Under the pieces are notes generated by a model. It was not told the origin of the DNA and ran no database searches. It saw only the letters and a list, made by a program, of their open reading frames with translations. From positions 124,001 through 188,000 of the forward strand of contig UBJR01000028.1 of NCBI GenBank assembly GCA_900465675.1: a stretch of DNA of 64,000 bases, read 5' to 3'. The position numbers were made by a program, and so were the translations under genes. This document shows positions 1 to 64,000 of this stretch, piece after piece (within the stretch, counting starts at the first letter, position 1; each line of letters starts with the position of its first letter). Source of the DNA: Hyphomicrobiales bacterium (GTDB lineage: Bacteria; Pseudomonadota; Alphaproteobacteria; Rhizobiales; Rhizobiaceae).

Positions 1-136
1 CGCAACTATCAGAAATCGTAATACTGTCAGTTCGCAACCCATGATGATGGTGTGAAGGTTAATTTAGGGTATAAAAGAGATTGCTAATAAGATTTGTTTT
101 TACGCCAAGTTCTTATGGGTGATTTCTACTGGGCAC

Positions 137-163
137 AAAAAAAGCCGCCTCGACGGCGGCTTT
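137..163 (-). terminator. Rho-independent terminator after cheW
   Basis: Read on the minus strand, a 9-bp stem (arms 141-149 and 155-163, 5-base loop) is followed by seven T (complement of the A run at 137-143). It lies 25 bases past the cheW stop and closes the mcp-cheW operon. The AT-rich 1-136 region to its left holds no gene I can support. Confidence 0.85.
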
Positions 164-187
164 GATTTCGTGTGGCGCTGCCTTCCG

Positions 188-667
188 TTAAGCGGCAACG
201 AGTTCTTCGGCTTCGCTTTCCTTGAACATCTTCGCGAGGTTCAGGAAGCAGATCATGCCGTTTTCGGAGGCGATGATACCTTCGCAATAGGCGCGATCGA
301 AGGAGGCGGTGACCTCAGGAACGGGCTGAACTTGGCCGGAAGAGATCGTCAGGATGTCCGAGACGCGGTCGACGAGCATGCCGATGACCATGCTGTGCAC
401 TTCCGCAACAACGATGGCGCTGCGTTCATTGGCGACCGTGCTCTTCATGCCGAGCTTGTAGGCGAGGTCGATGATCGGGATTACAGAGCCGCGCAGGTTC
501 ATCACGCCGATGACATCCGACGGTGCATGCGGGATCGGGGTGGAGGGCGCCCAGCCGCGGATTTCGCGGATGGTCGTCGTCTTCACGCAGAATTCCTGAT
601 CGTGCAGCCGGAAGGCAATGATCTCGAGCGTGTCGCCACTGAAACTATTGGAATTAATGGTGCTCAT
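188..667 (-). CDS. cheW: Chemotaxis adaptor protein CheW
   Basis: A CheW-domain scaffold that couples a chemoreceptor to the CheA kinase in the cytoplasm. The protein is about 159 aa and essentially a single CheW domain: LEIIAFRL opens the first strand, followed by IREIRGW, GVMNLRGSVIPIIDLAYKLG and a C-terminal ICFLNLAKMF strand, all typical of the family. The ATG at 667 is preferred over an in-frame upstream start because it overlaps the stop codon of the receptor gene by one base (TAATG), so the two are translationally coupled. It is followed by a strong terminator. The receptor-CheW pair without cheA or cheY nearby suggests an accessory receptor feeding a kinase encoded elsewhere. Confidence 0.93.
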   Translation of the reverse strand: MSTINSNSFSGDTLEIIAFRLHDQEFCVKTTTIREIRGWAPSTPIPHAPSDVIGVMNLRGSVIPIIDLAYKLGMKSTVANERSAIVVAEVHSMVIGMLVDRVSDILTISSGQVQPVPEVTASFDRAYCEGIIASENGMICFLNLAKMFKESEAEELVAA

Positions 668-2451
668 TAGAAATCTTCCCAATTCTCGTAAGCCAGAGCG
701 GCTGCGCCGCCATTGGCGCGAACATTCGTTACGCGTTGACCACGTGGCGTTGCGCGTGCGGCAGGCGCTTCTGTGGCTTTGGTGTTGAGCTTAGCGAAAG
801 AGTGTTGCGCAAATCTAAATTGCGACAGCAGCACCCGGAGGTTTTCGGCTTCCTTCGAGAGTTTGCCGCTGGCAGCCGTGGTCTCCTCGACCATGGAGGC
901 ATTGTCCTGCGTGACCTGGTCCATTGCGTTGACGGCCTTGTTGATCTCCGTCAGCCCGGTGGACTGCTCGCGGGCAGCTGTGACAATGGCCACGACATTG
1001 CCGTCGATCTCGGTGACCTGCGAGACGATCTCTTCCAGAGCGCTGCCGGTTTCACCGACCAGCGTTACGCCACTCTTGACGTGTTCGGACGAGGCGGTGA
1101 TCAGCGTCTTGATTTCCTTTGCCGCGTTCGCCGAGCGTTGGGCGAGTTCGCGTACTTCCTGCGCGACGACGGCAAACCCCTTGCCAGCTTCGCCGGCCCG
1201 GGCAGCCTCGACACCGGCATTCAGGGCCAAAAGATTGGTCTGAAACGCTATTTCATCGATGACGCTGATGATGTTGCTGATCTCGCGCGACGAATTGGCG
1301 ATCTGATCCATGGCGCCGATCGCCTTGCGGACGATGCTGCCGGAATGTCCGGCGCCAAGCTTCGTCTTGGCCACCAGGTCGCCAGCCTCACCGGCGCGCT
1401 TGGCGCTGTCGGCCACTGTCTGGGTGATCTGCTCGAGGGCGGCGGCTGTCTCCTCAACGGTTGCTGCCTGCCGCTCCGTCCGCCTGGACAATTCGCCGGC
1501 AGCGGTCGTCATTTCGCGGGAGCCGTGCGCGATGGCATCGGTGTTTTCAGCAACGGTGCGCATGGCGCCGCTGAGACGTTCGACGGCGCTGTTGAAATCG
1601 ACGCGGACCTTGTCGAGAGCTGGAAGGAATGGTGTCTCAATGGCGCCGGTCAGGTCGCCGGCGGCAAGGCGCGTCAGTCCTTCACCGAGTTCATCGACGG
1701 CCTGGACGCGGCTGGTGATATCGGTCGCAAACTTGACGACCTTGAAGACGCGACCGTTCATGTCGAAGATCGGGTTGTAGGACGCCTGGATCCAGACGAC
1801 TTTACCGCCCTTGCCGACTCGCTTGAACTCTTCGGCAACGAACTGGCCGGCGGCAAGCTTGGTCCAGAATTCGCGGTAGGCAGGCGAGGCCGTATAGGCC
1901 GTTTCGCAGAACATGCTGTGATGCTTTCCGCGGATTTCCTCCAGACTGTAGCCGAGGACGGAAAGGAAGTTGCCGTTTGCGGTCAAGATCTCGCCGGACG
2001 GGGTAAACTCGATGACGGCCTGTGCCCGGGAGATCGCTTCGATCTTGCCGATGGCATTTGCCGAATCGAGCTTGGCCGCGGTCACGTCAGTTGCGAACTT
2101 GACGATCTTGTAAGGCTTGCCGTTGGAGAGCAGGGGGTTGTAGGTCGCCTGAATCCAGACGTCCCGGCCGCCCTTGCCGATGCGGCGGTATTCGCCGGAA
2201 TCGAACTGGCCCTTGCCGAGCTTGGCCCAGAAATCCTTGTAGGCCGCAGACGCGACATAGTCAGGATCGCAGAATATCCGGTGGTGTTTGCCGGCGATCT
2301 CCGAAAGCTCGTAGCCGAGCGTCCGGCAAAAGTTTTCGTTGGCCGTCAGAATATTGCCCTGCAGGTCGAATTCGATCACGGCCTGCGATTTGTTGAGCGC
2401 CGAGAACATGGCCTTGGCGTCGGAACCTGAAATAACTGAAAATAGCGGCAT
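667..2451 (-). CDS. Soluble PAS-PAS methyl-accepting chemotaxis protein
   Basis: A chemoreceptor of about 594 aa. Two tandem PAS domains (roughly residues 15-125 and 140-250) each carry a GKHHRIFC- or GKHHSMFC-like motif. A HAMP-like linker (about 260-310) follows, then the antiparallel signalling coiled coil with the tip [23 protein letters not shown]. No transmembrane segment is visible, so it should be cytoplasmic and sense an internal cue, with the PAS domains probably binding haem, flavin or another small ligand. The extreme C-terminus is NWEDF, matching the CheR/CheB tethering pentapeptide of high-abundance enterobacterial receptors. The ATG at 2451 follows an AGAGGG ribosome-binding site; the upstream in-frame start gives an implausible Arg/Pro-rich extension. 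It is coupled to cheW by a one-base overlap. Confidence 0.92.
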
Positions 2452-2751
2452 CGTCGTCCCTCTAAGGACTGCAGCACTCCAAAGCGGTGCGGGGCGAGGG
2501 CGATTGCCAAAAACAGGCACACAGATCGCCGCGCCTGCGGCGCATTCGATGCGGCAGGTCAGATCTCAAATAAAGCTGAAAACCCGGACGCTGCCCCCAC
2601 AATACGCCCGGGTGTTTCTGCTGAAATAATATGATTAGTTAGATTAAAAATGAGTAACTGACTGAATATACTGATGTATATTAGCGTTTAATGCGTGAGT
2701 TCACGCAAACATACTTCGTGTTGGTTGCGGCCTCCGAAGAGGCCGCTCACC
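2452..2751. other. Intergenic region between mcp and rocD
   Basis: No gene is supported here. The right part (about 2620-2700) is clearly AT-rich and contains an inverted repeat with 7-bp arms (2665-2671 and 2676-2682, AATATAC/GTATATT). It probably holds the mcp promoter, and possibly an operator. The rocD hairpin lies at its right edge. Confidence 0.5.
2728..2747 (-). terminator. Stable hairpin after rocD
   Basis: Arms GCGGCCTC (2728-2735) and GAGGCCGC (2740-2747) give an 8-bp GC stem. On the minus strand it is closed by a C(TTCG)G tetraloop, among the most stable known. It lies just past the rocD stop. There is no T tract, so it may be a 3'-end stabilising hairpin or a weak terminator. Confidence 0.5.
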
Positions 2752-3951
2752 TCAGGTAATTGTCTTCTCGATTTCGGAGACGGCCCATTCGACCTGGTCC
2801 TTGGTGATGACCAGCGGCGGAGCGAGGCGGATCGTGTGCTCGTGTGTATCCTTGGCGAGCAGACCGCGCTCCTTGAGACCGTAGCAATACTGGCGCGCGC
2901 CACCTGCTTCGGGCTCGAGCTCGATCGCCAGCATCAGGCCGCGGCCACGTACGTCCTTGACGATGTTCGAGCGGATGGAGCGCAGACCTTCGAGGAAATA
3001 GTTACCCATCTTCTCGGCATTCTCGATCATGCCTTCCTCAGTGAGCACCTTGAGCGCGGTGCGGGCAACGGCGCAGGCGAGCGGATTGCCGCCGAAGGTG
3101 GAGCCGTGCTGACCGGGCTTGAGGACGCCAAGGACCTCGGTGTTCGAAAGAACGGCTGACACCGGATAGAAACCGCCGGAGAGCGCCTTGCCGATCAGCG
3201 TGACGTCGGCTTCGATGCCTTCGTGCTCTTCCGCAAGCAGCTTTCCGGTGCGGCCGAGACCGGTCTGGATCTCGTCGAGGATCAGCGTGACATTGTGTGT
3301 GGTGCAAAGCTCGCGGACGCGCTTGAAATAACCGGCCGGAGGAATGATGACGCCGGCCTCGCCCTGGATCGGCTCGATCAGCGCGCCGACGGTGTTTTCG
3401 TTGATCGCCGCAGCAAAGGCATCGGCATCGCCGAAGGGGATGGTGCGGAAGCCCGGCGTATAGGGTCCGAAGCCGGTGCGTGCATCCGGGTCGGTCGAGA
3501 AGCTGATGATGCTGAGCGTCCGGCCGTGGAAATTGTCGGAGCACACGATGATCTCTGCCTTGCCCTCCGGCACGCCCTTCACCTCGTAGCCCCATTTGCG
3601 CACGGCCTTGATCGCCGTCTCGACGGCTTCGGCACCGGAATTCATCGGCAGGATCTTGTGCGATCCGGTCAGTGCCGCGAGCTCTTCATAGAGATGGGCC
3701 AGCTGGTCGTTGCGGAAGGCGCGGGAGGTGAGTGTCAGCTTGCCGGCCTGTTCGACCATCGCGGCAAGGATCTTCGGATGGCAATGACCCTGGTTCACGG
3801 CGGAGTAGGCCGAGAGGCAATCGAGATAGCGGTTGCCGTCGGTATCCCAGACGTAGACGCCTTCGCCGCGGGTCAGCACGACGTCGAGCGGCTTGTAGTT
3901 GTGGGCGCCAAGCCGCTGTTCGGTGGCGATCAGGTTTTCAGATGCGTTCAT
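2752..3951 (-). CDS. rocD: Ornithine aminotransferase
   Basis: A class III PLP aminotransferase of 399 aa that converts ornithine and 2-oxoglutarate to glutamate-5-semialdehyde and glutamate. Visible motifs are the cofactor loop [28 protein letters not shown] containing the PLP-nitrogen-binding aspartate, and the catalytic lysine in [10 protein letters not shown] (K255). Length and motifs match bacterial RocD more closely than acetylornithine or GABA transaminases. It begins 17 bp after the arginase stop on the same strand, so the pair forms an arginine-degradation operon (arginine to ornithine plus urea, then to glutamate semialdehyde). Confidence 0.92.
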
Positions 3952-3968
3952 GGCTGGGTTCCCTCGGA

Positions 3969-4904
3969 TTAGGCGGCGCGGGTCGGACGATCGAAGATAC
4001 GGCGGCCGAAAAGGCTGGCGGTCAGTTCGACAAGAACGCGGGCGCTCTTGCCGCGATCGTCCAGAAACGGATTGAGTTCGACGAGATCGAGCGACGATAC
4101 GAGGCCGCTGTCGCAGAGCATCTCCATGACGAGGTGCGCTTCGCGGAATGTCGCTCCGCCCGGCACGGTCGTTCCGACGCCCGGGGCAATATCGGGATCG
4201 AGGAAATCGACATCAAGGCTGACATGCAGGAGGCCGTTGGCTTCTTCCACCGCAGCAAGGATCTGCCGCATGATCGGCGCGATGCCCTGTTCGTCGATCG
4301 AGCGCATATCGAAGACGTTGACGCCGTGCTTCTTGATCAGCTCGCGTTCCGGCGCATCGACCGAGCGGATGCCGACCTGAAAGACGTTGCGCGGATCGAC
4401 CAGCGGCCGGGTCTTCGGAAGAACTTCGGCGAGGTCAGCCTGACCGGTGAAAAACGCGACCGGCATGCCGTGAATATTGCCGGAGGGCGAGGTTTCCGGC
4501 GAGTTGAAATCCGAGTGGGCGTCAAGCCAGATGACAAACAGCGGGCGGCCCTGTTCGGCGGCATAGCGTGCCATGCCGGAGACGCTACCCATCGACAGGG
4601 CGTGATCGCCGCCAAGGATCAGCGGAAGACGTCCGGCTGCTGCTGCTTCATAGGTGCTCGCTTCCAGCGCCCGGGTGAACGCGCCGATGATCCGCAGATT
4701 GTGGGCTTTCGGATGATTGGGCAGGTCGCGGGCCGGCACGATCTGCAGGTCGCCGTCGTCCTTGACGTCATGACCGAGCTCGATGAGCGTCTGGTCGATC
4801 CCTGCGATGCGAAGTGCTGCCGGGCCCATTGCGGCGCCCCTGCGGCCGGAGCCTTCTTCCAACGGAACGCCAATGAGGGTGACTGCGCGCGATTGAACGT
4901 CCAT
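3969..4904 (-). CDS. rocF: Arginase
   Basis: Hydrolyses arginine to ornithine and urea. The protein is 311 aa from the chosen start. The manganese-ligand motifs are present: GGDH (98-101), DAHSDFN (128-134) and DVDFLDP (231-237). The ATG at 4904 is chosen because GGAG precedes it by about 8 bases. A longer in-frame start at 4937 lacks a ribosome-binding site and adds an unconserved 11-residue tail. rocD follows directly. An Lrp/AsnC regulator is transcribed divergently across an AT-rich gap, which suggests it senses arginine or ornithine and controls this operon. Agmatinase is a relative, but the SLDVDFLDP region and the ornithine aminotransferase partner favour arginase. Confidence 0.92.
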
Positions 4905-5033
4905 TCCAAGCTCCGGATTTCGAGTTTCGAGCTGCATATTCGGCTATTGCCGCGGCGACAAAAAGATGGAAAATTGCCAAAATAAAATCCACATTGTACA
5001 AATTGCTCACACCATTCGAGCAAAGTGAAAATC

Positions 5034-5462
5034 ATGGATGATCTCGATCAGGAACTGCTCAGCGCTCTCAGACACAATGCAAGAACGCCGGTATCATCTC
5101 TGGCAGCGATGACGGGCGCTTCACGGGCGACAGTTGCCGCGCGGATCGACCGGCTTGTTGCCAATGGCACGATCGCGGCCTTCACAATCCGGACCGGGCA
5201 CGAGGTGCGCTCGGCGGGCGTCCGGGCCATCATTCTCATCGAGGTTCTCGGCAAACTGGCCGACAAGGTTGCCGACCAGCTGCGCGGGTTGCCTCAGGTG
5301 CGCGCCTTGCACAGCACCAATGGCAAATGGGATTTCATCGCCGAACTTGAAGACCGGGATCTCGTGTCCTTCGACGAGACGCTGCGGCGCATCCGTCTGG
5401 TAGACGGAATCAACGTGACGGAAACCAACATCCTGCTGAAAACCAGCAAGACCATCTTCTAG
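5034..5462 (+). CDS. Lrp/AsnC family transcriptional regulator
   Basis: A protein of about 142 aa. The N-terminal helix-turn-helix (MDDLDQELLSALRHNARTPVSSLA, with recognition helix ASRATVAARIDRL) is followed by a RAM-type ligand-binding domain from about residue 60. The ATG at 5034 gives the family's typical start just before the first helix; a GTG at 5025 would add three residues. It is divergent from rocF-rocD with only about 130 bp between start codons, so regulation of arginase and its own autoregulation are likely. This is inferred from position. The gene converges on tamB. Confidence 0.88.
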   Translation: MDDLDQELLSALRHNARTPVSSLAAMTGASRATVAARIDRLVANGTIAAFTIRTGHEVRSAGVRAIILIEVLGKLADKVADQLRGLPQVRALHSTNGKWDFIAELEDRDLVSFDETLRRIRLVDGINVTETNILLKTSKTIF

Positions 5463-5472
5463 GGCGCGAGCG

Positions 5473-8400
5473 TCAATACTCGTGCTCGTAAACGACGCCC
5501 GCTTCACCCGAGCCATTTCCGCCCGCAGCACCGCGAAGCTTCACACCGCGGCCGACATCGAGATTGATGATCGCCTTGGCACCGGCCGCACCGCCTTGCT
5601 GCAGTTCGAAATAGGTGCGCTCGTTGAGATAGCGGCCGACGCTGACGCTGGTCTGGCCTTTTTCGTCGGTGCTGATGTCGAGATCATCGACGCCAAGCTG
5701 GTTGCGCAGGCCCTCGAAGAGCGAGGTTGACCGGCCACCGGCGAGCTGGCTGACTGCATCGGCAAGCTGAGCGATCTGCACCGGCGAAAGCTTTGACATC
5801 GACTGTCCGAAGATCAACTGCGCCAGGACTTCATCCTGCGGCAGGGCCGGTGACGACGAGAAGGTGATGGCCGGGTCGGTCGCCAGACCACCGACATCGA
5901 CCGTCAGCGTCGTCGTGCCCGAGGTCGAGCTTGCCTCCATATCCAAAGCAGGGGTCAGGTTGCCTGCGAAAGTGATGCGGCTCTTGTCGGTGAAGTTCAT
6001 GCGGCGGTTCAGGATCGTCAGGCGCCCACGCCGCATGGTGAAGCCGCCGGAGACGATCGGGGCTGCTGCCGTCCCCTTGATGGTCAGACTGCCGCCAAGC
6101 TCGGAATCGATACCGCGGCCACGAACGAAGATCTGCGACGGCGCATTGAGCTGAAGATCGAGCGTGATCGTCGAAGACTTTTCGCCGGGCTTCGGCGGGC
6201 TTTCGTCGCGCAGTTGCTTGAGCACCGCGGCGGGCGCGTGGATGTGCCTGATGTCGATTTCGCGCAGCGAGGTCGGCAGCTTTTCCGGCACCGTGACGGA
6301 GGCCTTCTCCAGATCGAGGCGTCCGCTCAAGGTCGGGTTGGACAGCAGCGGACCACGCAGACCGACGGTGCCATCGACTGTCGCGACGACGAGTGTGCCG
6401 TCGACATAGACGGCCTTGTCCAGCTTGACGTCGATATTGACGGGATAACCGCCATTCGGCTGAATACCGATCGTTCCGGTGGCCGAGATTGCTCCGCCGC
6501 TTGCAAGATTGGCGCTGAAGCGCGAGATCGTCGCCTGCTGGCCGTTCATGGTGATGCTGGCCGTCAGGTTATTGAGAGCCAGGTTGCGGCGAACGTCGAT
6601 CAGCTTGGCGCCGCTGGTGTTGACGCTGCCGTTGATAACGGGACCGCCGGCATTTCCGGTAATGCGAAGATCGATATCCGCCGCGCCTTCTGCAACGAAC
6701 CCCTGTTGGGCGAGCTGCGCGCCGAGAATGGCAAAGGGCAGGTTTCCGCGGAACTGCAGGTTTAGCGCTTTCTGCCCGGTGATGCCGACGCTGCCACCGC
6801 CGTTCATCGACAGGCCGCCGTCGCCGGAAAGGCCGGTATCGATGGTCAGCGTGTTGCTGGCGAGCTTTCCGTTGGCGGTGATGCCGAGTGGCGTAAGGCC
6901 AGCGCTCTTTGTCTGACTGGTCTGCGCATTTTTCCAGTTGAGCTTGAAATCGACATCGGGGATCGGAAGCTTGCCCGCGGCATTGGCGCTGCCCGAAATT
7001 GCCCCTTCGGCATCAAGATTGGGAACGAAGGCGTTGGCGATGCCGGCCGGCAGATTATTGATGTCAGCGTCGGCGCGCAGCGAATTCGCCTGAGGGCCGG
7101 CAACCTCGAAGCTGCCCTTCGCCTTGACCGACAGCGAACCGCTGCCGTTGGCGTTGACGTTGAAATTCAGCGTATTACCAGAAAGTCGGCCATCGGCCGT
7201 GACGCCGAGACCGGTAACATTGGCGGCCTTGGTGTGACTGGTTGCGGCGTTCTTCCAGGCAAATTTGAAATCGGCCGCCGGATTGGGGAGCTTTCCGTAA
7301 GCTCTGGCGGTTCCGGAAATCAGTCCTTCGGCGCCAAGGCCCGGCACGAAGGGGTTTGCAAGGCCGGCTGGCACGTTGGTGATGTCGGCATCGACCGAAA
7401 GCGCGTTGGCATCGGGGCCGGAAACGGCGAAGTTGCCAGTTGCCTTCAGCGACAGGCTGTTCTTGCCGCTTGCCGCCGCGTCGAAATTGATGCGGTCGTC
7501 AGCGAACTTGCCCTTGGCAGTGACGTCGAAGCTGGCGAGCTTGGCCTTCTTCGTCTGATCCGTCGCGGCATCCGTCCATGTAAGGTCGAAGTCGGCATTC
7601 GGTCTCGGCAACTTGCCGGAGGCCTTGGCCGTCCCCGATATCAGACCCTCGGCGCCAAGGCCGGGAACGAAGGGATTTGCCAGCCCGGCCGGTACATTGC
7701 CGATCGTGGCATCGACGGAGAGGCTGTTTGCATCGGGACCGGCAATCGTGAAGCTGCCCGCTGCTTTCAGCGATAGACTGTTCTTGCCGCTCGCCGCGGT
7801 GTCAAAATCGAGCTTGCTATCGGCAAACTTGCCCTTGGCGGAAACGTTGAAACTCGCGAGCCCCGCCTTTTTGGTTTGGCCGGTCGCCGCATCGGTCCAG
7901 GTCAGGTCGAATTCGGCGCTAGGGCGTGGCAACCTGCCGGAAGCCTTGCCTGTCCCTGAAATCAGTCCTTCGGCGCCGAGGCCCGGAACGAAGGCATTTG
8001 CCAGCGAGGCCGGGGCGTTGCTGATATCGGCATCGACTGTCAACGTATTCGCTTCGAGCCCTGCAACGACGAAGTTGCCCTTGGCTTTCAACGCCAGGTT
8101 CTTTGCGCCGGTGGCGTCGACGTCGAAGGCGAGCTTGTTGTCGGCGAAGGTGCCGATCGCGCCGATGGCCAGTTTGGCAAGGCCGGCCTTCACAGTCTGG
8201 CTGGTTGCGGCGTCTTTCCATGACAGATCGAATTGCGCAGTGGGGTTGGGGAGCGTGCCGGAGGCTTTGGCGGTGCCGGATATGACGCCGGCGGCGCCGA
8301 GATCGGGAACGAAGGCGTTGGCGAGCCCCGCTGGCACGTTGGCGATTTCGGCATCGACCGACAGGGCCTGGGCATTGGCGCCGGCGACCATGTAGTTGCC

Positions 8401-11301
8401 CGAGGCCTTCAGGGATAGTCCCTTGCCGCCATCTGCGGTGGTTTCGAAATCCAGTCTGTTGTCAGCGAGCTTGCCGCTTGCGGCGATCGCGAAACCGGAG
8501 AGGCCGGCGGCCTTTGTCTGGCTTGTCGAAGCGTCCTTCCAGTCGAGCTTGAAGTTCGCGATCGGGGCCGCCGGGGTGCCGGTTACCGTGACCGTGCCGG
8601 AAATGCTGCCTGCCGCCTCGAGCTTCGGGACGAAGGTGTTGGCGAGGCTGGCGGGAAGGTCTTTGATCGTCGCATCGATATCGAGTGTTTCTCCGGCCGA
8701 GCCCGAAACGCTGACCGAACCCTCACCGGTGCGGATCGTCAGGCCATCCAGCTTTGCGGCACCACCGGCGATCGTTACGGCGGTCGGCGCAGAAAGCTCG
8801 ACGGCAATGTTGCGGGGCTTTGCCGACAGCCGGTCGAGCTCGATCTTCATGCTGCCGTCCTTGGTTTCGACGGCGCCGGCGGCGACCAGCGGATTGGCGT
8901 CGTAGACGGATGTCAGATCGAAATTGGTGCGGTTCTGCTGCTGCGTGAAATTGACCGCCAGACCGCTGATGGTGTTGGCGCCCGAAGAAATCTCGTCGGC
9001 CTTGATGATGCCGTTCGCTGCAAAAGCTTTCAGATCGCTGACGGTGATATCGATATCCGGCTTCACCAGCGACAGGCCGTCGCGCCTGATGCCGCTGCCG
9101 CTGGCCTTTGCCTTGATGGAGATCTTGCCAGCGTCATTGGCGATGTCGAAGGCCCCCTTCAGATCGCCCTCGGCACGTTGTCCTGCCAAGGCTGCCAGCA
9201 GGCCGACATCCGGAAAATCGAAATTCAGCTTGCCGCTCGGCAGGAAGGATGGCGTCAGCTCGATATTGCCGTTCAGCTTGTTGCTGCCGGCATCGATGGA
9301 GATCGACGGAATGCTGGTCGTCCCGTCTTTCGACTGGACATTGGCATTGATCGCCAGCGGCTGGCCGTCGATCGCACCTTTGGCGCTGACCGTCGCCTGC
9401 GGCGCATCGGGATCGGCGGTTCCGGAGAGAGCGACGTCTAGACCCGAGAGCGTACGGCCAGCGGTCTGAAGCGCCGCAGATTTCAAGTTCGCCTTGATGG
9501 CGAGCGCGGTCAGTGGGCCACTGATATTGGCCGTGTAGGCCAGTTCGCCGCCGGTATCCTGAACGAGCTTGCCGATATCGGGAAGCCGCCCGCTGAGATC
9601 GGCCGCCAGCGTGTCGCCGTCGAGGGTGACGTTGCCGTTGGTTTCCAGGCTGCCCGATTTCACCACGAGGTTCGACAGATTGATCTTCGAAGGGATCGTG
9701 CCTGCAACTTGTGTCTCGATCGAAATCGGTGTGTCGAAACGCGGCGCGATCGCCACCGGGAGGGCCGCCGGTTCGATCGTCAGCTTGGCATTGCCTGTGA
9801 GCGCCTGGCTGTCGAGTCTGTAGGTGCCGTTAACGCTGCCGCTGGCATTGGCGCTTTCGAATGTCGTGCCGTTGAAGCCAATGCTATCGGGCGCGATCTG
9901 AAGCGGGGCTGCCAGCGTGACCGGTCCCTGAACCGCCCGGTTGATGTCGGGATTGATGAAGGCCGTATCGCCGGCCACAAGACGGATCTGCACGCCGCCG
10001 CTTTTCTTGGCGATGTTGAAGGCATCGCTCTTGGCCGTCAGCTTGACGTTGCTTGCCGTGGCCTGAGGAATGGTGATCGCGTCCAGGGATGCGCTGGCAT
10101 TCAGCCGGGCAGCCTTGGCGTCGCCGGTCAGGGCGACGTTGAGGCCGCTGACGAGCAGGCGCGCTTCACCCTTTTCAAGCGGCCAGCGGAAGTCGACCGG
10201 GCCGGATGTGCCAAGAACATTGGCATTCAGGCTGTTGTTACCCGCCGGATCGAGCGTGCCGGAGGCCGCGATGACGACGCTTCCGGTGGCGATGTTGCCG
10301 GTCTGGATGTCGATCTTGCCTTTGTTGTCGAAAGTGGCGGCCAGATCGATATTCGTCTGCCCTGCAAAGAGCGGGCGGAAGGGTGGGGGCAGGAGCGAGC
10401 TGAGATCGCCGCCGCCTTTCAGGTTGATCTGGTGAAGACCCTCCGGCGTCAGCACATGCTGGCCTTCGATCGAAGCGCGGGGCTGTCCATCGAGGGCCGC
10501 CAGCAGCTTGGCCTTCCAGTTCGAAATCGGACCGTCGCCATCGATCGACAGATTGACGGATGGATCGCCCGGCAGCGACAGCAACGTCGCCATCACGCCG
10601 CCCTTCGGTTCGGCAAGCTGAGCCTTGAGGCGAAGGTGGTTTTCCTCGGGCATGAAGGCAACGTCTGCGTTCAGCTTGGCGTCCGGCACCGACTGGCGAT
10701 TGACGTTGAGAACCGCGTGGCCACCGCTCTGATCGGCCTGCAGATTGCCGCCCGCGACCAGCGTGAAGGCGCGGCCCACAAGCTGCTCACTGAGATTGAT
10801 CTGCGGCAGCGCGATGTTGTCGATGTCGATCTTGATGGGCAGCTTGAAGCCGGCTTCTTCGCCGGTATCCGGCGGCGACGGCAATGTGCGCACCGGCTTG
10901 CGGACGACGGTGATCGACTGGATGCCGATCTGCTTGGCGTGGAACGTGCCGGTCAGCAGCGCCAAGGGATTCCAGTTGATAGAGATTCCTCTCGCTTCGG
11001 CGAAAACACCACGGGTGTCCGATATCGTGATCTGTGCAGCATCGAGGCCGCCTGTCAGCAGGCTGCCAGGCTCGCGGATCGAGACGTTCATGTCCCGGTT
11101 GGAGATGATCTCCGCGACCTTTTCGGTAACGATGCGTGAGCCGAAGGAAGTGAAGCCGAAAATGACGATCGCAATCGCGGCAACGACAAGCACGAGGCCA
11201 AGGCCATAGCCCAGCAGCCTTACAATCCAGTTCATCAGTTTCGTCAGTGCTTGCATGAAGGCGGACACTATCCCGTTCGCATGGCGGTGCAACGGGTTCA
11301 T
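5473..11301 (-). CDS. tamB: Translocation and assembly module inner-membrane protein TamB
   Basis: A giant protein of about 1942 aa. One N-terminal membrane anchor (roughly residues 28-52, LLGYGLGLVLVVAAIAIVIFGF) is followed by a very long beta-rich periplasmic region and a C-terminal TamB/DUF490 domain of about 350 residues ending in a terminal Tyr. In this family the periplasmic part forms a hydrophobic groove bridging inner and outer membranes, helping outer-membrane protein insertion and probably phospholipid transport. It starts 18 bp after tamA on the same strand, the classical partner arrangement. Residues about 885-1525 hold six tandem units of roughly 107 aa beginning with a (G/S)LAN-FVP motif, unusually regular for TamB. 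In-frame ATGs at 11256 and 11235 are alternative starts. Confidence 0.93.
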   Translation of the reverse strand: MNPLHRHANGIVSAFMQALTKLMNWIVRLLGYGLGLVLVVAAIAIVIFGFTSFGSRIVTEKVAEIISNRDMNVSIREPGSLLTGGLDAAQITISDTRGVFAEARGISINWNPLALLTGTFHAKQIGIQSITVVRKPVRTLPSPPDTGEEAGFKLPIKIDIDNIALPQINLSEQLVGRAFTLVAGGNLQADQSGGHAVLNVNRQSVPDAKLNADVAFMPEENHLRLKAQLAEPKGGVMATLLSLPGDPSVNLSIDGDGPISNWKAKLLAALDGQPRASIEGQHVLTPEGLHQINLKGGGDLSSLLPPPFRPLFAGQTNIDLAATFDNKGKIDIQTGNIATGSVVIAASGTLDPAGNNSLNANVLGTSGPVDFRWPLEKGEARLLVSGLNVALTGDAKAARLNASASLDAITIPQATASNVKLTAKSDAFNIAKKSGGVQIRLVAGDTAFINPDINRAVQGPVTLAAPLQIAPDSIGFNGTTFESANASGSVNGTYRLDSQALTGNAKLTIEPAALPVAIAPRFDTPISIETQVAGTIPSKINLSNLVVKSGSLETNGNVTLDGDTLAADLSGRLPDIGKLVQDTGGELAYTANISGPLTALAIKANLKSAALQTAGRTLSGLDVALSGTADPDAPQATVSAKGAIDGQPLAINANVQSKDGTTSIPSISIDAGSNKLNGNIELTPSFLPSGKLNFDFPDVGLLAALAGQRAEGDLKGAFDIANDAGKISIKAKASGSGIRRDGLSLVKPDIDITVSDLKAFAANGIIKADEISSGANTISGLAVNFTQQQNRTNFDLTSVYDANPLVAAGAVETKDGSMKIELDRLSAKPRNIAVELSAPTAVTIAGGAAKLDGLTIRTGEGSVSVSGSAGETLDIDATIKDLPASLANTFVPKLEAAGSISGTVTVTGTPAAPIANFKLDWKDASTSQTKAAGLSGFAIAASGKLADNRLDFETTADGGKGLSLKASGNYMVAGANAQALSVDAEIANVPAGLANAFVPDLGAAGVISGTAKASGTLPNPTAQFDLSWKDAATSQTVKAGLAKLAIGAIGTFADNKLAFDVDATGAKNLALKAKGNFVVAGLEANTLTVDADISNAPASLANAFVPGLGAEGLISGTGKASGRLPRPSAEFDLTWTDAATGQTKKAGLASFNVSAKGKFADSKLDFDTAASGKNSLSLKAAGSFTIAGPDANSLSVDATIGNVPAGLANPFVPGLGAEGLISGTAKASGKLPRPNADFDLTWTDAATDQTKKAKLASFDVTAKGKFADDRINFDAAASGKNSLSLKATGNFAVSGPDANALSVDADITNVPAGLANPFVPGLGAEGLISGTARAYGKLPNPAADFKFAWKNAATSHTKAANVTGLGVTADGRLSGNTLNFNVNANGSGSLSVKAKGSFEVAGPQANSLRADADINNLPAGIANAFVPNLDAEGAISGSANAAGKLPIPDVDFKLNWKNAQTSQTKSAGLTPLGITANGKLASNTLTIDTGLSGDGGLSMNGGGSVGITGQKALNLQFRGNLPFAILGAQLAQQGFVAEGAADIDLRITGNAGGPVINGSVNTSGAKLIDVRRNLALNNLTASITMNGQQATISRFSANLASGGAISATGTIGIQPNGGYPVNIDVKLDKAVYVDGTLVVATVDGTVGLRGPLLSNPTLSGRLDLEKASVTVPEKLPTSLREIDIRHIHAPAAVLKQLRDESPPKPGEKSSTITLDLQLNAPSQIFVRGRGIDSELGGSLTIKGTAAAPIVSGGFTMRRGRLTILNRRMNFTDKSRITFAGNLTPALDMEASSTSGTTTLTVDVGGLATDPAITFSSSPALPQDEVLAQLIFGQSMSKLSPVQIAQLADAVSQLAGGRSTSLFEGLRNQLGVDDLDISTDEKGQTSVSVGRYLNERTYFELQQGGAAGAKAIINLDVGRGVKLRGAAGGNGSGEAGVVYEHEY
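6726..8649 (-). repeat. Six tandem ~320-bp units inside tamB
   Basis: Each unit starts with a (G/S)(L/I)AN-x-FVP motif, continues with ISGT, a LP-x-P turn and a W-x-(D/N)A-x-T-x-(Q/H)T motif, and ends near D-A-x-I-x-N-x-PA. Unit starts fall at about 8649, 8328, 8007, 7686, 7365 and 7044, a period of about 321 bp. Units 3 to 5 are the most alike, also at DNA level, which suggests recent internal duplication or homogenisation. Confidence 0.85.
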
Positions 11302-11319
11302 CCGCTGCGTTTTCCGCCG

Positions 11320-13242
11320 TTAGAATGATTGGCCTATGCCGGCGTAGATTCCATAGGCCGTGCCATTTTCGTACTTGTTCAGCGGTACGGCAAAATCAAG
11401 CCGCAGTGGACCGAAAGGCGTGGCGTAGCGAATACCGACGCCAGCGCCGGCGCGGAAATCGCCGAAATCGGGGAAGGTGTCTGCCGAGACCGTGCCGACG
11501 TCGATGAAAGGCACGATGCCGATCGTGTCGGTGATCCTGACGCGTGCCTCCAGCGATGCGGTCACATAGGACTTGCCGCCGGTCGCCTCGTTGTCGGCGT
11601 CGTAGGGCGAGATCTCCTGATAGCCGTAGCCGCGCACCGAGCCACCACCGCCGGCAAAGAAGCGGCGGGTGGCGGGAATGTCCTGCAGCTCGCCGCCGAC
11701 CAGGAAACCTGCAGCCACCTTGCCGGCGAACACCACATTGTCCTCCTGGCCGATCGCCTGATAGCCCGAAATCGAGCCCTCGAAGGAGGAGAAGATGGTG
11801 CCGTTGAAGGCTTCATAGCTCGGCGTTGCCGCGAGTGTCGCGCGGTAGCCTTCCGTCGGATTGAACTTGTTGTCGCGGGCGTCGCGCTCGTATGTCAGTG
11901 GCAGAGCGAAGGTCAGATACTCGTTGTTGCCGAAGGCGTCGTCGTCTTTTTCGTAACTGATCTCGGCTGCGGCCGAGACGGTATCCTGATCGCTGAGCTC
12001 GTAGGAGTAACCGAGCGAGCCGGTGATCAGAGAGGCGTTGTAGGCATCAGGATTTTCCGTCTTCGCAAGGATCGATGCCTTGAGCGTTCCTGCCGGGAAG
12101 AAGGCGCCAGGCTTGGTGAAGGAAATGCCGGTCGAATAGTCGAGATTGCTGATGTCGTTCTCGCCGAGCCGGCCGACTGTTCCTTCGATACGTAGCGATT
12201 CCGCCTCACCGAAAAGATTGCGATGGCCCCAGTAGCCTTGCAGGCCGAAGCCGTCGATCGTCGAGTAGTTGGCGCCGAAGCCGAAGTAGCGCTGCTTGCC
12301 TTCCGACACCTCGATGGTCATCGGTAACGTACCATCGGCAGCCAGCTCATTGGCTTCGTGAATGGTGACGCTCGAGAAGACGCCAAGTGCACGCAGACGG
12401 TCTCCCGCCTTCTTCAAAGCCTCTGGCGAATAGGCCTCGCCGCGGTTGAGCCGCGAATAGCGCTGGATGAAATCGGGTTTGACGGTCTTTTCACCGGTGA
12501 CGCCAACGGTGCCGACAGGGGCAACGGGGCCGCCTTCGGTGGTGATGACGATATCGACGGTGCTTGTGCGATGATCGGCAACGACCTCGCGCTTCGTCAG
12601 CTTGGCAAGCGGCCGTCCCTCGCTCTTCAACTGCTCGACGATCTTGTCGCCGGCCTTGATGATGACGAGGGAGCCCGCTTCTTCGCCGGGCGCCAGATCG
12701 TAGTCTGCGGGATCGCGCATCGCTGCATCGCCACCGAACTGGACGTCTCGTACGTGGAAAACCGGCCCCGGATCGACATTGACGTTGACGGCGACCGGCT
12801 TCGATCGGTCGAAGACCGGATTGGGCGGCAGGCTGTCGATGTTCTTGCCATCGACGGTGATGGTCACCACGCCGCCATAACGGGCCTTTTCATATAGAGT
12901 GGCGATCAGTCGCTCGCGGTCGTCGCGCGCCTTGACGACCACGCCGAGATCGCCGGAGACGGGCTTGTCCTTGTCGCCGACCAGGCGCGAGCTGTTTTGC
13001 AGCGCCTCAGTGAGATCAGGATCGGCCGTGCCCGACGTCAGATCGACGTCGTATCGCACCGGATCAGGAACCTGTTCCGCTTCGCTGTCGTCCTTGCCGA
13101 ATATCGTTATGCCAAACAGCTTAAAGGCGTATGCCTCATCGACCAATGCAGGCGAAAACGCGGCCGTTGCCGCGATCACCATCATGGTGCCTGTCCGCCG
13201 ATACGCGAAACCCGCTTTCGGTGTCGTCCCTCTGATCTGCAT
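11320..13242 (-). CDS. tamA: Outer-membrane assembly factor TamA (Omp85 family)
   Basis: A 640-aa protein with an N-terminal signal peptide region ending near DEAYA (about residue 39), POTRA-like repeats (about 60-290) and a C-terminal 16-stranded Omp85 barrel. The barrel includes the conserved VRGY-type loop (GGGSVRGYGYQEISP) and RLDFAVPLNKYENG near the end, with a terminal Phe (GIGQSF) as expected for a BAM substrate. It inserts beta-barrel and autotransporter-type proteins in partnership with TamB. tamB follows 18 bp downstream. The start is uncertain: M20/M21 are possible alternatives, although the signal-like segment remains in all cases. Confidence 0.92.
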   Translation of the reverse strand: MQIRGTTPKAGFAYRRTGTMMVIAATAAFSPALVDEAYAFKLFGITIFGKDDSEAEQVPDPVRYDVDLTSGTADPDLTEALQNSSRLVGDKDKPVSGDLGVVVKARDDRERLIATLYEKARYGGVVTITVDGKNIDSLPPNPVFDRSKPVAVNVNVDPGPVFHVRDVQFGGDAAMRDPADYDLAPGEEAGSLVIIKAGDKIVEQLKSEGRPLAKLTKREVVADHRTSTVDIVITTEGGPVAPVGTVGVTGEKTVKPDFIQRYSRLNRGEAYSPEALKKAGDRLRALGVFSSVTIHEANELAADGTLPMTIEVSEGKQRYFGFGANYSTIDGFGLQGYWGHRNLFGEAESLRIEGTVGRLGENDISNLDYSTGISFTKPGAFFPAGTLKASILAKTENPDAYNASLITGSLGYSYELSDQDTVSAAAEISYEKDDDAFGNNEYLTFALPLTYERDARDNKFNPTEGYRATLAATPSYEAFNGTIFSSFEGSISGYQAIGQEDNVVFAGKVAAGFLVGGELQDIPATRRFFAGGGGSVRGYGYQEISPYDADNEATGGKSYVTASLEARVRITDTIGIVPFIDVGTVSADTFPDFGDFRAGAGVGIRYATPFGPLRLDFAVPLNKYENGTAYGIYAGIGQSF

Positions 13243-13365
13243 CCGCCGCTTTTAGTTACATGGAAAATGAAGCTTCGCGTTGCCCAGCCGCGGGCACCTT
13301 AGCGGCAAAAATGCGAAACGTGTACCAATTTAAGTTGTTGGCGGGCTAATTTAGTACAGAAAATG

Positions 13366-13394
13366 AAAAATCCCGGCGCTGGCCGGGATTTTTT
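13366..13394 (-). terminator. Rho-independent terminator after the glycine-zipper lipoprotein gene
   Basis: A perfect 12-bp stem (AAAAATCCCGGC at 13366-13377 pairs with 13382-13393, loop GCTG) ends in an A/T run on both sides, so it can work in either direction. It separates the small lipoprotein gene from tamA. Confidence 0.85.
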
Positions 13395-13412
13395 AGTCGG
13401 TGAATTTAACGC

Positions 13413-13679
13413 TTAGTAGCCGCCGCGCGGGCAGTCGTCGATGTAGCGATTGCCGTTTCGATCACGATAATAGCACTGCCCGGGCTGCTCGGCGACACGG
13501 CCGATCAGTGCGCCGGCAACGCCGCCGATCGCTGCGCCAACTGCGGCACCGCGGACATTGCCTGTAGCAACACCACCGATCACAGCTCCGGAAGCGGCGC
13601 CGATGCCGGCACCCTGCTGTGTCGGCGTGCAACTCGCGATCGAGAGGCCGACGAGTACGAATGCGATAATCTTCTTCAT
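13413..13679 (-). CDS. Glycine-zipper outer-membrane lipoprotein
   Basis: An 88-aa protein. It begins MKKIIAFVLVGLSIASC, a lipoprotein signal with the lipobox cysteine at residue 17. A Gly/Ala-rich glycine-zipper segment follows (GAGIGAASGAVIGGVATG, then GAAVGAAIGGVAGALIGR), and then a short tail with CYYRDRNGNRYIDDCP. It resembles the 17-kDa surface antigen/SlyB-type family, which sits in the envelope with unclear function. The ATG at 13679 is chosen because GGAGATGGAA lies just before it and it begins the signal peptide directly. It has its own terminator. Confidence 0.85.
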   Translation of the reverse strand: MKKIIAFVLVGLSIASCTPTQQGAGIGAASGAVIGGVATGNVRGAAVGAAIGGVAGALIGRVAEQPGQCYYRDRNGNRYIDDCPRGGY

Positions 13680-13960
13680 TTCCATCTCCAAAAGGTTCGC
13701 TGCCCCCTGGCAGCAGCCGTCCCTCACGTGTTTTTGTTTTTGTCACGTAGGCTGCAAACTATGTCGTAAACAAAGCGTGTCCAGCAATCTCCGCAAAGTT
13801 TGCGGTCACGCTTCGTTTCATAACGTTTCAGGAGAGCCCTGTTCTATCGGACTTCGGCAGTGAAGCAAAATTGATACAACTCCCCAAAGTAGCGGTTGAT
13901 CCTAAAGGGAAAAGGTCAAATGATGCCGCTTGTGCCTGGAGGAGGCACGAGGAGGACATC
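13680..13960. other. Divergent promoter region between the lipoprotein gene and coxS
   Basis: This 281-bp stretch holds the two divergent promoters and a strong GAGGAGGACATC ribosome-binding site just before coxS. I see no other gene or clear operator in it. Confidence 0.5.
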
Positions 13961-14452
13961 ATGGCGAAAGTCAAACTGACGGTGAATGGCCGCGCGGTGA
14001 GCGGCGACTGTGAAGAAAGAACGCTTCTCGTCCATTTCATTCGCGAAAAGCTGGGGCTGACGGGCACCCATGTCGGCTGCGATACAACGCAATGCGGTGC
14101 ATGTGTCGTCCATCTGGACGGCAAGTCGGTCAAGAGCTGCACGATCCTGGCTGTCCAGGCCTCCGGCTCTTCGGTGATGACCATCGAGGGGCTTGCCGCA
14201 AATGGCGAGCTGCATCCCGTTCAGGCGGCTTTCAAAGAACATCACGGCCTGCAATGCGGCTTCTGTACGCCCGGCATGGTGATGGCCTCGGTCGATATGA
14301 TCAACCGCCACGGCGGCCATCTCGACGAGGAAACCGTCCGCCACGAGCTCGAAGGCAATATCTGTCGTTGCACCGGCTATCACAACATCGTCAAGGCCGT
14401 GCTCTCCGCCAATGCCGAAATGCATGGCGGCGCCAAGCAGGCTGCCGAATAG
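13961..14452 (+). CDS. coxS: Molybdenum hydroxylase small subunit, 2Fe-2S (CoxS-like)
   Basis: The iron-sulfur subunit (163 aa) of an aerobic carbon-monoxide-dehydrogenase-type hydroxylase, carrying electrons from the molybdenum site to FAD. The plant-ferredoxin-type cluster ligands are C40, C45, C48 and C60 ([13 protein letters not shown]). The second cluster uses C99, C102, C135 and C137 (CGFCTPGM and [10 protein letters not shown]). The ATG at 13961 follows a GGAGG site closely; the longer in-frame start is not credible. It is first in a coxS-coxL-coxM operon. Confidence 0.9.
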
Positions 14453-14535
14453 CATCCCCCTGAATTCGTCTGGCAGCTGCCGAACACAATTCTCTTTGGC
14501 GGAATGCCAGGCCCGAAACCCCATTGGAGGACATC

Positions 14536-16881
14536 ATGGGTGTTGAAGGAATTGGTGCACGCGTCGCACGCAAGGAAGACAAGCGGTTTCTGACAGGTAA
14601 GGGCCGCTATACCGACGACATGGTCGTTCCGGGCATGAAATATGGCTATTTCATCCGCAGCCCGCATGCTCATGCAAAGATCACCAATATCGACGTCTCG
14701 GCCGCCAAGGCGATGCCCGGCGTTATCGACGTGCTCGATGGTAAGCAGCTGCTTGCCGATGGCATCGGCAATCTGATCTGCGGCTGGATGATCCATTCGC
14801 GCGACGGCTCGCCGATGAAGATGGGGGCGTGGCGGCCGCTGGCGGTCGATACGGTCCGCTATGTCGGCGATGCCGTGGCGATCGTCGTTGCGGATTCGCT
14901 CGGCGAAGCGCGGGATGCAGCCGAAGCGGTCAGCATCGACTACGAGGAGCTTCCTGTCGTTACGGAGGCGGTCGAAGCCCTTAAGCCCGGCGCCCCGCAG
15001 ATACATCCCGAATCCTCGGACAACCTGATCTTCGATTGGGTGATCGGCGATGAAGGCGCAACGGATCAGGCGATTGCTGCTGCGGCGCACGTCACCGAGA
15101 TCGAGCTCACCAACAACCGCCTGTCGCCCAATCCGATGGAGCCGCGGGCTGCGCTCGGCATCTACGACTCCGCCGAGGATCATTACACCTGCTACACGAC
15201 GAGCCAGAATCCGCATGTCGCCCGTCTGGTGATGAGCGCCTTCTACAATGTCGCGCCGGAGAACAAGCTGAGGGTGATTGCGCCTGATGTCGGCGGCGGC
15301 TTCGGCTCGAAGATCTATATCTATCCGGAAGAAATCGTCTGTCTCTGGGCTTCTAAGAAGACCGGCGTTCCGGTGAAATGGAATTCGGATCGCACCGAAG
15401 CCTTCCTGACGGACGCGCATGGACGCGACCACGTTTCCAAGGTGAAGATGGCCTTCGATGCCGATCATCGCATCATCGGCCTCAAGGTCGATACGATCGC
15501 CAATCTTGGCGCCTACATGTCGCTCTTCTCGTCGGCAGTGCCGACCTATCTCTACGCGACGCTGCTGTCAGGGCAGTATGCGATCCCGGCGATCCACGCC
15601 AATGTCCGCACCGTCTATACCAATACGGCGCCCGTCGATGCCTATCGCGGGGCCGGGCGGCCGGAGGCGACCTATCTGCTGGAGCGGACGATGGAAACCG
15701 CGGCACGCGAACTCGGTATTTCTCCGGCCGAGCTCCGGCGGAAGAATTTCATCCGCTCGTTCCCGCATCAGACGCCCGTGATCATGATGTATGATGCGGG
15801 CGACTACGATGCCTCCCTTGACGCGGCGATACAGGCTGCCGACTGGAATGGCTTCGAAGCCCGTCGTGCGGAGGCCGCGAACCGCGGCATGAAGCGCGGG
15901 ATCGGCATGAGTTGCTATATCGAAGCCTGCGGGATTGCGCCGTCTCAGGCGGTCGGCTCTCTCGGCGCCGGTGTCGGCCTGTGGGAATCGGCGGAAGTGC
16001 GCGTCAACGCGGTCGGCACGATCGAGGTGCTGACCGGCTCGCACAGCCATGGCCAGGGACATGAGACGACCTTTGCCCAGCTGGTGGCGGATCGTCTCGG
16101 TGTTCCCATCGACAGCGTTTCCATTGTCCACGGTGATACCGACAAGGTGCAGATGGGCATGGGCACCTACGGCTCGCGCTCCGGCGCCGTCGGCATGTCG
16201 GCTGTCGTCAAGGCACTCGACAAGGTCGAGGCCAAGGCGAAGAAAATTGCCGCGCATCTGATGGAGGCCGACGAGAGCGATATCGTCATCGAAAACGGCG
16301 AGCTGAAGGTGGCCGGTACCGACAAGGTGCTGCCGTGGTTCCAGGTGGCGCTTGCTTCCTACACCGCCCACAATCTGCCGGCGGGCATGGAGCCGGGGCT
16401 GAAGGAGACGGCTTTCTACGATCCGTCGAACTTCACCTTCCCGGCCGGATGCTACATCTGCGAAGTCGAGGTCGATCCGGAAACGGGTCATACCAAGATT
16501 ATCCAGTTCGTCGCCGCCGATGACTTCGGCAATATCATCAACCCGATGATCGTCGAGGGACAGGTGCATGGTGGCATTGCGCAGGGTATCGGCCAGGCGC
16601 TGCTCGAAGGCGTCCACTATGACGAGAACGGGCAGCTGCTGACGGCGAGCTACATGGATTATGCCATGCCGCGCGCCGATGACCTCCCCTCTTTCAAGCT
16701 GTCGCATCAGAACACGCCCTGCCCGAGCAACCCGCTCGGCATCAAGGGTTGCGGCGAGGCGGGGGCGATCGGGTCTCCACCGGCGCTGATGAATGCGATC
16801 ACCGATGCCATCGGCAACAACATGCTGACCATGCCCGCCACGCCACAGAAGGTGTGGATGGCGGCACGTGCGACCAATTGA
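14536..16881 (+). CDS. coxL: Molybdenum hydroxylase large subunit, form II CoxL-like
   Basis: The molybdopterin-binding catalytic subunit, 781 aa. It opens with GIGARVARKEDKRFLTGKGRY, typical of the family. The conserved glycine-rich motif GGGFGSKIYIYPEE and the late GCGEAGAIGSPPA segment carrying the catalytic glutamate (near residue 740) are present. The active-site loop reads AYRGAGR (369-375), the form II signature, not the AYXCSFR loop of proven CO dehydrogenase. The enzyme may therefore hydroxylate another substrate. The ATG at 14536 sits behind GGAGG. No cox maturation genes (coxD, E, F or G) are present in the window. Confidence 0.9.
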   Translation: MGVEGIGARVARKEDKRFLTGKGRYTDDMVVPGMKYGYFIRSPHAHAKITNIDVSAAKAMPGVIDVLDGKQLLADGIGNLICGWMIHSRDGSPMKMGAWRPLAVDTVRYVGDAVAIVVADSLGEARDAAEAVSIDYEELPVVTEAVEALKPGAPQIHPESSDNLIFDWVIGDEGATDQAIAAAAHVTEIELTNNRLSPNPMEPRAALGIYDSAEDHYTCYTTSQNPHVARLVMSAFYNVAPENKLRVIAPDVGGGFGSKIYIYPEEIVCLWASKKTGVPVKWNSDRTEAFLTDAHGRDHVSKVKMAFDADHRIIGLKVDTIANLGAYMSLFSSAVPTYLYATLLSGQYAIPAIHANVRTVYTNTAPVDAYRGAGRPEATYLLERTMETAARELGISPAELRRKNFIRSFPHQTPVIMMYDAGDYDASLDAAIQAADWNGFEARRAEAANRGMKRGIGMSCYIEACGIAPSQAVGSLGAGVGLWESAEVRVNAVGTIEVLTGSHSHGQGHETTFAQLVADRLGVPIDSVSIVHGDTDKVQMGMGTYGSRSGAVGMSAVVKALDKVEAKAKKIAAHLMEADESDIVIENGELKVAGTDKVLPWFQVALASYTAHNLPAGMEPGLKETAFYDPSNFTFPAGCYICEVEVDPETGHTKIIQFVAADDFGNIINPMIVEGQVHGGIAQGIGQALLEGVHYDENGQLLTASYMDYAMPRADDLPSFKLSHQNTPCPSNPLGIKGCGEAGAIGSPPALMNAITDAIGNNMLTMPATPQKVWMAARATN

Positions 16882-16893
16882 GGAGGAACGGCC

Positions 16894-17691
16894 ATGTACG
16901 AGTTGAACTATCACCGCGCCTCTTCGGTCGATGAGGCGGTCAAGCTGATCGCGGGCAAGCCGGAGGGCAAGTTCGTTTCCGGCGGTATGACGCTGATTGC
17001 CACCATGAAGCAGCGGCTCGCCGCGCCGAGCGACCTTGTCGATCTCCGGCATATCGACGCCATGAAGGGTATCAAGGTCGATGGCCGAAAGATCAGCATC
17101 GGCGGCGCGACCACGCATGCGGAAGTCGCTTCATCTGCGGCAATTCGCAGTGTGCTTCCGGCCTTCTGCGAACTGGCGGGCCTGATCGGCGATCCGCATG
17201 TCCGGCATATGGGGACGATCGGCGGTTCGATCGCCAATAACGACCCGGCTGCCGACTATCCGGCGGCAATGCTGGCGCTCAACGCGACGATCGTGACAAG
17301 CAGGCGCCAGCTACCAGCGGATCAGTTCTTTACCGGGCTGTTCGAGACGGCGCTTGAGGACGGTGAGATCGTGACCGGTGTCAGCTTCGATGCGCCGGAG
17401 AAGGCCGGTTATGCCAAGTTCCGCAATCCGGCCTCGCGTTATGCGATCACGAGCGTGCTGGTGACCAGGTCAGGCGGCACAGTCAGGGTCGGCATCGCCG
17501 GGGCGGGCAGCAACGGTGCCTTTCGGCATGGTGGGCTTGAAGCGGCTCTCAGCGCCAACTGGTCGCCCGATGCCGCGATGGGCGTTCAGGTCGATGCCAA
17601 CGGCCTGCTTTCCGATCTGCATGCCAGCGCGGAATATCGCGCCAATTTGATAAAAGTCATGACGAAGCGGGCCGTTGCTGCTGTAGGTTAG
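16894..17691 (+). CDS. coxM: Molybdenum hydroxylase FAD-binding medium subunit (CoxM-like)
   Basis: A 265-aa flavoprotein subunit that accepts electrons from CoxS. The N-terminal FAD-binding segment (VSGGMTLIATMKQRLAAPSDLVDL) and the second FAD motif (VRHMGTIGGSIANNDPAADYPA) are clear, followed by the CO-dehydrogenase flavoprotein C-terminal domain. The start follows coxL by 12 bases with a GAGGA ribosome-binding site. It is last in the operon, followed by a good terminator. Confidence 0.9.
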   Translation: MYELNYHRASSVDEAVKLIAGKPEGKFVSGGMTLIATMKQRLAAPSDLVDLRHIDAMKGIKVDGRKISIGGATTHAEVASSAAIRSVLPAFCELAGLIGDPHVRHMGTIGGSIANNDPAADYPAAMLALNATIVTSRRQLPADQFFTGLFETALEDGEIVTGVSFDAPEKAGYAKFRNPASRYAITSVLVTRSGGTVRVGIAGAGSNGAFRHGGLEAALSANWSPDAAMGVQVDANGLLSDLHASAEYRANLIKVMTKRAVAAVG

Positions 17692-17719
17692 TCGCAACGA
17701 GCGGCATTCCGGATATGTC

Positions 17720-17756
17720 AACCCAGCCGCTTTATCGGCTGGGTTGAAGCTTTTTC
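17720..17756 (+). terminator. Rho-independent terminator after coxM
   Basis: A 10-bp stem, AACCCAGCCG (17720-17729) with CGGCTGGGTT (17736-17745), has a 6-base loop and is followed by GAAGCTTTTT. It separates the cox operon from hemA. Confidence 0.8.
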
Positions 17757-17873
17757 GTCTGGAATGATTCAAAAATATGCGCCTTTTGCCGCAGTTGATG
17801 GTAAAGGAGGCGCCATGGGTTGACGCGCGGCGGTGTGCTTAGCAAAACGGTCGCGTGATACTGGAGCATATGC

Positions 17874-19088
17874 ATGGATTTCGAAGCGTTTTTCAAAAGC
17901 GAGCTTGATGGTCTTCATTCTGAAGGCCGCTATCGCGTTTTTGCCGACCTTGAGCGCCACAGCGGACAGTTTCCGCGTGCGACGCGCCACACGGCCGACG
18001 GCCCGAAAGACGTAACGGTCTGGTGCTCCAACGACTATCTCGGTATGGGCCAGAATCCCAAGGTGATCGAGGCGATGAAAGCCGCCATCGACCACTGTGG
18101 CGCGGGTGCGGGAGGCACCCGGAATATCTCTGGCACCAACCACCACCACGTTCTGCTCGAGCGCGAACTTGCCGATCTGCATGGCAAGGAAGCAGCGCTG
18201 ACCTTCACCTCGGGTTATGTCTCGAACTGGGCGGCGCTCGGCACGCTCGGCGGCAAGATCCCCGGCATGATCATTTTCTCCGATGCGCTGAATCACGCCT
18301 CGATGATCGAAGGCATTCGCTACGCCAAGTGCGAGAAGGTGATCTGGAAGCACAACGACATCCATGACCTCGAAGCCAAGCTGGCGGCCGCCGATCCAAA
18401 GGCGCCGAAGCTGATCGCTTTCGAAAGCGTCTATTCGATGGATGGCGACATCGCTCCGATCAAGGAAATCTGCGACCTCGCCGACAAGTACGGCGCAATG
18501 ACCTATCTCGACGAAGTCCATGCCGTCGGCATGTACGGCCCGCGCGGCGGCGGCATTGCCGAGCGCGAAGGCCTGATGGACCGGATCACCGTGATCGAGG
18601 GAACGCTTGCCAAGGCCTTCGGCGTCATGGGCGGCTATATTGCGGCGTCGACGGCGCTTTGCGACTTCATCCGCTCCTTCGCCTCGGGCTTCATCTTCAC
18701 GACCTCGCTGCCGCCGGCGCTCGCCGCCGGTGCGGTCGCTTCGATCCAGCATCTGAAGGCCAGCCCCTTCGAGCGTGCCCGCCATCAGGACCGCGTGCGC
18801 AAGCTGCGCCAGCTGCTCGACCAGCAGGGCATTCCGCATATGCCGAACCCGAGCCATATCGTGCCGGTGATGGTCGGGGATGCCGCGAAGTGCAAGTGGA
18901 TCTCGGATCTGCTGCTCGACAATTTCGGCGTTTATGTTCAGCCGATCAATTATCCGACGGTGCCGAAGAAGACCGAGCGCCTGCGCATCACGCCGACGCC
19001 GCAGCATTCCGATGCCGATATCGAGCATCTGGTCGGCGCGCTGCATTCGCTCTGGTCGCGCTGTGCGCTTGCAAGGCACGTCGCCTAA
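17874..19088 (+). CDS. hemA: 5-aminolevulinate synthase
   Basis: Condenses glycine with succinyl-CoA to 5-aminolevulinate, the first step of haem and cobalamin synthesis in alphaproteobacteria. The protein is 404 aa, normal for the family. Visible motifs are [22 protein letters not shown], the PLP-binding [12 protein letters not shown] and the catalytic lysine in [12 protein letters not shown] (K247). The ATG at 17874 follows TGGAG. I see no full FNR/FixK box (TTGAT-N4-ATCAA) in the 180 bp upstream. It converges with dxr on a shared palindrome. Confidence 0.96.
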
Positions 19089-19111
19089 GGAAAACAGAAA
19101 TAACGTAATAA

Positions 19112-19140
19112 AAATGGCCGCTTAAGCGGCCATTTCCTTT
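19112..19140. terminator. Bidirectional terminator shared by hemA and dxr
   Basis: A perfect 24-base palindrome (19112-19135, centre CTTAAG) is flanked by A-rich sequence on the left and T-rich sequence on the right. The dxr stop codon and its last codons (EMAA) lie inside the hairpin. It serves hemA from the left and dxr from the right. Confidence 0.75.
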
Positions 19141-20315
19141 TGAGCGATGATTTCGCCGGCGCGGTGCCGTGCCTCGTTATCGGCGGCGAAGACGTCTTCC
19201 ATCGTCGTGGCGGCCTCGTGGCCGGTCATCATATCCATCACGCGCTCGGCAATATCGGCCATCTCAAGGAAGCCGATCCGGCCATCGCAGAAGGCGTGGA
19301 AGGCGATCTCTTCCGCAGCATTCATGACGGCGCCCTGCAGGCCGCCGCGTTCCAGTGCTGTGCGGGCCAGCCGCAGCGCCGGGAAGCGCACTTCATCCGG
19401 CGCCTCGAAATCCAGACGCGCCAGCTTGGCAAAGTCCAGCCGCTCGACATCGAGCTTCGAGCGGTTCGGATAGGTCAGCGCATAGCCGATCGCGGTGCGC
19501 ATATCCGGGCAGCCGAGCTGCGCCAGCACCGATCCATCGACGTAACCGACCATCGAATGGATGACCGACTGCGGATGGACGATGACCTCAACCTGATCAG
19601 GACGAACGTTGAAGAGGTGCTTGGCCTCGATCATCTCCAGCGCCTTGTTGAACATCGAAGCGCTGCCGATCGAAATCTTCAGACCCATCGACCAGTTCGG
19701 ATGGGCGCGGGCGATATCGGCGGTGACGCCTGCCATCTGCTCGCGCGTCCAGGTGCGGAACGGACCGCCCGAAGCGGTCAGAACGATGCGCTCGACGGCA
19801 TGATGTTGATCATCCTCCAGCGACTGGAAGATGGCGCTGTGTTCGCTATCGACGGGGATCAGTCTTCCGCCGCCTTCGGCCACAGCCTTGACGAAAAGCT
19901 CGCCTGCGGAGACCAGGCATTCCTTGTTGGCAAGGGCGATGTCGGCGCCGCGCCTTGCTGCCGCCAGCGTGGGCTCCAGTCCTGCCGTTCCGACGATTGC
20001 CGCCATGACGACATCGGTGTCACGGCTACCCGCCTCGATTAGCGCTTCGCGGCCGGCTGCGACCTCGATACCGGTGCCTGACAAAGCAGCCTTCAGAGCC
20101 CCATAGCTCATCTCATCGGCGGTGACGGCGACCTTGGCGCCAGAGGCCTTTGCCTGTTCCGCCAGCAGCGCGACATTGGTGTTGCCTGATATGGCCACGA
20201 CCTCGAAAGTGTCGCGGCCGCCAAGCTGATTGACCACATCGAGCGTGTTGACGCCGATCGAGCCGGTTGAGCCGAAAATGCTGATGCGCCGCGGCGCGGT
20301 GAGGCCGGTCTTCAT
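19122..20315 (-). CDS. dxr: 1-deoxy-D-xylulose 5-phosphate reductoisomerase
   Basis: Converts DXP to 2-C-methyl-D-erythritol 4-phosphate with NADPH, the committed step of the MEP isoprenoid pathway. The protein is 397 aa. The NADPH-binding GSTGSIGVNTLDVV, the ALANKECLVSAGEL segment and the metal/substrate motif PVDSEHSAIFQ are all present, as is PHPNWSMG-type sequence in the catalytic loop. It stands alone, not in the usual proteobacterial uppS-cdsA-dxr cluster. Its final codons form half of a terminator hairpin. Confidence 0.95.
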   Translation of the reverse strand: MKTGLTAPRRISIFGSTGSIGVNTLDVVNQLGGRDTFEVVAISGNTNVALLAEQAKASGAKVAVTADEMSYGALKAALSGTGIEVAAGREALIEAGSRDTDVVMAAIVGTAGLEPTLAAARRGADIALANKECLVSAGELFVKAVAEGGGRLIPVDSEHSAIFQSLEDDQHHAVERIVLTASGGPFRTWTREQMAGVTADIARAHPNWSMGLKISIGSASMFNKALEMIEAKHLFNVRPDQVEVIVHPQSVIHSMVGYVDGSVLAQLGCPDMRTAIGYALTYPNRSKLDVERLDFAKLARLDFEAPDEVRFPALRLARTALERGGLQGAVMNAAEEIAFHAFCDGRIGFLEMADIAERVMDMMTGHEAATTMEDVFAADNEARHRAGEIIAQKEMAA

Positions 20316-20630
20316 GCGCGTGTCTTATCCAGAGCCGTCATTGGCCTTCGGCTCTACCGCGCTTTCCGGGGTGCGGCAAGTGTGCAACGCAGCAGTTTTC
20401 TCTCGCAACGGGGTTTACAGAGCGGCGTTCGGATGTGACTCTTGTAACATCCATGGAGGATGACGGGATGCGTGGCCTGGACGGCCAGAGCCGCATTCCA
20501 GCGCTTGGGCGCACCCGGCAAACGGCACTGCGGTGCCCTGCCACTTCAAAAATTGGGAGGAATGAACGGACGCGTTTCGCGATGCTTCCGCATGGTTCCT
20601 GCGTCTCGGCGCTCCAAAAGGCAGACTTTG
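20316..20630. other. Intergenic region between dxr and the 20631 gene
   Basis: This 315-bp stretch contains the divergent promoters. Open frames run through it on the plus strand, but their translations are Arg/Pro-rich and lead into the real gene only from its signal peptide onward. No regulatory motif is recognised. Confidence 0.4.
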
Positions 20631-21278
20631 ATGACGTTGCTGAAGCTGACAATTCTATGCGCCGCCTGGCTTGCCCAGACGTTGCCGGCGCGGGCCGACA
20701 ATCTGTTGATCTGGAACCCGGTGCAGGTGTCCGATCAGGCCTACAAGGCAACGATGGGGTTTCGTCTGCCGTTCGAGTGGGAAACCAGCGCCGGTGTCGA
20801 TCTCGGGCTATCGGCAACCGATGGCGATGCGATCCTCAAGGGATCCGGGCAGGCGACACTCTGGGGCAAGATCAGCAACGTGAGGGCAACCCCGGGCGGA
20901 CCGGCGCAGCAATCTGCCGGTGTTCGCGTCGATACGCTGCGCGGCAGCGGCGCGCTGATGCTCAGCCGCTCGAAAAGCTTCATTCTCTCCGACTCGCTTG
21001 ATCTCCAGACCAGCCGCTTCGTCAATGTCGGCTTCGATCCGGTGGCCGCGCGCCAGACTTCGGTCACCGCCAGCCAGGCGATGAAGCTGATTTATCCCTG
21101 GACGGGGACAGCGCTGACCGCCAATGGCAGCGTTACGGGCCTCGGTCAGGATTTTTCGAGCTCCGTCGGCGTCAGCCAGAATATCCTGCCGAATCTCAAT
21201 TTGAACGCTGCCGTCAACGATCCACTGTCCTCAAGCCGCTCGGCAAATGTCAATATCAACTACCGGGTCACCTGGTAG
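20631..21278 (+). CDS. Exported envelope protein of unknown function
   Basis: A 215-aa protein with a clear signal peptide (MTLLKLTILCAAWLAQTLPARAD, cleavage near residue 23). The mature part is rich in Ser, Thr, Asn and alternating hydrophobics and ends in VNINYRVTW. The terminal aromatic residue and strand-like pattern would fit an outer-membrane barrel or surface beta protein, but I do not recognise a family. The ATG at 20631 starts the signal peptide directly. A longer start at 20592 would add an Arg/Lys-rich N-terminus and cannot be excluded. Confidence 0.7.
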   Translation: MTLLKLTILCAAWLAQTLPARADNLLIWNPVQVSDQAYKATMGFRLPFEWETSAGVDLGLSATDGDAILKGSGQATLWGKISNVRATPGGPAQQSAGVRVDTLRGSGALMLSRSKSFILSDSLDLQTSRFVNVGFDPVAARQTSVTASQAMKLIYPWTGTALTANGSVTGLGQDFSSSVGVSQNILPNLNLNAAVNDPLSSSRSANVNINYRVTW

Positions 21279-21336
21279 GATCTGAACCAACCGCTGCCTC
21301 CGGCGTTTCTCTGCCATTGCAAAAGGAGGAAGAGTC

Positions 21337-21603
21337 ATGGTTTTCAAGGAAGCCACTTTTCACGGCAAACAGCCGGAGATCGAAGCCGAGTTTGTCAATC
21401 ACGCGACACTGGAGATTGCGGCAGCCGAGGCGTTGGCCGTGGCCGGGAGCATCGATGCGTCCGATGTTCAGGTAACGGCCGAGAATGAAGAGATCGTATT
21501 GACGGGCACTGTCGGCACAGTCGAAGAGATCGAGCGGGCGACCGCGGTGGTCAGCTCGGTCAAAGGTGTCCACGGTGTCCGCAACCAGATCCTGCTCGGT
21601 TGA
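21337..21603 (+). CDS. BON-domain protein
   Basis: A small protein of 88 aa that is almost wholly one BON domain: IEIAAAEALA-type helix, then VQVTAENEEIVLTGTVGTVEEIERATAVVSSVKGVHGVRNQI. BON domains bind membranes or phospholipids and occur in OsmY-like stress proteins. No signal peptide is visible, so it is probably cytoplasmic or membrane-peripheral. A very strong AAAGGAGGAAGAG ribosome-binding site precedes the ATG. Confidence 0.85.
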   Translation: MVFKEATFHGKQPEIEAEFVNHATLEIAAAEALAVAGSIDASDVQVTAENEEIVLTGTVGTVEEIERATAVVSSVKGVHGVRNQILLG

Positions 21604-21619
21604 CGCCCTGCGTTAACCA

Positions 21620-21635
21620 TTAACAAAAGATTAAC
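21620..21635. promoter_or_regulatory. CtrA-type binding site
   Basis: TTAA (21620-21623), seven bases, then TTAAC (21631-21635) match the full alphaproteobacterial CtrA consensus TTAA-N7-TTAAC. Another GTTAACCATTAAC element overlaps just upstream. The site is about 75 bp before the methyltransferase start, a promoter-like position. Confidence 0.5.
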
Positions 21636-21708
21636 GTTCTGTAATTGGACGCTCCACGGGCAGCGGCATAGGTTAAAGCCAAATTTCCTGGTTTTACCGG
21701 AGGTGCCT

Positions 21709-22506
21709 ATGCATCGCATGGAAGAGATCAACCGCAGAACATGGAGCAACCCGCTCGCCCGGCGTGATTACCGGTCGAGCACGGGCTTCATCAATGAGGG
21801 TGAACGTGTGGTTTTCGAGATCGCCCGCAATCGCGGCGCGGGCGCGCGCATCCTCGACATCGGTATAGGCGGCGGCCGCACCACTGGATTGTTTCAGCCC
21901 GTGGCCGCTGATTATGTCGGTATCGACTATACGCCCGAGATGGTGGCGCTAGCGCAGCGCAACTACCCTTCCGCCCAGCTGGAGCATATGGACGCCCGCG
22001 ATCTCTCACGCTTTGCGAAGAGCAGCTTCGACATCGTGGTCTTCAGCTATAATGGCATCGATTCCGTGGATGCGGATGGGCGCAAGGCAATTCTTGGCGA
22101 AGTCTCCCGGGTGCTGAAGGCTGGCGGCACCTTCGTGTTCTCGACCTTCAACCGCAATTGGCATGGGTTCGGTGAAAAGCGGGCGCGCTCCTCGATCGTC
22201 TGGTCGAACGATCCACTCAAGCTCGGCTTTCGCCTTGTGAAGCATGCCGTCGGGCTGGTGCGCGAGCGCCGGTTTGCGCCGCTGGAACAGCGCGATGGCG
22301 AACATGCCATTCTGCTGCACCGCGCCCACGATTTCGGTATCATGGTCTATGCAACGACGCCGGAGCAGCTTCGCTCGCAACTCGGCGAGAGCGGCTTTGA
22401 CAGCGATCCGATGCTGTTTTCAGTCGATGGGCAGCTGCTGCGCGGCGAGACTTTGCCGGACGAGGAATATTTCCACGTCGTTGCCTACAAGCCGGCGCTC
22501 AGCTGA
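21709..22506 (+). CDS. Class I SAM-dependent methyltransferase
   Basis: A 265-aa protein. The Rossmann motif I is ILDIGIGGGRTTG, motif II VGIDYTPEMVALAQ, and a conserved FDIVVFSYNGIDSV precedes LKAGGTFVFSTFN, the standard small-molecule methyltransferase layout. The substrate cannot be told. The ATG at 21709 follows CCGGAGGTGCCT, so it is preferred over the GTG at 21703. The upstream CtrA-like box suggests cell-cycle control. The stop codon abuts the stop of a small gene on the other strand in a TGATCA palindrome. Confidence 0.85.
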   Translation: MHRMEEINRRTWSNPLARRDYRSSTGFINEGERVVFEIARNRGAGARILDIGIGGGRTTGLFQPVAADYVGIDYTPEMVALAQRNYPSAQLEHMDARDLSRFAKSSFDIVVFSYNGIDSVDADGRKAILGEVSRVLKAGGTFVFSTFNRNWHGFGEKRARSSIVWSNDPLKLGFRLVKHAVGLVRERRFAPLEQRDGEHAILLHRAHDFGIMVYATTPEQLRSQLGESGFDSDPMLFSVDGQLLRGETLPDEEYFHVVAYKPALS

Positions 22507-22671
22507 TCAGCCGGCGAAGCGCTCCGCCAGGAAATGCGAACTGCTGGTCGCTCCGGCCAGGCGGTCGGTCTTCTGGGTGGTCGTGGTGCCGTGCGGCTGG
22601 TAGGCCAAGGCAACGATGACGGCACTGATGGCGATATAGCCGATCGCAAGTAGCGTGAGTTTTTGACGCAT
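22507..22671 (-). CDS. Small single-span membrane protein
   Basis: A 54-aa protein. MRQKLTLLAIGYIAISAVIVALAY forms one hydrophobic helix with a positive N-terminus, followed by a polar tail (QPHGTTTTQKTDRLAGATSS). GGAG lies about 9 bases before the ATG. No family is recognised. It is tail-to-tail with the methyltransferase gene. The helix-plus-tail pattern and the ribosome-binding site make it plausible as a real gene. Confidence 0.55.
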   Translation of the reverse strand: MRQKLTLLAIGYIAISAVIVALAYQPHGTTTTQKTDRLAGATSSSHFLAERFAG

Positions 22672-22740
22672 GGCGGGAACTCCGTTCTGCCAGCTTAACG
22701 CCGCCCCAGCGGCAAAGTTCCAGCCCGGCAAAGCGCAAAG

Positions 22741-22765
22741 AAAAACCGGCCTCTGACGGCCGGTT
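22741..22765 (-). terminator. Terminator after the small exported protein gene
   Basis: The stem AACCGGCC (22744-22751) with GGCCGGTT (22758-22765) has a 6-base loop. On the minus strand it is followed by a run of T. It ends transcription of the gene at 22788-23009. Confidence 0.75.
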
Positions 22766-22787
22766 CTCCAATCTTGAGAAATAAGTC

Positions 22788-23009
22788 TTAGCGGCAGACG
22801 CGGGTCTTTTTGACGACCCAGTGGCCGTGTTCGTGGAAGCGGGCCGTCTTCACGTAGCAATGCGTCGCCACGTGGTGCATCGGTTTGTGCCAGCGGTGTG
22901 CCGGCGCGCGCTCGGTGGTGGTAACGGTTACGTTTGCTGCCTGTGACGGCGCAGTGGTCGAAACAATGGCGGCTGCTGCAAGCATGGATGCAAGAATAAG
23001 AGATTTCAT
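22788..23009 (-). CDS. Small exported protein, His- and Lys-rich
   Basis: A 73-aa protein with a signal peptide (MKSLILASMLAAAAIVSTTAPSQA, cleavage near residue 24). The mature part is about 49 residues with several histidines (HRWHKPMHHVATHC, FHEHGHW) and two cysteines that may pair. It may bind metal, but that is inference. I do not recognise the family. It has its own terminator. Confidence 0.7.
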   Translation of the reverse strand: MKSLILASMLAAAAIVSTTAPSQAANVTVTTTERAPAHRWHKPMHHVATHCYVKTARFHEHGHWVVKKTRVCR

Positions 23010-23359
23010 GGTTTTGGCCTTTCGATTAACCGGACGATCAACTCGCCAATCGCACGCCTGGTTCCAACCTTACGAAATATTTAGGTTTTTCGCCCTGGAG
23101 CGGCTATTGTCCGGCCTTACTCAATTTCTGCGTGGGGTGTGCGGAAAAGCAATTCCGGCATCGAGTGCGGCCAATAAGCAACGGTCCTGCCTTCGAATTG
23201 TCCCCTTTGCGATCAGAACGTTAAGAACGTTCTTCATTGCGTATGGAAACAATGAAGGCCTCTTGGATCGTTCTGCGATCCCATACGTTATTTGTGGCTG
23301 GGTTTGCTTGCCGGTGCGGTTTCGATCAGAAGCTGCCGGTGCCATTTGAGAAGGAGACC
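23010..23359. other. Intergenic region upstream of the DUF992 gene
   Basis: No gene is supported here. A perfect 12-base palindrome AAGAACGTTCTT sits at 23223-23234, preceded by a direct repeat of its GAACGTT half (starting near 23216). Together they could be an operator for the DUF992 gene. A good ribosome-binding site (AAGGAGACC) closes the region. Confidence 0.5.
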
Positions 23360-23878
23360 ATGATGAAAAAGACCATTGCGATGGTAATTGCAGCAGCTTC
23401 GCTTACGCAGGCTTGTGTCACAGCGGCGAGCGCTGCCGATATGGTCCGGACCTACGAGGAACCGGATACGCGCGGCGGCGTCAAGATCGGCATGCTGACC
23501 TGCGATATCGGCGGCGGCCTCGGCTATGTTCTCGGCTCCGCGAAGGAAGCCGATTGCGTATTCAGCTCGACGATCGGCAATGAAGTGACCGATCACTATA
23601 CCGGCGATATCCGCAAGCTCGGCATCGACCTCGGCTTCACCACCCGCAGCCGCCTCGTCTGGGCCGTCTTCGCCCCGACAGCCGGCTATCACCGCGGCTC
23701 GCTTGGCGGCCTCTATGTCGGCGCCTCTGCCGAAGCCACCGTCGGCGCCGGCGTCGGCGCCAACGTGCTGATCGGCGGTACGTCTGGTTCGATCCACCTG
23801 CAGGCGCTCAGCGTCACCGGCCAGCTCGGCCTGAACGTTGCGGCCGGCAGTGCTTCGATGACGCTGACCCCGGGCTGA
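23360..23878 (+). CDS. DUF992 family exported protein
   Basis: A 172-aa protein. A signal peptide (MMKKTIAMVIAAASLTQACVTAASAAD) precedes the DUF992 pattern: GVKIGMLTCDIGGGLGYVLGSAKEADCVFSS, YTGDIRKLGIDLGFT, LVWAVFAP, then GVGANVLIGGTSGSIHLQALSVTGQLGLNVAAG. The family is widespread in rhizobia, exported and of unknown function. Two adjacent ATGs exist at 23360 and 23363, behind AAGGAGACC. Confidence 0.85.
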   Translation: MMKKTIAMVIAAASLTQACVTAASAADMVRTYEEPDTRGGVKIGMLTCDIGGGLGYVLGSAKEADCVFSSTIGNEVTDHYTGDIRKLGIDLGFTTRSRLVWAVFAPTAGYHRGSLGGLYVGASAEATVGAGVGANVLIGGTSGSIHLQALSVTGQLGLNVAAGSASMTLTPG

Positions 23879-24035
23879 TTTTAGTGCTGTTTGCGCCCCT
23901 TCCGCTTTGGCGGGAGGGGTTTACCCACGTTAGAGACTAGCCTGTGAGTTTCTTAGGCGGTTTCTGCGATTATGGGTTGTCGCAGCGTTTGATTTTAGTT
24001 GCTGGTGTGATTTTGTTTGTCCGGCGTTCCGGGGG

Positions 24036-24704
24036 ATGAACATGCTGGCCAACCTTCAAAACATGGCAACACTCATTGCAACCGCCGTCGGTATATACGT
24101 CGCTGTCGGCGGACTTTGGTCTTGGCGGCGCGAGACCACGGGCAAGCGCGATATCGAGCTTTGCCAAATGGTCATTGAGAAATTCTACGAGGCCGAGCAT
24201 AAGATCTCGGTACTTCGTTCACCGATGTCCTACGTCGATGAAGGTGAAAGCCGAAAACCTGAACCGAATGAGAGCGAGGCTGAAGCAGATCGGCGCAACT
24301 TTCTTTTCGTGCCGCTCGCGCGCTTCAATCAACAGTTCGAATTTTGGTCGGAGTTTTTGGCATACAAGTTCCGTATGAGAGCGCTGTTCGGAGATGAGGC
24401 TGCTGAAGCGTTTAACATGGTAGATCAATCGCTTCGGTCATTTCGTGCTGCTGCTATAACCCGCTATCAAGCCCTATATAGAAACCCAAACGGTCTCAAT
24501 GCTGAAAGTAGTCGGCACTTTGAGGAGACAATATGGGAGGGTTTGGCTGAGAACGATCCTCTTAGCCTAAATATAAAGAACGCAATTATTCGAATGGAAG
24601 CGATATGCATCCCAATAGTTCGTTCAAGTAACAAGCCGAGTTTATCGAGGCGACTGGGGCGCCGAATTTCGTTTGTCTGGTTTAACGGATTGGCCGGGAT
24701 ATAG
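24036..24704 (+). CDS. Hypothetical membrane-anchored protein beside a tRNA
   Basis: A 222-aa protein. It has one hydrophobic segment near the N-terminus (about residues 11-30, ATLIATAVGIYVAVGGLWSW), then a charged, mainly helical cytoplasmic part with many aromatic residues and no recognised domain. Its base composition is visibly more AT-rich than the neighbours and it uses codons such as ATA and AAT freely, suggesting recent transfer. It lies just beyond the 3' end of tRNA-Arg, a common integration point. I see no integrase or duplicated tRNA end near it. The start may be M1 or M3; no good ribosome-binding site is visible. Confidence 0.6.
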   Translation: MNMLANLQNMATLIATAVGIYVAVGGLWSWRRETTGKRDIELCQMVIEKFYEAEHKISVLRSPMSYVDEGESRKPEPNESEAEADRRNFLFVPLARFNQQFEFWSEFLAYKFRMRALFGDEAAEAFNMVDQSLRSFRAAAITRYQALYRNPNGLNAESSRHFEETIWEGLAENDPLSLNIKNAIIRMEAICIPIVRSSNKPSLSRRLGRRISFVWFNGLAGI

Positions 24705-24749
24705 CTGCTGTATGCTGCCTGTTGTCTCACGCGGAATTGGGCGGGGGAA

Positions 24750-24826
24750 TGGTGATTCCGACGCGATTCGAACGCGTGACCCTCAGATTAGGAATCTGAT
24801 GCTCTATCCTGCTGAGCTACGGAACC
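24750..24826 (-). tRNA. tRNA-Arg (anticodon CCT)
   Basis: The reverse complement folds as a standard cloverleaf of 77 bases with CCA encoded. The acceptor arm is GGTTCCG (24826-24820) with CGGAATC (24760-24754), including one G-U pair. The D arm is GCTCAGCAGGATAGAGC, the anticodon arm CAGATTCCTAATCTG with CCT at 24792-24790, and the T arm contains GTTCGAATC. It reads the AGG codon. Confidence 0.96.
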
Positions 24827-24845
24827 ACTTGGGGCTCATGCATAC

Positions 24846-24875
24846 AAAAGGCTTGGCGCGAAGCCAAGCCTTTTT
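24846..24875. terminator. Bidirectional terminator between the M20 amidohydrolase gene and tRNA-Arg
   Basis: A 12-bp stem, AAAAGGCTTGGC (24846-24857) with GCCAAGCCTTTT (24863-24874), has a 5-base loop and A/T runs on both flanks. It lies only 20 bp upstream of the tRNA 5' end, so the tRNA promoter must overlap it. Confidence 0.85.
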
Positions 24876-24896
24876 CAGTCCGGTTTTCAGTATAGA

Positions 24897-26060
24897 TCAG
24901 GCGCCGAGGCGCTGTTCGGCGAGGCGCACCCAGTAGGAGATGCCGTGGGTGATGACTTCGTCGTTGAAATCGTAGGCCGGGTTGTGGAGGCCTGCGGTGT
25001 CGCCGTTGCCGATGAAGATGAAGGCGCCCGGGCGGGCGTTCAGCATGTAGGAGAAATCCTCGCCTCCCATCATCGGGTCGATTTCCGGGTTGACGTTGGC
25101 CTCACCGGCAATATCGGTTGCCGTCGCGATGGCGTGGCCGGTCTCGGCCGCGTGGTTGACGGTGACGGGATAATTGCGCTGGAAGGAGATGTCGGCTTCG
25201 GCGCCGTGGGCTGCGGCGAGGCCGTTGATGACCTGCTTGAAGCGGCTTTCGGCGATGTCGCGCACTTCAGGGTCGAGCGTGCGGATCGTGCCGGCGATCT
25301 GGGCATCGTTCGGAATGACGTTATGGGCAAAGCCGGCATTGAACTTGGTGACGGAGACGACGACCGAGCGCAGCGGATCAACGGTGCGCGCGGCAATCAT
25401 CTGCAGGTTGGCGACGATCTGGGCGCCGATGGCGATCGGGTCGATCGTGCGGTTCGGCTGGGCCGCATGGCCGCCGCGGCCCTTGATGGTGACGGTGAAC
25501 TCGTCGGTCGCCGCCATGATCGGCCCCTTGCGGATGGCGAACTGGCCGACGGGCAAGCCCGGCAGATTGTGCATGCCATAGACTTCCTCGATGGAGAACC
25601 GCTCCATCATGCCATCCTTGACCATCAGGTTGCCGCCGCCGCCGCCTTCTTCGGCCGGCTGGAAGATGACGGCGACGTTGCCGTTAAAATTGCGCGTCTC
25701 GGCCAGATATTTTGCGGCGCCGAGCAGCATGGCCGTGTGGCCGTCATGACCGCAGGCGTGCATCTTGCCCGGCGTGGTCGAGGCCCAGGGCTTGCCCGAG
25801 ATTTCGGTCAGCGGCAGGGCGTCCATATCGGCGCGCAGGCCGATGGTGCGGCTGCCTCCGCCATTTCCCTTGATCAGGCCGACGACGCCGGTGCGGCCGA
25901 TGCCGGTGACGATTTCGTCGACGCCGAACTCCTTCAGCTTTTCGGCGACAAAGGCTGCCGTGTTCTCCACCGCGAAAAGAAGCTCCGGACGGGCGTGGAT
26001 GTGACGGCGCCATTCGGTCACTTCGTCCTGCAATTCAGCGGCTCTGTTCAAAATCGGCAT
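24897..26060 (-). CDS. M20 family amidohydrolase (hippurate/amino-acid hydrolase-like)
   Basis: A di-metal peptidase-family enzyme of 387 aa that removes acyl groups from amino acids. Metal-ligand and catalytic motifs are MHACGHDGHTAMLLGAA, the QPAEEGGGG glutamate pair, GMHN and a C-terminal MMGGEDFSYM. A dimerisation domain occupies the middle. It belongs to the HipO/AbgA/IAA-amino-acid hydrolase group; the true substrate (hippurate, N-acetyl amino acids or indole-acetyl amino acids) cannot be decided. The ATG at 26060 is preferred over a TTG two codons upstream. It is divergent from the carboxypeptidase gene. Confidence 0.9.
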   Translation of the reverse strand: MPILNRAAELQDEVTEWRRHIHARPELLFAVENTAAFVAEKLKEFGVDEIVTGIGRTGVVGLIKGNGGGSRTIGLRADMDALPLTEISGKPWASTTPGKMHACGHDGHTAMLLGAAKYLAETRNFNGNVAVIFQPAEEGGGGGNLMVKDGMMERFSIEEVYGMHNLPGLPVGQFAIRKGPIMAATDEFTVTIKGRGGHAAQPNRTIDPIAIGAQIVANLQMIAARTVDPLRSVVVSVTKFNAGFAHNVIPNDAQIAGTIRTLDPEVRDIAESRFKQVINGLAAAHGAEADISFQRNYPVTVNHAAETGHAIATATDIAGEANVNPEIDPMMGGEDFSYMLNARPGAFIFIGNGDTAGLHNPAYDFNDEVITHGISYWVRLAEQRLGA

Positions 26061-26210
26061 GCTCAAATTCCTGTACCGGTAACGGGCTATTCCGCGGCAG
26101 AGATAGCGGCTGCCGCGAAAAGAACTTATTCAATGGCCTTTGCCATGTCATGGCCATATACGTTAAATAGTGAAGGTTTCGAGATTTTCCGGACATCTTA
26201 AGGACTAGAC

Positions 26211-27332
26211 GTGTCGACGCGCCAGAATCGTTTGTTTGCCGCCCTGCGGCCGGTCTCTTTCGCCGTCAGTGCCACTGCCGCACTGCTTTCTTCGGTTCCG
26301 CTTGCGCAAGCCAATCCGCATATTCTCGTCGATGTTCAGAGCGGCCGCGTGCTCGAGCACGAAGAGGCCTTCCGCAAATGGTATCCGGCCTCGCTGACCA
26401 AGCTGATGACCGTCTATACGACATTCGATGCGATCCGCTCCGGCCAGATCAGCCTCGATACGCCGATCGTGATGAGCAAGCAGGCCGCAGCGCAGCCTGC
26501 CGCCAAGATGTATTACAAGCCAGGCCAGAAGCTGACGCTCGACAGCGCGTTGAAGATCCTGATGGTCAAGTCGGCCAATGATATCGCCGTTGCCGTCGCC
26601 GAAGCGGTGGCCGGAACGCAGGATGCCTTCGTGCTGCGCATGAATGCGGAAGCCCTGAAGCTCGGGATGACGGATTCGCATTTCGTCAATCCGAACGGAC
26701 TGCCGGGCAAGGGCCAGTACACGACGGCGCGCGATCTTGCGGTCTTGACCGTCGCGCTGCGCCGCGATTTTCCGCAATATTCGGGCTATTTCGCGCTTGA
26801 AGGCTTTACCAACGGCAAGACCAATACGCCGAGCATCAATCTGCTGATCGGCCGTTTTGCCGGTGCGGATGGTATGAAGACCGGGTTCATCTGCGCTTCG
26901 GGTTTCAACCAGATCGGCTCTGCCACCCGCAACGGACGCACCGTGGTTTCGGTCGTGCTCGGCACGGACAGCCTTGCGGCGCGCGCAGATGCGACGGCCA
27001 ATCTGCTGGAGAAGGGTTTTGCAACGCCCGCCGGATCAAGCGCAACACTTGCCTCGCTGAAGCCTTACGGGCCGGGGCAGGACGCCGTCAGCGATATCAG
27101 CGCCGAAATCTGCAGCGCCAAGGGCGCCAAGGTGCGCAGCGAAACGCGCGACGAGGTCGGCCGTATGAAGGTGCAGTCGCCTTACATTCACGAAATGGAC
27201 CACGAGCCGAATTTCGTCTTCGCCGGGCTGATCCCCGGGCAGGATACCCAGCCTGACAAGGGTACCAAGGCAGATGCGATGGGTGATGCCGCCAATATCC
27301 CGGTGCCGCTGCCGCGTCCGACGTCGTTCTAA
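26211..27332 (+). CDS. D-alanyl-D-alanine carboxypeptidase (penicillin-binding protein)
   Basis: A DacA/DacF-type serine carboxypeptidase of 373 aa that trims peptidoglycan pentapeptides in the periplasm. A signal peptide (to about residue 35, PLAQAN) is followed by the three penicillin-binding motifs: SLTK (S61, K64), SAN (121-123) and KTG (223-225). The start is GTG, supported by AAGGA six bases upstream. The C-terminal 110 residues are less typical and lack an obvious amphipathic membrane anchor. A COG0523 GTPase gene follows after 12 bp, so they may be co-transcribed. Confidence 0.92.
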   Translation: MSTRQNRLFAALRPVSFAVSATAALLSSVPLAQANPHILVDVQSGRVLEHEEAFRKWYPASLTKLMTVYTTFDAIRSGQISLDTPIVMSKQAAAQPAAKMYYKPGQKLTLDSALKILMVKSANDIAVAVAEAVAGTQDAFVLRMNAEALKLGMTDSHFVNPNGLPGKGQYTTARDLAVLTVALRRDFPQYSGYFALEGFTNGKTNTPSINLLIGRFAGADGMKTGFICASGFNQIGSATRNGRTVVSVVLGTDSLAARADATANLLEKGFATPAGSSATLASLKPYGPGQDAVSDISAEICSAKGAKVRSETRDEVGRMKVQSPYIHEMDHEPNFVFAGLIPGQDTQPDKGTKADAMGDAANIPVPLPRPTSF

Positions 27333-27344
27333 AGGCAAAATCCC

Positions 27345-28505
27345 ATGAGCCTGCATGCAGACCGGATCCCGGTCACCATCCTGACCGGTTTTCTCGGCGC
27401 GGGAAAATCGACGCTTCTGAACCGGATCCTCAAGGATCCGGCGATGAAGGATGCGGCCGTCATCATCAACGAATTCGGTGATGTCGGCATCGACCATCTG
27501 CTTGTCGAGAGCTCCGGCGATGCGATCATCGAGCTTTCGGACGGCTGCCTGTGCTGCACGGTGCGCGGCGAGCTGGTCGATACGCTAGCCAATCTGATGG
27601 ATGCGATCCAGACCGGCAAGGTGAAGGCAGTGAGGCGCATCGTCATCGAGACGACAGGGCTCGCCGATCCGGCGCCGGTGATGCAGGCGATCATGGGCAA
27701 CCCCGTCATCGCCACGAATTTTCAGCTCGATGGCGTCGTGACCGTCGTCGATGCCGTCAACGGATTGCAGACGCTCGACAATCACGAGGAAGCCCGCAAG
27801 CAGGTGGCTGTGGCCGACCGGCTGATCGTCTCGAAGCGGCCGATGGCTGGTGGCGAAGGTCTTGGCGCGCTTGAAGCGCGGCTGCGCGATCTCAATCCGC
27901 GGGCGGCTCTGATGGATGCCGATGACGAAGAGACCGGCACCGCCGGCGTGCTCGTCAATGGCCTCTACGATCCGGAGACGAAGATTGCCGATGTCGGCCG
28001 GTGGCTGCGCGATGAAAACGCGCATGATCACCATCACCACGATCATCATCACCATCATGGTCACGGGCACCACCACCATCATGACCATCACCACGATGGC
28101 CAGGATCCGCATGATGTGAACCGTCACGATGCCTCGATCCGGTCTTTCTCGATCATCGAAGACAAGCCAATCGATCCGATGGCGCTCGAAATGTTTATCG
28201 ATCTCCTGCGCTCGGCGCATGGCGAGAAGCTGCTCAGGATGAAGGCGATCGTTGCGGTTTCTGACCGGCCGGATAAGCCGCTGGTGCTGCATGGCGTCCA
28301 GAATATCTTCCATCCGCCGGTGCGCCTGCCTGCCTGGCCCGATGCCAACGACCGGCGCACCCGCATGGTGCTGATCACCAAGGATCTGCCCGAGGACTTC
28401 GTGAAGACGCTGTTCGATGCCTTCCTCGGCAAGCCGCGCATCGACACGCCCGACCGTGCAGCGTTGGAATCCAACCCGCTTGCCGTTCCCGGCATGAAGA
28501 TCTGA
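27345..28505 (+). CDS. COG0523 family metal-chaperone GTPase with His-rich loop
   Basis: A G3E-family GTPase (CobW/ZNG1-like), 386 aa. The P-loop is GFLGAGKS (15-22), followed by the INEFGDVGID switch, the metal-binding CLCC (C68, C70, C71) that defines the family, and a CobW C-terminal domain. Between them (about residues 226-256) lies a stretch with more than twenty histidines interspersed with Asp and Gly, a likely zinc or cobalt store. The role is probably metal delivery to a client enzyme. No Zur-like operator is recognisable nearby, and cobalamin genes lie 9 kb away, so zinc rather than cobalt is a reasonable but unproven guess. Confidence 0.9.
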   Translation: MSLHADRIPVTILTGFLGAGKSTLLNRILKDPAMKDAAVIINEFGDVGIDHLLVESSGDAIIELSDGCLCCTVRGELVDTLANLMDAIQTGKVKAVRRIVIETTGLADPAPVMQAIMGNPVIATNFQLDGVVTVVDAVNGLQTLDNHEEARKQVAVADRLIVSKRPMAGGEGLGALEARLRDLNPRAALMDADDEETGTAGVLVNGLYDPETKIADVGRWLRDENAHDHHHHDHHHHHGHGHHHHHDHHHDGQDPHDVNRHDASIRSFSIIEDKPIDPMALEMFIDLLRSAHGEKLLRMKAIVAVSDRPDKPLVLHGVQNIFHPPVRLPAWPDANDRRTRMVLITKDLPEDFVKTLFDAFLGKPRIDTPDRAALESNPLAVPGMKI

Positions 28506-28508
28506 GAC

Positions 28509-28742
28509 CTATTTCCGGCGGATCAGGAAGCGGTGGCCGCTCTCGGTCTTCACCGTTTCCAGCAGCTCATGGCCGTCTTCATTGCAGAAATGCGGGATAT
28601 CGATGCCGGCCAGCGGGTCCGTCGTTTCGACCCGGATGAGAGCGCCGCTCGCCATGGAGGACATCTTGCGGCGCGTTTTCAGCACGGGCAGGGGACACTT
28701 CAGACCGCGAAGGTCATAGGCGACGGCGTCGGAACCGCTCAA
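28509..28742 (-). CDS. TusA/SirA family sulfurtransferase-like protein
   Basis: A 77-aa protein. The family's CPxP motif is present as LKCPLPVLK (Cys16), followed by the beta-alpha-beta-alpha-beta pattern of TusA (IRVETTDPLAGIDIPHFCNEDGHELL). TusA-type proteins relay persulfide sulfur to tRNA thiolation or other acceptors. The start is TTG, overlapping the stop of the upstream L,D-transpeptidase gene (TTGA), which implies coupled translation. It converges on the GTPase gene, with stops three bases apart. Confidence 0.85.
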   Translation of the reverse strand: MSGSDAVAYDLRGLKCPLPVLKTRRKMSSMASGALIRVETTDPLAGIDIPHFCNEDGHELLETVKTESGHRFLIRRK

Positions 28743-29998
28743 TTCTTGGACCAGAATTTCCAGAACGGCTTCTTGGAAGCGTCGGCGGTTTCCTGCGGCG
28801 GCTCGGGCGCGAAGGCCAGCGGGTTCTGCTGTGGAACCGGAACGTTTGCCGGAGAAGCCTCCGCAACTGCCGTGGCTGCGGGCTGAGCGGGTGCCGCAAT
28901 CGCCGGTGCGGCTGCAGCAGCAGGCGCCGGGGTGGCTGCCGCAATCGCAGTTGCCGGAACCGTGGCGGGCACTGCCGGCTTCGACATCATGCCTTCGAGC
29001 TCGGCAACCTTGACCATGCGGCCGGCTTCGAGCGAGGTTCCGGTCGGCGCGTAAGCGAGATCGCGGCCCTTGCGGGTCTTGGCGACGACGGCCTTGCGCT
29101 CGGCTTCGGTCGGGTCATACCAGGCGAGGCCGTCGAACTTCTTCTCGGCCTTGGCATAATCCATGGCATAGGTCTTGTCGTAGGACGCCAGAGCCGATGC
29201 GAGCGCCGGAGGCGTCGACATGGCCGGGCACTTGCCTGCCGGATTGAAGCCGCCGCCGTCAGCCGTCTGCTGGTTGAAGACGTATTTCTTCTCGCAGACA
29301 TTGACTTCCGGCGGGCGCTTGGTGACTTCGAAATTGTCGTAGCCGACCTTCAGCATCTTCCAGAAGTCGTAGCTCGGGTCGAGCCGGTGCTTGTACATGT
29401 TTTCCGCGGTCATGCGGAACGGGAAGGCCTGCAGCTGAACCGAGGTCTGGCCGCCCTTGAAGGCGTCGCGCGCAAAGGCGTAGATTTCGAGAACCTGTTC
29501 GTCGGTCATTGAGTAGCAGCCCGAGGACGAGCAGGCGCCGTGGATCATCAGGTCCGAACCGGTGCGGCCATTAACGGCGTCATACTTGTTCGGAAAGCCG
29601 GTATTGATCGCGAGATAATATTTCGAGTTCGGGTTCAGATTAGCACGGGTGAGGTTGTAGAAACCTTCCGGAGCCTGCCGGTCGCCGGTCTTCACCTTCG
29701 GGCCGAGACGGCCGGACCAGGCGCAGATCTTGTAGTCAGCGATCTTGTCGAAACGGTTGTCGGTCTTCGCCTTCCAAATCTCGAGCGCGCCTTCTTCCTT
29801 GAAGATGCGAATCAGGATCGGCGAATTGCGATCCATGCTCTTGGCGCTCATCTGCGCCAAGATGCGCGGCGGCAGCGGCTGCTCCACCTTGTTCTTGACG
29901 GTGGAGAGGTCGATCTTGCTTGCCGATTCCAGTGTGTCGTTGCAGCCCGCCAAGGCGAGTGCCATCAAGGAAACGTAGGCGAAATGACGAATGCGCAT
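28739..29998 (-). CDS. L,D-transpeptidase lipoprotein (YkuD family, YafK-like)
   Basis: A 419-aa protein. A lipoprotein signal with lipobox LAGC puts the lipidated cysteine at C19. The YkuD catalytic domain (about 55-270) has the HGACSSSGCYSMTD active-site motif with H153 and C161. It cross-links or attaches proteins to peptidoglycan. A long Ala/Pro-rich tail (about 345-400) ends in KKPFWKFWSKN, an aromatic/basic end that might touch membrane or glycan. The downstream TusA-like gene overlaps by three bases. Confidence 0.88.
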   Translation of the reverse strand: MRIRHFAYVSLMALALAGCNDTLESASKIDLSTVKNKVEQPLPPRILAQMSAKSMDRNSPILIRIFKEEGALEIWKAKTDNRFDKIADYKICAWSGRLGPKVKTGDRQAPEGFYNLTRANLNPNSKYYLAINTGFPNKYDAVNGRTGSDLMIHGACSSSGCYSMTDEQVLEIYAFARDAFKGGQTSVQLQAFPFRMTAENMYKHRLDPSYDFWKMLKVGYDNFEVTKRPPEVNVCEKKYVFNQQTADGGGFNPAGKCPAMSTPPALASALASYDKTYAMDYAKAEKKFDGLAWYDPTEAERKAVVAKTRKGRDLAYAPTGTSLEAGRMVKVAELEGMMSKPAVPATVPATAIAAATPAPAAAAAPAIAAPAQPAATAVAEASPANVPVPQQNPLAFAPEPPQETADASKKPFWKFWSKN

Positions 29999-30163
29999 TC
30001 AGTTAGCCCAACTACCAGATTCAGCCCGCTCCACACCGTAGAATCCGGGCAATACCGAGAATCATAGGCGGCTTATACTTTACAAATCCTTACGAGGATA
30101 TGACCGGCCCGCGGCGCCCCCGCAAGCGCGAAAACTGGTAGATAACATTATTGTGGCCAAGAT

Positions 30164-30187
30164 TTGGCCCTAATCGGGCCAATTTTT
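30164..30187 (+). terminator. Hairpin with T tract downstream of accA, reading plus
   Basis: TTGGCCC (30164-30170) pairs with GGGCCAA (30176-30182), followed by TTTTT on the plus strand. accA is on the minus strand, where the sequence after the stem is not T-rich. As a terminator it therefore works best against antisense transcription, though the stem may also protect the accA 3' end. Confidence 0.5.
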
Positions 30188-30198
30188 CTGTGGCTGCC

Positions 30199-31152
30199 TT
30201 AGAGGTTACGGCCCATCGACAGGAACTTCTGACGCCGGTCGTTGCGCAGCTGCTCGCCGGAACGCGGCGAAAGCTCGGCAAGCGAATTGGCTATCACGTC
30301 GCCTGCGGCGGCAATGACATGCTCCGGATCGCGGTGGGCGCCGCCCAGCGGCTCCGGAATAATGCCGTCGATGATGCCGAGCGACTTCAGGTCTTCGGCG
30401 GTGATCTTCATGTTGGTCGCCGCTTCCTTGGCGCGGGTGGAATCGCGCCAGAGGATCGAGGCCGCACCTTCCGGCGAGATCACGCTGTAGATCGAATGCT
30501 CGAGCATGAAGACCTTGTTGCCGGTGGCAATGGCGATCGCGCCGCCCGAACCGCCTTCGCCGATAACGACGGAAACGATCGGGACCTTGACGCCAAGGCA
30601 CATTTCCGTCGAACGGGCGATGGCTTCCGCCTGGCCGCGCTCTTCGGCGCCGACGCCCGGATAGGCGCCTGCCGTATCGACCAGCGTGATTACAGGCAGG
30701 CCGAAACGGTCGGCCATTTCGAGCACGCGGATCGCTTTGCGGTAACCTTCAGGGCGGGCGCTGCCGAAATTGTGCTTCAGGCGGCTCTTGGTGTCGTTGC
30801 CCTTTTCCTGGCCGATGACGGCGACAGGCTGGCCGCGGAAGCGGGCGAGGCCTGCCTGGATGGCGGCGTCCTCGGAAAACTTGCGGTCGCCGGCGAGCGG
30901 CGTGAATTCCTGGAACAGGACCTTGGCGTAATCGACGAAATGCGGACGCTGCGGATGGCGCGCGACCTGCGTCTTCTGCCAGGCATTGAGCTTGGAATAG
31001 ATATCGACCATCGCTTCGCGAACGCGAACTTCGAGCCTTCCGACTTCATCCGACGTGTCGATGCTCTCGTCCTCGGACGCGAGCTTCTTCAGTTCGATGA
31101 TCTTAGCTTCGAGGTCGGAGATCGGCTTTTCGAAGTCGAGATAATTGTGCAT
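30199..31152 (-). CDS. accA: Acetyl-CoA carboxylase carboxyltransferase subunit alpha
   Basis: The 317-aa alpha subunit of the carboxyltransferase that makes malonyl-CoA for fatty-acid synthesis. It begins [23 protein letters not shown], the typical AccA start. It contains [61 protein letters not shown] and the oxyanion-forming [11 protein letters not shown] motif. The true ATG is at 31152; the open frame upstream is a shadow of xerD. It follows xerD by about 60 bp. Confidence 0.96.
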
Positions 31153-31213
31153 GAGGTGCGTTTCCGTTCCTTGTGCCCGGGGCAATTGCTGGCGTTGCCC
31201 CTTGTCGCCGGTC

Positions 31214-32167
31214 CTATTCGTGCTTTTTCGCCTGTTTTGCAAGAGGGTGATGCGTTTGCACCAGTTGTTGCAGGCGTTCTTCCAGGACGTGGGTGTAGAT
31301 CTGCGTCGTCGAAATGTCCGAATGTCCGAGAAGTTCCTGGACAACACGCAGGTCCGCGCCGTTGGCCAGCAGGTGGCTGGCGAAGGCGTGGCGCATGACA
31401 TGCGGCGAAACCATAGATGGGGTCAGCCCGGCGCGGATCGCAAGGTTCTTGAGGTCACGGGCGAAGACCTGTCGTGGCAGATGGCCTTCTTTCGACGCTG
31501 CCGGGAATAGCCAGGGGCTCTCGGTGGGCTTCTTGGCGCTGGCGTTTTCCACAGCCATCGCGCCACCATAAGCCTTCAGCGCCGCGATCGCCGATTGCGA
31601 AAGCGGGACGAGACGTTCCTTGTTTCCCTTGCCGCGGATAATCAGGAAGCGTCCCTCCTGATCCAGGACCCGGGCCGGCAGCGATACAAGCTCGCTCACG
31701 CGCATGCCGGTGGCATATAACAATTCAAGAAGCGCCAGCATGCGCCGGCGGTTCAATTGACCGGCGGCGGGATCGCCGGCCTCGTGCTCGGCCTGCGTCA
31801 ACAGCCGTGTCACTTCTTCGACGCCCATGGTTTTCGGCAGCGGCCGGCCCTTCTTCGGCGAGTCGAGCACACCCGTCGGGTCATCCGTCCTCAGGCCCTC
31901 GGCATAGAGAAACTTGTAGAATTGCCGCATCGAGGCCAGTCTTCGGGCCTGCGACGAGGGCTTGAAGCCCTGGCCCGCAAGCGACGAGAGATAGGCGGTC
32001 AGGTCGGCGGAGGCCGCTTCCGTCAGGCGGACGCTGCGTCCGTTCAGAAAGGAGTGGAGGTCGTCGAGATCGCGCTCGTAGGATTGCAGCGTGTTTTCGG
32101 CTGCGCCGCGTTCGGCGCTCATCATCTCCAGAAAGGATTCCACGTGAACGCTGCCGAGATCCCGCAT
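31214..32167 (-). CDS. xerD: Site-specific tyrosine recombinase XerD
   Basis: Resolves chromosome dimers at dif together with XerC and FtsK. The protein is 317 aa. An N-terminal SAM-like core-binding domain (about 5-95) precedes the catalytic domain with the active-site set R156 (GMRVSEL), K180, H256-x-x-R259 (SPHVMRH), H282 (LLGHSD) and the nucleophile Y291 (QIYTH). It is chromosomal housekeeping rather than an integrase: its neighbours accA and aroK are conserved partners in rhizobia. Confidence 0.93.
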
Positions 32168-32171
32168 CGGC

Positions 32172-32348
32172 CTACTTCTTTGCCGGGGCGATGGTGCCGG
32201 TCGCCGGCGGATTGATGCGCTCCGATGGAATGCGGATCGTCACGTCGCGGGGCTGCGGCTCGACGAAGGTCACCAGGGCCACCATGCCTCCGTAGATCGC
32301 CCCGGCGATAACCGCCAAGACAGCGAGGAAACGGAAGAGGGTCGGCAT
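32172..32348 (-). CDS. Small single-span membrane protein
   Basis: A 58-aa protein. [31 protein letters not shown] is one transmembrane helix, followed by [25 protein letters not shown] lies about 9 bases before the ATG, and the gene ends 5 bases before xerD. It sits divergent to aroK. The function is unknown. Confidence 0.8.
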
Positions 32349-32496
32349 TTCTTGAACTCCATGAGCTTGGCCTCTTTTTAGGAAGAAGCGCGATTGCGTG
32401 CAAGAAGCCGCATTTGGAACATGTTTCCCTTGCCCGCGACTTGACGCTACACCTTCATTTGTCGATACCGTTTGCAAACAAAGTGTGAATGGACCG

Positions 32497-33087
32497 ATGA
32501 GTGACCCAGTTCTGACAGTTGCAGACAGTCTGAAAGACAGAGCTCGCGCCGCGCTCGGGTCCCGCAATCTTATCCTCGTCGGCCTCATGGGTGCAGGAAA
32601 ATCCTCCGTCGGGCGGCTTGTCGCCCAGCAGCTTGGAATTCCGTTCATCGATAGCGACGTCGAGATCGAGCGCGTTTCGCGCATGACGATCACCGAACTC
32701 TTCGCATCATACGGCGAAGAAGAGTTCAGGGCGCTCGAAACGCGGGTGATGAAGCGGCTTTTGAAGAACGGGCCTCGCGTAGTCTCGACCGGTGGCGGCG
32801 CTTTCATCAACGACCGCACCCGCAAGCATATCAAGAAGGGCGGCCTGTCGCTGTGGCTTAAGGCTGATCTGGATGTGCTCTGGGAACGCGTCAACAAGCG
32901 CGATACGCGGCCGCTTCTGAAGACCGAAAACCCGATGCAGACGCTCGAAAACCTGATGAACGCGCGATACCCGATCTATGCGCAGGCCGACGTCACCGTT
33001 TTGTCGCGCGATGTGCGCAAGGAACTGATGGCCGACGAAGTACTGAAGGCCGTGGTGGAACACCAAAGTGAAAGTGCAGTGCCATGA
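32497..33087 (+). CDS. aroK: Shikimate kinase
   Basis: Phosphorylates shikimate with ATP in the chorismate pathway. The protein is 196 aa, with the P-loop GLMGAGKS (29-36), the substrate-binding FIDSDVEIE and the STGGGAF motif. The extra 25 N-terminal residues before the fold are common in rhizobial AroK. The ATG at 32497 is chosen; the longer open frame upstream reads into non-coding sequence. Its stop overlaps the aroB start (ATGA). Confidence 0.95.
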   Translation: MSDPVLTVADSLKDRARAALGSRNLILVGLMGAGKSSVGRLVAQQLGIPFIDSDVEIERVSRMTITELFASYGEEEFRALETRVMKRLLKNGPRVVSTGGGAFINDRTRKHIKKGGLSLWLKADLDVLWERVNKRDTRPLLKTENPMQTLENLMNARYPIYAQADVTVLSRDVRKELMADEVLKAVVEHQSESAVP

Positions 33088-34217
33088 ATGCGATCGCTTC
33101 CGTTGCCGCCGAAAAGAAGGTGCATGTGCCGCTTGGCGATCGCGCCTACGATATTCTGATCGGGCCGGGGCTGATTGCGCGCGCCGGTGCCGAAATCACC
33201 GCCCGCCTCAAGGGCCGCAAGGCGGCTATTGTCACCGACGCGAATGTGGCGCCCATCTATCTCGATGCACTGGTCGCGAGCCTGGAAGCATCCGGCATTG
33301 CGTGTTCGACGCTGGTGTTGCCGGCCGGCGAGAAGACCAAGAGCTTCGAGCATCTGATGACGGTCTGCGACAAGGTGCTGGAAGCGCGTGTCGAGCGGAA
33401 CGATTATGTCGTGGCGCTCGGCGGCGGTGTGATCGGTGACCTCGCAGGCTTTGCCGCCGGTATCGTGCGCCGTGGCGTACGCTTCGTGCAGGTGCCGACC
33501 TCTCTGCTGTCGCAGGTCGATTCATCCGTCGGCGGCAAAACCGGCATCAACAGCCGCCATGGCAAGAACCTTATCGGCGTCTTCCATCAGCCAGATCTGG
33601 TGCTTGCCGATACCGATGTGCTGAACACGCTGACGGAGCGCGAATTCCGGGCGGGCTATGCCGAGGTGGCCAAATACGGCCTGATCGACAAGCCTGACTT
33701 CTTTGTCTGGCTGGAGACGAACTGGCAGGCCGTGTTTGCCGGAGGCGATGCCCGCATCCAGGCGATCGCCACCAGTTGCCAGGCGAAATCCGACGTGGTG
33801 GTGGCCGACGAGCGGGAAAATGGCCCGCGCGCCTTGCTCAACCTCGGCCACACTTTCGGTCACGCGCTGGAAGCGGCCACGGCCTATGACAGCGCCCGCC
33901 TGGTGCACGGCGAAGGCGTTTCGATCGGCATGGTGCTAGCGCATGAGTTTTCGGCGCGCATGAACCTTGCGAGCCCCGATGATGCCAAACGCGTCGAGAC
34001 GCATCTGAAGGCGGTTGGCCTGCCGACGCGGATGTCGGATATCCCGGGCGAGTTGCCGCCGGCCGAACGGCTGATGGAGGCGATGGCGCAGGACAAGAAG
34101 GTCAAGAACGGCAAGTTCACCTTCATCCTGACGCGCGGCATCGGGCAGTCCTTCATCGCCGACGACGTGCCGCAATCCGAAGTGTTGAGCTTCCTCAAGG
34201 AAAAGCACCCGCAATGA
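33084..34217 (+). CDS. aroB: 3-dehydroquinate synthase
   Basis: Converts DAHP to 3-dehydroquinate using NAD and a divalent metal. The protein is 377 aa. Motifs seen are ALGGGVIGDLAGFAAGIVRRGVRFVQVPTSLL, QVDSSVGGKTGINS and NLGHTFGHALE, whose histidine is a metal ligand. It overlaps aroK upstream and the CorC-like gene downstream by four bases each (ATGA), so the three form a tightly coupled operon. Confidence 0.96.
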   Translation: MNAIASVAAEKKVHVPLGDRAYDILIGPGLIARAGAEITARLKGRKAAIVTDANVAPIYLDALVASLEASGIACSTLVLPAGEKTKSFEHLMTVCDKVLEARVERNDYVVALGGGVIGDLAGFAAGIVRRGVRFVQVPTSLLSQVDSSVGGKTGINSRHGKNLIGVFHQPDLVLADTDVLNTLTEREFRAGYAEVAKYGLIDKPDFFVWLETNWQAVFAGGDARIQAIATSCQAKSDVVVADERENGPRALLNLGHTFGHALEAATAYDSARLVHGEGVSIGMVLAHEFSARMNLASPDDAKRVETHLKAVGLPTRMSDIPGELPPAERLMEAMAQDKKVKNGKFTFILTRGIGQSFIADDVPQSEVLSFLKEKHPQ

Positions 34218-35524
34218 GCATCGAAGGCACGCTGGCATTTCTTTCTGTCTACTGGCCAGAAATTGTCTCCATCGTGGCCCTCGTTCTCATGTCCGCTTTC
34301 TTCTCCGGATCGGAAACGGCGCTGACCGCCGTCTCGCGCAGCCGCATCCACACGCTCGAGGCCAATGGCGACGAACGCGCCGGCGTGGTGCGGGAGCTGA
34401 TCGAGCGGCGCGACCGGCTGATCGGCGCGCTGCTGATCGGCAACAATCTCGCCAACATCCTGTCGTCGGCGCTGGCGACCAGCCTGTTTCTCGGATTGTT
34501 CGGTAATTCCGGTGTGGCGCTTGCAACGCTGGCGATGACCGTCATCCTGGTCATCTTCGCGGAAGTTCTGCCGAAGAGCTGGGCGATCTCGACGCCTGAC
34601 CGTTTCGCTCTCACGGTTGCCTTTGCCGTCAAGCTTTTCGTCGCCATTGTCGGCCCGGTCTCGTCCTTCATCAATGCGATCGTGCGCAAGATCCTCGGTG
34701 TCTTCGGCATAACGCTGTCGCGCGAAACATCGATGCTGACGGCGCATGAAGAGCTGCGCGGTGCGGTCGATCTGCTTCACCGGGAAGGCTCCGTCGTCAA
34801 GGCGGACCGTGACCGTCTTGGCGGCGTGCTCGATCTCAGCCAGCTCGAATTGTCTGACATCATGGTGCATCGCATGGCGATGCGGGCCATCAATGCCGAC
34901 GACGCCCCGGAAGCTGTGGTCCGGACCATTCTCGAAAGCCCCTACACGCGCATGCCGCTGTGGCGTGGAACGACCGACAATATCATCGGCGTTGTGCATG
35001 CAAAGGACCTGCTGCGGGCGCTGGCCGAGCCGAATGTCGAGCCTGAGAATCTTGATGTCGTCAAGATCGCGCAGAAGCCGTGGTTCGTGCCTGACAGCAC
35101 CAATCTCGAAGATCAGCTGAACGCCTTCCTGCGCCGCAAGCAACATTTCGCCGTCGTCGTCGATGAATATGGCGAGGTGCAGGGCATCGTCACCCTCGAG
35201 GATATTCTGGAAGAGATCGTCGGCGATATTTCCGACGAGCACGACATCGAGATGCAAGGTGTCCGTCAGGAGGCCGACGGTTCCGTTGTCGTCGATGGCG
35301 GCGTTCCGATCCGTGACCTAAACCGGGCGCTCGACTGGCAGCTTCCCGACGAGGAGGCCACGACGATTGCCGGCCTCGTCATTCACGAGTCGATGACAAT
35401 CCCGGAAGAGCGGCAGGCCTTCACCTTCTACGGCAAGCGCTTCATTGTGATGAAGCGCGAAAAGAACCGCATCACCAAGCTGCGCATTCGCCCCGCCGAA
35501 GAAGACGCGCCCAAGGCGGTCTAA
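34214..35524 (+). CDS. CNNM/CorC-type transporter-associated membrane protein with CBS pair
   Basis: A 436-aa protein. An N-terminal CNNM (DUF21) domain with several membrane helices (about 10-180) precedes a CBS pair (about 210-330) that can bind adenosine nucleotides, and a CorC_HlyC domain (about 345-425). Members are linked to magnesium or cobalt efflux and are often misnamed haemolysins. The start overlaps the aroB stop, so it is made with the shikimate enzymes, although no metabolic link is obvious. Confidence 0.9.
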   Translation: MSIEGTLAFLSVYWPEIVSIVALVLMSAFFSGSETALTAVSRSRIHTLEANGDERAGVVRELIERRDRLIGALLIGNNLANILSSALATSLFLGLFGNSGVALATLAMTVILVIFAEVLPKSWAISTPDRFALTVAFAVKLFVAIVGPVSSFINAIVRKILGVFGITLSRETSMLTAHEELRGAVDLLHREGSVVKADRDRLGGVLDLSQLELSDIMVHRMAMRAINADDAPEAVVRTILESPYTRMPLWRGTTDNIIGVVHAKDLLRALAEPNVEPENLDVVKIAQKPWFVPDSTNLEDQLNAFLRRKQHFAVVVDEYGEVQGIVTLEDILEEIVGDISDEHDIEMQGVRQEADGSVVVDGGVPIRDLNRALDWQLPDEEATTIAGLVIHESMTIPEERQAFTFYGKRFIVMKREKNRITKLRIRPAEEDAPKAV

Positions 35525-35579
35525 CTGGCTTTTGCTGTTGGATCGCGCGCCGCAAAGACTTATATGAGGCCGGTATCCA

Positions 35580-35861
35580 CTACCAGCGGGTCGCTTCTCC
35601 TGGTGCCGAGGGTTCGACGGCGAGGGCATGAAGCCCGGCATCGAGCTCTGGTTTCAAGAGTTCGGTAATGGCCCGGTGTCGGGCTAGCCTCGTCATTCCT
35701 GAAAATTTTTCAGAGACGATACGAACACGCATATGCGTTTCGCCTGTCCCTGTTATGTCAGGCTGGTGGCCAGCGTGGAGGTGGCTTTCGTTGATGACGC
35801 TCAAACGTTCGGGCACGAAAGCCTCGGTCAGTTTTTCTTCTATGCGGGCCTGAAGGGTCAC
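35580..35861 (-). CDS. bolA: BolA family protein
   Basis: A 93-aa protein. The BolA fold is clear: MTLQARIEEKLTEAF, then VINESHLHAGHQ, HMRVRIVSEKFSGMTRLARHRAI and LHALAVEPSAPGE. BolA proteins bind a shared 2Fe-2S cluster with monothiol glutaredoxins and affect envelope and iron homeostasis. The His residue and the C-terminal helix are retained. The gene is divergent from the J-domain protein gene. Confidence 0.9.
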   Translation of the reverse strand: MTLQARIEEKLTEAFVPERLSVINESHLHAGHQPDITGTGETHMRVRIVSEKFSGMTRLARHRAITELLKPELDAGLHALAVEPSAPGEATRW

Positions 35862-35968
35862 GTTTTCGTCCAGTTGCTGGTGAAAAAAGGGGTTCCCACC
35901 AAGCCAGCAACATTCCCATTTGTCAATTCTTGTTGTCGCGCCGCGGCAGCTTCATAATTAGCGCCGTC

Positions 35969-36583
35969 ATGAGACTTGATTCCAAATATTTCGATCGCAT
36001 CCGCACCCGCCGCAAACGCGAGCAGGAACCCGAACAGGCTCCCCCGACCTGTCAGTGGGACGGCTGTGACAAGAAAGGTGCGCATCGCGCTCCCGTCGGA
36101 CGCAATGCCGAGGGGCAGTTCTTTCTATTCTGCTTCGAGCACGTCAAGGAATACAACAAGGGCTATAACTACTTCTCCGGCCTGTCCGATGGCGAGATCG
36201 CCCGCTACCAGAAGGAAGCGATCACCGGTCATCGCCCCACCTGGACGGTCGGCGTCAACAAGGCCGCCAAGAACAGCCCGCTGCAATCAGACGTCCGCTC
36301 GGGCTCCTATAACCGGGTGCGCGATCCGTTCGGCTTCGTCAGCGGCAGCAAGGGCAGCGGCCCGCGCTTTCCAGAACAGCGCAAGTTGAAAAGCCTCGAA
36401 GCCAAGGCGTTCGATACGATGGGCCTTGCCGCCGATGCGACGTCGGCCGAGATCAAGACGCGCTACAAGGAGCTGGTGAAAAAGCACCACCCTGACGCCA
36501 ATGGCGGCGACCGCGGATCCGAGGAGCGGTTCCGTGCCGTGATCCAGGCCTATCAATTGTTGAAGCAGAACGGTTTTTGTTAA
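35969..36583 (+). CDS. J-domain (DnaJ-like) protein with N-terminal Cys-containing region
   Basis: A 204-aa protein. The C-terminal 60 residues form a J domain (MGLAADATSAEIKTRYKEL, the HPD motif at about 174-176, then GSEERFRAVIQAYQLL), which stimulates a DnaK-type ATPase. The N-terminal part has Cys and His spacing (PTCQWDGCDKKGAH, FLFCFEHVKEYN) that could bind a metal ion. The ATG at 35969 is chosen as the first start with a credible sequence. The order bolA, J-domain gene, cobS is typical in rhizobia, but why they are linked is unknown. Confidence 0.85.
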   Translation: MRLDSKYFDRIRTRRKREQEPEQAPPTCQWDGCDKKGAHRAPVGRNAEGQFFLFCFEHVKEYNKGYNYFSGLSDGEIARYQKEAITGHRPTWTVGVNKAAKNSPLQSDVRSGSYNRVRDPFGFVSGSKGSGPRFPEQRKLKSLEAKAFDTMGLAADATSAEIKTRYKELVKKHHPDANGGDRGSEERFRAVIQAYQLLKQNGFC

Positions 36584-36887
36584 TTCCCGTCCTTGCTCTC
36601 CGTCTTCAATCGGGTATGGTCCAAATCGGCTAGGGCCGCAGGCAATCGCGGCATGCATTATTGCGTTTTGCTTCTGGCGCCTTTGCCTTCCTTCCGGACG
36701 CGGCGTTTCTTGTCCGGGACTTTGTTCTAGAATGCTCGGGGTCATCATCCCGCCGAGGTTTCATTTCAGTCCCGGAGAAGCATCGCCGACGTTCTCACCC
36801 TGGACGGCGTGGTAGAAAACTGCGGCGTCGCGGTTGCGAAATGGCCTGAGAGATATGGCCGGGCGCTATGCCCGCCTTGGAGACGTG
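36584..36887. other. Intergenic region before cobS
   Basis: This 304-bp stretch holds no gene I can support. I looked for a cobalamin riboswitch, and no B12-box-like element is apparent. A GGAG ribosome-binding site sits at the cobS end. Confidence 0.4.
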
Positions 36888-37880
36888 ATGAGCAAGATTG
36901 AGTTAGATATTCCCGCTCTGCCGGACACGACCTTTTCGGTCAGAGACGTTTTCGGCATCGATTCCGATATTCGCGTTCCCGCCTACAGTAAGGGCGACGC
37001 CTATGTTCCGGACCTCGATCCAGACTATCTTTTCGACCGCGAGACGACGCTCGCCATTCTTGCAGGCTTTGCGCATAACCGCCGCGTGATGATCTCCGGC
37101 TACCACGGTACCGGCAAGTCCTCGCATATCGAGCAGGTCGCCGCGCGCCTCAACTGGCCGTGCGTGCGTATCAACCTCGACAGCCATGTCAGCCGTATCG
37201 ACCTGATCGGCAAGGACGCGATCGTCGTCAAGGACGGGCTGCAGGTCACCGAATTCAAGGACGGCATTCTTCCCTGGGCCTATCAGCACAACGTCGCGCT
37301 CGTCTTCGACGAATACGATGCGGGCCGCCCGGACGTGATGTTCGTCATCCAGCGCGTGCTGGAATCCGCCGGCCGCCTGACGCTGCTCGATCAAAGCCGC
37401 GTCATCCGTCCGCACCCGGCTTTCCGCCTGTTTGCGACCGCCAACACGGTCGGTCTCGGCGATACGACCGGCCTCTATCACGGCACGCAGCAGATCAACC
37501 AGGCGCAGATGGACCGCTGGTCGATCGTCACGACGCTGAACTATCTGCCGCATGAGCATGAAGTGAACATTATCGCTGCCAAGGTGAAGAGCTTCGGCAA
37601 GGACAAGGATGGCCGCGACACCGTCTCCAAGATGGTCCGCGTTGCCGATCTGACGCGCGCGTCCTTCATGAACGGCGACCTGTCGACCGTCATGAGCCCG
37701 CGTACGGTCATCACCTGGGCCGAAAATGCCGAGATCTTCGGTGATCTCGCCTTCGCCTTCCGCGTCACCTTCCTCAACAAGTGCGACGAGCTTGAACGTG
37801 CGCTCGTTGCCGAACATTACCAGCGTGCCTTCGGCGTCGAGCTGAAGGAAAGCGCCGCCAACATCGTTCTGGAGGCCTAA
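36888..37880 (+). CDS. cobS: Cobaltochelatase subunit CobS (AAA+ ATPase)
   Basis: A 330-aa protein. With CobT and CobN it inserts cobalt into hydrogenobyrinic acid a,c-diamide in aerobic cobalamin synthesis. Walker A is GYHGTGKS (71-78), Walker B VFDEYDAG (about 139-146), and a sensor segment [15 protein letters not shown] follows. The ATG at 36888 is chosen for its GGAG site; the in-frame upstream extension is not conserved. cobT follows 12 bp downstream. CobN is not in this window. Confidence 0.95.
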
Positions 37881-37892
37881 GGCCGGTCGATC

Positions 37893-39794
37893 ATGGCATC
37901 TCGTGGTGACAATTCGAAAGCCAAGCCCAACGGCCCTATCGATATCGAGCCGTTGCGGCGCGCGATAACCGGCTGCGTCCGCGCAATCGCCGGTAACGAC
38001 GAGGTCGAAGTGACCTTCGCCAACGAACGTCCGGGAATGACGGCCGAGCGTATCCGGCTGCCCGAGCTTTCCAAACGGCCGACGGCGCATGAGCTGGCGG
38101 TGACGCGCGGTCTGGGCGATTCCATGGCGCTCCGTCTTGCCTGCCACGACGAGAAGGTCCACACGACGATGGCGCCGCAGGGTTCCGATGCCCGTGCCGT
38201 CTTCGATGCCGTCGAGCAGGCACGAGTCGAATCGATCGGCGCGCTGCGGATGGAAGGCATGGCTGCGAACCTGCGCTCCATGACCGACGAGAAATATGCC
38301 AAGGCGAATTTCAACGGTATCGAGCGTCAGGAAGACGCGCCGATCGGTGAAGCCGTGGCGATGATGGTGCGCGAAAAGCTCACCGGTCAGAAGCCTCCGG
38401 CCTCGGCAGGCAAGGTGCTGGATCTCTGGCGTCCTTTCATCGAGGACAAGGCCGGCACCGAGCTCGATAATCTCTCCAACGTCATCAACGACCAGCAGGC
38501 CTTCTCCAAGGTCATCCGCAACATGCTGTCGGCCATGGAAATGGCCGAGGAGTATGGCGACGACGACAGCGAGCCGGAAACCGACGAGGACTCTGATCAG
38601 GACGACCAGCTGAGCGGCGACGAGCAGGACCAGGACGAGGTTGACGAAGACGCCGGTTCTGATGCTGCACCGGTCGAAGACAGCGAAGTCGCCGACGAGC
38701 AGATGGAGGACGGCGAGACTGAAGGCGCCGAAATCTCCGACGACGACATGATGGAAGAGGGTGAGGACGATTCCGAGACGCCGGGCGAGACCCGCCGTCC
38801 GAATACGCCTTTCGCCGATTTCAACGAGAAGGTCGATTACCGGGTCTTTACCGAGGAATTCGACGAGATCATCACGGCCGAAGAACTGTGCGACGCCACG
38901 GAGCTCGAGCGCCTGCGCGCGTTTCTCGACAAGCAGCTGGCGCATCTGCAGGGGGCCGTCGGCCGTCTGGCGAACCGCTTGCAGCGCCGCCTGATGGCGC
39001 AGCAGAACCGGTCCTGGGATTTCGACCTGGAAGAGGGCTATCTCGATCCGGCGCGTCTGACGCGCATGATCATCGATCCGATGCAGGCGCTGTCCTTCAA
39101 GATGGAGCGGGACACGCAGTTCCGCGATACCGTCGTGACGCTGCTGATCGACAATTCCGGCTCAATGCGCGGACGTCCGATCACGGTTGCTGCCACCTGC
39201 GCCGATATTCTGGCGCGCACGCTGGAGCGTTGCGGCGTCAAGGTCGAGATCCTCGGTTTCACCACCAAGGCCTGGAAGGGCGGGCAGGCGCGCGAGAGCT
39301 GGCTGGCCGGTGGCAAGCCGCAGACGCCGGGCCGTCTCAACGATCTCCGCCATATCATCTACAAGTCCGCCGACGCTCCGTGGCGCCGCGCCCGCAGCAA
39401 TCTCGGGCTGATGATGCGCGAGGGTCTGCTCAAGGAAAATATCGACGGCGAAGCGCTGATGTGGGCGCATAACCGCCTGATCGCGCGGCGCGAGCAGCGC
39501 AAGATCCTGATGATGATCTCGGATGGGGCGCCGGTCGACGACTCGACGCTGTCGGTCAATCCGGGCAATTATCTGGAGCGCCACCTGCGCGCCGTCATCG
39601 AGCAGATCGAGACGCGTTCGCCGGTCGAGCTGCTCGCCATCGGTATCGGTCACGACGTCACGCGCTACTATCGCCGCGCCGTCACCATCGTCGATGCCGA
39701 CGAGCTTGCAGGCGCGATGACCGAACAGCTGGCCTCTTTGTTCGAGGATCAGGCCGCACAGCCGCGTGGCGGCCACGCGCGCCGCGCCAGCTGA
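37893..39794 (+). CDS. cobT: Cobaltochelatase subunit CobT (VWA domain)
   Basis: A 633-aa protein. It contains an N-terminal CobT domain (about 1-215), a very acidic linker (about 218-305, rich in Asp and Glu) and a C-terminal von Willebrand A domain with the MIDAS motif DNSGSMRG (about 419). CobS and CobT form a ring-on-ring ATPase/MIDAS complex that drives cobalt chelation by CobN. Length and architecture match the Pseudomonas denitrificans and Brucella proteins. The gene is immediately followed by a phytase-like gene whose ATG lies four bases after the stop. Confidence 0.95.
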
Positions 39795-39798
39795 CCAT

Positions 39799-40788
39799 AT
39801 GATCGCTTTTTCCCGCGTGGCCATGCTTGCTGTCTGCCTTGCGGGACTGCCATCTGCGGTGATTGCCGAGAGTGCCCCGATCGAGAGCCGCGTCATCACC
39901 ACCTTCAAGATCGGTTCTGACGAAACCAGGTTCGGCCCGCTGGAATTCATCGGTGGTCTGGAAATGGTGTCGAGCAACCGGATATTCGGCTCGTGGTCAT
40001 CGATCAAGGTCGATCCGGATCGGAGGCATGTAGCGGGGGTGCTCGATACCGGCCATTGGCTGACCGGCACGCTGGTGCGCGATGCGCAGGGCCGTCTTTC
40101 CGGTCTTGCCGATGTCGATATCAATCCGATGAAGGACGCGACCGGGCGCAGTTTCGAAGGCAAAGGCCGCATGGATGCGGAAGGGCTCGCGCTCGACAAG
40201 GACCGCGCGCTTGTCTCCTTCGAGGGCAATCATCGCGTCGATATCTATCCGCGTCAGGGCTTCGCGAATTCACCCGCTTTGGGCACGCTGCCCATCCTGA
40301 TCCCGCGCGATGACCTGCGCGGCAACCGCAGCCTTGAGACGGTGGCGATTGCGCCCGCAGACAGCGCTCTGAAGGGTTCTGCAGTCATTGTCGCGGAGGA
40401 GAGCCTCGATGATGATGGAAACGTCTATGCGGCGATCCTGGAGGGGCCGCTGAAGGGCCGGTTTGCTGTCAGCCGCTCCGGCGATTTTGATCCGACCGAC
40501 GGGGCGTTTCTGCCCGATGGCGATCTGCTGCTTCTGGAGCGGCGCTTCAACATGGCAGATGGTATCGGCATGCGCATCCGCCGGATCGCTGCCGCCGAAA
40601 TCCAGCCTGGCGCTGTCGCAACCGGCACGGTGCTGATGACCGCCGATTTCGGCTATCAGATCGACAATATGGAAGGGCTCGATGCCTTCCGGGCCGACGA
40701 TGGCTCGACCCATATCATCCTCGTTTCGGACGATAACCATTCGATCCTGCAGCGGAACATGATGCTGGAGTTCCGGCTCGCCGAGTGA
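39799..40788 (+). CDS. Phytase-like esterase, exported
   Basis: A 329-aa protein. A signal peptide (MIAFSRVAMLAVCLAGLPSAVIAE) precedes an esterase-like-activity-of-phytase domain (PF13449 type), with the conserved RMDAEGLAL and ISEDN-like VSDDNHS motifs (near residues 125 and 310). The domain is a beta-propeller whose physiological substrate is mostly unknown. The ATG at 39799 is four bases after the cobT stop, so it is probably cotranscribed with cobS-cobT, though no cofactor role is known. Confidence 0.8.
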   Translation: MIAFSRVAMLAVCLAGLPSAVIAESAPIESRVITTFKIGSDETRFGPLEFIGGLEMVSSNRIFGSWSSIKVDPDRRHVAGVLDTGHWLTGTLVRDAQGRLSGLADVDINPMKDATGRSFEGKGRMDAEGLALDKDRALVSFEGNHRVDIYPRQGFANSPALGTLPILIPRDDLRGNRSLETVAIAPADSALKGSAVIVAEESLDDDGNVYAAILEGPLKGRFAVSRSGDFDPTDGAFLPDGDLLLLERRFNMADGIGMRIRRIAAAEIQPGAVATGTVLMTADFGYQIDNMEGLDAFRADDGSTHIILVSDDNHSILQRNMMLEFRLAE

Positions 40789-40857
40789 GCGCGCCGCCGA
40801 ACAACTGTCAAAACTCTCCGCTATCTGCTCTCTCCCTTCACCGATATCGAGAGAGCC

Positions 40858-41418
40858 ATGCTGAATATTCATGTCATGGGAGCGTCAGGCTCCGGCACCA
40901 CGACGCTCGGTCAAGCGCTTGCCGCGAAGCTCGGGATCCGGCACCTCGATACCGATCATTTCTTCTGGATGCCGACCGATCCGCCATTCACCACACAGCG
41001 GCCGGTCGAGGCGCGGGTGGCGATGCTGCACGAGGCAATCCAAGCCTCCAACGGCTGGGTTCTCTCTGGCTCAGCGCTGAAATGGGCGGCCGAGTTCGAG
41101 CCGCTCTACGATCTCATCGTCTTCCTCAGGATCGACCCCGTATTGCGCATGGCACGCATCCGGGAGCGAGAGGAGACCCGCTATGGCGACCGGATCAAGC
41201 CTGGTGGCGACATGGCAGAGAAGAGCCAGGAATTCCTGGAGTGGGCCGAAAGCTACGATACGGCAGGGCCGGAGCGGCGAAGCGCCGCTTCGCATGAGGA
41301 ATGGCTGAAGGGCAGGGCAACGCCGTTGCTCAGGCTCGATTCCTCAGAGCCGGTCGATAGCCTCGCCGCGGAAGTATTGCGCCATCCTGCCCTCAGAACG
41401 AAAGGGCCGCCGGCATAG
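40858..41418 (+). CDS. P-loop NTPase / adenylate-kinase-like protein
   Basis: A 186-aa protein. It opens with MLNIHVMGASGSGTTTLGQAL, a P-loop in which the usual lysine is replaced by threonine (GASGSGTTT). A Walker B-like LIVFLRIDPVLRMARIREREE region and an Arg-rich lid follow, as in nucleotide kinases. The variant P-loop recurs in relatives annotated as adenylate kinase-like or topology modulation proteins, so it is probably genuine. Its substrate is unknown. Confidence 0.75.
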   Translation: MLNIHVMGASGSGTTTLGQALAAKLGIRHLDTDHFFWMPTDPPFTTQRPVEARVAMLHEAIQASNGWVLSGSALKWAAEFEPLYDLIVFLRIDPVLRMARIREREETRYGDRIKPGGDMAEKSQEFLEWAESYDTAGPERRSAASHEEWLKGRATPLLRLDSSEPVDSLAAEVLRHPALRTKGPPA

Positions 41419-41439
41419 CGCCAACGGCCTCATTTGCTT

Positions 41440-42075
41440 TTAGCGAGCGGCTGTTGCCTGCATCGGGCGCAGGGTGTTCATCAGGGCGCCGTAGGGCAGC
41501 AGCATGACGAGTCCAACCAGCATCTTCACGGTGAAGTCGCCGAGCGCCCAGGAGATCCAGCGCGGAGCCTCCATCGAGAGCACGCCGAGGATCGGCGCCG
41601 ATTCCAGCGCGAAGGGTTCGTTCGCGCCGAAGAAGACGAAGAAGGCGGCAAAGGCGAAGGAGAAGAAGATGATCGTATCCAGCGCCGAGCCGATCAACGA
41701 GCCGACCAGCGGCGCGCGCCACCAGGCCTGACGGCGAAGGCGGTTGAAGACGGCGATGTCGAGCAGCTGTCCGGCAAGATAGGCCGAGCCAGAGGCGATC
41801 GCGATGCGCGGAACGGCCGTGTAGAAGGACAGGCCGACGCCGACAACGAAGCCTGCAAAGACGACCTTGCGGGCGGTCTGCGGACCGAACTGGCGGTTCG
41901 TCAGATCGGTGATCAGGAAGGCGATCGGATAGGTGAAGGCGCCCCAGGTCAGGATGTCGGCAAGGTTGATGCCGGCGACCATGGCGTTCAGCGGAAACTG
42001 AACGAGGAAGTTTGAGGCGACGACGACGAGCGTCATCAGGGCCACATAGATAAGCAGATAGCGTGTCTTCAGCAT
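41440..42075 (-). CDS. yhhQ: Queuosine precursor transporter (YhhQ family)
   Basis: A 211-aa integral membrane protein with about six helices (for example LLIYVALMTLVVVASNFLVQF and VFAGFVVGVGLSFYTAVPRIA). The conserved family segments INLADILTWGAFTYPIAFLITDL and GSLIGSALDTIIFF are present. YhhQ/QueT-type permeases import preQ0 or preQ1 for queuosine synthesis. The ATG at 42075 is chosen because the upstream sequence forms a preQ1-I-type aptamer ending in that codon; the longer open frame upstream is not coding. The gene lies downstream of rpmB but is separated from it by a terminator. Confidence 0.9.
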   Translation of the reverse strand: MLKTRYLLIYVALMTLVVVASNFLVQFPLNAMVAGINLADILTWGAFTYPIAFLITDLTNRQFGPQTARKVVFAGFVVGVGLSFYTAVPRIAIASGSAYLAGQLLDIAVFNRLRRQAWWRAPLVGSLIGSALDTIIFFSFAFAAFFVFFGANEPFALESAPILGVLSMEAPRWISWALGDFTVKMLVGLVMLLPYGALMNTLRPMQATAAR

Positions 42076-42101
42076 TTTTTTATCCTGGGTGATGCCACCA
42101 G
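42071..42101 (-). promoter_or_regulatory. preQ1-I-type riboswitch, pseudoknot includes the start codon
   Basis: On the minus strand a short P1 stem is formed by CTGG (42101-42098) and CCAG (42088-42085). The loop GGCAT (42096-42092) can pair with ATGCT (42075-42071), giving a 4-bp or 5-bp pseudoknot. Between them lie an invariant-looking C followed by ACCC (42091-42087) and an A-rich linker (42083-42076). This reproduces the B. subtilis queC preQ1-I layout, where CACCC also precedes P1 3' and an A-run joins the pseudoknot. The AUG and part of its AGGA ribosome-binding site are inside the fold. preQ1 binding should therefore block translation of the transporter. Confidence 0.8.
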
Positions 42102-42120
42102 TTGGAGTGAACAAATTTTG

Positions 42121-42137
42121 GCCGGTACCATACCGGC
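42121..42137. repeat. Inverted repeat between the rpmB terminator and the riboswitch
   Basis: Seven-base arms GCCGGTA and TACCGGC (42121-42127 and 42131-42137) flank CCA. It lies in the leader of the transporter gene and could be a second hairpin or an operator. Confidence 0.35.
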
Positions 42138-42142
42138 AAAGC

Positions 42143-42178
42143 AAAAGGCTTGTCCGGTTTCAACCGTGCAAGCCTTTT
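42143..42178 (-). terminator. Rho-independent terminator after rpmB
   Basis: AAAAGGCTTG (42143-42152) pairs with CAAGCCTTTT (42169-42178), a 10-bp stem with a 16-base loop that can form a small inner stem. T-rich sequence follows on the minus strand. It separates rpmB from the transporter gene. Confidence 0.8.
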
Positions 42179-42208
42179 GAAACTTTCGAGAAGAAAGCGC
42201 GCCGATGC

Positions 42209-42508
42209 TTAGGCGGCAGCAGCAGCTTCTGCAGTCTTCTTGACGATCTGGCGGCGCAGCAGACGAGCGCGCATCGACAGTTCGTTTTCGCTTGCCTTGA
42301 TCAGGAACGCGTCGAGACCACCGCGATGTTCAACCGAGCGCAGGGCGTGAGCCGAAACGCGCAGGCGGTAACGCTGGCCGAGAGCGTCGGAGATCAGGGT
42401 AACCTGGCACAGGTTCGGCAGGAACCGACGCTTGGTCTTGTTGTTGGCATGGCTGACATTGTTGCCAACGAGGACGGCCTTGCCGGTCAATTCGCACACG
42501 CGAGACAT
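42209..42508 (-). CDS. rpmB: Ribosomal protein bL28
   Basis: A large-subunit ribosomal protein of 99 aa. It begins [32 protein letters not shown], the classic L28 start, and ends in a poly-Ala tail. The CXXC zinc ligands of some L28 types are absent (C5 without partners), so this is the zinc-independent (C-) form. The larger open frame covering it upstream is a shadow. It has its own terminator. Confidence 0.96.
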
Positions 42509-42746
42509 TTGACACCTATTCTTGTTTTTCTCAGCCGCCGAATTACGACGCACCGGCAAAACCGGGCTTGCAATCCAAGGCCATGATTGGAAAGTTGCGG
42601 TTCTATAGTCAGAGCGGCTCGCCGCGTCAAGCCAAACCTTGGCCTTTCCCGCAATTCTGTCAAAAAGCTCGTGTTTGCTTCGACAAGCGGCCAGAGTATA
42701 GACCGCGTAACAGGGCGGCGTTCGCCCGTCAAACAAGGCTCGCTTC

Positions 42747-43523
42747 ATGGCTCTTCTGGGCAGACGGATTTTGATCCCTGCAATCGTGGCATCGATGGCG
42801 ATTCCGGCCGGCGCGGAGGAGATCCGCCACCGCACGGAATATCGCGTCGCCCTCGGTGTCCTGCCGATCGCGCGGGCGGCCTTCGTCACGCAGATCGAGG
42901 ATGACAAGAGCTATACGGTATCCGGTGACATCAGCTCGGCTGGTCTTGCCGACCTGGTGACGACGATTTCGGCTAAGACCAGCGTCGATGGCGTCATCCG
43001 CGATGACCGGCTGCAGGCGCAGCGCTATTCGCTCTATTACAAGAGCGGCAAGCGGGCGCGGACCTACGAGGTTCGCTACAGCAACGGCAATATCGTTTCG
43101 ACCACGGTGAAGCCGGAGCGCAAGCCGCCGAGCAACTGGATCAATGTATCGCCGGGCGATATGCGATCGGTTCTCGATCCGATTTCCGGCCTGATCTTTC
43201 CTGCTGACGTGAAGCTCTGCTCGCAGAAGCTGCCGATCTATGACGGCGAGATGCGCATGGATCTGGTGCTATCGCCGAAGGGCTCCGAAGATTTTGCGAC
43301 GGATGGGTTCACCGGCAAGGCGACCGTCTGCAGCGTCCGCTTCGTGCCGCGGTCGGGCTACAAGAAGGGCCGCAAGGATATCGATTATCTGAGCAAGAGC
43401 GGCCGGATGGAAATCTGGTTTGCCAAGGCGGATGCGGCAAATGTATATGCTCCAGTCTACGTCAGCATTCCGACGCAATATGGAACGGTGACGATCAAGG
43501 CGGTGAAATACAGCGCCAGCTGA
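42747..43523 (+). CDS. DUF3108 family exported protein
   Basis: A 258-aa protein. A signal peptide ([23 protein letters not shown]) precedes a DUF3108 domain: [56 protein letters not shown] and YDGEMRMDL. The family is a periplasmic beta-rich protein of unknown function, perhaps lipid-binding. The gene is divergent from rpmB. Confidence 0.8.
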
Positions 43524-43550
43524 CGGAGCCTGTCTCCGCAATCGGGGGAC

Positions 43551-44447
43551 ATGATGAAGCTTCGGGCAACTTTGATCGGTTTCACGGCCATTCTGATGTG
43601 GTCGTTTCTCGCGCTCTTCACTGCTGCATCCGGCAAGATGCCGCCATTCCAGCTGTCGGCGATCTGCTTTGCCATCGGCAGTATCCCCGGCATCGCCGTC
43701 CTCGTTCTCAACCCGTCGCGGCTGGCGCTCTTGAAGCAGCCGGCGAAGGTCTGGATCGTCGGCATCGCCGGTCTGTTCGGCTATCATTTTCTCTATTTCA
43801 CGGCGCTCCGGAACGCTCCGGCAGTCGAGGCCGGACTGATCGCCTATCTCTGGCCGCTGCTGATCGTCGTCGGCTCGGCGCTGCTGCCGGGCGAGAAGCT
43901 GCGCTGGTATCATATTGCCGGTGCCCTTGGCGGTCTCTGCGGCACGTTTCTGATCGTCGGACGCAACGGCATCAATTTCGATGGCGCCTATGCCGTCGGT
44001 TATGGCGCGGCGTTTCTCTGCGCATTCACCTGGTCCGGCTATTCACTGCTGACGCGGCGTTTCGATGCGGTGTCGACCGATGTCGTGACCGGCTTCTGCA
44101 TCGCCACGTCGATCCTGTCGCTCGTCTGCCATCTCGGATTGGAAACCACCGTATGGCCTGAAACGGCATTCGAGTGGCTGGCCGTCGTCGGGCTCGGGCT
44201 CTTTCCGGTGGGGGCCGCCTTCTATGCCTGGGATCATGGCGTCAAGAATGGCGATATACAGATTTTGGGCGCTGCAAGCTATGCCGCTCCGCTGCTCTCG
44301 ACGCTGATCCTGACTCTGTTCGGCTTTGCGGAGCCGAGCTGGCGGATTGCTCTTGCCTGCCTGCTGGTCACCGGTGGTGCCATTCTGGCGGCGCAGGAAA
44401 TGTTCCGGCGCAAGACGGCGCCGAAACAGCCTGCGGCAGCCGAGTAG
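43551..44447 (+). CDS. EamA-family transporter (YddG-like amino acid exporter)
   Basis: A 298-aa permease of the drug/metabolite superfamily with about ten membrane helices and two EamA halves. The first segment is LRATLIGFTAILMWSFLALF, and YLWPLLIVVGSALLPGEKLRWYHIAGALGG is typical of the fold. It resembles aromatic amino acid exporters, but the substrate is inferred only from similarity. Two ATGs (43551, 43554) lie close together behind a GGGGGA site. Confidence 0.8.
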   Translation: MMKLRATLIGFTAILMWSFLALFTAASGKMPPFQLSAICFAIGSIPGIAVLVLNPSRLALLKQPAKVWIVGIAGLFGYHFLYFTALRNAPAVEAGLIAYLWPLLIVVGSALLPGEKLRWYHIAGALGGLCGTFLIVGRNGINFDGAYAVGYGAAFLCAFTWSGYSLLTRRFDAVSTDVVTGFCIATSILSLVCHLGLETTVWPETAFEWLAVVGLGLFPVGAAFYAWDHGVKNGDIQILGAASYAAPLLSTLILTLFGFAEPSWRIALACLLVTGGAILAAQEMFRRKTAPKQPAAAE

Positions 44448-44448
44448 G

Positions 44449-44871
44449 TCAGCCGGCCGGTGCCCAGTCCGGCGGTGCCATCTCGAATTTCGAGAATTCG
44501 AAGCCGGGTGAGACGGTGCAGCCGACAAGGGTGAAATCGCCGAGCGTTTCGGCCGATTGCCACCAGTTGGCGGGAATGATTGCCTGGGGGCGTTCGCCGC
44601 CCGCCAGGTCGGTGCCGAGCTTCAGCGTTTCGCTGCGCGTTCCGTCTTCCGAGCGATGCAGGGCGAGCGGTGCTCCGGCGTAATAGTGCCAGATCTCGGC
44701 GGCGTCGTGGACGCGGTGCCAATGCGATCGCTCTCCTGATTTCAGCAGATAGTAGATCGCCGTCGAATGACCGCGCTCGCCGCCATTGGTGTCGCGGAAG
44801 GTCTGGATATAGAAGCCGCCTTCCGGATGCAGCTGCATCGAAAGCGCCTCGATGATCTCGTCGGGCGACAT
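44449..44871 (-). CDS. DUF985 cupin protein
   Basis: A 140-aa protein. The DUF985/cupin pattern is visible: HPEGGFYIQTFRDT, STAIYYLLKSGERSHWHRVHDAAEIWHYYAGAPL and IIPANWWQSAETLGDFTLVGCTVSPGFEF. The histidines in SHWHRVHDAAEIWH may form a metal site. The start codon overlaps the gloB stop (TGATG), so the two are translated together. The function is unknown, possibly isomerase or sugar-binding. Confidence 0.88.
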   Translation of the reverse strand: MSPDEIIEALSMQLHPEGGFYIQTFRDTNGGERGHSTAIYYLLKSGERSHWHRVHDAAEIWHYYAGAPLALHRSEDGTRSETLKLGTDLAGGERPQAIIPANWWQSAETLGDFTLVGCTVSPGFEFSKFEMAPPDWAPAG

Positions 44872-45641
44872 CAGAAATTGTCCTTGCGCTTGCGGATTTC
44901 CGCAAAGACCTCTTCGTTCGTCTTCGTTTCCATCAGAAGATTGCGGCGGATTGCTGGATCGGCAGCGCGCAGGAAGGGGTTGGTTTCCTTCTCAAGCGCC
45001 AGCGTCGTCGGGATCGTGAAGCGTCCGTCGGCGCGCAGTGCCTCGATTTCGGCGGCGCGGGCCTTCAGCCGCTCATTTGTGGGGTCGATGGTGACGGCGA
45101 AGCGGGCATTGGACAGCGTATATTCATGGCCGAAATAGATGGCCGTCTCATCCGGCAAGACCGCAAGCTTCTGCAGCGAATGCCACATGTCGGCGGCGGG
45201 GCGCTCGAACAGGCGGCCGCAACCGAGCGCAAACAGCGTATCGGCGGCGAAGAGCAGCTTGTCGTCGACGAAGTGATAGCAAATGTGGCCGGCGGTGTGG
45301 CCGGGGGTCTCGATCACGTTGACCGTATGGTCGCCGAAGGTGAAGCTGTCTCCATCGGCCATCGTCTTGTCGAGGCCAGGGATGGCCACGGCCTCGTTCA
45401 CCGGGCCGATGATCTCGCAGCCGAACTGCTCCTTCAGCGCCAGATTGCCTTCGACATGGTCGGTGTGGTGATGGGTGGTGAAGATGTGGGAGATGGTCCA
45501 GCCGCGGCGCTTGGCTGCCGCTTCGACCGCAGCCGCATCCGGCGCGTCGATCGTTGCCGTCAGGCCGGTTTCCGGATCATGCACGAGAACGCCAAAATTA
45601 TCGGAGCGGCAGAGAAAAACTTCTAATTCCAAAGGTTTCAT
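44871..45641 (-). CDS. gloB: Hydroxyacylglutathione hydrolase (glyoxalase II)
   Basis: A 256-aa protein that hydrolyses S-lactoylglutathione to lactate and glutathione, the second step of methylglyoxal detoxification. Metal ligands are in THHHTDH (about 57-62) with further ligands in ETPGHTAGH and the [11 protein letters not shown] segment, and the C-terminal HAGH domain is present. The ATG at 45641 is used, since the longer open frame adds an unlikely leader. The gene is divergent from a methyltransferase gene. Confidence 0.93.
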
Positions 45642-45730
45642 AGTCTGAACGGCCTCTTTCCTACGGACATGCCCGGAATGTAGAGGCTCCGGCCTTGAAG
45701 TCCAACCGCCCACTGATAACATTTACCGCA

Positions 45731-46471
45731 ATGCACGCGGATATTGTCGATCTACGCCAGTTTTATCATTCCGAGCTTGGCCGCCTGGCCGAGCAGTCGA
45801 TCGCCATGGCGCTGTCGTCGCTCTGGGTGCGGCTGCCGCAGGAGAGATTGGTCGGTCTCGGCTATGCCGTGCCGTTTCTCGATCGTTTCGGAGCCGATAC
45901 CGAGCGCACCTTCGCCTTCATGCCGGCCGGCCAGGGCGCGGTGAACTGGCCGATGGGGTCGCTCTCCTCGACGGCGCTGATTTTCGATGAAGAATTGCCG
46001 CTGCCGGATTCATCTGTTGACCGGGTGCTGATGGTTCATTCGCTGGAATTTGCCGAAAGCCCGCGGGAGACGCTGAAGGAGCTCTGGCGGGTGCTTGCGC
46101 CGGGCGGGCGTCTGGTGATCGTCGTGCCAAACCGGCGTGGCGTCTGGGCGCGGATGGAGCACACGCCCTTCGGCTCCGGCCGCCCTTATTCGCGTGGCCA
46201 GCTGACGCATTTGCTGCGCGAGACCAACTTTACCCCCGGAGCTTCCGCCGAGGCGCTGTTCTTCCCGCCGTCCAAGCTGCGCACTGTACTGAGCCTGCGG
46301 CGTGGCTTCGAGCGCATCGGACGGACGCTGTGGCCCGCCTTCTCCGGTGTCATCATCGTCGAGGCGCAGAAGCGTCTCTATCAGGGTCTGCCGGTAGCTG
46401 CACGCGCCTCGCGCCGCGTCTTCGTGCCGGTTCTTGCGCCGCATGGCGTTCCGACCACGCGCAACCGCTAA
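45731..46471 (+). CDS. SAM-dependent methyltransferase
   Basis: A 246-aa protein. A class I methyltransferase core (LPDSSVDRVLMVHSLEFAESPRETLKELWRVLAPGGRLVIVVPNRRG) is preceded by an atypical N-terminal portion in which the usual glycine-rich GxGxG is reduced. The C-terminal half is basic and ends in a Arg-rich tail. Relatives often sit beside gloB in rhizobia. The ATG at 45731 is favoured over an upstream one. The substrate is unknown. Confidence 0.8.
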   Translation: MHADIVDLRQFYHSELGRLAEQSIAMALSSLWVRLPQERLVGLGYAVPFLDRFGADTERTFAFMPAGQGAVNWPMGSLSSTALIFDEELPLPDSSVDRVLMVHSLEFAESPRETLKELWRVLAPGGRLVIVVPNRRGVWARMEHTPFGSGRPYSRGQLTHLLRETNFTPGASAEALFFPPSKLRTVLSLRRGFERIGRTLWPAFSGVIIVEAQKRLYQGLPVAARASRRVFVPVLAPHGVPTTRNR

Positions 46472-46520
46472 GTCACTCGACAAAAGCCGCTTTCCGTTTT
46501 ATTGCCAAAGGGCAATTTAA

Positions 46521-46541
46521 GCCGGAATTCCCGGCATTTTT
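46521..46541 (+). terminator. Terminator upstream of hisC
   Basis: GCCGG (46521-46525) pairs with CCGGC (46531-46535), followed by ATTTTT. Another hairpin (46501-46506 with 46511-46516) precedes it. It ends the methyltransferase transcript. The hisC ribosome-binding region lies just beyond, so it may also act as a leader structure. Confidence 0.55.
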
Positions 46542-46555
46542 CCAAGGTTGATCCC

Positions 46556-47665
46556 ATGAGCGTTGAGAAGAGCAAGCCCGTTCCACGTCCCGGTATTCTT
46601 GATATCGCAGCATATGTGCCGGGCAAGGAACATGCGCCGGGCGTTGCCCGCGTCTACAAGCTCTCCTCCAATGAGACGCCGCTCGGCGCCAGCCAGAAGG
46701 CGGTCGAAGCCTTCAAGAACGCTGCCGGCAATCTCGAGCGCTATCCGGATGGGCAGGCACACGAGCTGCGCGAGGCGATCGCTGCGGTTCATGGTCTGAA
46801 TCCGGCTAACATCATGTGCGGCAACGGTTCCGACGAGCTGCTCGGCCTTCTCTGCCACGTCTATCTCGGCGCTGGCGACGAGGCCATCATCACCGAGCAC
46901 GGCTTTCTCGTTTACAAGATCCAGATCATGGGCGCGGGCGCCACGCCTGTGACCGTTAAGGAGAAGGATCACGCGGTCGATGTCGATGCGATTCTCGCAG
47001 CCGTGACGCCGAAGACGAAGATGGTGTTCATCGCCAATCCGGGCAACCCGACAGGCACCTATGTGCCGGTCAGCGAAATCCGCCGTCTTCAGGCCGGGCT
47101 GCCGAAGGATGCGGTGCTGGTGCTCGACGCCGCCTATGCCGAGTATGTTCGCCGCAACGACTATGAATCCGGTATCGAGATCGTCTCGTCCAACGCCAAT
47201 GTTGTCATGACCCGCACCTTCTCGAAGGTCTATGGCCTGGCCGCGCTCCGCGTCGGCTGGATGTACGCGCCGGCGGAGATCATCGATGCGCTTAATCGCA
47301 TCCGCGGGCCGTTCAACATGAATGCGCCGGCAATTTCCGCAGGTGCTGCGGCTGTTCGCGATCAGGCACATGTGCAGGAGGCTGTTTCCTTCAATCTGAT
47401 GTGGATCGAGAAGCTCAAGGGTGCCCTGGAGACGATTGGCCTGACGGTGACGCCGTCGGTCACCAATTTTATTCTCATCCATTTCCCCGATGCCGATGGC
47501 AAGCGCGCTGCCGATGCAGACGAGTTCCTGACCAGCCGCGGCTACGTCCTGCGTGCGGTCAAGGGCTATGGCTTCCCGAACTCGCTGCGCATGAGCGTTG
47601 GCCCGGAAGAGGCGAACCGCGGTGTTATCGAGTCGCTCGGCGAGTTTATGGGACGCAAGGCATGA
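46556..47665 (+). CDS. hisC: Histidinol-phosphate aminotransferase (aromatic aminotransferase role likely)
   Basis: A PLP enzyme of 369 aa. It shows [13 protein letters not shown], the CGNGSDELL cofactor loop, [20 protein letters not shown] and the catalytic lysine in TFSKVYGL (K224). It is fused by a four-base overlap to tyrA, suggesting it works on prephenate or aromatic keto acids as well as, or instead of, histidinol phosphate. Rhizobia usually have two or more hisC copies; this copy is unlinked to other his genes. Confidence 0.88.
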
Positions 47666-48594
47666 CCATCCAGTTCGACCGCATCGCGCTTATCGGTATC
47701 GGCCTCATCGGCTCGTCGATCGCTCACGACGTCAAGCGGCTGGGGATCGCCAAGGAAGTGGTGATTTCGACCCGCAGCGCCGACACGCTGAAGCGGGCGG
47801 AAGAACTCGGTCTTGGGGACCGCTATCTCCAGTCCGCGGCCGAAGCCGTGAAGGATGCGGATCTGGTCATCGTCTCGGTGCCGGTCGGTGCGTCGGGAAG
47901 TGTCGCCAAGGAAATCGCCGCAACGCTGATGCCGGGCGCGATTGTCACGGACGTGGGCTCGACCAAGGCCTCTGTTATCGCGCAGATGCAGCCGCATATT
48001 CCCGAAGGCGTTCACTTCATTCCGGGCCACCCGCTGGCTGGTACCGAAAAGTCTGGACCGGATGCTGGTTTCGCCGGATTGTTCGAACAGCGCTGGTGCA
48101 TTTTCACGCCGGTGACCGGTACGGATCCGGCAGCGCTTGCCAAGCTTCGCCATTTTTGGGAGGCGCTCGGCGCTCGGGTCGACGAGATGGATCCGCAGCA
48201 CCACGACAAGGTGCTGGCCATCGTTTCGCATCTGCCCCACATCATCGCCTACAATATCGTCGGCACTGCCGACGATCTGGAGGCGGTGACGGAATCCGAG
48301 GTCATCAAGTATTCGGCTTCGGGTTTCCGCGACTTTACCCGTCTCGCGGCATCCGACCCGACCATGTGGCGCGACGTCTGCCTGCACAACAAGGATGCTA
48401 TCCTTGAGATGCTGTCGCGTTTCTCGGAAGACCTAGCCTACCTGCAGCGGGCTATCCGCTGGGGCGAGGGCGACAAGCTTTTCGAGCTCTTCACCCGCAC
48501 CCGCGCCATCCGCCGCTCGATCATTCAGGCTGGTCAGGACGTTGACGCGCCGGACTTCGGCCGCCATCACGGCCAGGAACCGAAGAAGAGCTGA
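47662..48594 (+). CDS. tyrA: Prephenate/arogenate (cyclohexadienyl) dehydrogenase
   Basis: A 310-aa protein. The N-terminal NAD(P)-binding motif [18 protein letters not shown] and the conserved [12 protein letters not shown] and [16 protein letters not shown] segments are present. It converts prephenate or arogenate to the tyrosine precursor. It overlaps hisC (ATGA), so the two are a tyrosine-synthesis unit. The longer open frame that enters from upstream is not coding. No ACT domain is visible, so feedback control through that domain is not expected. Confidence 0.93.
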
Positions 48595-48599
48595 TCTCC

Positions 48600-48621
48600 A
48601 GCGTTTCTCAGAAAACGCTTT
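48600..48621. terminator. Weak hairpin between tyrA and the DUF2125 gene
   Basis: AGCGTTT (48600-48606) and AAACGCT (48613-48619) pair around a short loop, in the 25-bp gap between two convergent stops. The T tract is poor, so termination is uncertain. Confidence 0.35.
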
Positions 48622-49621
48622 AGATAGGCGGGATGGAGCCGAGCGGGATGAAGCCGCTGACGGTTGCCTCGCCGCGATTGACCACCAGATCCACCGACAC
48701 GCGATCGCTGCCGGCTGCCAGTGCTTTCAGAAGCTTGGCGGCGGTATCGACCGTCTTGGCGATCTGCGGGAAAGTCTGCTTGATGCTGTCCCGCCACGGG
48801 CCGAGCTGCTCGATCTCAAGCTTGAACTTACCCGAAAGAAAGCCCTGCTCATCGAAGGAGAAGGGGCCGGTCAGCGTCATGACCTTGCCGTCGCCGATAT
48901 CGGCCACGACCTTGCGCAGCTCGCCACTGGCGCCGTAGAGCCCCTGCTTGTCGCTGCCATCGATCATTCCCGCCTTACCGGCCAGCGTCACGTCGGCGCT
49001 CGCCGAGAATTTTGGGAAGACCTGCGGCCAATCCTTGATGACGGTGCTGGCATCCTGCAGCGAGATCGCGCCATCAAGATCGCCTTCATTCTGGCGGAGA
49101 TGAATTTCCGTACGGGCGGCATCGACGTCGATCGTCTGACCGCTATAGGAGGAAACCGCGGTCGCCTTCAGTCCTTCGATAACGGTCGATGTCCGGTCGA
49201 TGCCCTTGAACTTGGTGATCAGGCTGGATTGCAGGTTTGCCCATTGGGCCGAGAGGGTCAGGCCGTTTGCGGTGCGGATTTCGGCAGGCGAATCCAGTTC
49301 CCAGACGATATGGCCGGGCGCATAGACCTTTGCGGCGGAGCGCAGCTGGCCGAAGCTCGCCGACACGCCGTTCTTGTTGTCGTCGACATCGACCTTCGAG
49401 CAGAACAGGCCGATGCGGAAGGGATAGCCGCGGAAATCGATATCGGCGCACTCGCCGCTGACACCGGCAGTGTTATGCGGTGCGATGACCTTCAGCACCG
49501 TGTCCTTCAGCTGTGAAGCGGCGTAGAACCAGCCGCCGGTATAGATTGCGACCACCAGTACGATGCCCAAGCCGAGCCACCAGAATTTTCTGCTGCTGCC
49601 GGATTGGCTTGACGCTGCCAT
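48620..49621 (-). CDS. DUF2125 family membrane-anchored protein
   Basis: A 333-aa protein. It starts MAASSQSGSSRKFWWLGLGIVLVVAIYTGGWFYAAS, a single N-terminal membrane anchor, then a periplasmic DUF2125 domain with CADIDFRGYPFRIGLFC, where the two cysteines may form a disulfide. It is beta-rich like other lipid- or envelope-related proteins. The ATG at 49621 has GGAGAACATC before it. The gene is divergent from a ChaC-like gene. The function is unknown. Confidence 0.85.
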   Translation of the reverse strand: MAASSQSGSSRKFWWLGLGIVLVVAIYTGGWFYAASQLKDTVLKVIAPHNTAGVSGECADIDFRGYPFRIGLFCSKVDVDDNKNGVSASFGQLRSAAKVYAPGHIVWELDSPAEIRTANGLTLSAQWANLQSSLITKFKGIDRTSTVIEGLKATAVSSYSGQTIDVDAARTEIHLRQNEGDLDGAISLQDASTVIKDWPQVFPKFSASADVTLAGKAGMIDGSDKQGLYGASGELRKVVADIGDGKVMTLTGPFSFDEQGFLSGKFKLEIEQLGPWRDSIKQTFPQIAKTVDTAAKLLKALAAGSDRVSVDLVVNRGEATVSGFIPLGSIPPI

Positions 49622-49672
49622 GATGTTCTCCAATGGTGAATCGCGAATAGGAATCTCGGTCTGGCTTGCGAT

Positions 49673-50203
49673 ATGGACGAATTTTGGGTGTTTGGCTACG
49701 GATCCCTCATGTGGAACCCGGGCTTCGAGTTTGCTGAACGGTCGCAGGCTCTGATTTATGGCTATCGGCGTTCGCTCTGCGTCCGCTCCTGGGTTCATCG
49801 CGGAACGCAGGAAAATCCCGGTCTCGTGCTCGGTCTTGATCGCGGTGGCTCATGCCGCGGTATGGCCTTCTCCGTCGCGCCGGAAAAGTGGAAAGAGGTC
49901 ATCGATTATCTACGGGCTCGCGAACTGGTGACCAATGTCTATCTGGAAAAGCGCGTCTCGCTGCTGCTGGCCGATGGCCGCGCGGTGAAGGCGGTCGCCT
50001 ATGTCGTGGACCGCAGCCACGTGCAATATGCGGGCGCCCTTGATACCGGCGAGGCCGCGCGCGTCGTCAACGAGGCCGAGGGGCAATCGGGTCCGAACGA
50101 CGCTTATGTCTTCAACACACTGTCCCATCTGAAGCAGATGGGAATCCGCGATCACTGGCTGGAGCAGGTGGTAGGCGAAGTCGAGCGGCTGCGCGCCGCC
50201 TGA
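49673..50203 (+). CDS. Gamma-glutamylcyclotransferase (ChaC-like)
   Basis: A 176-aa protein. The characteristic FGYGSLMWNPGFE motif at the N-terminus, GYRRSLCVRS and the glutamate-containing segments fit the ChaC/GGCT family, which degrades glutathione or gamma-glutamyl amines to 5-oxoproline. The ATG follows soon after the divergent DUF2125 promoter. It converges on plsC, with stops three bases apart. Confidence 0.88.
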   Translation: MDEFWVFGYGSLMWNPGFEFAERSQALIYGYRRSLCVRSWVHRGTQENPGLVLGLDRGGSCRGMAFSVAPEKWKEVIDYLRARELVTNVYLEKRVSLLLADGRAVKAVAYVVDRSHVQYAGALDTGEAARVVNEAEGQSGPNDAYVFNTLSHLKQMGIRDHWLEQVVGEVERLRAA

Positions 50204-50205
50204 AC

Positions 50206-51003
50206 TCAGGCCGACGCGGTCTTCGGTTCGTTCAGAACGGCAAGCCGGTCGATGGCCGTCTGCGGCAGCGGGAGATGCGGATTGCGGGCGACGGTGTCGA
50301 GAAGCAGTTCGTCGCTGGCTCGCTCCGTGACTTCGACGAGATGCTCGAAAAAGGCATCGGGGTCCATGCCCGGCATGATCGCGGGCAGGATGCGGACCTT
50401 GAAATGGCCGGGATAGCGCATGGTGCTGCGGCGTGGCCAGAACAGGCCGGGATGCATGGCGATCGGCACGACGGGGATGTTGAGATCCCGGTACATGCGG
50501 GCAATGCCGTATTTGTAGACCGGCTCGGCGCCCGGCGGGCGGCGGGTGCCCTCAGGATAGATGATCAGCTGGCGGCCGGTCGACAGCTCTTCCTTGGTGC
50601 GCTTCAGCACTTCGACCATCACCTTGCCGCGGGCGCCGCGATCGACCGGGATCATCCGCTGCTTCTTGGCATACCAGCCGAACAGCGGGATCCACATCAG
50701 TTCGCGCTTGAGGATATAGACGGGGTCCTTCAGCCAGGGAAGCAGCGCGTAGGTATCCCAGAAGGACTGATGCTTCGGCGCCAGGATATAGCCACCATCG
50801 GGCAGGTTCTCCATGCCCTCGATCTCGAAGGTCGTGCCGACGATCTTCTCCATCAGCCAGTGGTTCGAGAGCGCCCAGTTCTTCGGAATGCGGTAGGCGG
50901 TCAGCCGGGGCACGACGAAATAATAGGGCGAAAGCACGATCATCCGCAGGATGAGGTTGGCGTAGAAGATCGTGTTGAAGAGAACGGAACGCAGGGCGAG
51001 CAT
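50206..51003 (-). CDS. plsC: 1-acyl-sn-glycerol-3-phosphate acyltransferase
   Basis: A 265-aa membrane enzyme adding the second acyl chain to lysophosphatidic acid in phospholipid synthesis. The catalytic HX4D box is HQSFWD (H78, D83), and the substrate-binding YPEGTRRPPG block is clear. An N-terminal hydrophobic helix (about 8-32) anchors it. It lies about 85 bp after ydcF on the same strand and probably belongs to the ftsE-ftsX-ydcF-plsC group. Confidence 0.92.
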   Translation of the reverse strand: MLALRSVLFNTIFYANLILRMIVLSPYYFVVPRLTAYRIPKNWALSNHWLMEKIVGTTFEIEGMENLPDGGYILAPKHQSFWDTYALLPWLKDPVYILKRELMWIPLFGWYAKKQRMIPVDRGARGKVMVEVLKRTKEELSTGRQLIIYPEGTRRPPGAEPVYKYGIARMYRDLNIPVVPIAMHPGLFWPRRSTMRYPGHFKVRILPAIMPGMDPDAFFEHLVEVTERASDELLLDTVARNPHLPLPQTAIDRLAVLNEPKTASA

Positions 51004-51089
51004 AAGGTTTCCCGAAAAGCCTATATCCGCGAGCAGGGCGGTTGCGACCTGCCTACACGATTATCACCGCCAGAAAAAGACGCTTCGCT

Positions 51090-51806
51090 TCAGTCCTTGC
51101 CGTCGGCGGCAGCCGAACGCAGGCCGGGGTGGCGGCCGAAGCCGGTGATGTTGCGCGCACCGGCAAACAGCACCTTGCCATATTCGGCGAGCATGACACG
51201 CAGCGCATTCGGATCCATGAACCAGGCGCGCGTCTTCAGGTCGGAATTCACGACCGGATAGGGAATGAACTGGGTGTCGTCGTCGACATAGGCAAGTTCG
51301 GCGAGACTGCGGGGCATGTGATAGTTGTTGGTGACGACGAGCACGCTTCGGTAGCCCTTGGCATGGATCCAGTTCGATGCTTCCTCGGCATTGCCGATCG
51401 TGTCGATCGCGTCATAGCCGATATCGACGCAGCAATCGAAGAGATCGGCCGACCCTGTCGTGGTCTTGCGGATCTGTGCGGGTGTGGTCGAGGGGTGGAC
51501 GCCTGAAATCAGCAGCCGCTTGCCGGCGCCCTTCTGCAGGAGTTCGACCGCCTGGTCGATGCGCTGGTAGCCGCCTGTCAGCACGACGATCGCGTCGGCC
51601 TTCGGTTCGGCTGGCGGCCTCATTGTGGTGACGGAATCGGCAAAGCGCAGGAAGCCGCCGAAGATGAGCGCCATGGCGAGAACGACAGCAAAGCCGCACC
51701 AGCGCAGCATGCGGCGCAGAGGCCCGCGACGCGGCGTCTCGACCCGGTAGCTAGCCAGCGCCGGGTCGGGGCGAATCGGATTGCGTCTCGTGTAGCCCAT
51801 GGTCAT
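51090..51806 (-). CDS. YdcF/ElyC family membrane protein (DUF218)
   Basis: A 238-aa protein. An N-terminal membrane helix (about 35-55) precedes a DUF218 domain with ADAIVVLTGGYQRIDQAVELL, LLISGVHPST and NTIGNAEEAS-like segments plus VVTNNYHMPRS. Relatives (ElyC, SanA, YdcF) affect envelope integrity and peptidoglycan. It starts 67 bp after ftsX, on the same strand. Confidence 0.85.
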   Translation of the reverse strand: MTMGYTRRNPIRPDPALASYRVETPRRGPLRRMLRWCGFAVVLAMALIFGGFLRFADSVTTMRPPAEPKADAIVVLTGGYQRIDQAVELLQKGAGKRLLISGVHPSTTPAQIRKTTTGSADLFDCCVDIGYDAIDTIGNAEEASNWIHAKGYRSVLVVTNNYHMPRSLAELAYVDDDTQFIPYPVVNSDLKTRAWFMDPNALRVMLAEYGKVLFAGARNITGFGRHPGLRSAAADGKD

Positions 51807-51873
51807 GAGTCGTGCATATATCGGGATTGCGGCAGCGAACGGGCAAAGGCGGCGCTATGTGTGATAGCTATCA

Positions 51874-52887
51874 TCAGCTCGCTATCCCGTCTGTTCGTGT
51901 CGGATCGGAGCGAAGTGTATCGATCTCGTATATCGTGCGGACGACCGTGACGCGCGCCGTCAGCGTCGTCAGCAGGGCGATGATGATCATCGTGGCGAAG
52001 ATGCCGAAATAGCCGAGCACGCCGACCGAAAAGGTCCCGAAAAGCGCAGTTGCCTGATCGGTCTGCGGTGTGGCGATCGTGCGGCTCTGCAGGAAGCCCG
52101 CGGCGGCAAAAAACAGCGCTGCCAGACCGCTGCCGATCGCCGAGCCCTTGAGGCTGATCTTCAGGAAGTGCTTCTGGAATTCGGTTGCAACGAAGGAGCT
52201 TTCGGCGCCGACGAAATGCAGCACCTCAACGATATGGCGGTTGCCCGATAGTGCACCGCGCGTTGCGAAGACGACGGTAAGTACCATGGCGGTGAAGACC
52301 AGCAGCAGAATGCCGGTGCCGATCATGACGGTCGTATGCGCCATCGATACCAGCCGGTCGACCCACGTTCTGTGGTCGTCCAGCGTCGCCTGCGGGATAC
52401 TGTCCTTGAGCAGCGAGCGCATTGCCTCGAAATCCGGCGGATTGTTTTCGTCGATCGTAACGATAACGAGCCGGGGAACCGGGAGTTCCTTGAGATCGAG
52501 GCCGCTGCCGAGCCAGGGCTCGAGCAGGCGCGCCGTTGCGGCTTCATCGACAATCTGGCCGCTCTTGGTGCCGACGAAGGTCATGGCGATATCGCGCGCC
52601 TGGTTCAGCGCTTTGTCCATGTCGAGGCCGTCGTCCGGCTTGATCTGAATGGTGATTTCGCGGGAAATCTGGCTTTCCCAGCTGGCGGCGGTCGAGCGCA
52701 CCATGCTGACGCCGCCGAGCGTCAGACAGGCGAGGAAGGCCATGATGGCGATCACCACCATCAGCGCGTTGCCCTGGATGTTGGAAGGCGGCAGGATCGG
52801 CGCTGTCGGGCGAACGCGCATTTCCGGGCGCCGCTGCTGCTGGGTGGCCGCTTCCGCTACCTTCTTGCTGGGGGATCGCTCAGTCAT
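51874..52887 (-). CDS. ftsX: Cell division protein FtsX
   Basis: A 337-aa membrane component of the FtsEX complex that regulates septal peptidoglycan hydrolases. A cytoplasmic Pro/Arg-rich N-terminus precedes the first helix (about 40-62, ALMVVIAIMAFLACLTLGG). A periplasmic domain follows (about 65-185), then three helices in the FtsX/MacB-like permease region. The start lies inside the end of ftsE (8-base overlap), so the two are coupled. Confidence 0.93.
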   Translation of the reverse strand: MTERSPSKKVAEAATQQQRRPEMRVRPTAPILPPSNIQGNALMVVIAIMAFLACLTLGGVSMVRSTAASWESQISREITIQIKPDDGLDMDKALNQARDIAMTFVGTKSGQIVDEAATARLLEPWLGSGLDLKELPVPRLVIVTIDENNPPDFEAMRSLLKDSIPQATLDDHRTWVDRLVSMAHTTVMIGTGILLLVFTAMVLTVVFATRGALSGNRHIVEVLHFVGAESSFVATEFQKHFLKISLKGSAIGSGLAALFFAAAGFLQSRTIATPQTDQATALFGTFSVGVLGYFGIFATMIIIALLTTLTARVTVVRTIYEIDTLRSDPTRTDGIAS

Positions 52888-53539
52888 AGACGTCGAGATG
52901 CCCCTCGGACAGAATCATCCGCCGCGCTTCGACCTGGTCCATCAGGGCCAGATCGTGGGTGGCGATGACGACGGCGGTGCCGAGCCGGTTGAGCTCGAGG
53001 AAGAGATTGAGAAGGCGGCGCGCCATCGGCGGATCGACATTGCCGGTCGGTTCGTCGGCGAGCAGGACTTCCGGGCGGTCGATGAGGGCGCGGGCGATCG
53101 CGGCACGCTGCTTCTCACCGCCGGAGAGGACCGGCGGCAGCACGTTGATGCGCTCGCCGAGCCCGACCCATTTCAGCAGTTCCAGGACGTCGGTCTTGTA
53201 GGTGCTCTCGTCCTTGCCGCGCACGCGCAGCGGCAGCGCGACGTTCTCATAGGTCGTCAGGTGGTCGAGAAGGCGGAAGTCCTGGAAGACGATGCCGACG
53301 CGGCGGCGCAGCAGCGGCAGTTCCGGGCGCGGAATATCCGAAATATCGCGGCCGAACATGCGGATCAGACCGCGGGTCGGCTGCAGCGACATGAAGAGCA
53401 GGCGCAGCAGCGTGGTCTTGCCGGCGCCGGAGGGACCCGTCAGAAACTGGAAGGACTTTTTCGGAATGTCAAAGGTCAGGTCCCGGAGGATCTCCGGCCC
53501 CATGCCATAGCGCAAACCGACATTCTCGAAGTGGATCAA
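52880..53539 (-). CDS. ftsE: Cell division ATP-binding protein FtsE
   Basis: A 219-aa ABC ATPase. Walker A is GPSGAGKT (35-42), the signature LSGGEKQ (139-145) and Walker B VLLADEPTG (159-167), with an H-loop in IATHD. It drives FtsX in activating cell-wall hydrolases during division. The upstream region carries a CtrA-like box (53642-53658), in keeping with cell-cycle expression, and the gene is divergent from a membrane protein gene. Confidence 0.94.
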   Translation of the reverse strand: MIHFENVGLRYGMGPEILRDLTFDIPKKSFQFLTGPSGAGKTTLLRLLFMSLQPTRGLIRMFGRDISDIPRPELPLLRRRVGIVFQDFRLLDHLTTYENVALPLRVRGKDESTYKTDVLELLKWVGLGERINVLPPVLSGGEKQRAAIARALIDRPEVLLADEPTGNVDPPMARRLLNLFLELNRLGTAVVIATHDLALMDQVEARRMILSEGHLDVYD

Positions 53540-53641
53540 CGGGCAACTCAGATTGTTCGAGGTTTCACACCATCGACTTGTTAACCAAGTGGATTAACAA
53601 CCGGTAAATTTCGGCGGAAAGATGCCCTATCGGCACCGGAT

Positions 53642-53658
53642 TTAGCGAAGCATTAACC
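53642..53658. promoter_or_regulatory. CtrA-like site between ftsE and the 53747 gene
   Basis: TTAG (53642-53645), seven bases, then TTAACC (53653-53658) is one mismatch from TTAA-N7-TTAAC. A second TTAA-rich element (near 53580-53600) lies closer to ftsE. The site is in the divergent promoter region. Confidence 0.35.
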
Positions 53659-53746
53659 ATTAAAATTTACGACTGAGCTGGATTCGTTTCAATGCCCGGT
53701 ATCGTCCGTGCACCGAAACCATGTGAAGAGCTGAAAGGCCGTCATC

Positions 53747-54409
53747 ATGGAAGCATCTTCGTTCAGCCGCCGCGCGCCGGGGCACGCCTATGATTTCCTG
53801 CCGCCGGACAAGGCGGCACGCCAGCCGCGGGCCGGAACGCGCCCGGCCGACATTTCCGATGCCGAGTTCGTCGTCATCAGCGGGCGAAGCCCATCGCCAG
53901 GCTTCAATGCGAAAAGTTTCAACGATAATCGCAAGCGGGCTGCAGCAGTACCGAAGGTGGAGACACCTAAAGCGGTGACCGGAGCTGTGGTCGCCTTGCG
54001 CGCCCTGGAAGAACATCTGCAGCAGGCATCGTTCAAGAGTTTTGCGGCGCTTGTCCTTCTGCTTTTTCTTCTGGTCTTCGGGTTGTCCGGCGGTTTCTCC
54101 AGTCTTCAGGCGGACGACCAGTCTGCGATCGGATCGCCCCTGCATTTCACCCATGTGACGCTGACGCCGCGCGATGCCAATGGCATGCGTATCCTGATGG
54201 TCAACGGCATTCTCGAAAACGAGAGCGGCACCACGCAGACGGTTCGGCCGATCCGCGCCGACCTAGTGAGCGATGGGCGGCTGATGGCGAGCATCGTCAT
54301 TAACCCGCCAGTCGACGTGATCTATGGCGGCGAGAGCCGCGGATTTTCGGCGCGTGTTCAGCACTCTGGTGGAAAAATGCCGGAAGTCCGGCTGTCATTC
54401 ATGCCCTAA
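53747..54409 (+). CDS. Membrane protein with C-terminal periplasmic domain
   Basis: A 220-aa protein. An Arg/Pro-rich cytoplasmic N-terminus (about 1-95) precedes one membrane helix (about 101-122, FAALVLLLFLLVFGLSGGF) and a periplasmic beta domain (about 130-220) with MLMVNGILENESG-like and VDVIYGGESRGFSARVQ segments. It resembles the FxLYD/DUF3426-type domain of proteins encoded beside ftsE in rhizobia, whose usual zinc ribbon I do not see at the N-terminus here. The gene is divergent from ftsE. Confidence 0.75.
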   Translation: MEASSFSRRAPGHAYDFLPPDKAARQPRAGTRPADISDAEFVVISGRSPSPGFNAKSFNDNRKRAAAVPKVETPKAVTGAVVALRALEEHLQQASFKSFAALVLLLFLLVFGLSGGFSSLQADDQSAIGSPLHFTHVTLTPRDANGMRILMVNGILENESGTTQTVRPIRADLVSDGRLMASIVINPPVDVIYGGESRGFSARVQHSGGKMPEVRLSFMP

Positions 54410-54470
54410 GGGTGTTTCTCCGCGTCTAATGTGCTAACGGCTTACCCTTCATTTTCACGGAGCAAGCCGT

Positions 54471-55013
54471 ATGCCTGTCGTGCGCGGAAAAAATATCGAT
54501 CCTCTTTTCACTGCCGAGCAGATTGCCGAGCGCAACGATGCAATGGCAAAGCAGATTGCCGAAGGTCCGACCAAGGACCTTCTGGTGATCGCTGTCTTGA
54601 AGGGGTCGTTCATTTTCGCGGCCGACCTGATCCGCGCCCTGCACAACAACGGCCTGGCGCCTGAGGTCGAGTTCATCACGCTGTCGAGCTACGGCACCGG
54701 CACGGTTTCGCAGGGCGTTCGCATCGTCAAGGATATCGACAGCGATGTGAAGGACCGCGATGTCCTGCTGATCGACGACATTCTGGAATCCGGCCGTACG
54801 CTGCTGTTTGCCAAGGAACTGCTCTTCGAACGCGGCGCCCGCAACGTGACGATCGCGGTGTTGCTCGACAAGAGCGTCAAGCGCAAGGAAAAGCTCGAGG
54901 CCGATTATGTCGGCTTCGAATGCCCCGACTATTTCGTCGTCGGCTACGGCATGGATGTCGCCTACGCTTTCCGCGAACTTCCCTTCGTGGGCGTCGTCAC
55001 CGGCGACGCCTGA
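54471..55013 (+). CDS. hpt: Hypoxanthine phosphoribosyltransferase
   Basis: A 180-aa purine-salvage enzyme making IMP and GMP from hypoxanthine or guanine. The PRPP-binding motif is VLLIDDILESGRT (98-110), and LKGSFIFAADL and the C-terminal YFVVGYGMDVAYAFRELPFVG are characteristic. It is followed by the receiver protein gene, probably under a separate promoter. Confidence 0.94.
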   Translation: MPVVRGKNIDPLFTAEQIAERNDAMAKQIAEGPTKDLLVIAVLKGSFIFAADLIRALHNNGLAPEVEFITLSSYGTGTVSQGVRIVKDIDSDVKDRDVLLIDDILESGRTLLFAKELLFERGARNVTIAVLLDKSVKRKEKLEADYVGFECPDYFVVGYGMDVAYAFRELPFVGVVTGDA

Positions 55014-55131
55014 GCGCCTGCGATACAGACGGGTTGTTAACCATCCCGTCCATCGCCCGCCGCCGTTTACTGATCGCAAAGGAACGGCATGCGATTTCCG
55101 TCTTGGGGCATGAAGACGGAGCGATGCATCG

Positions 55132-55491
55132 ATGGCAAAAATTCTGATCACGGAAGACGAAGATTCCCTCCGTTCTTTCGTAGCCCGGGCCTTGCGCCTT
55201 GACGGTCATGAGACCGATGAAGCGGCCGACGGTGCCGAGGGACTCGAGAAGCTGAAGGACGGGGTCTACGACCTGCTGCTGTCCGATATCCGCATGCCCG
55301 TCATGGATGGCATCGAGCTGGCACACCAGGCAAAGTCAGCCTTTCCGGCGCTGAAAATCCTGCTGATGACAGGCTATGCCGAACAGCGCGAACGCGCTGA
55401 CGATCTAGCTGAAAAGATCGTCGATGTGGTCTCGAAGCCGTTTGCACTTCCCGATATCCGCAAGGCGGTCGCCCGCGCACTGGCTGCCTGA
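55132..55491 (+). CDS. cpdR: Single-domain response regulator CpdR
   Basis: A 119-aa receiver domain without an output domain. The phosphoacceptor is D52 (LSDIRMPVMDG), with the acidic pair at 9-10, the conserved T80 and K102 (SKPFA). It ends in ALAA, the Ala-Ala tail of CpdR. In Caulobacter unphosphorylated CpdR brings ClpXP to the pole and is itself degraded through that tail; in Sinorhizobium CpdR1 affects the cell cycle and bacteroid development. A TTAACC half-site (55040-55045) upstream could be a partial CtrA site. Confidence 0.9.
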   Translation: MAKILITEDEDSLRSFVARALRLDGHETDEAADGAEGLEKLKDGVYDLLLSDIRMPVMDGIELAHQAKSAFPALKILLMTGYAEQRERADDLAEKIVDVVSKPFALPDIRKAVARALAA

Positions 55492-55501
55492 CCAGGCAGC
55501 C

Positions 55502-55951
55502 TCAACTCTCGTCCGGAACGAACTTGCCTTCGTAGCGCACCCGGAAATTCCGCCTGTGAAAATCCTGCTCGAAGCAGACGAATACCAGCTCGATATCGTT
55601 GTCGCTGTCACGCTTCCCGAGCAGGCTTAGCGTGATGACCACGACGCCGCTATAGCCGCGGGTGATGCGGAAGGCGGCGTTGCGGATTTCCGTGGCTTCG
55701 GGATCGCGGCGATCGTCGCGGCGCTCGTAGATGATCCAGAAGCGGGCGGCGTCCCAGGTCTTTCTCAGGATCTCGCTGACCTCGGCCTTGAACTCCTCGG
55801 CATGCATCGCCGGTCCCCAGGACAATGCCGTTTCTCCGGCATCGCTGACGACGTTGAGATAGCCGTCATACTGGTAGGCGCCCGAAAGCGCCTTTTCGAT
55901 CATCTCGAATGCTGAGTTTTCGCTGATTGCAGTCTTGAAGAGAATTGCCAT
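55502..55951 (-). CDS. Conserved hypothetical protein
   Basis: A 149-aa protein. It starts MAILFKTAISENSAFEMIEKALSGAYQYDG, with an alpha/beta pattern and no membrane segment or signal peptide. I do not recognise a domain; the conserved-looking YSGVVVITLSLLGKRDSDNDIELVFVCFEQDFHRRNF stretch may be a beta core. It converges with cpdR. The start at 55951 is preferred, with an alternative TTG at 55972; neither has a convincing ribosome-binding site. Confidence 0.7.
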   Translation of the reverse strand: MAILFKTAISENSAFEMIEKALSGAYQYDGYLNVVSDAGETALSWGPAMHAEEFKAEVSEILRKTWDAARFWIIYERRDDRRDPEATEIRNAAFRITRGYSGVVVITLSLLGKRDSDNDIELVFVCFEQDFHRRNFRVRYEGKFVPDES

Positions 55952-56030
55952 CGAATCGCTGTCGTTCGTCAACCGTCAAGATTGGACATTACGAAGCTGA
56001 TCGAAAAACGCGAGCCCTCCGGCCGCCCGA

Positions 56031-58727
56031 TCACTGAATATCGAGCAGCCGCTCCAGATAACGCCGTTCCATTTCCTGTGGCGGGTTGTTGCCGAGCTTT
56101 TCGCGGATGGCATCGAGGATTTCTCTGGCGCGCTGGACGTCGATCTCATCGGGCACTTTCACGGTATCACCAAAGTCAGGCCCATCGGCGCGCCGCGGGC
56201 GGCCAAGCGGGTCGCGGCCGTTCTGATCGCCCTGGCCGACCTGGCCGTTCGGGCCTTGCTGACCCTGCTGGCCCTGTTGCGCCTGCATCATCTGGTTCAT
56301 CATTTCACGGGCGCCCTGGCGCAGCGCTTCCAGCGCGCGGCCCTGACCCTGGACTGCGGTATCGCCACGGCCCTGGCCGAGTTCTCGACCGGCGCCTTCC
56401 ATCTCGCGCTGTGCCTGGCCGAAGCCCGGGCCGGGCTTCATGCCCATGTCGCCGAGACCCTTCTGCAGTTCGCCGAGTTGCTTGCCGAGCGCATCCTGCT
56501 GTTCGCGAAGCTTCTTCAGTGCGTCACGCAGCTGCTGCTCGGTCATCTCGTTCGACTGCTGATCACCCTGCTGGCCGTTCTGACCTTGCTGTTGCTGCTG
56601 CTGGCCCTGATCCTGCTGTTCGCCGTCCTGGCCGGGCATCATATTGTCAAGCAGCGGGTCGTTCATGCCCATGTCGGGGTCGCCGCGCTGCATGCGGTCA
56701 CGAAGCTGTTGATCGAGCTTGAAGGTCTGCTCCATCAGCTTTTGCTGGTCGCGCAAAATCTGGCCGAGCTTGTCCATCTGCTGGCGCATCTGGCTATTGT
56801 CGCCCTGCTGCTGCTGGCCCTGCTGCGGACGTCCCGCCTGCAGGTTGTTCATCATCCGCTGCAGTTCCGACAGCATCTGCTGTGCAGCATCGCGGTTGCC
56901 GGAGCGGGCGAGGTTTTCGATCTGGTCCATCATCCGCTCCAGATCCTGCTGCCGCAGCATCTGGGCATTCTGATTGGGCTGCATCGGCGCATTCTGCATG
57001 CGCTGGGCGAGCTCCTTCATGTATTCGTTCATCGCCTTGCGAAGCTCGTCCATCAGCTTCTTGACTTCGGCATCCGGCGCGTTGCGCTGGAGCGCGTCGG
57101 CAAGGTTCTGCTGGGCGTTACGCAGATTGCGCTCGGCCTGCGAGAGATCGCCGTCCTCGATGCCAAGCGCGATGTCCCAGAGATAATCGGCGGTGTCCTT
57201 CAGCTGCTCGTCGGTCTTGGCAAGCTTCATACGCGCCAGCGCCGATTCGATCAGCAGGTAGTTGGTGAGTTTCGGGATCGTCTCTTCCGGGCGGATCGTC
57301 AGCGCTTCGTTGAGCGCGATCGCATCGGGCATCTTGCGGGTGTCGAGCGCAAAGACCTGGCGTTCCTCGGCAACGGCTGCGGCCAGCGGCTCGTTGAATG
57401 GCCGCGCGGGGAGAACCATTTCGTGCGGCGGGCTGCGGCCGATCTGGCCTGCCGCGTCCTTGGCAACGAGCGTCACGCGGACGCGCTTGCCGGCCAGCGG
57501 GTGCTCGGTCAGGTTCTTGCTGCTAACGCCCTTGGCATCGCGGGCATTGCGGCGCGGGATATCGAGGCGGAAATCGGGAAGCGGGTAGAGAGGCTTGGCA
57601 GAAGGATCGGATTCGACGGGTAGAATTTCCGCGTGGGCTTCCTGGACGCCGTAATCGTCCTTGGCCGTGAACTTGATCTCGAGAGCACCATTTACGCTCG
57701 CCTTCGGCAGCCCATCGAAAGCGATCTCCGGCGCCTTGTCGGGAATGACATTGAAGCTCCAGCTGCGGCCGTTGACCTGCAGCGCACCGTTTTCCTCAAG
57801 CTTCATCAGGTGCGTCTGTGCCGTGGGAACCGGCGTTTCACCGGCCGCAGTCTGCTGTGGCTGCTGAGTTGGTGCGGAAGCGCCTGCCGTCTGCTGACCT
57901 GCCTGCTTTTCGGCGGCAATCTCCCTGGCCTCGCCGTTCTCCTTCTTGAAGACGACCTTTTCGTCCGCTTGGCCGCCACTGACGCGCACGGTCAGGCTGG
58001 AGAACTGCGGAACGTTGATCGGCGCCTGCTCCGTGCCCGTGGCCGTCAGATAGACGGGCGCGCGGCCGGTATAGGAGGGAGGCGTGACCCAGGCATCGAT
58101 GCGAACGGCGGGATTTGTCTCGCCCTGCTCGACGGGAGGCTGGAAGGCGTCGGCGATCGAACCGCCATTGGTGGACAGCGAATAGCCAAAGCCCATGACG
58201 ACGAGCAGCGCCGGAATGGCGCGCAGGGCGAAGCGGTCGTGCCGGGCGATGTCCGGGCGCGGATAACCGGCGTCGAGCGCGGCGATCTTCTCGGCCATGC
58301 GCGTCTGGTGTTCGCGCCAGAGCGCGCGGGCAAACGGCGTATCGAAGGCCGGTTCGTCTTCCTGTACGGTGACGGGCTGATGCGGCAGGCCGTTGCGTTC
58401 TTCGAGAAGCCGGTCGGCCTCGGCGTTGGTTGGCCATCGCAGTCGGCGGAACGGGATGAGTGATGCAACGAAGGCGGCCGCAAACGCGACCAGCAGCAGG
58501 ATGCGCAGGACATCGGGAACGCTGCGGAAGAGGCCAAACCAGGAGGTAGCAAGATAAAGTGCGATGATCGAGAGAACGGGCACCAGCGGCGGCAATGCTT
58601 GCTCGGAGAGAAGGACGACACGCGCGAAAAGACGCTTTACCGCAACCAGCCTCGCAAGAGATGGCCTGATGGCAAATGCACCATATCCCTGCCTGCTCGG
58701 GCTCTTCTTCAATCCGGTCTCCGCCAT
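56031..58727 (-). CDS. TIGR02302/DUF4175 large membrane protein with Gln-rich coiled coil
   Basis: An 898-aa protein. Two N-terminal helices (about 45-92) and a third near 170 anchor it, and a periplasmic beta-like portion (about 195-450) follows. The second half is helical and very rich in Gln and Met (about 560-860), with runs such as QGQQQQGDN and QQQQQQGQNGQQGDQQ. The C-terminus ends in a predicted helical domain (PQEMERRYLERLLDIQ). The family is restricted to alphaproteobacteria and its function is unknown. lysA follows downstream on the same strand, with an inverted repeat near the boundary. Confidence 0.88.
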   Translation of the reverse strand: MAETGLKKSPSRQGYGAFAIRPSLARLVAVKRLFARVVLLSEQALPPLVPVLSIIALYLATSWFGLFRSVPDVLRILLLVAFAAAFVASLIPFRRLRWPTNAEADRLLEERNGLPHQPVTVQEDEPAFDTPFARALWREHQTRMAEKIAALDAGYPRPDIARHDRFALRAIPALLVVMGFGYSLSTNGGSIADAFQPPVEQGETNPAVRIDAWVTPPSYTGRAPVYLTATGTEQAPINVPQFSSLTVRVSGGQADEKVVFKKENGEAREIAAEKQAGQQTAGASAPTQQPQQTAAGETPVPTAQTHLMKLEENGALQVNGRSWSFNVIPDKAPEIAFDGLPKASVNGALEIKFTAKDDYGVQEAHAEILPVESDPSAKPLYPLPDFRLDIPRRNARDAKGVSSKNLTEHPLAGKRVRVTLVAKDAAGQIGRSPPHEMVLPARPFNEPLAAAVAEERQVFALDTRKMPDAIALNEALTIRPEETIPKLTNYLLIESALARMKLAKTDEQLKDTADYLWDIALGIEDGDLSQAERNLRNAQQNLADALQRNAPDAEVKKLMDELRKAMNEYMKELAQRMQNAPMQPNQNAQMLRQQDLERMMDQIENLARSGNRDAAQQMLSELQRMMNNLQAGRPQQGQQQQGDNSQMRQQMDKLGQILRDQQKLMEQTFKLDQQLRDRMQRGDPDMGMNDPLLDNMMPGQDGEQQDQGQQQQQQGQNGQQGDQQSNEMTEQQLRDALKKLREQQDALGKQLGELQKGLGDMGMKPGPGFGQAQREMEGAGRELGQGRGDTAVQGQGRALEALRQGAREMMNQMMQAQQGQQGQQGPNGQVGQGDQNGRDPLGRPRRADGPDFGDTVKVPDEIDVQRAREILDAIREKLGNNPPQEMERRYLERLLDIQ

Positions 58728-58818
58728 GGCGTGTTAGAGTAACAGTGGGCGCTTCCGGCGATTGCTCAGCAATTCGCTCGCATCGGGAAAGGATAACACT
58801 CTTTGTGGCGAAGGCGAG

Positions 58819-58859
58819 GGCGACCGGCGGTTAATGCCGGTTTTTCACGGCCGGTCGCC
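58819..58859. repeat. Long inverted repeat between lysA and the TIGR02302 gene
   Basis: Nine-base arms GGCGACCGG (58819-58827) and CCGGTCGCC (58851-58859) enclose 23 bases that can fold into a competing smaller stem, CCGGC with GCCGG followed by TTTTT. It may act as the lysA 3' hairpin, or as a plus-strand terminator of antisense transcription. Confidence 0.5.
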
Positions 58860-58875
58860 AAAAAGTGATGGTTCG

Positions 58876-60144
58876 TCAGTCGAGCCAGGCCGGGACGGAA
58901 TCAAGGCCGATCAGTTCCTCGTAGGTCCGGCGCGGCCGGATGACGTGGAAATCGGAGCCTTTGACCAGCACTTCCGGAACCAGCAGGCGGCTGTTGTAGG
59001 TGCCCGCCTGCACCGCGCCGTAGGCGCCACCCGACATGACGGCGAAGAGATCGCCCGGCTTCGGCATTGCCATCTCGCGGTCGAGCGCCAGATAGTCGCC
59101 GGTCTCGCAGACCGGGCCGACGATATCGGCCTTGATGCGCGGAGCATTGGCGGCGGAGATCACCACCGGCTTGATCTCGTGATAGGCCTCGTAAAGCGTC
59201 GGGCGGATCAGATCGTTCATCGCGCCATCGACGATGACGAAGGTCTTCTCGCCACCGTCTTTCACGTAGATCACTTCGGTCACCAGGATACCGGCGTTGC
59301 CAACGATCAGACGGCCGGGCTCTGTGACGATCTTGCAGTTCAGGCTGCGCAGCTGATTCTTGACGATGGCCGCATACGCGTCGGGCAGCGGCGGCGGGTT
59401 GTTGTCGTCCTTGTAGGGAATGCCGAGACCGCCGCCGATATCGACATGGTGGATGTCGTGGCCGTCGGCGCGCAGCGTGGCGACCAGATCGTGCAGCAGC
59501 TTGAAGGCGTCGTCGAAGGGCTGCAACTCGGTGATCTGGCTGCCGATATGCATGTCGATGCCGGTCACTTCGATACCAGGAAGCGTGGCGGCGCGCGCAT
59601 AGACGGCGCGGGCACGCTCCCAGGAGATGCCGAACTTGTTTTCCTTCTTGCCGGTCGAGATCTTCGAATGCGTCTTTGCATCGACATCGGGGTTGATGCG
59701 GAAGGAAACCGGCGCCTTCTTGCCGGCCTTGACGGCGCGGCTGTTGAGAATCTCGAGTTCGGGTTCGGACTCGACGTTGAAGCAGTAGATGCCGGCTTCA
59801 AGCGCGAAATCCATCTCGTGTGGCGTCTTGCCGACACCGGAGAACATGATGCGGCCTGCCGGGATTCCGGCAGCCAGCGCGCGGCGCAGCTCGCCCTCGG
59901 AAACGACGTCGATGCCGGCGCCCAGCTTGCCGAGGGTTTTCAGCACGGCCTGGTTCGAATTCGCCTTCATGGCGTAGCAGACCATCGAGTCCACATCGCT
60001 GAAGGCTTCGGCGAAGACGCGGTAGTGGCGCTCCAGCGTTGCCGTGGAATAGCAGTAGAAGGGGGTGCCAACGGCCTTGGCAATTTCGGGAACAGGAACG
60101 TTCTCGGCGTAAAGAATGCCGTCGCGATACTCGAAGTGGTTCAC
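58876..60144 (-). CDS. lysA: Diaminopimelate decarboxylase
   Basis: The last enzyme of lysine synthesis, a fold III PLP enzyme of 422 aa. The PLP lysine is in CYAMKANSNQ (K60). Further family blocks are HIDIGGGLGIPY-like HHVDIGGGLGIPY, GRLIVGNAG and the C-terminal CETGDYLALDREM, which brings a cysteine and a glutamate to the active site. It is preceded by an LptM-like lipoprotein gene 12 bases upstream, as in many proteobacteria. Confidence 0.96.
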   Translation of the reverse strand: MNHFEYRDGILYAENVPVPEIAKAVGTPFYCYSTATLERHYRVFAEAFSDVDSMVCYAMKANSNQAVLKTLGKLGAGIDVVSEGELRRALAAGIPAGRIMFSGVGKTPHEMDFALEAGIYCFNVESEPELEILNSRAVKAGKKAPVSFRINPDVDAKTHSKISTGKKENKFGISWERARAVYARAATLPGIEVTGIDMHIGSQITELQPFDDAFKLLHDLVATLRADGHDIHHVDIGGGLGIPYKDDNNPPPLPDAYAAIVKNQLRSLNCKIVTEPGRLIVGNAGILVTEVIYVKDGGEKTFVIVDGAMNDLIRPTLYEAYHEIKPVVISAANAPRIKADIVGPVCETGDYLALDREMAMPKPGDLFAVMSGGAYGAVQAGTYNSRLLVPEVLVKGSDFHVIRPRRTYEELIGLDSVPAWLD

Positions 60145-60156
60145 GGCTTCAGCCTA

Positions 60157-60351
60157 TCAGAGCAGGGGATCGAGAAGGAAAGGCTTGTCGGCAACGCCCG
60201 GCTGTTTCGTCGGCTTGGAGGAATCGCCGCCCTTCGTTGCCTGCGCACTCGGCGGATCGAGATCGCCTTTGCGTCCACATCCGGCAACGGCAAGGCCGAC
60301 GACGGCAAGAACGACCGTCAGGCGGATGAGGTGCGGCAAGCTGGTCTGCAT
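60157..60351 (-). CDS. lptM: Small lipoprotein, LptM (YifL)-like
   Basis: A 64-aa protein. A lipoprotein signal with lipobox VAGC at about residue 25, followed by GRKGDLDPP, is the signature of LptM/YifL, which helps mature the LPS translocon LptD-LptE by disulfide rearrangement. The ATG at 60351 follows AAGAGGATACCC; a longer start upstream is not needed. It lies between argH and lysA, its usual place. The tail is longer than in E. coli. Confidence 0.85.
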   Translation of the reverse strand: MQTSLPHLIRLTVVLAVVGLAVAGCGRKGDLDPPSAQATKGGDSSKPTKQPGVADKPFLLDPLL

Positions 60352-60447
60352 GGGTATCCTCTTGGAGCGGCACTGGTGGACATCTTCATAGCGAAGTTTA
60401 TCCAGCTTGTGCACCCTGATTGTTGCGCTGTTGCTGGCGGTCCGAAC

Positions 60448-61851
60448 TCAGTTGCGGCCGCGCCAGTAGGCGATCTGCTTGCGCACTTCCGACGGGGCGG
60501 TCCCGCCGAAGCTCTTGCGGCTGGCAACGGAAGCTTCGACCGTCAGAACACCATAGACAGCGTCGGTGATCGCAGAATTGATCGCCTGCAGATCGGCCAG
60601 CGGCAGCTCGGCGAGATCGCAGCCCTTGCTTTCCGCCAGCGCCACGGCACGGCCGGTCACATGATGGGCATCACGGAAAGGAAGGCCCGCTTCGCGCACC
60701 AGCCAGTCGGCTAGATCGGTCGCGGTCGAGTAACCGGAACCGGCCGCCGCCTTCATGCGCACGGTGTTGATGGTCATGTCGCGGACCATGCCGGTCATGG
60801 CGGCGATCGCCAGTTCCAGGCTTTCGGCGGCGTCGAAGACCTGTTCCTTGTCTTCCTGCATGTCCTTGGAATAAGCGAGCGGCAGGCCCTTCATGATGGT
60901 CAGCAGGGCAACCAGCGAGCCGTTGATGCGGCCGGTCTTGGCGCGTACCAGCTCGGCAGCATCCGGGTTCTTCTTCTGCGGCATGATCGAGGAGCCGGTG
61001 GAGAAGGCGTCGGAGAGGCGCACGAAGCCGAATTGCGGCGTCGACCAGATGACGATTTCTTCTGCAAGGCGTGACAGATGCATGCCGGCGATCGCGGCGA
61101 TCGACAGGAATTCGATGGCGAAGTCGCGGTCGGAGACGGTGTCGATCGAATTGCGGGTCGGCTCACGGAAGCCGAGCGCCTTGGCCGTCATGTGACGGTC
61201 GATCGGGTAGCCGGTGCCTGCCAGTGCCGCAGCGCCGATCGGGCTCTCGTCGAGATGCTCGATGGCGTGGCGCACGCGCGAGCGGTCGCGGCCGAACATT
61301 TCGACATAGGCCATGCAGTGGTGACCGAAGGTGACCGGCTGGGCTGTCTGCAGATGGGTAAAGCCCGGCATGACGCTGTCGGCATGCTCTTCGGCGCGGT
61401 CGAGGAAGGCTGCGATCAGGCTGGTCAGCATCGCCTCGGTCTTCTGCAGCTCTTCCTTGACCCAGAGGCGGAAGTCGAGCGCCACCTGGTCGTTGCGCGA
61501 GCGGGCAGTGTGCAGGCGTCCGGCGGCGGGGCCGATCAGCGTTGCAAGACGGGCTTCGACATTCATGTGAATGTCTTCGAGCTGCCGCGAAAATTCGAAA
61601 TTGCCGCTTTCGATTTCTGACAGGATCGTGTTTAGCCCGTGAACGATCTTGTCCTTATCGTCGGCTGATATGATGCCCTGATGGGCAAGCATCGTCGCGT
61701 GGGCGATCGACCCGCGGATATCCTGAGCGAATAGCTTCTTGTCGAAACCGATCGAGGCATTTATCTCCTCCATGATCGCATCGGGGCCTGAAGCGAAGCG
61801 TCCGCCCCACATCTGGTTGGAGGATTTGGTGTCCGTGTTGCCGTCGGCCAT
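60448..61851 (-). CDS. argH: Argininosuccinate lyase
   Basis: The last arginine-synthesis enzyme, splitting argininosuccinate into arginine and fumarate. The protein is 467 aa. The catalytic signature [12 protein letters not shown] (286-297), the substrate-binding TARSRNDQV and the catalytic histidine in [10 protein letters not shown] (H166) are present. The ATG at 61851 starts at [19 protein letters not shown]; the in-frame upstream extension would overlap the divergent tlpA gene. It is divergent from tlpA. Confidence 0.95.
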
Positions 61852-61893
61852 CGAAGCTGCCTGCCTTGAAAGATGCATGTCCTGGAGAATGAA

Positions 61894-62556
61894 ATGACGA
61901 CAAGAAAGCCGCTTGGGCTGCCATCCCTGAAATTGATCTCGATAGCTGCCGTCGCGGGCATAATTGCCGGTGCGGCAGCGGTTTACATTAAGGAGACGGG
62001 GTCTGGCAATGGCGGCGGCGAAACGGCGTCCGGCCAATGCGCCGCGGCAAAGGATCTGGCGCAGAAGATCACGCCGCTTGCCAAGGGACAGGTTGCGGCA
62101 ATGGTCGCTGCCAACGAGCCGCGCAAACTGACATCGGTCGCCTTCAACGATGCTGACAACAAGCCTGTCACGCTCGACAATTTTGCCGGAAAGACCGTGC
62201 TTCTCAATCTTTGGGCAACGTGGTGCGTGCCCTGCCGCGAGGAGATGCCGGCGCTGAATGCGCTTGAGAAAGAGATGGGCAGCGACAAGTTCCAGGTGGT
62301 CGCCGTCAACATCGATACCGGCGATGACGAGAAGCCGAAGGCCTTCCTCAGCGAGACCGGCGTCGATTCCCTGAAACTCTACCGCGACAATACGATCGGC
62401 GTGTTCAACAGCCTGAAAAAGGAAGGCCTTGCCTTCGGCCTGCCGGTTACGCTGCTGCTCGATGACAAGGGATGCCTGGTCTCGGCGATGAACGGCCCGG
62501 CTGCCTGGGACAGCGAGGACGCCAAGGCGCTGATCAGGGGTGCGATCGGCCTCTGA
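61894..62556 (+). CDS. tlpA: Thiol:disulfide interchange protein TlpA
   Basis: A 220-aa protein. An N-terminal membrane anchor (about 12-32) precedes a thioredoxin-like domain with the active site WCVPC (C111, C114) and a cis-proline in GLPVTLLLD. Bradyrhizobium TlpA reduces the copper-site proteins ScoI and CoxB during cytochrome oxidase assembly, and this protein has the same layout with an extra conserved Cys (C49) between anchor and domain. The ATG at 61894 is chosen for its GGAGAATGAA site over one seven codons upstream. Confidence 0.9.
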
Positions 62557-62562
62557 TGCCGC

Positions 62563-63441
62563 TTAGCGGGTCGGGACCGGCACTTCGCCGCGGTAATCGT
62601 AGAAGCCGCGGCCGGATTTGCGGCCGAGCCAGCCTGCTTCGACATATTTCACCAGAAGCGGGCAGGGGCGGTACTTCGAGTCGGCCAGGCCGTCATGCAG
62701 CACCTGCATGATCGACAGGCAGGTGTCGAGGCCGATGAAATCGGCAAGCTGCAGCGGGCCCATCGGGTGGTTGGCACCGAGCTTCATGGCGGTGTCGATG
62801 GCATCGACGGTGCCGACGCCTTCATAGAGCGTGTAGATCGCCTCGTTGATCATCGGCAGCAGGATGCGGTTGACGATGAAGGCCGGGAAATCCTCGGCGA
62901 CCGTGACGGTTTTTTCCAGCGAGGCAACGAATGCCTTGGCAGTCGAGAAGGTCTTCTCGTCGGTGGCGATACCGCGCACCAGCTCGACCAGCTTCATCAC
63001 CGGCACCGGGTTCATGAAGTGAATGCCCATGAAATGTTCGGGGCGGTCGGTAGCCGATGCAAGGCGGGTGATGGAAAGCGATGAGGTGTTTGTCGCCAGG
63101 AGTGCTTCCGGTTTCAGGACCGGACAGACCTGGGCGTAGATCTTGCGCTTGACGGCTTCTTCTTCGGTCGCGGCCTCGATGACGAGATCGGATGGGGCCA
63201 GATCGTTGAGATTGGCGGAGCCGGTGATGAGCGACAGGGCTGTCTTGCGCTCTTCCTCGGTCATCTTGCCGTTGGTCACCTGCTTTGCGAGGTTGCCGTT
63301 GATGGTTGCCAGACCGGACTCGATGCGGTCCTGGCTCAGGTCATAGATATGGACCTTGTAGCCTGCAGCGGCCGAAACGTGCGCGATGCCGCAACCCATC
63401 TGGCCCGCACCGACAATACCGATCGTCTTCAACGCGCTCAT
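62563..63441 (-). CDS. hbd: 3-hydroxybutyryl-CoA dehydrogenase
   Basis: A 292-aa NAD(P)-dependent enzyme interconverting acetoacetyl-CoA and 3-hydroxybutyryl-CoA. It opens with MSALKTIGIVGAGQMGCGIAHVSAAAGYKVHIYDL. The catalytic His-Glu pair lies in HFMNPVPVMKLVELV, and the FPAFIVNRILLPMINEAI segment fits the C-terminal domain. The start at 63441 is the first one matching the family. Downstream genes point to fatty-acid and electron-transfer metabolism, with etfA just upstream on the same strand. Confidence 0.93.
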   Translation of the reverse strand: MSALKTIGIVGAGQMGCGIAHVSAAAGYKVHIYDLSQDRIESGLATINGNLAKQVTNGKMTEEERKTALSLITGSANLNDLAPSDLVIEAATEEEAVKRKIYAQVCPVLKPEALLATNTSSLSITRLASATDRPEHFMGIHFMNPVPVMKLVELVRGIATDEKTFSTAKAFVASLEKTVTVAEDFPAFIVNRILLPMINEAIYTLYEGVGTVDAIDTAMKLGANHPMGPLQLADFIGLDTCLSIMQVLHDGLADSKYRPCPLLVKYVEAGWLGRKSGRGFYDYRGEVPVPTR

Positions 63442-63497
63442 ATCCAAACCCCCGCGGCAGTCGCCCCCGCGAGCGCAGCCGTATTTTTTAATGAAAT

Positions 63498-63522
63498 TGC
63501 CGGGCAAAATGATCGCCCGGCA
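63498..63522 (-). terminator. Inverted repeat after etfA
   Basis: Arms TGCCGGGC (63498-63505) and GCCCGGCA (63515-63522) form an 8-bp stem with a 9-base loop, in the gap between etfA and hbd. The T tract is weak, so it could attenuate rather than stop transcription into hbd. Confidence 0.45.
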
Positions 63523-63590
63523 GCAGTAGTAGTCCCATAAGAGATAATTTTCCAGTCATTCGCAAGTGCGAAAAGCTGGCATGTGCCCGC

Positions 63591-64000
63591 TCAAAGAGCT
63601 TTCTGCAATTCGGGCAGGGCTTCGAAGAGATCGGCGACGAGGCCGTAGTCGGCGACCTGGAAGATCGGCGCCTCCTCGTCCTTGTTGATGGCGACGATCA
63701 CCTTGCTGTCCTTCATGCCGGCCAGATGCTGGATGGCACCGGAGATGCCGCAGGCGATGTAGAGCTGCGGGGCGACAACCTTGCCTGTCTGCCCGACCTG
63801 CCAGTCGTTCGGAGCGTATCCGGCATCGACGGCAGCGCGCGAGGCGCCGACGGCCGCACCGAGCTTGTCGGCAACCGGCAGGATGACTTCCTGGAACTTC
63901 TCGGCAGAGCCAAGCGCACGGCCGCCGGAGATGATGATCTTGGCGGAGGTGAGTTCCGGACGATCGGAGGAGGAAAGTGCATCCTTGACGAAGGTCGAGA
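63591..64000 (-). CDS. etfA: Electron transfer flavoprotein alpha subunit, C-terminal part
   Basis: A partial gene: the 5' end lies beyond the right edge. About 135 C-terminal residues are visible. They show the ETF-alpha FAD-binding domain: [97 protein letters not shown]. EtfA with EtfB carries electrons from acyl-CoA dehydrogenases to the quinone pool. The stop is at 63593-63591, followed by an inverted repeat and then hbd, suggesting a fatty-acid/butanoyl-CoA operon. Confidence 0.95.

Follow-up and report, generated by a model that had tools for sequence, protein, structure and literature searches.

A probable preQ1-I-type riboswitch, closest to type III, at the start codon of yhhQ in Rhizobiaceae

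The 64,000-nt stretch of DNA analysed here (the window; contig UBJR01000028.1 of a Hyphomicrobiales bacterium) carries a yhhQ-type gene for a queuosine-precursor transporter. The question raised by this locus is whether the start of the gene lies inside a riboswitch, as the first-pass annotation had proposed when it placed the start codon in the pseudoknot of a preQ1-I aptamer. Our comparison makes it highly probable that yhhQ translation is controlled by this element as a riboswitch of the preQ1-I class, with type III as its nearest type. Support comes from the conserved sequence, from covariation, from the gene context, and from a loop that in one class of relatives is nearly identical to that of the E. 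coli aptamer.

The bases of the element were numbered on the minus strand as n = 42103 minus the window position. Read from the window sequence, the minus strand from 42102 to 42072 is ACUGG UGGCAUCAC CCAGGAUAAAAAAAUGC, with the bases A1, C2, U3, G4, G5, U6, G7, G8, C9, A10, U11, C12, A13, C14, C15, C16, A17, G18, G19, A20, U21, A22–A28, U29, G30, and C31. P1 contains four base pairs (C2–G18, U3–A17, G4–C16, and G5–C15; CUGG/CCAG), and its hairpin is closed by the 9-nt loop UGGCAUCAC and followed by the A-rich linker. Inside the loop, GCAU (8–11) is the exact complement of AUGC (28–31). The 4-bp stem, the CACCC segment (12–16), the A-rich linker, and the GCAU/AUGC complementarity of the first-pass annotation were all found where it had placed them. 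Its longer pairing, GGCAT with ATGCT, held for four pairs; the fifth, between G7 and base +5, could form in the window yet is not conserved, since base +5 in the relatives of the same loop class was T in 88, A in 15, C in 13, and G in 12 of 128 contexts. The nested-fold energy of the element region was unremarkable (z 0.76), as calculated by a folding program without pseudoknot scoring. Coordinates of all features are given in Table 1.

Table 1. Features of the yhhQ locus, in window coordinates.
Feature	Position	Strand	Source
Whole 31-nt preQ1-I-like H-type pseudoknot	42072..42102	(-)	
P1 5' strand CUGG	42098..42101	(-)	
P1 3' strand CCAG	42085..42088	(-)	
Loop G8 C9 A10 U11, P2 5' strand, complementary to AUGC	42092..42095	(-)	
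C14, counterpart of the E. coli type III preQ1 specificity base	42089..42089	(-)	PMC10622847, in part
A-rich linker L3 (U21, A22–A27)	42076..42082	(-)	
A27 in the L3 linker, counterpart of the preQ1-contacting A27 of E. coli		(-)	PMC10622847, in part
Shine-Dalgarno-like AGGA overlapping the P1 3' strand, 7 nt before AUG	42083..42086	(-)	
Putative start codon AUG (A28 U29 G30), P2 3' strand	42073..42075	(-)	
C31, first base of codon 2, complementary to G8	42072..42072	(-)	
yhhQ-type queuosine-precursor transporter gene, 211 aa	41440..42075	(-)	Pfam PF02592 and translation
Ribosomal protein L28 gene, 3' part, upstream of the element	42209..42475	(-)	Pfam PF00830, E 3.3e-20
Perfect 10-bp inverted repeat AAAAGGCTTG/CAAGCCTTTT, terminator-like, between the L28 gene and the element	42143..42178	(-)	Read from sequence

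The YhhQ-type permease that had been read directly downstream was confirmed by its Pfam domain (Vut_1, PF02592, E 1.2e-22). The genome also encodes Tgt (at 53% identity) and a protein resembling QueC (33%), so a queuosine-pathway metabolite could be synthesised in addition to being imported. The inverted repeat AAAAGGCTTG/CAAGCCTTTT lies about 40 nt before the element. It may be a terminator or an attenuator, which would leave the yhhQ promoter unexplained. A simple scan of 42000–42300 detected no terminator by its own rule and no sigma-70-like promoter.

Rfam searches at E ≤ 10 over 38000–46000 and 42040–42150 returned chance-level families only and no preQ1 match. No RF00522 match was found at the element, and the same search also missed the proven, crystallised E. 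coli type III aptamer, which stayed unmatched in a 201-base query (L180:5100–5300; Rfam release 15, E ≤ 10). Therefore, the absence of an Rfam match says little, and the E. coli miss reveals a blind spot of the Rfam model. In a whole-genome control, something matched at E ≤ 10 in 14 of 14 genomes, archaea included, with a single one passing the cut-off. A same-strand match below threshold (12.3 bits, E 4.5) would make the element a SAM-II-type pseudoknot, but the gathering score of that family is 44 bits and membership was rejected. As the gene is yhhQ and the loop resembles that of E. coli preQ1 type III, we give this reading almost no weight.

Conservation was examined at several depths. Within the genus, ACTGGTGGCATnnCCCAGGATAAAAAAATGCTGA was kept in 13 of 13 genomes examined, that of the window included. 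Loci of named relatives, which include Rhizobium, Agrobacterium, Sinorhizobium, Neorhizobium, and others, were found by protein alone, and the best 80 of 582 confirmed loci were compared. The first-pass annotation had staked its claim on homologues in related rhizobia keeping the GCAT/ATGC pairing and the core, and they did so exactly in 79 of these 80 yhhQ loci (the best 80 of 582), the 80th differing by one N in the A run. Averaged over the best 80 of 582 loci, column conservation reached 0.94 across the 17-nt hairpin and 0.92 across the 14 nt that follow it (the linker to just past AUGC), and the flanks were less conserved (0.20 for the 60 nt upstream and 0.51 for the 46 nt downstream). On this comparison, the conservation of the element is beyond chance. 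Of the CACCC segment, only C14-C15-C16 is nearly fixed; bases 12–13 vary (CA, TA, AC, CT, and AA).

For the family, taken as Rhizobiaceae from the named matches, a model (R2) was built from such element sequences. It gave matches in 272 of 297 genomes at E ≤ 0.01; four of these were weak (E 0.005–0.008) and without a yhhQ match, and a credible element (E ≤ 2.2e-6) was present in 268 of 297. Protein searches of 24 of the other 29 family genomes gave no yhhQ match in 13; in the remaining 11, yhhQ was present, but inspection by eye showed no clear element. Five of these 11 genomes measure 1.1–1.6 Mb, and one of the 11 (L246, in a 1.5-Mb genome) has a decayed-looking copy of the element upstream of yhhQ (CTGGTTCCATTACCAAG, with a broken A run). 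Second matches, and those at L236 and L237, were weak, and the ones viewed had no yhhQ. In the fetched loci, yhhQ was downstream in 225 of 225 element matches (205 unique contexts; worst E 1.4e-6). Four loci (L225, L226, L228, and L229) have one extra L2 base before the P1 3' strand, with yhhQ still in frame. One genome (G289) has two yhhQ copies on separate contigs (L256 and L257), each with an element; it may be a mixed genome, with contamination listed as 4%.

Over the order, model R1 matched 68 of 347 genomes at E ≤ 0.5, and its 17 strong matches (E ≤ 2.1e-4) were all within this same family (f1); among the weaker matches, 13 loci viewed by eye (L167–L179) had no such element. A loose pattern (212 of 297 genomes) was rejected for counting because part of its matches were coding sequence reading GEAGGITQHIGAYQV, which we take to be translation factor IF2. 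This coding sequence (L167–L169, L178, and others) holds the hairpin sequence by chance and misleads pattern searches. A type-III-shaped pattern matched 12 of 289 genomes over the class, and none of the 12 loci tested had yhhQ downstream. Over the phylum, as a positive control, it matched 61 of 329 genomes, and the 29 loci checked (L303–L331) comprised eight rhizobial elements with U7-C8 in the loop, 15 E. coli-type elements, and six loci without yhhQ. In the 15 E. coli-type loci, YhhQ was best matched by that of E. coli.

Base pairing was analysed in the 205 unique contexts. The context script imposed U6, CAT, C14, ATG, the A run, and pairing in P1; bases 7, 8, 12, and 13, most of the linker, and base +4 were free to vary. 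This script was passed by 95 of 95 tested loci from the model searches (L181–L235 and L249–L288); since the model was built from such sequences, the 13 genus and 80 protein-found loci serve as the independent check. Because MAFFT aligned the 3' end wrongly in some rows, base pairs were counted by anchored positions. Three loop states were observed. The G7-G8 class, to which the window belongs, had C31 in 128 of 128 contexts (G8–C31), and the G7-C8 class had G31 in 19 of 19 (C8–G31). In the U7-C8 class, C8 faced A in 24, C in 29, T in 5, and G in none of 58 contexts, so the fourth pair never forms. The +4 base had been included in the proposed pairing, and this pair covaries in the two G7 classes. 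As background, 6 of the window's 26 ORFs with a preceding SD have G at +4, as do 29 of 113 in the locus flanks (yhhQ included). Codon 2 in the G7-G8 class is Leu in 88, Gln in 15, Pro in 13, and Arg in 12 contexts (the CNN codons minus His). Each loop state may set its own rule for the first base of codon 2.

P1 was CTGG/CCAG in 203 of 205 unique contexts, with CTAG/CTAG in L217 and CCGG/CCGG in L235; judged from the sequences, both variants are compensatory. In L235 the yhhQ similarity begins 141 nt later than expected. A fifth P1 pair between bases 1 and 19 was standard in only 27 of 221 rows. G5–C15 was G–C in 221 of 221 rows, where the search favoured or required it, and was kept in the best 80 of 582 protein-found loci. 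U6, C14, and A27 were present in 205 of 205 contexts (U6 and C14 script-required) and likewise kept in the best 80 of 582 protein-found loci. C14 was also C in 16 of 16 E. coli-type elements, this C being part of both search expressions. C9-A10-U11 and A28-U29-G30 were invariant in the family but script-required, and R2 came from such sequences, so covariation within the family is confined to 8/31 and P1.

The number of independent switches was assessed on a quick-search tree of 78 proteins, with one row per genus code, class, and +4 base, omitting rows under 80 aa and the G7-G8 rows of named genera. This tree contains nine class changes. The G7-C8/G31 label changed (by gain or loss) at least three times on starred branches, and +4 G accompanied G7-C8 in three of three starred pairs, a number below what significance needs (sign test p 0.25), with five pairs on all branches. 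An earlier FastTree of 201 partial proteins (four short rows dropped) resolved little, and its G7 rows alone gave one starred pair. One genus code (g47) contains both the G7-G8/C and the G7-C8/G states. The small number of independent switches, and the unpaired 8/31 in 58 of 205 contexts, are among the points against the riboswitch reading.

A short, nearly invariant sequence adjoining a start codon, in which CTGG/CCAG is an inverted repeat, could also be a conserved DNA operator or a strong ribosome-binding site with only incidental complementarity. The coupled states of 8 and 31 point instead to RNA pairing, the first base of codon 2 is fixed despite four different amino acids, and AUGG is kept even where AUG is out of frame; this explanation is therefore very improbable.

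In 198 contexts the AUG of the element shares the reading frame of yhhQ, and in 198 of 198 that frame stays open as far as the similarity. In 197 of the 198, G at base 19 creates an AGG where P1 meets the linker. In the window, AUG is the putative yhhQ start codon. L048 is the sole in-frame context without G19 and has a possible GTG start 15 nt on. In the seven out-of-frame contexts, base 19 was C in all and G in none, and a yhhQ-frame ATG lies 13 nt on in six (one with another 7 nt on) and 16 nt on in one. AUGGA or AUGGAG therefore sits where the SD of that ATG would be. In eight contexts, assigned by frame and spacing, AUG is probably not the start codon, and AUGGA is SD-like. The retention of AUGG in those eight argues that pairing, beyond initiation alone, preserves these bases. 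With these eight relatives as the exception, the proposal that the pseudoknot includes the start codon is supported, and the SD-like AGGA lies within the element as well.

The nearest known structure is the E. coli type III aptamer. The E. coli yhhQ leader reads UUGGG UUCCCUCAC CCCAA, followed by a linker and AAAAAGG. In its crystal structure, P2 consists of U11–A28, C10–G29, and C9–G30; C14 reads preQ1, A27 touches preQ1, U7 holds A27, A13 has contacts, and the G5–C15 pair that floors the pocket is described as constant in all preQ1-I subtypes (PMC10622847, in part). Type III is described as almost exclusively gammaproteobacterial and as controlling yhhQ (PMC10622847, in part), and it buries the SD (PMC10622847 and PMC11625349, in part). 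The element shares with it the gene family, the H-type layout, the 9-nt loop, U6, C14, the A-rich linker, A27, and a P2 built from bases 9–11 with 28–30. Type III also has AC ahead of the P1 3' strand and four to five A before P2, and the window agrees in both, with CAC and a run of seven A; A13 is variable among the relatives. The match to the preQ1-I order of elements claimed at first pass is thus supported, with the refinement that the nearest relative is type III.

The resemblance was closest in the U7-C8 class. Its loop differed from UUCCCUCAC at base 10 alone in 29 of 58 contexts (UUCCAU versus UUCCCU in E. coli), at base 12 too in 27, and had one extra base in two. Pair 10/29 was C–G in 16 of 16 E. 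coli-type elements (the 15 loci and E. coli itself, taken as gammaproteobacterial by inference) and A–U in 205 of 205 rhizobial-type contexts, where ATG was script-required. The phylum pattern left bases 10/29 open, and the 8 and 15 yhhQ loci that it found show these two states and no other. In neither group did U7-C8 occur with G31 (58 and 16 rows), which would fit a C8 that contacts U11–A28 as in E. coli and replaces the fourth pair. The SD half of P2 (AAGG) appears to have been exchanged with the start codon (AAUG), and the change could have run in either direction.

The element also differs from type III. The P2 3' strand is AAUG, the start codon, in 205 of 205 contexts (ATG script-required), unlike the AAGG, an SD, of type III, and the SD-like sequence lies where P1 joins the linker. 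Type III loops are pyrimidine-rich with UU, a description that fits only the U7-C8 class (58 of 205), unlike the window loop UGGCAU with its fourth P2 pair 8–31. The element would accordingly be described as a new variant of preQ1-I, which has the class I features wherever these can be compared and, in the window's copy, lacks two features of type III.

U7 gives way to G7 in 147 of 205 contexts, and the possible gatekeeper A13 is variable; the pocket and the ligand may therefore differ from those of E. coli. One alternative is that the pocket is altered and the G7-class ligand of a preQ1-I-like regulatory pseudoknot is not preQ1 but preQ0, queuine, or another deazapurine. Both altered bases are contact sites in E. 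coli (PMC10622847, in part), and YhhQ is reported to carry preQ0 or preQ1 (PMC10622847 and PMC5372724, in part). Against this, U6, C14, A27, and G5–C15, the direct contacts and the floor in E. coli, are kept, and we regard a different ligand as unlikely. A ligand-free translational element, acting by ribosome tuning or protein binding and descended from or merely resembling preQ1-I, would also explain why the SD-like AGG and AUG are covered in 197 of 198 in-frame contexts. However, the UUCCAU class is near-identical to the E. coli aptamer loop, the target gene is the same, and ligand-contact bases are kept beyond the needs of pairing, which makes this explanation improbable.

The preferred reading remains a preQ1-I-type riboswitch, whose ligand would most likely be preQ1. 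When the ligand is bound, P1 would form, the A-rich linker would lie along it, and G8-C9-A10-U11 would pair with A28-U29-G30-C31. As the P2 3' bases are the start codon and a base of codon 2, and AGGA overlaps P1, the whole ribosome entry site would be inside the aptamer. This fold would hide SD and AUG together and block initiation. Precursor sufficiency would in this way repress precursor import by the negative feedback that the first-pass annotation had proposed, possibly with almost no leader RNA, and the element is likely a translational off-switch for precursor uptake.

Several known systems are comparable. The T. tengcongensis class I type II riboswitch is also a one-ligand H-type pseudoknot with AC before the P1 3' strand and direct occlusion of initiation, but there burial is limited to the first one or two nucleotides of the SD, and a start codon in P2 is not described in the portions consulted (PMC11625349 and PMC10907184, in part). 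A review places preQ1-I and SAM-II in a direct-occlusion group with an embedded ribosome-binding site, and SAM-II, SAM-III, and SAM-SAH riboswitches likewise hold that site within the ligand-binding fold; unlike here, their ligand and aptamer are other ones, and the ribosome-binding site, not the start codon, is embedded (PMC10907184, in part). By title, the literature searched gave no preQ1 riboswitch of rhizobia, Agrobacterium, or alphaproteobacteria and no pseudoknot with an embedded start codon; such sequences may already be included in McCown 2014, which reportedly defined the preQ1-I types. The expression platform of the Vibrio vulnificus adenine riboswitch hides both SD and start codon, with the start codon in a separate helix outside the ligand-binding fold. 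A rhizobial or start-codon preQ1 riboswitch is not described in the consulted passages of PMC10907184, PMC9410914, PMC4448311, PMC3766115, and PMC5372724, and the strings 'start codon' and 'rhizob' are absent from the main texts of PMC10622847 and PMC11625349.

We consider it reasonably probable that the element represents a Rhizobiaceae-wide preQ1-I subtype with the start codon within the ligand-binding fold and A28 in the pocket ceiling. Its scaffold would swap the hidden bait, SD in gammaproteobacteria and a few rhizobial relatives and AUG in most, and its loop states would constrain the second residue of the protein. If true, the type III-like switch would extend beyond gammaproteobacteria to a whole family that includes rhizobia. 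Because natural variants would hide either the start codon or the SD with one scaffold, which of the two needs occluding to stop translation becomes directly testable. In S. meliloti, symbiosis is impaired by mutation of queC, queF, or tgt, and in a HeLa-cell assay the mutants in queC and queF were rescued when preQ1 was added (PMC3568095, in part). Since queuosine genes affect symbiosis there, the switch would act within a pathway for which a phenotype is known. Uptake in rhizobia and related bacteria is probably self-limiting, in that the metabolite brought in conceals the point at which translation of its importer begins.
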